32,082 bases of DNA from Kalymmatonema hyalinum WJT4-NPBG1 (GTDB lineage: Bacteria; Cyanobacteriota; Cyanobacteriia; Cyanobacteriales; Nostocaceae): positions 1 to 32,082 of the forward strand of contig JAHHIB010000098.1 of NCBI GenBank assembly GCA_019359075.1, written 5' to 3'. The position numbers and the translations under genes were made by a program. This document shows, in pieces, positions 1 to 32,082 of this stretch. How positions within the stretch are numbered: the first letter of the stretch is position 1; every line of letters starts with the position of its first letter. The notes beneath the pieces were generated by a model that had not been told where the DNA came from, ran no database searches, and was given only the letters and a program-made list of their open reading frames with translations.

Positions 1-297
1 TTTTGACCCTGGCGACTGTTCGAGTTCTGTCTAGGAGATTGTTGTGGTGACCCATGCTACAAAGCGGTCTTTAATGACCTAGGGTGCGACGGTCTACCAC
101 TTCTTCTAAGATACAAGGGTGCGTTATAGCGAAGCGCAACGCACCATTCATCTCGTCGGTGCGTTACGGTAAAAATATTGATTGTCGCTATCTTTGGTTA
201 CAGGCATGCCGTAACACAACACCAGTTTTGCGGGAAGAAAATCTACACCGCAAACTGCCTCCCCTACTTAATATTTTGTTCACTTTTTATCGTGTCG
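1..297. other. Repeat-rich leftmost intergenic DNA, no convincing gene
   Basis: No credible coding sequence is seen; the short open frames here have no family-like composition. The stretch carries nested inverted repeats: GGTGCGTT pairs with AACGCACC at about 118-145, and GGTGCGTTACGG near 160 has a partial partner CCGTAACACAACACC near 209. Such palindromes are typical dispersed repeats of Nostocales. The first ~110 bases (TGACCCTGG near position 4, GGGTGCG near 82) faintly recall structured non-coding RNA, but I could not assign a family. Confidence 0.4.
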
Positions 298-400
298 TAA
301 CGACAACTTGTTAGGATCTAACGACAGCTTATTGTGATGTAACGACAGTTTGTTGTGATCTAACGACGACTTGTACATTCCTAACGACAGCTTCTTGTGG
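298..400. repeat. Five tandem 21-bp repeats (TAACGACA...TTGTTGTG type)
   Basis: Five consecutive units start exactly 21 bp apart at 298, 319, 340, 361 and 382. The shared core is TAACGACA, two variable bases, TTGTTGTG, then GATC or a variant. The fourth unit differs at its end (TTGTACATTCC). There are no spacers between units, so this is not a CRISPR array. Two more units in the same orientation lie at 1220-1261, on the other side of the toxin-antitoxin pair. The unit length and the ACGACA...TTGTGA pattern resemble the arrays of transposase (TnsB/TniA-type) binding sites at ends of Tn7-like elements of cyanobacteria. That reading is from memory and is inference. Confidence 0.85.
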
Positions 401-602
401 AACTACAATTGGCTTTGCCACTACCCCGAATCGCGCTCGCTCCTCCACAACGGGTGCTTTGCGCAATCGCTCAATTTCATTGTGATCCTCATTTTCTGCG
501 ATCGCCTTTGCCACTGCCCCTTGGGCAATCGCTCTCAAGCGGGCACTTCGTGCTATTAGTTAAAATCTTAATGATTACCTTTGCTATAAAAAATTATTGA
601 TT
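401..602. repeat. HIP1-associated dispersed repeat sequence
   Basis: The stretch contains GGCTTTGCCACTACCCC and, near 502-530, GCGATCGCCTTTGCCACTGC followed by CCCTTGGGCAATCGC. A close relative occurs near 22229-22260 upstream of the ParA-like gene. Reverse-strand open frames here read through these low-complexity repeats and I do not consider them genes. Confidence 0.5.
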
Positions 603-848
603 ATGGACTGGCGACAGTACATCCATTCAGACCCAAAAATACTATTAGGTAAACCGACGGTAAAAGGTACGCGGTTATCTGTTGAATTTATACTTGGTTT
701 ATTTGCTAATGGTTGGACAGTACAGCAAGTTTTAGAGAATTATCCGACTTTGACACCAGAAGCTGTGCAAGCTGTATTTGTGTTTGTTGCTGAGTGTATG
801 CGAGATGAATCTTTGTATATGCTACCGTTTTTATCTGAGTCAGCGTGA
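603..848 (+). CDS. DUF433-family antitoxin
   Basis: An 81-residue protein of the DUF433 family, small helix-turn-helix proteins usually found beside DUF5615 PIN-like proteins and regarded as their antitoxins. The N-terminus MDWRQYIHSDPKILLGKPTV and the following GTRLSVEFIL and NGWTVQQVLENYP segments are family hallmarks. The ATG at 603 is preferred over an upstream in-frame TTG at 597 because family members begin MDW. The stop overlaps the next gene's start by one base (TGATG), so the two are translationally coupled. By analogy the protein would neutralise its partner and repress the operon. The pair lies between two sets of 21-bp repeats. Confidence 0.85.
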   Translation: MDWRQYIHSDPKILLGKPTVKGTRLSVEFILGLFANGWTVQQVLENYPTLTPEAVQAVFVFVAECMRDESLYMLPFLSESA

Positions 849-1204
849 TGCGATTTTTAGCAAACGAAAATTTCCCGATGATGAGTGTAGTACGCTTGCG
901 GGATGCTGGTTATGATGTAGCTTATGGTAGTGAAGATGCTCCTGGTGTTGAAGATTCGATAGTTTTGGAACGGGCTGTACATGAAGAAAGAATTATTTTG
1001 ACATTTGACCGAGATTATGGCGAATTAATTTATAGACTTCGGATGTCGGTACCAAAGGGTGTAGTTTATTTTCGCTATTTGCCTGCAACGCCAGAAGAAC
1101 CTGCACAAGATTTATTGCATTTGTTGAGCGTTGAAGGATTGGTTTTGGAAGGATATTTTACAGTGTTTGAGCGTACACAATTACGTCAGCGTCCGCTACC
1201 TTAA
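848..1204 (+). CDS. DUF5615-family PIN-like toxin
   Basis: A 118-residue protein of the DUF5615 family (PIN-like fold, Mut7-C related), the putative RNase toxin of the DUF433/DUF5615 module. Visible family motifs are MRFLANENFP at the N-terminus, with acidic and Asn residues of the active site, and LTFDRDYGEL in the middle, where the Asp pair would bind metal. An in-frame GTG lies one codon upstream, but the ATG at 848 gives the canonical MRFL start and the one-base coupling with the antitoxin. The gene is full length and intact. Toxin activity is inferred from the family, not shown by the sequence. Confidence 0.85.
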   Translation: MRFLANENFPMMSVVRLRDAGYDVAYGSEDAPGVEDSIVLERAVHEERIILTFDRDYGELIYRLRMSVPKGVVYFRYLPATPEEPAQDLLHLLSVEGLVLEGYFTVFERTQLRQRPLP

Positions 1205-1219
1205 TATTTTATTGTGCCA

Positions 1220-1261
1220 TTACGACAACTTGTGCATTCCTAACGACAGCTTGTTGTGCAA
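1220..1261. repeat. Two further 21-bp repeat units downstream of the toxin-antitoxin pair
   Basis: Units start at 1220 and 1241, in the same orientation as the five at 298-400. The pair 1220-1258 is nearly the same as 361-399, with only a few differences across about 38 bp. The toxin-antitoxin genes are therefore bracketed by direct repeats about 860 bp apart. Confidence 0.8.
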
Positions 1262-1581
1262 TGGTGCGAAACAGTAACCGGAGGCGATTGGGCTTTAGCC
1301 CACTGCGCTCCGCGCAATTGCTGCAATCCTAACCCTAATGACTGACTTACCAACTGATTTCGCTCCCAACGGAACCAAGCACATGGCTTTTCACCTGTTG
1401 CGTAGCCATTGCGGACTCTTTTATGTTACTTGATTGCAGGGATGGAGTGCGATCGCAATAAATATTTGTAAGGTGGTTTTGAAGCTTTATCTAAATAAGT
1501 TTTAAGTACCTCTTGACATTACATTACGTGTGTGTTTTTTAATATACATATACATAGTGCATTTATTCAGGTAGTTACGAC
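1262..1581. other. Intergenic DNA without a recognisable gene
   Basis: I see no coding sequence here. It holds one HIP1-type site (GTGCGATCGC near 1448) and AT-rich sequence just before the next start. No terminator or clear promoter could be read. Confidence 0.4.
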
Positions 1582-2016
1582 ATGGCTGTGGTGTTACTTG
1601 CTCAGGCTGCTGTAAACTTTTTTCTTAGTAAAGCTGTAGAAGGTGCGTTTCAAAGCATTGGTAGTGATGCCTACAAAGCAGGTGTTGAGCGTCTGCGGGG
1701 TTTCTTTCATTACAAATTTGCTGGTAAACCTGAACTTGCACAAGCCCCTGACAATCCCAAAGCGCTTCAGGCACTGGTTGAAAAGAAAGCTACAGAAGAG
1801 GAAGATTTCAGAAAAGAACTAGAAAAACTGGTTGCCGAACTACAGGAAGCGATAAAAAATACCTCCGCTTCTGGCACTAACTATAATAATGTCGGCTCCA
1901 TCACTGAACAGGACATAGAGTCTGTTTCTGGTGTCAATGCAGGTCAGAATACCGTACAAGGTCATCAAACAAACGTGGGAGGTAATCAAACAAATCATAG
2001 CTTTCGCACAGAATAA
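1582..2016 (+). CDS. Hypothetical protein with helical N-terminus and Gly/Asn/Gln-rich tail
   Basis: A 144-residue protein I cannot name. The first ~30 residues (MAVVLLAQAAVNFFLSKAVE onward) are hydrophobic to amphipathic helix. A helical, charged segment of about 60 residues follows. The tail from about residue 95 is rich in Asn, Gly, Gln and Ser (NNVGSITEQDIESVSGVNAG and similar). This layout of helical head and GN/GQ-rich tail is common in small cyanobacterial hypothetical proteins, some of them near NTPase signalling genes. The end overlaps by about 80 bp an open frame in the +1 frame, which may be a separate gene or the remainder of a frameshifted protein. Confidence 0.6.
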   Translation: MAVVLLAQAAVNFFLSKAVEGAFQSIGSDAYKAGVERLRGFFHYKFAGKPELAQAPDNPKALQALVEKKATEEEDFRKELEKLVAELQEAIKNTSASGTNYNNVGSITEQDIESVSGVNAGQNTVQGHQTNVGGNQTNHSFRTE

Positions 2017-2668
2017 TATTAATAATCTTGTTTTTCTGGCAAGTCAAAACAAATTATTTGAAGAACGCATTGAGAAGCTTGAAGAAGATTTACTTAACTT
2101 TGAGCAAAAATATAGAGCCATCACTGTATTTGTGAAAAAATTAAAAGATGTTATAAGAGTAGAGATAGAAAACTTAGATTCTCAAGATGAAGACATTAAA
2201 ACTTTTCTGCTTGAGAAATTACAGCAAGCATATAAGTATGATTTTGAGCTAGAAAAGATAGCAGCTACAGAGAAAGCTGACAAAGAAGCCTATAACTGGT
2301 TATTAAAGAATCGAAGTAAATTAGTACTAACGATACAAAACTGGATTACTCAAGGAAAGTTGAGAACTAAAAATTTGGATAACTCCGTCATTAGAGCAGA
2401 TAAAATTACACAGTTTTGTAAAGACATTGATCTATATTTATCTTGGATTGCACATTACATGAATAAAGGTGATGCACCCAATTCACCAGCAACAAGTGTA
2501 ATTAACTTTACCTTACCTCCAGAAGCTTATGTAGAAGTTTTTCAGTTGATCAGAAATCAAATAGTTTCCACCAATTATGGTCTTTCTGAACAGGCTGTTA
2601 CAAGAATCCAAATCTACCTTGATAGATTTCTCATTGAACCCCTCTCGAAATTAAAGGTTCAGAGTTGA
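1937..2668 (+). CDS. Hypothetical coiled-coil protein overlapping the preceding gene
   Basis: About 243 residues if translation starts at the ATG at 1937; a GTG at 1931 is also possible. Between the overlap and residue ~170 there is no ATG, GTG or TTG in a sensible place. Either the start lies inside the upstream gene or the two frames are one protein joined by frameshifting. Residues ~30-60 (LFEERIEKLEEDLLNFEQKY) form a strong coiled coil, the middle is helical and lysine/glutamate-rich, and the C-terminal third has a different, globular character. I do not recognise a family. A head-plus-coiled-coil partner of the preceding protein is a reasonable guess. Confidence 0.55.
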   Translation: MQVRIPYKVIKQTWEVIKQIIAFAQNNINNLVFLASQNKLFEERIEKLEEDLLNFEQKYRAITVFVKKLKDVIRVEIENLDSQDEDIKTFLLEKLQQAYKYDFELEKIAATEKADKEAYNWLLKNRSKLVLTIQNWITQGKLRTKNLDNSVIRADKITQFCKDIDLYLSWIAHYMNKGDAPNSPATSVINFTLPPEAYVEVFQLIRNQIVSTNYGLSEQAVTRIQIYLDRFLIEPLSKLKVQS

Positions 2669-2689
2669 TAGGTAAGGAGGTTATATTTT

Positions 2690-2899
2690 CTATTGCTGTT
2701 TGTTACAACGTTGCTCTAAAGTGATGTATTTATCAAAGATATTACCCTCAAGATATCTCTGGTTATTTGGATCATTTTTTAAATCAAATAAGGTTTGACA
2801 GGCTTTTTGTTTATCTTTCTCCATATCAATTTCTATTTCTGTCAGCAGGTCTTGTATCATTTCTTTACGAGTTCTGCGATCAGGATTTGGTTGAGGCAT
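2690..2899 (-). CDS. Small hypothetical charged protein
   Basis: A 69-residue reverse-strand frame starting MPQPNPDRRTRKEMIQDLLT, with an amphipathic, acid- and lysine-rich helix in the first half. The ATG at 2899 is preferred over an in-frame TTG at 2908. Composition and heptad-like spacing look coded, and the gene sits convergent to the preceding one in otherwise empty DNA. No family is recognised and no ribosome-binding site is obvious, so it could be spurious. Confidence 0.45.
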   Translation of the reverse strand: MPQPNPDRRTRKEMIQDLLTEIEIDMEKDKQKACQTLFDLKNDPNNQRYLEGNIFDKYITLEQRCNKQQ

Positions 2900-3035
2900 A
2901 CGAAACAAGTGAATTACAACAATTCACTGATTCGCTTCTTTTCTGTCATTGTCAGGATTTATACTGTTATAAATATTTAAAGTCTAGTATTAAAATTTAA
3001 AGACTTGATGTTTAATGTAATCTCTTTAACAAAGT

Positions 3036-3058
3036 AGGGTGGGCAAACAGCCCACCCT
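3036..3058 (-). terminator. Hairpin downstream of glgB
   Basis: A perfect 9-bp stem (AGGGTGGGC / GCCCACCCT) with a 5-nt loop starts six bases beyond the glgB stop. The following sequence on the minus strand is only weakly T-rich (ACTTTGTT). It may be a terminator or one copy of the dispersed GGGTGGGC palindrome frequent in cyanobacteria, or both. Confidence 0.5.
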
Positions 3059-3063
3059 CCATC

Positions 3064-5355
3064 TTACTCCATCACTTCTGCTGTCTTCTGCTTATCCAAC
3101 TTGAGAACCAGTACCCCCAAGGGTGGCAGACACAAATCCAGAGAATAGGGATGATTGTGCAACGACCAGTTGTCCGTCCATTTACCACCTAAGTTACCCA
3201 TGTTGCTGCCACCATACTGACGAGCATCACTGTTGAACAACTCAGTATAGAAACCTAGCTCAGGTACACCGATGCGATAGTGGGAATGGGGTTGGGGTGT
3301 GAAGTTGCAAACCACAACAACGAAATTATCAGAATCTTTGTCGTGACGGATAAAAGAAACCACGCTGTGGCGGTTGTCGCTACAATCAATCCACTCAAAC
3401 CCTTCGCGTGCAAAATCTTGGGTGTATAAAGCTGGTTCGGAGCGGTAAAGATGGTTTAGTTCTTTGAAAAACTCTTTTAGCTGTACGTGCGGCTCATGCT
3501 GGAATAGCTGCCACTCTAAGTCACCCCAGACATTCCACTCACTCCACTGCCCAAACTCCATGCCCATAAACATGGTTTTCTTACCTGGGTGGGTGAACAT
3601 ATACGCAAACAAACAACGCACGTTGGCGAACTTCTGCCATTTATCCCCTGGCATTTTGCCGATGATATGGCTCTTACCATGTACCACCTCATCGTGGGAC
3701 AGGGCAAGCATATAGTTCTCGCTGTGGTGATACCACATACTAAAGGTGATGTTGTTTTGGTGGAACTGGCGGAACCACGGGTCCATGCTGAAGTAATCCA
3801 GCATATCGTGCATCCAGCCCATGTTCCACTTCAAGTTAAAGCCCAATCCTCCTGTATAGGTGGGCCAAGATACCATCGGCCATGCGGTGGATTCTTCAGC
3901 AATTGAGAGAACGCCTGGGAAATAGCTGAAAATGGTGTGATTTACCTGGCGGACGAAATCTGCCGCTTCTAAGTTTTCTCTACCGCCGTATTGGTTGGGC
4001 TCCCATTCTCCAATTTCGCGGCAATAGTCGAGATAAAGCATGGAGGCGACAGCATCAACACGAATGCCGTCAATGTGGAATTTGTCAAACCAGAACAGGG
4101 CATTCGCCACCAGGAAATTTCGGACTTCGTTGCGGGAGTAGTTGAACACGAGAGTCCCCCATTCCTTGTGTTCGCCTTTGCGGGGGTCAGCGTGTTCGTA
4201 AAGATGGGTACCATCAAAGAATGCTAAACCATGACCATCTTTGGGGAAGTGACCGGGAACCCAATCTACAATCACCCCAATACCGTTTTTGTGGCACTGG
4301 TCAACGAAATACATAAAGTCTTCTGGGCGACCAAAACGCGAGGTGGGGGCGTAGTACCCAGTGACTTGATAACCCCAGGAGCCATCAAAGGGATGCTCAG
4401 CAACGGGCAGCACTTCAATGTGAGTGTATCCCAAATCTTTGACGTAGGGAATAAGCCGTTCTGCCAGTTCCCGATAGGTGAGGAAGCGTGCGCCTGGATT
4501 AAGTTCGGAAACAGTAACGACAGGTTCGGTTTCACCGTTGGGCAGTTTGGGTGGTTCCGCACTAGAGCCGTGTAACCAAGACCCTAAATGCAGTTCGTAA
4601 ACTGAAAGGGGTTGAGTGAGGGGGTCGGCGTGACGCCGTTTTTCCAGCCAGTCTTCGTCACTCCAGGTATAGCCATCCAAATCGGTGACAATGGATGCGG
4701 TTTTGGGGCGGGGTTCTTGTTGAAAACCGTAGGGATCAGATTTTTCGTAGATGTGTCCTTCAAAGTTTTTGATTTCGTATTTGTAATGCTCTCCTACACC
4801 AAGTCCGGGAATGAACAATTCCCAAATTCCAGTGTGTCCTTTTCGCATCTGGTGTTTGCGCCCGTCCCAGTTATTGAAATCTCCCAGGATTGAAACATTA
4901 CGGGCGTTGGGTGCCCAAACGGCAAAATAAACGCCTTTAACACCGTTGATTTCAGCGGGGTGCGCTCCCAGTTTCTCGTAAATCCGGTGATGGTTGCCTT
5001 CGGCAAACAGGTGCAAATCAAATTCAGTCAGCCGGGGAGAAGGGAAAGCGTAAGGGTCATACATGACTCGCTCGTGTTCGCCTTCTTTTATCCGTAACTG
5101 GTAGTTTGCTAGTTCTTTTGTTTCTATAGTGCATTCAAAAAAGTGGGGATGATGCACCGCTTCCATTGGGTATTCCTTGCGTTCTTCGGGAAGGATGACC
5201 CAAGCCGCACTCGCACTTGGTAGGTAAGCTCGCACAGCCCAGACGTTTTTGCCATTCTGTTCAATGGGGTGGGCACCGAGTACTTCAAACGGATCTTGAT
5301 GTTGATTCCAAACGATGCGGTTAACCTGTTCGGAGGCGATCGTGGTCATAGACAT
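3064..5355 (-). CDS. glgB: 1,4-alpha-glucan branching enzyme GlgB
   Basis: A 763-residue glycogen branching enzyme of family GH13, which makes alpha-1,6 branches in cytoplasmic glycogen. The length matches cyanobacterial GlgB. In order it shows an N-terminal CBM48-like region, the linker [19 protein letters not shown], the TIM-barrel catalytic domain and a C-terminal all-beta domain. Catalytic motifs are intact: [23 protein letters not shown] (nucleophile Asp ~434), SIAEEST (acid/base Glu ~487) and [10 protein letters not shown] (Asp ~555). The ATG at 5355 gives [20 protein letters not shown], as in orthologues. The reading frame stays open 99 bp further upstream, but that extension (with TATATATA DNA) is not protein-like. 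The gene stands alone, downstream of a small conserved gene on the same strand. Confidence 0.97.
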
Positions 5356-5548
5356 GCAGCTACCTACGTTGACTAAAGTGGGTAAGTAAATTTGCTTTGT
5401 AAAACATATATATATATTCTTTACATTTATTTGCAATTTTGTCGCCAGAGTCATCGTACTTTGGAGGGAGTCCTTTTGGAGGAGTATGCTTTACCTCGTG
5501 TAAGGTATGGAGTGTAAAATGTAGTAAATTCTTTGATTCATACACGCT

Positions 5549-5866
5549 TCAAAGATTTAGAAAGGGGAAAAGCTGAAGCAAGGTTTTACGCAGTCGCAGC
5601 AGAAAAACTTGATCCCGAATTTTGGGATCAAGTTTTGGGGGGGGGACTTTTTGCAACTGAGCCTGCAATTGAGCATATTCGCCAGCGCTCAAGGGTTTAC
5701 CATCAACAGGCGATCGCGCTGTTGTAATAATCTCGGTCCGCAATATTTCTTCTGGTATCTCTTCTTGTGGCGGTAATGCCATAACCAATGCCCCCCAATG
5801 ACTGCTTAGCTCCACCAATATGCTAGTACAGACTGTTAAAACCAGAAATCTTATCACCCTTGTCAT
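5549..5866 (-). CDS. Conserved hypothetical protein with signal peptide
   Basis: A 105-residue protein. The start at 5866 is chosen because GAGGG lies nine bases upstream; an in-frame ATG at 5887 has no such site. The N-terminus (MTRVIRFLVLTVCTSILVEL onward) is a signal peptide or anchor ending near ALVMA. The mature part has EEIPEEILRTEIITTARSP and a SAGEYAQLQAQLQ helix, a pattern I associate with an uncharacterised cyanobacterial family. The C-terminus is hydrophobic and basic (LLRLRKTLLQLFPF). Function is unknown. A 13-bp perfect inverted repeat (5604-5636) lies inside the coding sequence. Confidence 0.7.
   Translation of the reverse strand: MTRVIRFLVLTVCTSILVELSSHWGALVMALPPQEEIPEEILRTEIITTARSPVDGKPLSAGEYAQLQAQLQKVPPPKLDPKIRDQVFLLRLRKTLLQLFPFLNL
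5604..5636. repeat. Perfect 13-bp inverted repeat inside a coding sequence
   Basis: AAAACTTGATCCC at 5604-5616 is exactly complementary to 5624-5636, with a 7-nt loop. It lies within the codons for the KLDPKIRDQV segment of the reverse-strand gene and is followed by a run of G on the plus strand. Confidence 0.8.
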
Positions 5867-5933
5867 TTCTCTGTTCCCTCCAGTCATGAGTCATGAGTTA
5901 TTCTCTCCTCACCTCCCCAATAGCTTACCTATA

Positions 5934-5968
5934 AAGAAACCCGGTTTCACAGAGAAACCGGGTTTCTT
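5934..5968. repeat. 15-bp palindromic dispersed repeat (AAGAAACCCGGTTTC)
   Basis: A perfect 15-bp stem with a 5-nt loop (ACAGA). It belongs to a well-populated class of cyanobacterial AAGAAACCGGGTTTC-type palindromes. Both flanks are non-coding. The gap 5867-6196 holds nothing else I can identify. Confidence 0.8.
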
Positions 5969-6196
5969 GGGTAAGTTGCTGTGAAGACCTGGCAACCTCA
6001 AGTGTTGCTATCAGATCACCTTTCCAGACGAGAAACGGAGTACAGGGGATTGTCAAGACAAAGTGTCAGTGAGCGTGACTAATTTATGCACTCTCAAAAC
6101 TCAGCCATCTACTCTGTAGAAATTTGGGAGGATCAACTCAACCAATGTAGTGAGACGCGCTGCAACAACCTGTTTTGGCTATTTTGAGACTGCTAT

Positions 6197-6451
6197 TTAG
6201 GGGGACTTGGTTGGAGTGGCGGCAGGACTAGCTGCGCCACCAGCACCAGCACCAGCACCACCAGGGGTAGTTGTGGTGCCACCCGCCGGAGGGGTAGTGC
6301 CAGTATCTGCTGGTTCAGCAGGTGAAGTAGCGGCACCTCCAGCGCCCCCAGCGCCCCCAGGAGCATCGCCGCCACCACCACCACTATCACAGGCTCCGAG
6401 AGCTGCTGCCAGACCCAAAATTAAAGCAAAACTAAGGATTTTTATTTTCAT
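6197..6451 (-). CDS. Small low-complexity lipoprotein
   Basis: An 84-residue protein starting MKIKILSFALILGLAAALGA, then Cys. The hydrophobic signal ends in a lipobox of type L-G-A-C, so the Cys at about residue 21 is the predicted lipidation site, placing the protein in a membrane facing the periplasm. The mature part consists almost wholly of Gly, Ala, Pro and Thr (poly-Gly, then GGAGGAGG and TTPPAGG blocks), probably disordered. The start at 6451 has GAGGAG six bases upstream; the frame continues 81 bp further but without a signal-like sequence. Function is unknown; proteins of this kind are often annotated only as lipoproteins. Confidence 0.7.
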   Translation of the reverse strand: MKIKILSFALILGLAAALGACDSGGGGGDAPGGAGGAGGAATSPAEPADTGTTPPAGGTTTTPGGAGAGAGGAASPAATPTKSP

Positions 6452-6908
6452 AACTCCTCTTTCACCAATTGCGGCAATAACAATTTTAGCCTGTTGACTA
6501 CGATACCTTATTTGTTGCTTTTTTTTAAGCAACTTGAGATAACAGATTTAAGCAAAATGTTTTTGCTTCTTGTAAAGTCACTCAATCGTTCAGGGTAGTA
6601 TTAGCAAATTAAGTCACAAAGGGCGATATCATAGCAAAAATTGCGTTTTTTTTTGAAACTCTTGCTTATAGTGGCAATGCGTTGCCATACTTTATAAATG
6701 CGATACCTGAGCACTCAAGATGTTCAGCGGCAATTCCATTCATTCCCAAGAAACTAAGTTTCTTGGGAATCGCAAGATTGGTGCGCCTACCTATCAGAAT
6801 ATATTGATTGGGTGTAGGGTGTATTTGTGGTTATTCCCCGAAAGGCAATAATAACCAGAGTAAAAACAAACAATCATCTAGAATAAAGTATTTTCTATCC
6901 AAAAAATT
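6452..6908. other. Intergenic region with a palindrome
   Basis: This gap between the divergent lipoprotein and FtsL-like genes must hold promoters in both directions, but I could not read convincing -35/-10 pairs. It contains a short palindrome GGCAATGCGTTGCC near 6674 and a long one at 6742-6770. No small gene is seen. Confidence 0.5.
6742..6770. repeat. 14-bp palindrome (ATTCCCAAGAAACT)
   Basis: ATTCCCAAGAAACT at 6742-6755 pairs perfectly with 6757-6770 around a single central A. It shares the AAGAAAC/GTTTCTT core with the palindrome at 5934-5968, so the two are probably members of related dispersed repeat families. Confidence 0.75.
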
Positions 6909-7613
6909 ATGGCTGTTGCTCGCAAATCAGATGTTTCTGCAACGGGCAGTGGGTTCCGGACAGCAGTGAGAAGTGGCAGAAAACGTCGCTCTGCTCGCCG
7001 ACAAAAAGAGTCCACTCAACCACCAGAAAATGCCCCACAGGCACCGGAGTTCATAACTCCCCAAGTCGCTCTGCCTACCTTGTCTACATCAGTATCCTCT
7101 AGAAAACAAAGGTATTCATCGAAAAATTTATCAGTCTCTGCACGGCAGATGGCAAGGGCGGCTTCCAGCGCCAAGACACAAACAACAACATCCGTGCCAG
7201 ATCCCAGCAAACAAAAAGCCTCAAGCGTCCCTGTGATGCCATCTGCTGAGTCTGTCCCTTCGTGGTTGCAGCGCCTTTTCGCCTTACATCGTCATTCTTC
7301 AATTGCGGCGTTTGTGTTAGTCGCTACGATGCTTGTAGTTTATGGTTGGAGTGTATATTCCCAACAACTTTGGAGTCAGGCATACCGCAAGCGGCATAAC
7401 TTGGAACGCTATGAGCGGCAGTTGATGACAACCAACGAGGTGCTAAAAAACCAAATGGCGAAAGAAGCAGAACGCCCACCAGCCAAACTGGTATCGCCAA
7501 CTCCCGCAGGGATGGTTTTCTTGAAGAGAGCACCTGTTGAGCCTAACCCAGTACTTAACAGGACGCCAAATTCAGAAATACAACAGCAAACCCCCAATCC
7601 AGTCGGATATTAG
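6909..7613 (+). CDS. FtsL-like cell division membrane protein
   Basis: A 234-residue single-pass protein immediately upstream of ftsI. Residues 1-125 are basic, Ser/Pro/Gln-rich and probably disordered and cytoplasmic. Residues ~130-150 (SSIAAFVLVATMLVVYGWSV) form the only membrane helix. Residues ~150-187 form a short periplasmic coiled coil (RHNLERYERQLMTTNEVLKN), followed by a Pro-rich tail. Small size, topology, coiled coil and position before a class B PBP are the hallmarks of FtsL, which joins FtsI and FtsQ in the septal complex. Sequence identity among FtsL proteins is too low to confirm this by eye. Confidence 0.75.
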   Translation: MAVARKSDVSATGSGFRTAVRSGRKRRSARRQKESTQPPENAPQAPEFITPQVALPTLSTSVSSRKQRYSSKNLSVSARQMARAASSAKTQTTTSVPDPSKQKASSVPVMPSAESVPSWLQRLFALHRHSSIAAFVLVATMLVVYGWSVYSQQLWSQAYRKRHNLERYERQLMTTNEVLKNQMAKEAERPPAKLVSPTPAGMVFLKRAPVEPNPVLNRTPNSEIQQQTPNPVGY

Positions 7614-7881
7614 TCAAAAGTGAGCCAGCGCGGTCTTGGGGTTTCCCTTATAAGTGACTGGTGAGACCAGTCCTGGAACGCGTTAGCGTGGCACGTAGGG
7701 CGTTAGCCCGTGCCCCAGGCAAGTGCCATAGGCGGGAGACCCAACCTAGGGAACTGGCATTCGCCTTTGGCGTGCGCTTTGCGCATACCCGAAGGGGTCA
7801 AAAGTCAAAAGTCAATAATAACTTTAGACTGTTGACTTTTCACTTTGTCCACCGCTGTGCGGAGTCCAAAGGACTATATTC
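7614..7881. repeat. Dispersed-repeat-rich spacer between ftsL-like and ftsI genes
   Basis: This spacer is built of repeat words typical of filamentous cyanobacteria: CGTTAGCGTGGCACGTAGGG, GCGTTAGCCCGTGCC and GTGCGCTTTGCGCATACCC. A GTCAAAAGTCAA motif at about 7798-7816 can pair with GTTGACTTTTCAC near 7828-7845. An open frame crosses the spacer but runs out of frame into ftsI and is not protein-like. Confidence 0.6.
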
Positions 7882-9747
7882 ATGCAAAAGTCACCAAGCA
7901 GAACAAAATTTAGAAAGTTTAACTTTCCGAAACCAGAATTCACCAGACGACAGCAGAAGGGTTCGAGACGAGAGTCCAACAGCAAACCTGACCAGACTCA
8001 AGAGCAAGCACCCAACACCAAATTCAGACTGTTTATTGTTTGGAGCTTTCTGATTGCGGCTGGGGTAGGGCTGGGTGTTAACTTGTACAACCTGCAAATC
8101 GTGCGCGGACCAAAGCTTACACAAAAGGCGCGAAACCAGCAAATGGTGAATTTGCGACCTTTTGTGCCCCGTCGCCCAGTGGTCGATCGCAATAAGGATT
8201 TGCTGGCAATTGACCGTCCCGTGTATACTTTGTACGCTCATCCCAAACTCTTTGAAAAGTCTAATCATCAGATGGCAGAACAGCTTTCGCCAGTACTGGC
8301 TCAAGACGCTGCTGAATTAGAAAAAAAGTTTGAAAGTAAAAAAAGCGGGATCACACTTGCTTCGGCATTACCAGAAGAAATTGCCGATCGCGTTTCTTCA
8401 TTCCAGCTCAATGGCTTAGAGTTAATTCAAAAATACTCGCGATTCTACCCACAGCAGGATTTGGTAGCAGAAGTGGTAGGCTATGTGAATCTTGACCGTC
8501 GCGGTCAGGCTGGTGTGGAGTACAGCCAAGAGAAGTTGCTAGAACGTTCTATGCAGACGGTACGGCTCAGCCGAGCGGGTAACGGGGCGCTGATGCCAGA
8601 TTATGCTCCAGAGGGTTTTCTCAATTCTGATGATATGCGGCTGCAACTCACTATAGATAACCGCCTGCAAAGAGTTGCCCGCTTTGCCCTTAAAGAACAA
8701 ATGGAAAAGTACCGGGCAAAGCGAGGAGCAGTCATTGTTATGGATGCGTGGGATGGTTCCCTACTCGCCTTAGTTTCTCAGCCCACTTATAACCCAAATG
8801 AATATTCTAAAGCCGATATCTCTCTATTTAAAAATTGGACGGTAGCAGATCTGTATGAACCAGGTTCAACGTTCAAACCTTTAAATGTGGCGATCGCTTT
8901 GGAAGCTGGCGTCATTAAACCTGAAGATGTGTTTAATGACCCCGGTTACATTCAAGTAACTGACCGAACAATCAGGAATGCTGAAAACAAACGTTACGGG
9001 CGGATCAACATCTCTCAAATTCTGCAACACTCAAGCAACATAGGCATGGTGCAAATCATTCAAAGATTGCAGCCTTCAGTCTACTACGGTTGGCTGGAAC
9101 GCTTGGGGCTAGGGCAAAGCGTTGATGATACTGATTTACCCTTCACTGTAAGCAGTCAGCTAAAACGTCAGGAAGAATTTCTTGCCACGCCAGTTGAAGC
9201 AGCAACAAGCTCCTTCGGGCAGGGCTTTTCACTGACACCGTTACAACTGGTACAAATGCACGCAGCTTTAGCCAATGGAGGCAGATTGGTCACACCTCAC
9301 GTAGTCCAGGGGCTGATAGACACCAAAGGGCAGGTTCACTATTCACCCAATCGAGCTACTCCGCGCCAAATATTCTCACCCACGACCACCCTAAAGGTGG
9401 TAGAGATGATGGAAAGTGTAGTCGATGACGGCACAGGAAGAGCATCGCAAATTCCTGGGTATCGCATTGCAGGCAAAACCGGCACAGCCGAAAAAGCCAG
9501 TCGCGCTGGTGGCTACATCAGCGGAGCTAAAATCACCAGCTTCGTGGGTATCTTACCTGTAGAATCGCCCCGCTACGTCGTATTAGCATTGGTTGATAAC
9601 CCAAAAGGAGAAAATGCCTATGGTAGTACTGTAGCCGCACCCATTGCTAAGTCAGTCATGGAAGCACTGATTACCATTGAACAGATTCCACCTAGTAAAC
9701 CAGTGCCTCAAATACCCGCCAATCAAGCACCTGTCAGTCCACGTTGA
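7882..9747 (+). CDS. ftsI: Peptidoglycan transpeptidase FtsI (class B PBP, PBP3-like)
   Basis: A 621-residue class B penicillin-binding protein that cross-links septal peptidoglycan. The basic, disordered N-terminus is followed by one membrane anchor (~49-70), the PBP dimerisation domain starting at VPRRPVVDRNKDLLA, and the transpeptidase domain from ~255. Active-site motifs are complete: STFK with Ser ~329 and Lys ~332, SSN at ~384-386, and KTGT at ~532-535. The ATG at 7882 follows AAAGGA. With the FtsL-like gene before it, this forms a small division cluster. The sequence is intact and full length for the family. A role in elongation (PBP2) is less likely given the FtsL neighbour. Confidence 0.93.
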   Translation: MQKSPSRTKFRKFNFPKPEFTRRQQKGSRRESNSKPDQTQEQAPNTKFRLFIVWSFLIAAGVGLGVNLYNLQIVRGPKLTQKARNQQMVNLRPFVPRRPVVDRNKDLLAIDRPVYTLYAHPKLFEKSNHQMAEQLSPVLAQDAAELEKKFESKKSGITLASALPEEIADRVSSFQLNGLELIQKYSRFYPQQDLVAEVVGYVNLDRRGQAGVEYSQEKLLERSMQTVRLSRAGNGALMPDYAPEGFLNSDDMRLQLTIDNRLQRVARFALKEQMEKYRAKRGAVIVMDAWDGSLLALVSQPTYNPNEYSKADISLFKNWTVADLYEPGSTFKPLNVAIALEAGVIKPEDVFNDPGYIQVTDRTIRNAENKRYGRINISQILQHSSNIGMVQIIQRLQPSVYYGWLERLGLGQSVDDTDLPFTVSSQLKRQEEFLATPVEAATSSFGQGFSLTPLQLVQMHAALANGGRLVTPHVVQGLIDTKGQVHYSPNRATPRQIFSPTTTLKVVEMMESVVDDGTGRASQIPGYRIAGKTGTAEKASRAGGYISGAKITSFVGILPVESPRYVVLALVDNPKGENAYGSTVAAPIAKSVMEALITIEQIPPSKPVPQIPANQAPVSPR

Positions 9748-9956
9748 GGACAAGGAGAGCGGGGAGACAAGGAAGCAAATCCTCCCTTGTCCCCCTTGTC
9801 CCCATCTTCCTCTGTGCGCCTCTAGACTGAAATATTTCATCAAGAAATTAATTTTTCTTTATCACCTGTGGGAGAGGTACTTAAATTTACTTAATGGAAA
9901 TCTAAATAGTATAGGCGCAAACAATTTTACGCCTGCCTTTACTAACCAAGTATTCC
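9748..9956. repeat. Intergenic GGACAAGG/CCTTGTCC repeat
   Basis: Directly after the ftsI stop, GGACAAGG (9748-9755) can pair with CCTTGTCC at 9785-9792 or 9794-9801, so transcripts could fold into a stem. The pyrimidine-rich arm resembles the CCCCTTGTCC family of cyanobacterial spacer repeats. The rest of the gap has no gene. Confidence 0.5.
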
Positions 9957-11075
9957 ATGCACAGCAATTTAGTGATGTCTCCTCTCCCCGAGGTTGAAAC
10001 AAAGAGTACGCAGATAAAAGAAAAAATAGATAGAAACTACGAGCGTGCTGAGCAGCAATTTATAGAACTGCTTGCAACAGAGAATTTGGACAAACAACTA
10101 GATGCAGAGCCTGCATTAAACAGTGAGTTTGAACGCGTACTCTCTGTGGCAATTCGTGATGCTTATGAAAATGGTGCTGGTGATGATGCCGCTCACCGCT
10201 TTATCCAGCGCATACTATACCGCATCAATCGGTTAAATCTGTTTTGGTACGACGACCTACGCCACTACGTCAACGAGCGTTCTCCTTACTTGTATAAGGT
10301 GCGCGACCAAATTGAGACGGCTTGGCAAGAGTGGGAACTCGCACAAATCGATGTCGCTGCATTACAACAATTGGATGTTAAACAAGCTCTGATTGATCGT
10401 TGTGCTGAGGATTTAGATCCGCCTTTGTCGGGGGAAAGTCGTTACATCCGTGAGGAAATGAGTGAAGCTGGCTACCGTCACTTGCTGGCGATTGGCTCGT
10501 TTGACGGTTTAGTCGAAGGTAGTCGCCTTTCTCGCATTTTGGGTGGTGCAGCTAATCCAGTACAGTGTACTTTGGTGCGTGTCCTGCTGGAAGAATACGG
10601 CAACGGTCGTTTTTCTCGCAAGCACTCTACATTTTTTGCCCAAATGCTGGCTGAGTTTGGGATGAACACGGAACCAGAGGGGTACTTCGATTTAGTTCCC
10701 TGGGAAGTGCTGGCTTGCGCTAATCATAACTTCCTGTTGACTGAATGCAAGCGCCATTTCCTGCGTTACAGCGGTGGATTGACCTATTTCGAGGTGGCGG
10801 GACCTGCGGCTTACAGAAACTATCTTGCTGCGGCGCAACGACTCGAACTATCTGACGCGGCGATGGGTTATTGGGAATTGCACATCCGAGAAGATGAACG
10901 CCACGGGCGTTGGATGTTGGATGATGTGGCTTTGCCTTTGGCTCAAATGTACCCTGATGATGCATGGCAATTGGTGCTGGGATACGACCAAGAAAAGCTC
11001 ACAGGCGATCGCGCGGCTCTTGCTGTTGTGCAGTCGATACGTGAAGCAGAACAAGCCATATTAAGTTATTCATAA
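9957..11075 (+). CDS. Iron-containing redox enzyme of the haem-oxygenase-like (HDO) fold
   Basis: A 372-residue protein of the 'iron-containing redox enzyme' group (Pfam Haem_oxygenas_2), all-helical proteins that often bind a diiron centre and oxidise small molecules. The domain covers roughly residues 165-370. Candidate metal ligands are Glu ~213 (LLEEYGNG), His ~223 (RKHSTFF), Glu ~279 (LTYFEVAGP) and the HIREDERHG segment with His ~309, Asp ~313 and His ~316. The N-terminal ~160 residues are helical and specific to this branch. ATG codons at 9957 and 9975 are both plausible starts; neither has a strong ribosome-binding site. The substrate is unknown. It is followed by a terminator-like hairpin and so may be monocistronic. 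Confidence 0.75.
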   Translation: MHSNLVMSPLPEVETKSTQIKEKIDRNYERAEQQFIELLATENLDKQLDAEPALNSEFERVLSVAIRDAYENGAGDDAAHRFIQRILYRINRLNLFWYDDLRHYVNERSPYLYKVRDQIETAWQEWELAQIDVAALQQLDVKQALIDRCAEDLDPPLSGESRYIREEMSEAGYRHLLAIGSFDGLVEGSRLSRILGGAANPVQCTLVRVLLEEYGNGRFSRKHSTFFAQMLAEFGMNTEPEGYFDLVPWEVLACANHNFLLTECKRHFLRYSGGLTYFEVAGPAAYRNYLAAAQRLELSDAAMGYWELHIREDERHGRWMLDDVALPLAQMYPDDAWQLVLGYDQEKLTGDRAALAVVQSIREAEQAILSYS

Positions 11076-11154
11076 TTCAAAGTTCACAATGGTAGACCAG
11101 CAGCATTCGTAATTTTGCATTTCTAATCTACTGGTCATTCACATAGCAATTTAT

Positions 11155-11190
11155 TCCTTTAGTAACAGATTACTTGCTAAAGGAACCATT
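11155..11190 (+). terminator. Rho-independent terminator-like hairpin
   Basis: TCCTTTAG (11155-11162) pairs with CTAAAGGA (11177-11184). An inner AGTAA/TTACT match lengthens the stem, and the sequence continues ACCATTTTTT. It lies 80 bp after the haem-oxygenase-like gene and would end its transcript before the methyltransferase. Confidence 0.6.
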
Positions 11191-11260
11191 TTTTATTGCC
11201 ATTTGAAAGGTAGCTGCTAGGGTGCGCACTACCCGCCTGTGTTCAAAAATATTGGAATTA

Positions 11261-11968
11261 ATGATTAATCAAATGAAAAACATCTTTTTTTGCCCTGATG
11301 AATCCAATTTTTACTCAAACTGCTTGGAAAATTTGGTTCTGAGAAATTGTCAAAAATCTGAGCGTGTCGTTGAGTTTGGTTCAGGAGATGGCAGCCCTGT
11401 TATTAATTCATTACTGAGAAACAAGTTTGATGGTGTCATACATGGATTTGAATTAAATACTTCTGCTTGGAAGACCGCAAATTTAACAATCGACGAATAT
11501 AATCTTGGTCAGAAATACATAATTCATAATTCATGTTTGTTTGAGTCTTCTCAACCAGAAGCTGAGTATCTAGTTGCTAATCCTCCTTATCTCCCCGCCC
11601 CCGATAAGGAAATTTATATGCCATTGTTATTTGGTGGCATAGATGGAGCAACAGTTACCAACGAACTCTTATCATTAGGTTATGACAATGTATTACTTTT
11701 AGTCTCTAGCTTTTCTAACCCAGAAAGTACAATTGTTCATGCAAGAGCTAACGGTTACCGTGTGACAAATTTTATAGTTTTACCTTTAAAATTTGGTTAC
11801 TATAGCTCGGAGCCAAAAGTTAAAAACCACATAGAGGAATTACGAAAAAACAAAATGGCTTTTTATTCTGGCGATTATTACTTTTTAGCTGGTGTTTTAT
11901 TTCAACAGTCCCAAGATAAGAGCGTGGATTTATCTAATCAGTTAGCTCAAGTTATGACAAGTTTTTGA
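11261..11968 (+). CDS. SAM-dependent methyltransferase (NPPY type), possibly 3'-truncated
   Basis: A 235-residue class I methyltransferase. Motif I is VEFGSGDGSP (~37-46), an acidic residue closes the next strand (HGFELN, ~61-66), and motif IV is NPPY (~107-110). NPPY is characteristic of enzymes that methylate amide or exocyclic amino groups, such as the PrmC/HemK group; the substrate here is unknown. The ATG at 11261 is used; an upstream GTG at 11222 adds an atypical segment. The stop codon (TGA 11966-11968) lies five bases before the terminal hairpin of the adjacent TnpB element. The native C-terminus may therefore have been replaced when that element inserted. Confidence 0.75.
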   Translation: MINQMKNIFFCPDESNFYSNCLENLVLRNCQKSERVVEFGSGDGSPVINSLLRNKFDGVIHGFELNTSAWKTANLTIDEYNLGQKYIIHNSCLFESSQPEAEYLVANPPYLPAPDKEIYMPLLFGGIDGATVTNELLSLGYDNVLLLVSSFSNPESTIVHARANGYRVTNFIVLPLKFGYYSSEPKVKNHIEELRKNKMAFYSGDYYFLAGVLFQQSQDKSVDLSNQLAQVMTSF

Positions 11969-12050
11969 CGCACCCACGGCTTTAAGCCGTGGGATTCATG
12001 CGTAGAACCGCATGGGTTGCGTCAAGCAACCCCTACCTATCTGTCTAAGG
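11968..12050 (-). ncRNA. Candidate omega RNA scaffold at the tnpB 3' end / element right end
   Basis: On the minus strand, three stem-loops follow one another across the tnpB stop codon: GGGTTGC/GCAACCC (12014-12032), ATGCG/CGCAT (11998-12013) and the 10-bp hairpin CCCACGGCTT/AAGCCGTGGG (11973-11993). In IS200/IS605-type elements the guide RNA of TnpB comes from this position, the tnpB 3' end through the right end, with the guide taken from the flanking DNA. The guide would then be about 11948-11967 on the minus strand. The exact boundary is inferred. Confidence 0.5.
11973..11993. repeat. Right-end hairpin of the TnpB element
   Basis: A perfect 10-bp inverted repeat around one central base (CCCACGGCTT arm). 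Subterminal hairpins of this type mark the ends of IS200/IS605 elements and serve in single-strand transposition by the Y1 transposase TnpA. The element end probably lies a few bases further, near 11967. Confidence 0.7.
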
Positions 12051-13285
12051 TCTAGCCCTAGACTCGTACTTACTTTGGAAAGGATATTGGCAGCGCCATT
12101 CAAATCCGCGTTGATGCGAATACCAGATTTAGAAGTGTATTCACCACGCTTAATCCGCTTGCCTGAGAATTGGTACCCTATCTCCTTCGGAGACGCTGCG
12201 CGAACGGGTTTTTCGCCAAATGCAGGCACCAAATCTCCGTCCAAAAAACTAGCGCGGCTTGTGTATGCTTCTTCTGTTTCTACATAGTTGATACCATGCA
12301 ATTGACACAACTGCTCTATTCGCTTTCTCAACTTAGCAGTAGGAATTTGCACAAAGTCTTGATTGTTACGGCGACCAATATCAATGCCTTGTTTTTGTTC
12401 TAGGTTGCAACCAAAAACTACAGTTCCAACCGCATTGTCTAAGCACCAGTTAATGACTTTTCTTGCTACCTTATTGGTCGCATCCCTTATCTGTCTGTTG
12501 CGCTTATCAGTCATCCGAGCCATGCGTTTCGTGAAAAAAGAATCCTCACCAAACTGTTTATCAACGGCTGTTTGCAAAGCAGCCTTGGTCTTGTTCCACC
12601 ACTGATTGATGGACTTTAACCGTCTACCACTTACTACCAAGGACTTACCATTGGTGCATACTGCTGATATCCAATTGTTTAGACCTGGATCTATACCAAT
12701 AGCATTAGTTCCAATTGCTTGTAGTACTTCATCCATCTCATAAACATACTCGGTATACCAAATACCATGAGAAGGAATAAACCGAAGTTCTTTAATGGTT
12801 TTGCTCCAAAGACGTTCAGGATATGGCACAGTAATACCCTCTATCCCCTCGAAGTAGGTTTTCCCTGCGCGTCCTAGTGGAACTTCCAACCATTTTGTAC
12901 CATCTTTTTCAACTACTTTAATGGCTTGACTGGGATAGACCACTTGATACATTCCGCCTTTTGAACGGTAATGGGGTAGTCTTGGTTTTTGGTTAAGTTC
13001 TCCTTTGTTGGATCTCTTGTCTAATGCTTGAAAGGACTTAAATGCTTCAGCAACACTTTTAAGTGTTTGTTGACCTGCCTGTGAGTGCATAACTTTGTAG
13101 TTTTCGTCAACTTTCAAATCCTTGCACATCTGAGCGTAGGTAATAGTTTTGTCGTTCTCAAAATATTGTTGACGACTTAGATATAGACCAGTGTTGTACA
13201 AGCTATTAGAAGCCATGCCCAATACATTTAATATGACTTGTGATATGGCATCTGGCTTGGTTGCGTCTTTTTGAGTTCCTATCAT
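11996..13285 (-). CDS. tnpB: TnpB, RNA-guided nuclease/OrfB of an IS200/IS605-type element
   Basis: A 429-residue TnpB-family protein, the ancestor group of Cas12: an RNA-guided nuclease that helps maintain its transposon. The RuvC parts are seen in order: IGIDPGLNN (Asp ~199), FGCNLEQKQG (~291-300) followed by RRNNQDFVQIP, and NADLNGAANI (Asp ~393). Two features depart from the textbook form. The usual RuvC-II Glu position reads Gly/Cys/Asn. The region after EEAYTS has no CxxC zinc-finger cysteines and reads ASFLDGD, as in a large cyanobacterial subgroup. No tnpA lies nearby, so the element is solo and depends on a transposase elsewhere. Residues ~360-369 are encoded by an inserted dispersed repeat. 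Confidence 0.9.
   Translation of the reverse strand: MIGTQKDATKPDAISQVILNVLGMASNSLYNTGLYLSRQQYFENDKTITYAQMCKDLKVDENYKVMHSQAGQQTLKSVAEAFKSFQALDKRSNKGELNQKPRLPHYRSKGGMYQVVYPSQAIKVVEKDGTKWLEVPLGRAGKTYFEGIEGITVPYPERLWSKTIKELRFIPSHGIWYTEYVYEMDEVLQAIGTNAIGIDPGLNNWISAVCTNGKSLVVSGRRLKSINQWWNKTKAALQTAVDKQFGEDSFFTKRMARMTDKRNRQIRDATNKVARKVINWCLDNAVGTVVFGCNLEQKQGIDIGRRNNQDFVQIPTAKLRKRIEQLCQLHGINYVETEEAYTSRASFLDGDLVPAFGEKPVRAASPKEIGYQFSGKRIKRGEYTSKSGIRINADLNGAANILSKVSTSLGLDLRQIGRGCLTQPMRFYA
12181..12208. repeat. Dispersed repeat inserted in frame in tnpB
   Basis: TCTCCTTCGGAGA followed by CGCTGCGCGAACG is a common dispersed repeat word of Nostocales. Here it encodes residues ~360-369 (PVRAASPKEI) of TnpB. 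It lies between GEK and the conserved SGKRIKRGEY segment without breaking the frame. Confidence 0.6.
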
Positions 13286-13421
13286 TGCTAAACTTTATTT
13301 GTACCGACCTACTGGTCTATGGCATTAATTTTGAAGGCTTCGTAGTGAACGCTGTCTTCGCTCAAAGAGTTTAGGGCTAAAGTCCTGAGTACGAACTTAT
13401 ACAACCATCATAATTAATGCG

Positions 13422-14019
13422 ATGAACTACCACTCATCCGAACCCCAAGGAAAAGATGGGTAATTTTGGATATAGTCAGCGGAGAAGCTCCAGGCTGTAT
13501 TGAAGTTAATCATCAACGACTTTTGATGGAAAGCCTTATTTATTAAGATTTTATATTTTATCTGTAAAAATATTTACAAAAATTGAAAGTTATTTAAAAA
13601 TGATTATATAAATATATTAATCTTATTACCCAAAAATAACACTTGTAAGTCAAAATCTATCTTAAAACAGATGTAAGATGGATAAATGCTTTACTATTTA
13701 ATTCCGTATAATTTGTTACAATATGCTTTGGGTACTAGATCCGCAATGAGTAATCATTGGAGCTGCTTTTTAAGACGAGATGAGTGTAACTGCTTTAGCA
13801 GCAAGTAATAATATCTTTCAAAAACTCTCTTTGCGTCCCTCACTCCGTGTATCCGGTGTGCCTGCCATAAGCGATTATTTTTCGGTTAACAGACTAGTAT
13901 ATTGGGTGTTCCTCAATACACGATACTAATTAAGAAGAACGACCTGTTATTGAGTTAAGAAGGTGCGTCTCGATGTTATTTGCTTTATCAAACCAGCTTT
14001 CGGAGATTTACCAAAAAAA
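13422..14019. other. AT-rich intergenic region
   Basis: There is no gene in this stretch of about 600 bp. It is AT-rich between 13540 and 13740. An imperfect palindrome at 13895-13928 (TAGTAT...ATACTA with inner ATTG...CAAT) lies about 90 bp before the GAF-TPR start and could be an operator, a repeat, or neither. Confidence 0.4.
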
Positions 14020-15753
14020 ATGAACCCACAACCGCCACTGCCTAACAATGAAATAGCTAGGCTCAATGCACTCAGCCAGTATCAAATTCTCGACACTCCT
14101 GCGGAAAAAGCCTTCGACGATTTTACCTTCTTAGCTGCACAAATTTGTCGTACCCCAATTGCGCTTATTAGCCTTGTCGATGGGAATCGGCAGTGGTTTA
14201 AATCGAAAGTGGGTTTAACAGCGCCTGAAACGAGCCGGGATCTCGCATTCTGCGCTTATACGATTTTGCAACAAAAACCATTAGTCGTCAGGAATGCGTT
14301 AGCAGACTCTAGGTTTGCAAAAAACTCTTTGGTACTCTGCGATCCCAACATTCGTTTTTACGCTGGCGCACCCCTAATTACACCAGAGGGATTTGCGATG
14401 GGATCGTTATGCGTGATTGACATAGTGCCCCGAGATTTGAGTCTCGAACAGGTGGAAGCACTACGAGTATTGAGTGATCAGGTGATAGGACAACTTGAGT
14501 TGCGGCGTAATGCAATAAATCTATCACGCACTATCATCGAACGACAGCAGGCGGCAGCACAGCTTCGTAGTCAGTACGATGTGATCGAGGTGTTCTATCG
14601 CCGAGGAGAGGAAAAGGCTCGAAAAGGAGATTACCAAGGAGCCATTGCAGACTTTAACGAGTTCGTGCGGCTCAATCCCAACGGCTTTAAGGCTTACTAC
14701 CAGCGAGGGCTTGCCCGTCAAAAGCTAGGAGACTACAAAGGTGCAATGATAGACTTTGATATGTACCTGCAGTTTAATCCTAACGATGTCGAAGCTCGCT
14801 CCAATCGAGGGCTACTCCGCTTTGAACTTGGAGACTACAAGGGAGCGATCGCGGATTACAGCAGTAGTATGCAGATCAATCCTGGCTATCCCATTCCTAA
14901 TGACATTCGGTTTCTCAGCCCTGGAGTTCATAAAAGAGAAGCAATTGTGGACTACACTCAGTCCTTAGGGCTTAATCCCAATTATGTTGAGACTGAGATC
15001 AATATTAGCCACACTCATACTCAATCTGAGTTGGAAGATTACAGCAACGAAATTGAGGATAGCACCCAGTTTTTGCCCCTTAATTCTAACGATAGCGAAG
15101 TTTACGTTACCTTAGATAATGGTCACAACGATGCCGAAGTTTACGTTACCTTAGATAATGGTCAGTATGAGCTTCAACATAGCACCCAATCTCTGGGGCT
15201 AAATTCTGATAATGGCAAAGCTTACATTAGCCGGGGTAATGCCCGTTGTGAGTTGGAAGATTACAGCGGTGCAATTGAAGATTACACACAATCTTTAAGG
15301 ATGAATCCTCAGGATCCAGAAGCTTATATGAGCCGGGGTAATGCTTGCTTTATGGTCAAAGATTACATTGGTGCAATGAATGATTATACCCGGTACCTGC
15401 AGATTAATCCTAACGATGCCAAAGCTTACATTAGCCGAGGCAATGCTTATTGTGAATTGGAAGATTACACTAATGCAATTGAAGATTACACTTGGTCTAT
15501 AGAACTGAATCCCAACTATGGTGAAGCTTACATCAATCGAGCTAATGCTCGCTCTAAGCTAAAAGATTACAGGGGTGCAATTGAAGATTACACGCAGTTT
15601 CTGCGGATTCATCCCAACGATGCTAAAGCTTATATCAGCCGGGGTAATGCCCGCTCTAAGCTAAAAGACTACAGCGGTGCAATTGAAGATTACAAAAAAG
15701 TGTGGTCAAAAGCAATTGAGCAGTTACCTAAACTATCCAGCGAGGACGGCTAA
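14020..15753 (+). CDS. GAF-domain protein with C-terminal TPR array
   Basis: A 577-residue soluble protein. Residues ~1-165 form a GAF domain of the phosphorelay type (LNALSQYQILDTPAEKAFDD, then ALISLVDGNRQWFKSKVGL and FYAGAPLITPEGFAMGSLCV). A helical linker follows, then about nine TPR units of the ...RGNA.....DY.GAIEDYTQ..........P type, which usually bind other proteins. TPRs between residues ~290 and 390 are degenerate and contain a duplicated 13-residue segment (EVYVTLDNGHNDA). The ATG at 14020 gives the usual MNPQPPLPNNEIARLNAL start; an earlier GTG-initiated extension is not family-like. There is no output domain such as a kinase or cyclase, so it is probably a sensor-scaffold. The ligand is unknown. 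Confidence 0.85.
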   Translation: MNPQPPLPNNEIARLNALSQYQILDTPAEKAFDDFTFLAAQICRTPIALISLVDGNRQWFKSKVGLTAPETSRDLAFCAYTILQQKPLVVRNALADSRFAKNSLVLCDPNIRFYAGAPLITPEGFAMGSLCVIDIVPRDLSLEQVEALRVLSDQVIGQLELRRNAINLSRTIIERQQAAAQLRSQYDVIEVFYRRGEEKARKGDYQGAIADFNEFVRLNPNGFKAYYQRGLARQKLGDYKGAMIDFDMYLQFNPNDVEARSNRGLLRFELGDYKGAIADYSSSMQINPGYPIPNDIRFLSPGVHKREAIVDYTQSLGLNPNYVETEINISHTHTQSELEDYSNEIEDSTQFLPLNSNDSEVYVTLDNGHNDAEVYVTLDNGQYELQHSTQSLGLNSDNGKAYISRGNARCELEDYSGAIEDYTQSLRMNPQDPEAYMSRGNACFMVKDYIGAMNDYTRYLQINPNDAKAYISRGNAYCELEDYTNAIEDYTWSIELNPNYGEAYINRANARSKLKDYRGAIEDYTQFLRIHPNDAKAYISRGNARSKLKDYSGAIEDYKKVWSKAIEQLPKLSSEDG

Positions 15754-15853
15754 TGAGAAATTACGTTTAGATATTTCATTTCCCTGCGGAGTTTTTGACT
15801 CTTGGCTAGAGTTCTTGCAAAAATCCCTAATTTGATAATTTAGAAAAGATGCA

Positions 15854-15904
15854 CAGAGATGGACAGAGATAAATAGTCTGTCTTTATCTGTAGTTTCATC
15901 TCTG
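15854..15904. terminator. Imperfect hairpin between convergent genes
   Basis: CAGAGATG (15854-15861) pairs with CATCTCTG (15897-15904). Inside, AGATAAA (15867-15873) pairs with TTTATCT (15883-15889). It lies between the ends of the convergent GAF-TPR and nuclease-translocase genes and could act as a bidirectional terminator. The words also match a known class of cyanobacterial spacer repeats. Confidence 0.45.
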
Positions 15905-15978
15905 GGAATTGACTCTTATGTCATTGTTTTTATAGATAGAGATTATTTAATTTCCACAGTTCAATGTAGATACTAAGG

Positions 15979-18606
15979 CTAGGCTAACGGTAGGCTAATA
16001 TCCGCCGCAAATAAACTTTGTAACCGATGGATTTGAGCGCCAATGAGGTAGAGTAAATCGCCTTTACCTAATAAGCGAGCAGCGGCTGTTTGTTTACCTC
16101 CCAAGATAATTGCTGAGTCTGCTTCACTGGCAGTTCGGAGTGCAACGCGTCCTGGTAAGTTAGAGCGTATAATTGGGGTAACAATACCTGCTTCAGGACG
16201 TTGGGTAGCAATAATCAGATGAATTCCAGCTGCTCTTGCCATTGCACCCAGCCGTTTAATGCTTTGTTCTAACGCTGTACGAGTTTCCTTTTCTGCCATG
16301 AAGTCCGCGTATTCGTCGAAAATACAGACAATGCGGGGCAAAGGCTTTTGAGAACGTTGATTGTAAGTACTCAAATCAGCACACCCAGCTTGTTCAAACC
16401 GCTGATAACGCGACTCCATTTGTGTGACTAATTGATCCATCAGCTCAATAGCGCGATCGCTATCTTTAACGACTGGCGAATACAACCACCGCATCCGCTC
16501 AAATTCGGGAAAGGTAACTCGTTTGGGATCAACAAGGGCGATTTGCAACTGTTGCGGCGAATGACGAACCAGTAGACTCAGAAGGAGCGATCGCAAAAAC
16601 TCACTCTTTCCACTTCCAGTTGTACCCCCAACCAAAAAGTGACAGGTATTTGGATCGGACAAATCAGCTTCTAGCAGCTGTCCCTCTAAATTCACCCCAA
16701 TAGCAATTTTTACAGGTGCTGTTGCTGGTAAAGCTTGCGACTTTATGTAATCCTCAAATCTAGCAACTTGTCTATCTGGACGAGGTAAATCAACACTCAC
16801 ATATCCAGCCTGAGGAGAAATCAGAGGCGGGTTTGCTAAGCCCAACTGTACTTGCAAATCAGCTGATAACTTCAGCAGAGAGTTCACTTTAACACCAAGC
16901 TGGGGTTTGAGCTTCACTCGGATAAAAGCTGGACCAACAGCTGCGCCGTGGTAATCTACACCAATACCAAAAGATTGCAACGTGGCAACCAATTCTTCAC
17001 CTATGGCATCAGCATCAGTTGATCCCTGATTATGTTTTGTAGATGTCTCCCCCCTTTTTAAGGGGAGCCAGTGCGTTGCGGGGGTTCCCCCCGTTGAAGC
17101 AACTGGCGTGGGTTGGGGGGGATCAAGCCTTGCATCAACAAAATAAGTCTGACACTTTTGCTGCTGTGGACAAATTTCGCATAGATAAGGCTGGGTTGTA
17201 GGTGGTGGGGGATTGGGATTTGGCGATTCCCAACTCAGCCATTGCTGCATTTGTTGTAACTTATAGGGAATCAGCTGATGCACCGTATTTTCTAGCTGTT
17301 CCCAGGTATACTGATACTCTTTAAATTCTGGCAAAACACAGTAAACCGCCGAGTCAACTGCTACTTTTTTCTTCTGCCACAGCATATAACTATAAAGCGC
17401 AACCTGGGCTAATTGCGCTGATGCATCAGCAGGCTGATAGGTTTTAAACTCCACCACACATAGGCGCTTGAGTTCAAAGTTGTAGACTAAGCAATCAAAT
17501 TCCCCTCCTACCCGTTGTTGCGTTCCATCTGGGAGATTAAAGTAATACTCAAGGCTGCGTTCTTCTGTGATAAAAGTCTTACGAATAACTGTTTCTGCAT
17601 CGCAATAGCGGCGATTAACTATCAGCAATTCTGCAAAGCGTTTGATGAGTCGTTGTAATCCCTGCCATACTTGCAGCAGTGCTTGTGCTTGGTTAGCATC
17701 TTTTTTAACAACTTGTTGCAAGTAAGGATAGAACTTTACTTCATAAAAAAGCTGTTGCATACCAGAGGCAATTTCCTCTACCTGCAATTGGGCAGCAGAT
17801 GGTTGAAACAAATCTTGAAATCGTGGTTCATGAGTAGCTAAACTCACAAATTCATCAGCTAATTGATGGAATGCCTTGCCAATTCCAGTATGGGTATTTC
17901 GTGGTAAAAATAAGGTATTTCCTCCGAAATGCTGATTCAAATAAAAAAGGCGAGGACACTCAAAGGCTACTCTGACTTTAGTAGCATTTGAAGATGAATT
18001 TTCAGATTGTTTCGTTGATTTTTTTGAGCCATTAGATACCATATCAAAAATATTATTTATAATATTAGGGTTAGAAATTTCTAATAAGCGGCGATGCACA
18101 GCAGCCAAATAAACTGTATCCATTGCGGCATATTGTAGCTGCTTTTGGCTAAGGGGGCGTTTTCCCCAGTCACTTGCTTGTTCTTCTTTATTTACATTAG
18201 AAAACTGACAAAGTTCTGCTGCTAAGGTTTTAAGTTGTAAGTTGGATACTTGCAAAACTTCGCGGGTAATCTTTCTGGCTAGCTTCAGCGTACAGGTAAC
18301 ATTTTGTGCTAGCTGTCCACCCAGATATTTCAAATCAAAGCTGGCGTTGTGGAATACCTTTTCTATTTGGGGATTAACCATGATTTGGTTAATAAAATAT
18401 GCCGCTAAATCAGGTTTATTCAACACATCAAGAATGAAAACAGATTCACCCGCCGAATCTGTGGGGTTAGCCAACACCTGAATTAGCGATAATTTAGGAT
18501 AGTAAGTATTCCAATCAGCGATTTCTGTATCTAACCATAGTGTTTTAGCCGAGGATAATTTGGCGATTTGCCCTTGGATTTCAGTAGCTTCTGTTAGGTA
18601 GTGCAT
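15979..18606 (-). CDS. DEDDy exonuclease - RecB/Cas4-like nuclease - FtsK-type translocase fusion
   Basis: An 875-residue fusion of three DNA-processing modules. Residues ~1-175 are RNase D-like: WLDTE (Asp26, Glu28), FHNASFD (Asp91) and YAAMD (Tyr159, Asp163) make a complete DEDDy set. Residues ~210-490 are a RecB/Cas4-type PD-(D/E)XK nuclease with His247, GGEFD (Asp371) and VVEFK (Glu386, Lys388). Cys217 (ECPRLFYL) and Cys476/Cys479/Cys485 (CEICPQQQKC) match the one-plus-three cysteine pattern of AddB/Dna2/Cas4 4Fe-4S clusters. Residues ~535-870 are an FtsK/SpoIIIE motor with Walker A GTTGSGKS (Lys667), Walker B CIFDE (Asp764, Glu765) and IIATQRPEAGIVTPIIRSNL. There is no membrane segment and no gamma domain. 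The linker ~499-525 is encoded by a dispersed palindrome. It is last in a three-gene operon, 31 bp after the ATPase gene, with AGGA close to its ATG. A role in degrading or processing translocated DNA is inferred. Confidence 0.88.
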   Translation of the reverse strand: MHYLTEATEIQGQIAKLSSAKTLWLDTEIADWNTYYPKLSLIQVLANPTDSAGESVFILDVLNKPDLAAYFINQIMVNPQIEKVFHNASFDLKYLGGQLAQNVTCTLKLARKITREVLQVSNLQLKTLAAELCQFSNVNKEEQASDWGKRPLSQKQLQYAAMDTVYLAAVHRRLLEISNPNIINNIFDMVSNGSKKSTKQSENSSSNATKVRVAFECPRLFYLNQHFGGNTLFLPRNTHTGIGKAFHQLADEFVSLATHEPRFQDLFQPSAAQLQVEEIASGMQQLFYEVKFYPYLQQVVKKDANQAQALLQVWQGLQRLIKRFAELLIVNRRYCDAETVIRKTFITEERSLEYYFNLPDGTQQRVGGEFDCLVYNFELKRLCVVEFKTYQPADASAQLAQVALYSYMLWQKKKVAVDSAVYCVLPEFKEYQYTWEQLENTVHQLIPYKLQQMQQWLSWESPNPNPPPPTTQPYLCEICPQQQKCQTYFVDARLDPPQPTPVASTGGTPATHWLPLKRGETSTKHNQGSTDADAIGEELVATLQSFGIGVDYHGAAVGPAFIRVKLKPQLGVKVNSLLKLSADLQVQLGLANPPLISPQAGYVSVDLPRPDRQVARFEDYIKSQALPATAPVKIAIGVNLEGQLLEADLSDPNTCHFLVGGTTGSGKSEFLRSLLLSLLVRHSPQQLQIALVDPKRVTFPEFERMRWLYSPVVKDSDRAIELMDQLVTQMESRYQRFEQAGCADLSTYNQRSQKPLPRIVCIFDEYADFMAEKETRTALEQSIKRLGAMARAAGIHLIIATQRPEAGIVTPIIRSNLPGRVALRTASEADSAIILGGKQTAAARLLGKGDLLYLIGAQIHRLQSLFAADISLPLA
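17045..17120. repeat. Palindromic dispersed repeat in frame inside the fusion gene
   Basis: GCCAGT (17067-17072) pairs with ACTGGC (17102-17107) around a GCGGGGGTTCCCCCC core. This is a widespread repeat word of filamentous cyanobacteria, usually intergenic. Here it encodes the Pro/Thr/Gly-rich linker (PVASTGGTPATHWLPLKRG) between the RecB-like and FtsK domains. Confidence 0.7.
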
Positions 18607-18637
18607 TTCCTATAATGTCAGCATTTTTGTGAAAATT

Positions 18638-20779
18638 TTACTTTTTCTTAGTGACTAAACAAATTAATTGGTCTTGCAGCTTTGCTTTGGGATCAAAAAT
18701 TTCAACTTTTTGCTCTTGACACAGTTCTCGAATCAACTGTTGAATTTCCGATTCTTTCACAACAGTAAACTGGGCGTTAGTCTCTTTAATTAAAGTCGGT
18801 ACTCCCATGAAACCTTGGTTTGTCACTAAATTCAACAGAAAATTCTTAACTGGTTGTAAATCGTATTTACCATGACCATTGTCTCCATCATCACTTGTTT
18901 TAGAAACAATCTTTAAATCCTGCAATAAAGTACACTTATGCAAAAGATTGCACTCGCGGATTAAAGTTTGTAGTTCCTGCAAATTAATGGTTTTGCCTGC
19001 AAGCACCAATTCATTAGCAAGTACAGAATTGACCAAGCTGTGGTATGTTGCTAAGTAATGAACAGAAGTCAAATTTGGCTTGATATGATCATGATTAGTA
19101 TATGTAAAAATCTGTCTATAGATTTGATTTCCGGCAAGTTTTGGATTTCCTATACTTCCAGCCCGAATCAAGTACATGGTTTGACAGAGATTTTGCTGAA
19201 TTGCGTTCTTGCAAGCATTCATCACATTGAAAAAACTTGTCATGTTTGAATCTTCTGTCCAAACTATCCCTACTCGCTCACGCTTACCAGACTGCTGATA
19301 ACTCAAGGAATAACTGGCGTACTTCCCACTTATAAGTTTAGGCTTAATTTCCTGTACTTGTAATGCAGCTAAAGCTTCTTGCAACATTCCGATAAATTCG
19401 GTTGCTGCTAACAGAGTAATTTTAGTGATTTTTCCCTGAACTTTTTGATATTCCTGCCGCCATAGCAATTGAAATTCTGCTTTTATTTTTTCACTTTCAT
19501 CCGGCTGATTAATAATTATCGGAGTTTTAGGAATATCAGGTTTTTGAGTTACATGGGCAATAACTTTTTTACTATCACCTGTCCCTTCTGATGTGAGAAT
19601 GATTTGAGGTTTAGCTGTTTCAGTGGTTTTAGTGTTTACTATTGAAAATTTATACTTTTGATACTCCTGTCTTCCCAAAACTAGGGTATTTCTCGGCATA
19701 GTTTTGCCGCCAGGAAAACTCCCCTCTAAAACTTGCCTATTTAAAGGGAAAATCGGAGAAGTGGGCTGAGGATTTGCTTGTTGGTGTAATGGCTTTAACC
19801 TATAAGCCCATAGTGCTTCTGCCTGATCTAGTGTAATGAGTTTTAACTGAACTAATCGTTCAATTCTAGCTTTGTCAGCAGGCTGAATACGAGCAGTATT
19901 TCTTCTCCAGGTATCAGTAATGATACTTATGATAACCAAAAAATTTTTTAGATAGTTATTATGAATAGTTGTATTGACATTAAACAAAGCCTGAAAATCT
20001 TGAGAGCCATCTGGTAAGCGAGGAATGTTGTCTAAATTATCAAAACATAAAACAATAGGCTGAGTTTCAGTAGCAATCCTGCCAAAATTTGCCAAAATAT
20101 TTTTAGCAGCATCTTCTGAATCAATACAGTGTTTGACTTTTAAGTCTTGCATAGACTCTTCACTTAAGTCATCTCCTTTTAACCACTCACAGGCTAAGGG
20201 GTATAGTTCTGGATTTGCCAGGTCATGCAGCACACCAAAAAAAATGTCAGGATTATAAATACTAGCTTGTTTGTAAGTTTGCTTAAGATGCTTAATGAAT
20301 TTTTGGCGATCACTTTGTAATAATCGCCAGATACTATCATTAAAAAATCGCTGCTGAAGATTGCGTTTGGTAAACGCAGATAAACTTTTCAGCCACAACA
20401 TCAACTGAGATTCTTGCTCGCCCTCTGGCACTTGAATTAAACTATCAACTGTATAGCGCAGGACATGACGCCAAATGTAGTCGCTATCAGCCCAAGGACC
20501 GATGTAGGCAAAAAAAGCTTTGGGGTTGAAGGTGCGTTTGAGCCGACCTAATAAATAACTTTTACCAGAACCGGAGTCACCTAAAAGCAACACACTACGA
20601 CTACGATTGTCTGTGGCAACTAAGTCTAGTAGCCCTTCAAGTTCAGCTATTGCCTCTTGATGAATTGACTCAACCATTAAGATTGAGTCTTGCTGTTCTC
20701 CCCAAAAGTTACCGGGTTTCAAATTTGTCAGGTCAAAAGGGTTTACCTCGCGTTTAATGATGTCGTTTATAGATGGCAT
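18638..20779 (-). CDS. AAA-type P-loop ATPase with C-terminal winged-helix-like region
   Basis: A 713-residue ATPase, middle gene of the operon. Walker A is LLLGDSGSGKS (Lys73). Walker B is IVLCFDNLDN (Asp247). A sensor-like strand ends in IITDTWRR (~285-293), and a helical lid (ARIERLVQLKLITLDQAEAL) resembles ORC/Cdc6- or KAP-like AAA proteins. The N-terminus (FWGEQQDSILMVESIHQEAI) looks like the usual entry to the ATPase core. Residues ~345-430 are a low-complexity linker. Residues ~440-570 form an alpha/beta domain I cannot name. The last ~90 residues (VPTLIKETNAQFTVVKESEI onward) look like a winged helix. No membrane segments. The likely role is loading or regulating the translocase-nuclease encoded downstream. 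I do not recognise a named defence family. Confidence 0.8.
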   Translation of the reverse strand: MPSINDIIKREVNPFDLTNLKPGNFWGEQQDSILMVESIHQEAIAELEGLLDLVATDNRSRSVLLLGDSGSGKSYLLGRLKRTFNPKAFFAYIGPWADSDYIWRHVLRYTVDSLIQVPEGEQESQLMLWLKSLSAFTKRNLQQRFFNDSIWRLLQSDRQKFIKHLKQTYKQASIYNPDIFFGVLHDLANPELYPLACEWLKGDDLSEESMQDLKVKHCIDSEDAAKNILANFGRIATETQPIVLCFDNLDNIPRLPDGSQDFQALFNVNTTIHNNYLKNFLVIISIITDTWRRNTARIQPADKARIERLVQLKLITLDQAEALWAYRLKPLHQQANPQPTSPIFPLNRQVLEGSFPGGKTMPRNTLVLGRQEYQKYKFSIVNTKTTETAKPQIILTSEGTGDSKKVIAHVTQKPDIPKTPIIINQPDESEKIKAEFQLLWRQEYQKVQGKITKITLLAATEFIGMLQEALAALQVQEIKPKLISGKYASYSLSYQQSGKRERVGIVWTEDSNMTSFFNVMNACKNAIQQNLCQTMYLIRAGSIGNPKLAGNQIYRQIFTYTNHDHIKPNLTSVHYLATYHSLVNSVLANELVLAGKTINLQELQTLIRECNLLHKCTLLQDLKIVSKTSDDGDNGHGKYDLQPVKNFLLNLVTNQGFMGVPTLIKETNAQFTVVKESEIQQLIRELCQEQKVEIFDPKAKLQDQLICLVTKKK

Positions 20780-20838
20780 AGTTGTACTGAGGTGAGAATA
20801 GCGAACTGAATTTTAGTGTGAAAAAAACTGATATATTG

Positions 20839-21690
20839 CTAGTTCTCGCTGATAAAGAACAGCGGACCACCAATATTTTGAATAATTCCAGCATCAATCT
20901 GTTCTGGAGTATAGGCGCTAGCTTCTTGCAAGGTACTCAACTCAATTTGGTCGCTCGCTTGCAGACGATACAGTGCCTTATCTAATTCTTCCCGTGATAG
21001 CGGGGGTTGTAACTTTTGCCGCAGATGGAAGATTGGCAAATAATTGTCAGTACCTAGCTCCTGATCCAATCTCCGGATAGTTTGTAAAATTTCTTCGTCA
21101 GTGAGATTAATAATTGTTACAGCAGCCGACTCTTCCTTGGTAGGCGCTGAAGTAGCTACTTGCTCAGGCTTACCATGTAGAGATTTCCGCAAAAAGCGCA
21201 GGTAATTATTCAGCAGATCCAAGCTTATATTTGCGGCTCCCTTTGGACTGTAGTCATCCCGCAAATACTCAATTCCGCGTTCGGTAAGCCATACCTCAGC
21301 TTTAGTCTTCTTAATCTTGATATCAGCTTCAATTAATCCCTTTTCATGGAAGCTTTGCAAGATGGCGTCTCGCTCCTCTGACTTCACAGATTTGACATTG
21401 ATTTTGCTTGGCGTGATTTTTCCTGAAGCCTTGCTGATACTCTCCAGTACCTTCAATTCATTAGGCTTGAGCGGCAACTGATCTGTGTCAGTTTTTAGCA
21501 GAGCTTGACCAGGCGGTAAAATCTTAACTGCGGCAATCTCGCGGGAATAGTCTACCAGTTCGCGATCGCCTAAATTTTGACAAATTTTCTCTTTACCTTT
21601 AAAAGCTTTAAAACCACTAGCAGTAAGGCTTGACCGATAATCGGAACATCCTAGTAACTTTAATAAGAACTTTAACTCATTGGTATCCAT
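20839..21690 (-). CDS. Winged-helix protein, first gene of the nuclease-translocase operon
   Basis: A 283-residue protein with no enzyme motifs. Residues ~70-155 look like a winged helix (LKPNELKVLESISKASGKIT, then a KAEVWLTERGIEYL wing). Residues ~195-283 look like a second one (LPIFHLRQKLQPPLSREELD, then ALYRLQASDQIEL). The final segment AYTPEQIDAGI...GGPLFFI recurs, as far as I remember, at the ends of several cyanobacterial proteins of multi-gene ATPase loci. It could be a DNA-binding adaptor for the ATPase and translocase or a repressor of the operon. The gap to the ATPase gene is 59 bp. The ATG at 21690 is the first in the frame. Confidence 0.7.
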   Translation of the reverse strand: MDTNELKFLLKLLGCSDYRSSLTASGFKAFKGKEKICQNLGDRELVDYSREIAAVKILPPGQALLKTDTDQLPLKPNELKVLESISKASGKITPSKINVKSVKSEERDAILQSFHEKGLIEADIKIKKTKAEVWLTERGIEYLRDDYSPKGAANISLDLLNNYLRFLRKSLHGKPEQVATSAPTKEESAAVTIINLTDEEILQTIRRLDQELGTDNYLPIFHLRQKLQPPLSREELDKALYRLQASDQIELSTLQEASAYTPEQIDAGIIQNIGGPLFFISEN

Positions 21691-21879
21691 GCGGCTATTC
21701 TTGCTTAAATATAAATCAGCACCACTCTAGCTCGAACTGCAATAATTTACACTCCTTTTTATCGTACCTAGATTTAGTGTGATCAAGCAGCCTAAATGTT
21801 CCTAAACAAACATAAAGTTTAGATGTTAGATTTTGTACCTTAAGCCAACCTACCCACTTTCTCTGCGCCTTCTTGCCCA

Positions 21880-21913
21880 AAAATAAACCCCCTTCCATAA
21901 GGTAGAAAGGGGG
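21880..21913 (-). terminator. Terminator-like hairpin on the minus strand upstream of the operon
   Basis: CCCCCTT (21888-21894) pairs with AAGGGGG (21907-21913). On the minus strand the stem is followed by TTTATTTTT. It lies about 190 bp upstream of the winged-helix gene, so it could be a leader attenuator or could block read-through from an unseen minus-strand transcript. Confidence 0.5.
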
Positions 21914-22359
21914 AACGAACGGTGTGTTGTAGATAGATCTTTAGCTTAGCCAGACGATGATTATTAGATGCGGGTGAAGTTGACTTATGCAGTTGGGCGA
22001 TCGCCTTTGCCTTTTATTAAGTCTGGGTACCCGGATTTTTGTACATCAACAATAAATGCGTACCGAGGTGGATGGATAGCTGGGGTGGACAATGGTGATC
22101 GCGTTGGCGATCGCAATGACTTCACTTTTTCTTCAGCCCCGCTTTATTTCCCGAAGTGTTTTATATGACACTCTTAAAGTACCCTGTTTAATATCAAGCT
22201 ATGAAGCAAAAAGTATTGTAGCAATAGCGATTGGCTTTGCCACTGCCCTTGGGCGATCCCTTTTTGTAGAGCGTTGGCGAAAACTGACTTATGCAAATGC
22301 TTATGTCAATGGTTGTCAATTAGCAGGTCATCAGCGAAGTTATTAATTGCACTAAACAG

Positions 22360-22388
22360 AAAACCGCCTACTAAGTGGCGGTTTTGTA
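22360..22388 (+). terminator. Terminator-like hairpin just upstream of the ParA-like gene
   Basis: AAAACCGCC (22360-22368) pairs with GGCGGTTTT (22377-22385), with an 8-nt loop. It ends 21 bp before the ParA-like start codon and no plus-strand gene precedes it. It could be an attenuator in the leader, or mark where an older gene ended. Confidence 0.6.
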
Positions 22389-22406
22389 GTAAACTTACTT
22401 GATTTT

Positions 22407-23756
22407 ATGGATTCTTCCAAACTTAGGCAAGTACTGTTGGATCTTCCGAGTAATGCGCAAGAGCCAATAGTTGGTAACATATTCATTCCATATCTGCTAA
22501 AGCTGCTGGATTTTGATGCAACTGAAACCGTCCCCAAGTTTGCTACTGGCAATAGCTTTGACGCCGTTGATTACGCTGTTCGCAAGAATGCTGACAACGA
22601 CATCTTCGTCAACACCAAGTCTAACCCCTACCTACTGTTGGAAATAAAAGGTAGAGATATTAACCTAAGCGGAAATTCTGCACAGTATAGGTCAGCAGTT
22701 AAGCAGCTTCACGGTTATTTACGTGGTTCAAATTGCAAGTCTGCCCAATGGGGAATTATTACAAACTCCAGACACATTCAATTGTTTAGGAAGCATGGCA
22801 AGGTTATCCACGCAGCGTCGTCCTGCCTGGAGATTACACCTGACAACGTTGACGAGATTGTGGCGGCTATCAAAGCTAAAATCGACAACCCTCCCAGGGC
22901 GCTCACAGTCGCCATTTACAACAATAAAGGGGGCGTGGGAAAGACTACAACCACGGTAAATCTGGCAGCTACATTGGCAGCTTTTGGAAAACAAGTATTA
23001 ATTATTGACTTTGACCCAAACCAACAGGATTTAACCAACTCCCTTGATGTGAAACCAAAGGAAGATGCGCTGTATTCCTGGTTGGAAAATAAGCCGAGTC
23101 CATCATTTCCTCCAGGGGTGATGTTCAGGTTCAGTTTCCCGACAAAGTCCACTGGCACAATAGTATTTGATGTTATCCCAAGTGACAAAAAGCTGACGGT
23201 TCTAGGAGAAGACAAACTGCGGCAAGTTTTTAGTATACGTAAATTAAGGCAGGTGATTGACCCGCTAAAATCTGTATACGACTACATTTTAATTGACTCT
23301 CCACCCAACTGGAACTTCTTCAGTCAGAGCGCGGTGTATGCTTCGGATGTAGTTTTGATTCCTACCAAGCACAACAACATTTTTTCTCTACAGAATGCGG
23401 CAATTGTTATCAAACAATTCATTCCAGAAGTCCAAAGTTTTAGGAAGGATGGGGGACCAATAGCTCTTCCTATCTTCTTTAACGGAGAAGCTATTACCCC
23501 AGCAGCACGAGCTACGGCTGACCGAGCATTAGATGAAATCATCGAACAGGCGAAAAAGGATAAAACTAACCCCTTTGACTTAACGCCGTACTTTTACTCC
23601 CGTTACAGTCAAGCGAAACCGGATCACTACATTTTCAACTTGCCCAGCTATGCCCACATTGCGAACGCGGCTTTTGCTCGTACGCCATCTGTGTATAGAA
23701 ATAAAACAGCATATGATTACTATTTTGCATTAGCCAAGGAGTATTTTCTACAATGA
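22407..23756 (+). CDS. PD-(D/E)XK (HsdR-N-like) domain fused to a ParA ATPase
   Basis: A 449-residue fusion. Residues ~1-160 resemble the N-terminal nuclease domain of type I restriction HsdR subunits. Asp55 in AVDYAVRKN, Glu79/Lys81 in LLLEIKG and the WGIITNSRHIQLFR strand match the D...ExK core and the following family signature. Residues ~166-449 are ParA/MinD-like, with deviant Walker A NNKGGVGKTT (Lys174, Lys179), Walker A' IIDFDPNQQD and Walker B YILIDSPP (Asp297). ParA ATPases move DNA or cargo on the nucleoid. Fused to a nuclease-type domain, this one may recognise or cut DNA, or use an inactive domain for binding. The gene has no clear ribosome-binding site and overlaps its ParB-like partner by four bases. 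Confidence 0.85.
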   Translation: MDSSKLRQVLLDLPSNAQEPIVGNIFIPYLLKLLDFDATETVPKFATGNSFDAVDYAVRKNADNDIFVNTKSNPYLLLEIKGRDINLSGNSAQYRSAVKQLHGYLRGSNCKSAQWGIITNSRHIQLFRKHGKVIHAASSCLEITPDNVDEIVAAIKAKIDNPPRALTVAIYNNKGGVGKTTTTVNLAATLAAFGKQVLIIDFDPNQQDLTNSLDVKPKEDALYSWLENKPSPSFPPGVMFRFSFPTKSTGTIVFDVIPSDKKLTVLGEDKLRQVFSIRKLRQVIDPLKSVYDYILIDSPPNWNFFSQSAVYASDVVLIPTKHNNIFSLQNAAIVIKQFIPEVQSFRKDGGPIALPIFFNGEAITPAARATADRALDEIIEQAKKDKTNPFDLTPYFYSRYSQAKPDHYIFNLPSYAHIANAAFARTPSVYRNKTAYDYYFALAKEYFLQ

Positions 23757-24457
23757 GCTTAAGCGATGTTGGGAATTTAATGTGCCTTGATAAGGATGGA
23801 ATTAACCCAGGCAAAGGTACAAACGCACCAGAGTTTTTAATCAAAGTATCTGCAAAAGCGCTTAATGAGTCGGGTGGTCGCAACTGGGTTCCGGTGATTG
23901 TTAAAGAAACTGGTGAAGACCAGTACGAAGTTATCGGCAACTCGTTCATTTTCGCGGTTGCAGAGGAAGCCGGACTGGAGAAAGTGTGGTGTATCATCGC
24001 TGACCCCAGTGAGCAGACATCTGAACTAACCAAAATTCTCGCTGGGGAATTCGTACCGAAAGTCAACCTATCGACCGCAACCAGAGATGAAATTCAATCG
24101 GCGTTGCAGTACCTCATTGAGAAGCCAAATAGTGAATTAAAAGGGGTGAAACTGGCGATCGCCACCAATCGTATTGATGGAGCATCGCGTAACGAGTGGG
24201 AAAACCTAGACCCAATCACAAAGTTAGCGTGCGGCATAACTAGGGGAAAGAAGCTGGATGCACTCAAGGAAGTCTTTTACCTGAATCCTGAGCCAACAAC
24301 AATTGAACCCGTCATAGATCCTGGGGTCATCACAGATCCTGAAATATTAAAAACTCTGACAGTTGCAAAGCTAAAAGAGATGGCAAGGGAACGAGGAATT
24401 CCTGGATATAGTGGCAAGAGAAAGCCAGACTTAATTAAGTTGCTATCGAAAAGTTGA
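23753..24457 (+). CDS. ParB-like protein with C-terminal Rho-N/SAP-type domain
   Basis: A 234-residue protein whose ATG overlaps the ParA-like stop (ATGA), so the two are co-translated. Residues ~40-85 (NWVPVIVKETGEDQYEVIGN then AEEAGLEKVWCIIAD) resemble the N-terminal ParB/Spo0J nuclease-like fold in degenerate form. The GERR-type CTPase motif of ParB is not seen. The middle is helical, and residues ~199-234 (LTVAKLKEMARERGIPGYSG then KRKPDLIKLL) form a clear Rho-N/SAP-like nucleic-acid-binding motif. Position behind a ParA gene suggests a partition-type DNA adaptor, here with a SAP-type helix pair in place of the usual HTH. ParB assignment is moderate; the SAP/Rho-N call is firm. Confidence 0.75.
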   Translation: MSLSDVGNLMCLDKDGINPGKGTNAPEFLIKVSAKALNESGGRNWVPVIVKETGEDQYEVIGNSFIFAVAEEAGLEKVWCIIADPSEQTSELTKILAGEFVPKVNLSTATRDEIQSALQYLIEKPNSELKGVKLAIATNRIDGASRNEWENLDPITKLACGITRGKKLDALKEVFYLNPEPTTIEPVIDPGVITDPEILKTLTVAKLKEMARERGIPGYSGKRKPDLIKLLSKS

Positions 24458-24460
24458 CCG

Positions 24461-24498
24461 AAAAAAAACAAAGCCTCCTTAACCTCATCTAAGGGGGC
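24461..24498 (-). terminator. Rho-independent terminator of the GT2 gene
   Basis: On the minus strand, GCCCCCTTA pairs with TAAGGAGGC (plus positions 24490-24498 and 24473-24481, one G-U pair) and is followed by TTTGTTTTTTTT. It lies about 135 bp downstream of the glycosyltransferase stop. The same stem may also serve the convergent ParB-like transcript, but without a T-run on that side. Confidence 0.75.
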
Positions 24499-24632
24499 AT
24501 ACCATTGATAACGCTTGATAGCGCTCGATTCCTTAAAAATCAAAATGGGAACTTCTCTGAGTCTTGTGTCCAAACAAAGCGCTCAAACCGCTTTGGGTTC
24601 TGTGCTGTGTACCGAAGCGTGTGGTGACGCTC

Positions 24633-25580
24633 CTACCCCTTCACCCTTCTTACCAAACCAAACGCCCAAGGACGCAACCCCACAGGTAACAGGGACAACC
24701 CTAACCCAGTCCACGCCTTAGCTGACGAAAAAGACTTCCCTGCCAAAACTAACTCTCTTCCTTTTTGCGTTTCACCTTTTTCAATCAACCGTAACCCTAA
24801 CAATAACTGTGTCTCTGCAAGACGCTTTTGCCTAATTTCCTCCAGCTTCTGTGATGGAAATTTATAACTTTCTAAATACTGCAATTTATCAGTTAAATAA
24901 GGAATTGCCCGATTAATACCTTGCTGTTGGTCATGAAAGCGATATTCCATTAACAATTCCGGTAAGTAATAGCCTTTCTTTCCTGCCAAAGCCAACCGCA
25001 CAAATAAATCATTATCTTCGCAATTTTGCCAATTGGGCTGCATAAATCCCAACTCTTGCAACGTGGAACGGCGAAATAAGGTTGCGCCTATTTGAAAGCT
25101 TTGGTTAACAAACACAACTTCTAACAAATTATCAATAACACCTGTTTGTAAATTCGCCCTACCCCAGCGGCGAGAATTTTCTTGGGTTTTCGCCTTATCT
25201 CGGATGTTGTTAATATCAATCACCCAGTGGTCAGTTCCAACAAAATCAATGCTAGAATCCTTATCAAGAATCGCTGCGGTACGTGTTAGGAAATCTGGAG
25301 TTAACTTATCATCATCATCAAATTTCATAAAATATTCACCCGTTGCGGCATCAAAGCCAGAGCGCATATTATTACTTTTACCAATATTTTCTGGATGACG
25401 GATATATTTGATGCGGTTGTCTGTGTACTGCGGCATCAGTTCAGGTGTACCGTCACCAGAACCGTCATCACAAACAATTAATTCAAAGTCTTGATAAGTC
25501 TGCTGTAGTACACTTTCAATAGCGAAAGGTAGCAGCTTCACACGATTGAAAGTTGGAATGCAAACACTCACTTTAGGCAT
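24633..25580 (-). CDS. Glycosyltransferase family 2 protein
   Basis: A 315-residue GT-A fold glycosyltransferase that would transfer a sugar from a nucleotide-sugar donor. It starts MPKVSVCIPTFNRVKLLPFA, has the VCDDGSGDGT nucleotide-binding segment (Asp38-39), the FDDDD metal-binding motif (~87-91) and the NCEDNDLFVRL acceptor-site motif (~185). The C-terminal ~70 residues form helices and a hydrophobic segment (TGLGLSLLPVGL) that may touch the membrane. The ATG at 25580 has AAAAGGA about ten bases upstream. It is divergent to another glycosyltransferase gene; both may act in exopolysaccharide or protein glycan synthesis. Substrates are unknown. Confidence 0.92.
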   Translation of the reverse strand: MPKVSVCIPTFNRVKLLPFAIESVLQQTYQDFELIVCDDGSGDGTPELMPQYTDNRIKYIRHPENIGKSNNMRSGFDAATGEYFMKFDDDDKLTPDFLTRTAAILDKDSSIDFVGTDHWVIDINNIRDKAKTQENSRRWGRANLQTGVIDNLLEVVFVNQSFQIGATLFRRSTLQELGFMQPNWQNCEDNDLFVRLALAGKKGYYLPELLMEYRFHDQQQGINRAIPYLTDKLQYLESYKFPSQKLEEIRQKRLAETQLLLGLRLIEKGETQKGRELVLAGKSFSSAKAWTGLGLSLLPVGLRPWAFGLVRRVKG

Positions 25581-25772
25581 ATTTTATTTTCCTTTTAAGA
25601 ACCAAAAATACTAATATTTTGTCAAGCTTTTTGAAAAAATATTGAACTCTTACTTTTAAGAAGAGTTGATATTTGTCAAAAAATACGTATAAACACTGAA
25701 ATATTTGTTTGGAAAAAAATTAATATGTGTATATCATCACTCTAGTTCCTTATTCTTGTGTCTCGGTACTTT

Positions 25773-26996
25773 ATGAGAATTTTAATGCTATCTTCTACAT
25801 TTCCCTATCCCCCAACACGAGGTGGAACGCAGGTGAGGACGTTTCATTTACTCAAGTCTCTCAGTCAACACCATGCTATCACCCTGGTTACTCAACGAGA
25901 GCCTGATGTCACAGATGCAGAAATAATAGGATTACGCAATTGTGTTGATAACTTAATTCTTTTTAATCGCCCAAAAGACTCAGGTAGATACGGAGGGATA
26001 CTCAAGAAAATTCAGCGCTTCATGACTTTTATACGACAAGGGACACCCCCAAGTGTGTTAAACCGCTACTCAGATGAAATGCAAATCTGGGTTGATAACT
26101 TTATACAAGCGGGGAAATGTGATGTCATTACCTGCGAACATAGTGTAAATGAAATTTATGTGCGCCCTTACTTTCAAAAACAAATCAGAACTGTAGTTAA
26201 CGTTCATAGTTCTGTCTACGGTACCTGTCGCAACCAGCTAGACACTGGTATTTCTGAAAATAGATTTCGAGATAGACTGTATCTACCACTTTTGCGTCGT
26301 TACGAGCAACGCTACTGCTCTAAATTCTCGGCGATTGTGGTAACAACAGAAGAAGATAGAGTTCAGATGCAAGAATTTCACCCTAATAGTGAAATTGTAG
26401 TCATTCCCAATGGCGTAGATTTGGTTTCGTTTCCCAACCGCACCACTGATCCAGGGGGACACCGCTTAATTTTCATTGGTGCAATGGATAATTTGGCAAA
26501 CATCGATGCTGTGTGCTTTTTCAGCAACGAAGTTTTACCAGAAATTCAAAAACTTTACCCTGATACGACTTTCGATATTGTTGGTTCTCGTCCTGCACCA
26601 GAAGTTTTAGCACTTAAAGAAAAACCTGGCATTATTGTAACAGGGCGTGTGCCTTCAATGGTAGAGTATTTGCACAAAGCGACTGTCTGCGTCGTGCCAA
26701 TGCGGACGGGATTTGGGATTAAAAATAAAACTTTAGAGGCGATCGCTGCGGGTGTACCAGTCGTCGCAAGCGATCGCGGTTTAGAAGGGCTGGCTGTAGA
26801 TGGTGCAAATGTACCACTGAGGGCATTACGAGCAAATCAACCTACAGAATATGTGACTGCTGTTTGTCAATTATTTGAAAATCCGCAATTGCGAGCAGAA
26901 TTGTCTCGTAACGGTAGACAATTGGTAGAAACACAATTCACTTGGGATAGCGCTGGTAAACGCTATGAGGAAGTCCTTACAGGTGGTGGGTACTAA
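25773..26996 (+). CDS. Glycosyltransferase family 4/1 (GT-B fold)
   Basis: A 407-residue GT-B glycosyltransferase. The N-terminal Rossmann domain begins MRILMLSSTFPYPPTRGGTQ. The C-terminal domain has VVIPNGVD, RLIFIGAMDNLANIDAVCFF, VTGRVPSMVEYLHKATVCVV and the E-x7-E-like motif NKTLEAIAAGVPVVAS, which binds the nucleotide-sugar. The ATG at 25773 is preferred over a GTG at 25758 because it gives the standard MRILMLSS opening. The layout resembles sugar transferases of the PEP-CTERM/exosortase-associated type, but no partner genes of that pathway are visible here. It is transcribed away from the GT2 gene. Confidence 0.9.
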   Translation: MRILMLSSTFPYPPTRGGTQVRTFHLLKSLSQHHAITLVTQREPDVTDAEIIGLRNCVDNLILFNRPKDSGRYGGILKKIQRFMTFIRQGTPPSVLNRYSDEMQIWVDNFIQAGKCDVITCEHSVNEIYVRPYFQKQIRTVVNVHSSVYGTCRNQLDTGISENRFRDRLYLPLLRRYEQRYCSKFSAIVVTTEEDRVQMQEFHPNSEIVVIPNGVDLVSFPNRTTDPGGHRLIFIGAMDNLANIDAVCFFSNEVLPEIQKLYPDTTFDIVGSRPAPEVLALKEKPGIIVTGRVPSMVEYLHKATVCVVPMRTGFGIKNKTLEAIAAGVPVVASDRGLEGLAVDGANVPLRALRANQPTEYVTAVCQLFENPQLRAELSRNGRQLVETQFTWDSAGKRYEEVLTGGGY

Positions 26997-27717
26997 GTAT
27001 TGACTCAAGCTTCAAGATTTAGGACTTGATTGATGACGAAGAGACGATGATTATTTTGTTGATTTTCGTCATCCGATTTTATCAAAATTGTTGAAGATTG
27101 AGCAACAATCGCAGCAGAAGTTAGCGCTAATAAAAGCGCTAGCAAATTATGAATATATGAAGACATTGTTAGGAACATTTTTAACAGTAATCAAAATAAC
27201 TAATTGGAAAAATTATCGAAAAAAAGTTGCCTTAAAAAATTAATGAAATAGCTTTTATTTCTTCAGTCAAAAGAGCCACTATTTATAGATACATCAGAAA
27301 AGAAAGAAAACACGGAGACACTTACGACGCAGAAAAACTTATCTCTGTGTCTTTTTATGTCTCCGTTTCTCATTGCCGCGACCAACAAAGCCGCAACCGT
27401 TCATTCTTGTTTCTCGGTTTTTTTTACACTCAACTCACACACACATAATGAGAGTCTATTTAAGGAGTGGTTTTTCTGGCATTGGTGAATTTACTGATTT
27501 TGTAAAGAAAAGAGAAAGTTAAGAGGAAAAATGTGCGGAAATCAGGGATTGTATCCTGATAAATGTAAATAAAGAAGAAAAGAATAATCAAAAGTGAAAA
27601 TTGAAAAATTTTCCACACTCACCTTCCTTTAAATGTTTCTAACCAACATTTAAGGAACACGAGTATAAAGGAAAATACTCTTGCCAAAGTACCTATTGGA
27701 TTTACAGCACAAGTAGC
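26997..27717. other. Long AT-rich intergenic region with two hairpins
   Basis: There is no gene in these 720 bp. A long imperfect hairpin spans 27312-27366: ACGGAGACA/TGTCTCCGT outside, GACGCAGA/TCTGTGTC inside with one mismatch. It is built of CGGAGACAC/CGCAGAAAAA words typical of cyanobacterial spacers. A second stem at 27624-27657 (TTAAATGT/ACATTTAA extended by TTCC/GGAA) lies about 60 bp before the next start, where it could be part of a leader. Confidence 0.5.
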
Positions 27718-30168
27718 ATGGCAAACCCTTCAAATCCTGCACCAAAACCATGCAGACCAAATGAGCCGAATTCAAGTCCACTCAAGCGCATTTCTGAAAA
27801 ATTCAAGGAAAAGCCTCAACAGGGAAGTTGGCTAGCGTCGATGGTAGCAATGACGGTTTTGTTATGCAGCGCTGGTTTAATTACGACTTTTGCCTGGATT
27901 AGCGTTCAATTTATACTTAATCCAGAGCAGGTAAGCTGGCTAAATAAATCTTTACCAGGATGGGGAAACATTTCCGACAATAACTCAGAACGCTCCCAAA
28001 CCCTCAGAGAAATTCAAGATTCCCTCAGCAAACAAGGACAAATAGCGGGACAAATCCTACCTTTGGAACGCGACACAACAACTTCTTTTTTACTCCCTGT
28101 TTTTAAGCAGCGTGCTAATTGTCAGTCTGATTGCAAGTATATAGTTGAACTTAGGGTTTATCAACGCGCAGGGAACCCAGAACTGCAATCTGTATCAAAG
28201 GCATACTATCATCTAGCCGCTCAACTCAAAGTGACTGGACCAGAAGAATCTTTTGTCGTCGCCCCCATCGTGAATGCTACTGATGACAACCAAGGTTCCA
28301 GTTTACGCTTGCCTTTAAGCGAAGTAGGTCGTTTTGAAGGCGATACACCCTCACCAGGTGTATGGTTCTATTTACGAGGACAGCGTCAACAAGGAACAAG
28401 TGGAATTGCCTATGGTCAGATACTTTACTACAATCCCGAAGGCACTCACCTACAACTTATGCTGCCTTGGACAAGTCCGAGTGGACAACTCCCTCAATGG
28501 CGGGAAGTCACTGGTGGTGATGCAAAAGAGTTAGTCGTAGATCAAACAGTTGGTCTAGAACCGCACCTACGCGTTTATCAAGTCAACTCTGTGAAGTTTG
28601 TCCTCAACCCTATTCAACTAGAGCAAATTTCCCTGACTCCACCAGCCCTCGAAGATCCAGATTACCAAAATGCCTTGGCTTTAGCCCGTAGTGGACTGTG
28701 GACACCAGCCTTTAAACAGTTGGAATCTCTCAAAAAACAGCTGACAGGGCAGCTTCCAGAAGCCGCACAAGCGCAAATGGATGTGATTGACTTGCATTCC
28801 CAAGTTACCAAAACCCAGGCAGACACAACTTCGACAAGTCCCAGCCAACAAGTCCTGGCAGATTTAATAGATGGTCGTTGGGACAAAGCTTTACAAGTGT
28901 TTGAGGCTTCGTTGGAAAATGCCAAAGATATTGCCACCTTACTAAAAGCAGATAAAGGACCGTTGTGGAGTCGTGTAGAAGCACAATTGCGGGTGAACCC
29001 AAATCAACAGTCGGTGCAAGCTTGGGGTGCCTTGATTTTAGCAGCCAAGTATGGGCAACAACGGGCGAATTCCTGGTTAAACGGGCAATCCAAAACCACA
29101 ACAGACACCCTTACCTATATTCAAGGGTTGTTAGGACAACTCAATGGTGACGCCGCATCTCAAATCCCTACTCACGACAGCCAGATTGTTGGTTCGGTAC
29201 AATCAATCGCTGAAGTTAACGCCGCTGACTGGCTAAAACCTCCCTCACAACAGACGCGTCATAGGGTTTTTGAAGATAAGCGCCATAGTATTTTTGTAGA
29301 TACGCAGCAAGACGTGTCTCTACAAAAAGCTGATAACCAGGTTTGGTATCAGGTGGAAGTCTCTGCATTTCATGATGGAAGACGCTGGCTATATTTCCCG
29401 TTTACAAATTTAAAGCCTCCTCAAACTTCTAAAGAAAAATTTTTGTGGAAGGCTTTAGGTATAGATTCTGACCCGGAAATTCAAATAGTCGTCTGGCTGG
29501 CAAACAGAGAACAGGTCACGACGACAGCCACCATCAAAGCCGTGCAATTTCGCGATGGCGTCTTGCGGTTACTCGTTGCCGCAGATGAGAGTGTAGAGAG
29601 TTTATATGCAACGTCTCTACAACAACCACTTTTAGCGATGACAAATTCTGCTTTAGAATGGGTTGAGCCAGTACCAATGACGCTCCAAGAACTGTACCAA
29701 CAAGACGCCCTCGGGGTAAAAGCCATGCTACCAATATTGTGGCGATCGCTCCAAGAATCTGGTCAGTTGCCTGGTGGTGCGGTTCCAGACTCGCAATATA
29801 TCCTGCAAAAGCTAGGAAGTTTGCCCGTTCAACAGGTTGATTTAACAGGTGATGTGATGCCGGAAACTGTGCTAACCATTCCGCCAGAGGCTATAGCATC
29901 TTTAGATATGCAAGATACCAGCGAGGACGGAAGTTTTCAGCCGCTACAGCCAACACTCACAAGTCCTGACAAAAATCAATCCCGTCCTCGCACGCTGATC
30001 TTGTCTGATAGTGGTCAAGTCATTTATACTGATTTAAAGCAAGATTCCCAAGGTCTGTTGAGGGCGATCGCTAAGCTCTCCGCTGGGCAATCTGTAGGTT
30101 TGCTTCTAGAGAATGCCCACGGTTATAGTTTGAAAGTTTGGTCACAAAAGAAGCAGCGCTTTGAATAG
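27718..30168 (+). CDS. Large conserved-type protein of unknown function, one membrane helix
   Basis: An 816-residue protein I cannot name. Residues 1-36 are Pro/Asn/Lys-rich, and ~38-66 (LASMVAMTVLLCSAGLITTF onward) form one membrane helix, so most of the protein is probably on the far side of a membrane. Residues ~100-310 are beta-rich with a Cys pair (RANCQSDCKYIVEL). Residues ~310-480 are helical and TPR-like in spacing (YQNALALARSGLWTPAFKQL and ADLIDGRWDKALQVFEASLE). The remainder alternates strands and helices and ends in a basic stretch. The frame is intact from the ATG at 27718. It stands alone. A periplasmic or thylakoid-lumen scaffold is a guess from topology only. Confidence 0.75.
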   Translation: MANPSNPAPKPCRPNEPNSSPLKRISEKFKEKPQQGSWLASMVAMTVLLCSAGLITTFAWISVQFILNPEQVSWLNKSLPGWGNISDNNSERSQTLREIQDSLSKQGQIAGQILPLERDTTTSFLLPVFKQRANCQSDCKYIVELRVYQRAGNPELQSVSKAYYHLAAQLKVTGPEESFVVAPIVNATDDNQGSSLRLPLSEVGRFEGDTPSPGVWFYLRGQRQQGTSGIAYGQILYYNPEGTHLQLMLPWTSPSGQLPQWREVTGGDAKELVVDQTVGLEPHLRVYQVNSVKFVLNPIQLEQISLTPPALEDPDYQNALALARSGLWTPAFKQLESLKKQLTGQLPEAAQAQMDVIDLHSQVTKTQADTTSTSPSQQVLADLIDGRWDKALQVFEASLENAKDIATLLKADKGPLWSRVEAQLRVNPNQQSVQAWGALILAAKYGQQRANSWLNGQSKTTTDTLTYIQGLLGQLNGDAASQIPTHDSQIVGSVQSIAEVNAADWLKPPSQQTRHRVFEDKRHSIFVDTQQDVSLQKADNQVWYQVEVSAFHDGRRWLYFPFTNLKPPQTSKEKFLWKALGIDSDPEIQIVVWLANREQVTTTATIKAVQFRDGVLRLLVAADESVESLYATSLQQPLLAMTNSALEWVEPVPMTLQELYQQDALGVKAMLPILWRSLQESGQLPGGAVPDSQYILQKLGSLPVQQVDLTGDVMPETVLTIPPEAIASLDMQDTSEDGSFQPLQPTLTSPDKNQSRPRTLILSDSGQVIYTDLKQDSQGLLRAIAKLSAGQSVGLLLENAHGYSLKVWSQKKQRFE

Positions 30169-30227
30169 TAGACTGATCACACTCTTTTGACTATAGGAAA
30201 TTAGCAACCCTTACCTGGGCAAGCCAC

Positions 30228-30419
30228 TTATTCCTCCTTGTGTGTAGCAGATAGGTTTTGCCTTTTCATACTTTGCAATTGTTGTAGCAAGCAATCAACC
30301 TCTGCCTGTAGATGCATAAACTTATCTAACTGCTCGGCTTGGTAATAACATTTGTTCAACTTGTTTGCCCAGATAGCCCGGGACTCGTTTTCAGAAACAC
30401 TAGATGTAGACATTGCCAT
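30228..30419 (-). CDS. Small coiled-coil hypothetical protein
   Basis: A 63-residue reverse-strand protein with a polar N-terminus (MAMSTSSVSENES) and one continuous amphipathic helix (~14-55: NKLNKCYYQAEQLDKFMHLQ, then AEVDCLLQQLQSMKRQ). Regular leucine spacing suggests a coiled coil. GGAT lies just upstream of the ATG at 30419; a second ATG at 30413 is also possible. It is convergent with the large membrane protein gene. The function is not known. Confidence 0.6.
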   Translation of the reverse strand: MAMSTSSVSENESRAIWANKLNKCYYQAEQLDKFMHLQAEVDCLLQQLQSMKRQNLSATHKEE

Positions 30420-30715
30420 ATCTATCCAGAACTCAATTCACACCACTAGAGATATTATAGTAGCCAAGTTTTAAGAATCATTAAAAAATTATAAACTTTT
30501 CTACCACAAATGAAATATGTCTCAGGTTGTGTACTAGGAGACTGCATATGTAATAGTTTTGTTCCAACAAAACACTCTCTCCTTCTGCACCCCGCAGGAG
30601 GCAAAATGCCTTTGTTTGGTAACTTATTGATAAAATCTTGCGCGTCGGCGGCATCTGGAGTGCAAAATATATACCAGATGCTGTTTTCAATTGGAGCTAA
30701 GAGCTTTTAAATACC

Positions 30716-31807
30716 GTGACTTTGAGCCTGTCTGCTGCTAAATCTCATCGCCAACCCTGGCTTGGACTGATAGAGCAATATCGCGAATACTTACCTGTCA
30801 ACGAAACAACACCAGTTGTCACACTGCAAGAGGGCAATACACCTTTAATACCTGTTCCCTCAATTGCAGAACGCGTTGGCAGACAAGTCCGTGTCTTCGT
30901 CAAATACGATGGTCTGAACCCCACAGGTAGCTTTAAAGACCGAGGAATGACATTAGCAATTTCTAAGGCAAAGGAAGCTGGGGCAAAGGCGGTCATTTGT
31001 GCCAGTACGGGCAATACCTCAGCAGCAGCAGCGGCTTACGCTCGGCGTGGGGGAATGCGTGCCTTTGTGATCATACCTGATGGCTATGTGGCGTTGGGTA
31101 AGTTGGCACAGGCGTTGCTGTATGGGGCAGAAGTCCTGGCAATCAAAGGTAACTTTGACCAAGCGCTGGAAATTGTGCGCGAAATGGCAGAAACTTATCC
31201 GATCACCTTGGTAAATTCCGTCAATCCCTACCGCCTAGAAGGGCAAAAAACAGGGGCATTTGAAATTGTTGATGTCATGGGCGATGCTCCAGACTGGCTG
31301 TGCATCCCAGTGGGTAATGCAGGAAATATCACAGCATACTGGATGGGATTTTGTCAATATCATCAAGTGGGCAAGTGCGATCGCCTACCTAAGATGATGG
31401 GATTCCAAGCAGCAGGTGCAGCTCCCCTCGTGAATGGTCAGCCAGTGGCACATCCAGAAACCATAGCCACAGCAATTCGCATTGGCAACCCTGCCAGCTG
31501 GCAAAAAGCAGTTGCCGCCCAACAAGCCAGTATGGGCAGTTTCCACGCCGTCACCGATGCGGAAATTCTTGATGCTTATCGCCTTTTGGCATCAGAAGAA
31601 GGGATTTTCTGCGAACCCGCCAGCGCCGCCTCCGTTGCCGGTTTGTTGCAGGTGAAAGACCAAGTTCCCACAGGCGCGACTGTGGTATGTGTCCTCACCG
31701 GCAACGGTTTAAAAGACCCAGATACTGCCATCAAACACAGTCAAAGTCAATTTAAACAGGGCATTGCGCCAGAATTATTGGCAGTCGCAGAGGCGATGGG
31801 GTTTTAG
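30716..31807 (+). CDS. thrC: Threonine synthase
   Basis: A 363-residue PLP enzyme converting O-phosphohomoserine to threonine in the cytoplasm. The PLP lysine is Lys74 in [11 protein letters not shown]. The phosphate-binding and domain motifs [33 protein letters not shown] and [11 protein letters not shown] are intact, and the length matches cyanobacterial short-form ThrC. A GTG start at 30716 is used because the resulting N-terminus [15 protein letters not shown] matches orthologues as I remember them; no ATG lies nearby in frame. It ends shortly before a long C/T-rich minisatellite, with no convincing terminator in between. Confidence 0.95.
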
Positions 31808-31840
31808 AAGTGCTGAGTGGGAAGGATGAGGGAGCCATTT

Positions 31841-32082
31841 CTTCCCCTACTCCCCCTGCTTCCCCTGCTCCCCTGCTTCCCCTACTCCCCCTGCTTCCCC
31901 TGCTCCCCTGCTCCCCTGCTCCCCTGCTCCCCTGCTTCCCCTGCTTCCCCTACTCCCCCTGCTTCCCCTGCTCCCCTGCTCCCCTGCTCCCCTGCTCCCC
32001 TGCTTCCCCTGCTTCCCCTACTCCCCCTGCTTCCCCTGCTCCCCTGCTTCCCCTGCTTCCCCTACTCCCCCTGCTTCCCCTG
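31841..32082. repeat. C/T-rich minisatellite running off the window end
   Basis: Tandem CTTCCCCTG and CTCCCCTG units (8-9 bp), interrupted by CCTACTCCCC marks at about 31848, 31883, 31951, 32019 and 32063. The marks are 35, 68, 68 and 44 bp apart, so a 68-bp higher-order unit is present at least twice, with shortened versions at both sides. The minus strand carries regularly spaced GGGG runs. The array begins 33 bp after the thrC stop and continues past the window. Confidence 0.9.

Follow-up and report, generated by a model that had tools for sequence, protein, structure and literature searches.

The closest described counterparts of the operon considered here are the "HerA/FtsK capture" systems, an anti-invader class predicted from gene neighbourhoods (Rakesh, Aravind and Krishnan, 2024; PMC10853773). 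The anti-invader role was proposed there on grounds independent of the present data. According to the main text of that paper, FtsK carries a fused 3'->5' exonuclease in some ORC/CDC6-type members; S/T/Y kinase fusions are reported for DndF, not for the ORC/CDC6 type; and no member of this type is reported as tested. A BREX-related capture system has since been added, as far as the available part of a 2026 BREX follow-up goes. A search of the open-licence PMC literature found no experimental study of the system described below.

The operon lies on the minus strand of the window (the whole stretch of DNA analysed, 32,082 nt) and comprises, in order, a small gene (wHTH), an AAA+ ATPase gene (AAA) and a gene for a triple-fusion effector ("DPF"), the genes being separated by 59 and 31 bp. 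Judging from sequence comparisons, it probably encodes a chromosomally anchored anti-invader DNA-restriction machine of the ORC/Cdc6-type capture class. The preliminary description had read the domains, residues and Fe-S site of DPF correctly, but overlooked its two upstream partner genes, one of them hypervariable; its statement that no named system has this architecture does not hold, since capture systems with these parts are predicted in the main text of PMC10853773.

DPF (15979..18606, minus strand; 875 aa) comes last in the operon and is indeed a fusion of three parts, all on the same strand. The N-terminal DEDDy 3'-5' exonuclease domain (18067..18606, residues 1-180) carries D26, E28, D91, Y159, and D163, and matches PF01612 over residues 3-175 (Pfam), a 3'->5' exonuclease here fused to FtsK. 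It is followed by an Fe-S PD-(D/E)XK nuclease domain of the RecB/AddB/Cas4-like kind (17143..17994, residues 205-488), with key residues C217, H247, D371, E386, K388, Q401, Y405, C476, C479, and C485; PDDEXK_1 is matched in 29 of 32 members, and a PDB sequence search gave no meaningful match of this domain to a solved structure. The C-terminal part consists of an FtsK alpha domain and motor (15997..17040, residues 523-870), with no match to the FtsK gamma (KOPS-reading) domain; its best PADLOC match is SspH (9.8e-69, over residues 508-853). Fold matches were obtained for two of the three effector domains and for the AAA+ domain of the neighbouring gene. The catalytic residues are kept in all 76 full-length sequences, the sole change being E386 to D in five of them, and four cysteines are invariant (spacing C-x2-C-x5-C), as the proposed Fe-S site would lead one to expect. 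The earlier idea of a DNA-destroying pump is still a reasonable reading of such a protein.

The exonuclease domain, which had been taken as an element of the design, is present in the window's copy but dispensable to that design: it is absent from the copy on a conjugative plasmid of Pseudanabaena PCC 7367 and from those in locus L083 and genome G153. Because of these, the shared core is taken to be the Fe-S nuclease plus FtsK. A further domain is present in genome G125, where the fusion (L115 10508-13873) reads DEDDy, Ser/Thr kinase, PD-(D/E)XK, and FtsK, the kinase sitting between the two nucleases; its link to PD-T4-6 and Mad6 is only suggestive, since the kinase models are broad. A REase-only gene nearby (L115 5925-6788) is homologous to the nuclease domain of the fusion. 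In a tree of the exonuclease domain, a clade of 18 sequences (support 98/96) consists exclusively of RNase D proteins that stand alone; another protein of the stand-alone kind (L124, genome G113) falls outside it, near the DPF sequences (weak support); DPF likely derives from a single fusion event. G113 encodes a 517-aa stand-alone DEDDy protein (L143 4394-5947), with an exonuclease domain near the fusion type (weak support); wHTH and AAA are present in this genome, and no fusion gene was found in it.

The middle gene (18638..20779, minus strand; 713 aa) encodes an ORC/Cdc6-like AAA+ ATPase, the proposed specificity or loader subunit, and is swappable (see below). Its AAA+ domain (19637..20659, minus strand, residues 41-381) has a Walker A motif at G67..K73 and a Walker B motif around D247. 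The nearest folds are those of ORC/Cdc6 and TnsC, and the predicted structure places it in the ORC/Cdc6 clade, with ORC/Cdc6 intermixed with HslU and Rix7 in the Foldseek list at similar E-values and low TM-scores. Residues 428-587 (19019..19498, minus strand) are predicted to adopt a REase-like fold, with elements in the order helix-helix-strand-strand-strand-helix-strand, and gave no match to a structure; the D on the second strand and the E-x-K on the third that make up the PD-(D/E)XK signature are both missing, as would be expected of an inactive REase. Predicted elements also suggest a C-terminal winged-helix-like part (18656..18856, minus strand, residues 642-708), on which a GMT-wHTH match (0.003) was below the cut-off and was present in 1 of 43 members. 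The first gene (20839..21690, minus strand; 283 aa) probably encodes a winged-helix DNA-binding protein: HTH_45 is matched in 8 of 38 members, the window copy having no match at 0.01. Neither the AAA nor the wHTH profile found a meaningful match when searched against PDB sequences.

Divergent from the operon, in the same island, is a pair of genes for ParA-like (with a REase-like N-terminus) and ParB-like proteins (22407..24457, plus strand), a recurrent neighbour outside the conserved core and possibly a second conflict module. Such pairs recur beside the operon or a lone AAA gene at L063 2442-4714, L099 8356-10523, and L106 3978-5920; the matches of the ParA-like N-terminus to HSDR_N and Cas4-like families are weak, as is the ParB-like partner in L063, that in L106 being a candidate. 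Near the island are also a stand-alone TnpB-like (OrfB_IS605) gene (11996-13285, minus strand) and, elsewhere in the window, a gene (27718-30168, plus strand) for an 816-aa protein with no Pfam family above the cut-off and only a weak DUF2780 match, which is 94% identical in genome G387 and, in G386, 93% identical across the 359 residues covered.

A genome scan provided the material for comparison, the best 80 of 147 relatives being taken (cyanobacterial, by record titles). Seventy of these 80 loci had at least 3.3 kb of upstream DNA, and among them AAA lies upstream of the fusion in 69 and wHTH in 68 (L075 has neither, L008 no wHTH), with median gaps of 55 and 29 bp. Over 81 loci (the best 80 of 147, with the window included), the fusion family is found in 80, AAA in 77, and wHTH in 70, followed by MinD/ParA-type proteins in 47, glycosyltransferase families in 27 and 22, and all remaining families in at most 19. 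In an even sample of the phylum (386 genomes), with the fusion counted by hand tally, the fusion is present at full or nearly full length in 38 genomes, in some of them interrupted, with a stop or N-truncated; all 38 also have AAA. They are confined to the window's order, where 67 of the 105 sampled genomes are without it. The operon is mostly chromosomal, AAA being found in 1 of 72,556 plasmid records, and is syntenic in many Nostocales; the DEDDy-less operon on the conjugative Pseudanabaena plasmid has all three genes, as recognised by profile.

The linkage is not absolute. Eight further genomes of the 386 have AAA without an intact fusion. In G046, G227, and G095 fusion and AAA are both kept on one contig but separated by 148 kb to about 2 Mb, wHTH still adjoining AAA, and in G300, G225, and G066 a lone AAA gene occupies the syntenic site, without wHTH or fusion. 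Lone AAA genes at L099 5971-8061, L100 6497-8533, and L101 6940-8946 are about 40% identical to the window's AAA. The lone AAA genes may be orphan sensors or remnants, and are not accounted for by an anti-invader model.

Of three species in the window's genus, one has the island intact, a second has it broken, and a third has none; the main blocks on either side share 89-96% DNA identity. G387 has only remnants of the fusion at the same site, covering profile positions 487-571 and 570-869 and with 97% identity over residues 574-873, and no AAA or wHTH was found there; in G386 the TPR gene and GT2 have no island between them. Fusion fragments or stops occur in several further genomes, and in G299 the fusion is split by other genes.

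The principal new result concerns the middle gene of the operon, for which pairwise identities were compared over 67 loci with all three genes. In 23 pairs with fusions at least 90% identical (pairs that share species, and so are not independent), AAA is below 75% in 8 (lowest 48%) and at or above it in 15, while wHTH is below 75% in none; the flanking glycosyltransferases track fusion identity. A Brasilonema pair (L006/L033) illustrates this, with identities of 95% for the fusion, 87% for wHTH, 48% for AAA, 94% for GT2, and 89% for GT4. At the DNA level, the same pair is 93-98% identical over most of wHTH, 44-70% over AAA, and 95-98% over most of the first half of the fusion, and DNA profiles drop near the wHTH/AAA junction and recover in mid-AAA or at the start of the fusion. 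In AU tests the AAA data reject six of six fusion-supported clades (p 0.031 to 2e-50), values that are descriptive and not proof because the clades were chosen after the identities had been inspected; the wHTH tree contains all six, two with modest support.

Exchange appears to involve parts of the gene as well. With AAA cut at residue 445, and halves counted as alike at 75% identity or more, the 49 pairs with fusions at least 85% identical divide into 20 in which both halves are alike, 18 in which both differ, 8 in which the N half alone differs, and 3 in which the C half alone does. The N-half data reject all five tested clades; of the same number, the C-half data reject two, fail to reject two (L033+L055, p 0.49; L021+L036, p 0.23), and hold one together (L031+L069). 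The window's own AAA looks like a mosaic in these comparisons: against L055 its N half is 87% and its C half 75% identical, against L007 51% and 80%, and the C-half tree groups it with L007, L009, and L010. AAA is the faster-evolving gene overall, which by itself would lower identity, not produce such mosaic switches. By these sequence comparisons, AAA is repeatedly exchanged, as a whole gene or in halves, between fixed neighbours. Extra AAA copies, in tandem or a few kb distant, in L063, L066, L083, L104, L107, and L108 may supply material for exchange. An apparent swap between L063 and L066 was rejected: the DPF-adjacent copies are 91% identical, and the value of 47% came from a distal copy in L066.

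How the parts might work together can be outlined. AAA and the small winged-helix protein would recognise foreign DNA by a feature that may be a sequence, an origin of replication, or a complex of protein and DNA, and AAA in its ATP state would load or license the FtsK motor of DPF on the recognised DNA. The motor would then pump the duplex, the Fe-S RecB-type nuclease would cut it as it passes, and the DEDDy domain, where present, may trim 3' ends. Target recognition, loading, the order of cleavage, and foreign DNA as the target are what we infer. The AAA gene would be the specificity part, recombined either whole or by halves (N- and C-terminal) within constant flanks: the pattern of allele exchange points to this subunit as the one expected to carry specificity. 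Type I restriction systems exchange HsdS, and by analogy AAA could be a cassette-like specificity locus whose recombination between constant partners retargets the nuclease-pump as invaders change, a tentative proposal to which we give slightly less than even chances. A likely target would in that case be the origin from which a plasmid or phage replicates, or its initiator complex. The wider fold class of ORC/Cdc6-type ATPases also includes the STAND/NLR immune receptors; should an AAA swap shift the target range, an ORC-like initiator ATPase would prove to be an exchangeable sensor of invaders, and a restriction system open to experiment would be at hand in many filamentous cyanobacteria.

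Allele exchange in the middle gene is the pattern expected of a defence against invading DNA, and is an evolutionary signal of conflict in its own right. Linkage, patchiness, the plasmid copy, the gain of a kinase, and the AAA+ fold also speak for an anti-invader role; against it are the mostly chromosomal, syntenic setting and a stability above that of a typical defence-island gene. The same setting favours the strongest rival, in which DPF is a housekeeping enzyme of DNA-end processing, a cyanobacterial stand-in for RecBCD/AddAB or HerA-NurA in the resection of double-strand breaks, with AAA as its loader. An AddB/Dna2-type Fe-S nuclease joined to a double-stranded DNA motor would suit such a role, and the window's genome has no RecB above the cut-off. 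Patchiness (an island broken or absent in the other two species of the genus and a fusion missing from 67 of 105 genomes of the order) and allele exchange nonetheless argue against an essential repair enzyme, as do the conjugative-plasmid copy and the kinase fusion, and this explanation seems unlikely.

It is also improbable, if somewhat more so, that the operon is a self-serving or domesticated mobile element, partitioning, transferring, or excluding a plasmid or integrative element. Apart from one stand-alone TnpB, the ten window proteins compared with Pfam include no relaxase or integrase, and the nuclease residues are strictly kept. Nor was any relative of AAA found in phage records or in viral_contigs, where 117 stretches fit a pattern and none was confirmed; the fusion matched 187 phage records, none covering 80% of it, and among the 15 matches listed exclusively by its FtsK part. 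A module for phosphorothioate-dependent restriction like SspFGH or DndFGH, with backbone sulphur as the mark of self, is suggested by the nearness of the FtsK part to SspH and by a DndC-family gene in the window's genome and in 36 of the 38 fusion-bearing genomes. This co-occurrence is uninformative, however, since nearly all sampled genomes of the order have DndC (93 of 105, and 57 of the 67 without the fusion), and dependence on phosphorothioation is made unlikely by two genomes (G046 and G153) with the fusion and no DndC hit. As the partners do not match SspF or SspG in PADLOC either, whereas a true cyanobacterial SspFGH does so strongly, the chances of this reading are very small. An anti-invader operon remains the preferred reading.

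The comparison with SspFGH can be made more closely. As described in the portion of PMC8092258 available, that system is likewise encoded by three genes, for a Walker-A ATPase, a middle protein, and a large protein with an FtsK-like C-terminus, and works with single-stranded DNA phosphorothioate genes; SspH has about 1,770-1,790 aa in the loci seen, DPF 875 aa. PADLOC matches are to single domains of the fusion only (FtsK of SspH, Cas4, HerA, and others), and neither wHTH nor AAA has a match at E 0.1. Membership in SspFGH was rejected on this basis, the positive control (L140) giving 3.2e-241 for SspF and 2.3e-205 for SspG; this SspFGH system (L140 6998-15773, in G290, of the window's class) has strong PADLOC matches for all three genes. 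DndF, DndG, and DndH gave no match at E 0.1 in PADLOC, in a search without a positive control.

AddAB/RecBCD and Dna2 have an Fe-S staple PD-(D/E)XK nuclease with four cysteines. The nuclease of DPF appears to be of this kind too, but its motor is FtsK and not a UvrD-type helicase: none of the operon's three proteins matched a UvrD family at E 0.1 (Pfam). From HerA-NurA, so far as the sources consulted describe it, DPF differs in being a single polypeptide, with an FtsK motor instead of HerA and a RecB/AddB-type Fe-S nuclease instead of NurA.

ORC/CDC6-type capture systems, as the main text of PMC10853773 presents them, have an ORC/Cdc6 AAA+ in which an inactive REase-like region precedes a C-terminal wHTH, an active REase, FtsK (in one set with FtsK-alpha), and a separate wHTH gene. 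The AAA+, the PD-(D/E)XK residues of a putatively active REase, the FtsK with FtsK-alpha, and the fused exonuclease are all predicted in the window's operon; the inactive REase-like region is a candidate counterpart, and the winged-helix features are probable ones. The terms RecB, AddB, Cas4, allel-, hypervariab-, and cyanobacteri- are absent from that main text, which describes no allele exchange. The architecture itself is already in print there; new, as far as our searches and that main text reach, are the allele exchange in the ORC-like gene, the assignment of the nuclease to the Fe-S RecB/AddB type, a kinase fusion in this class, and the turnover of the island within a genus.
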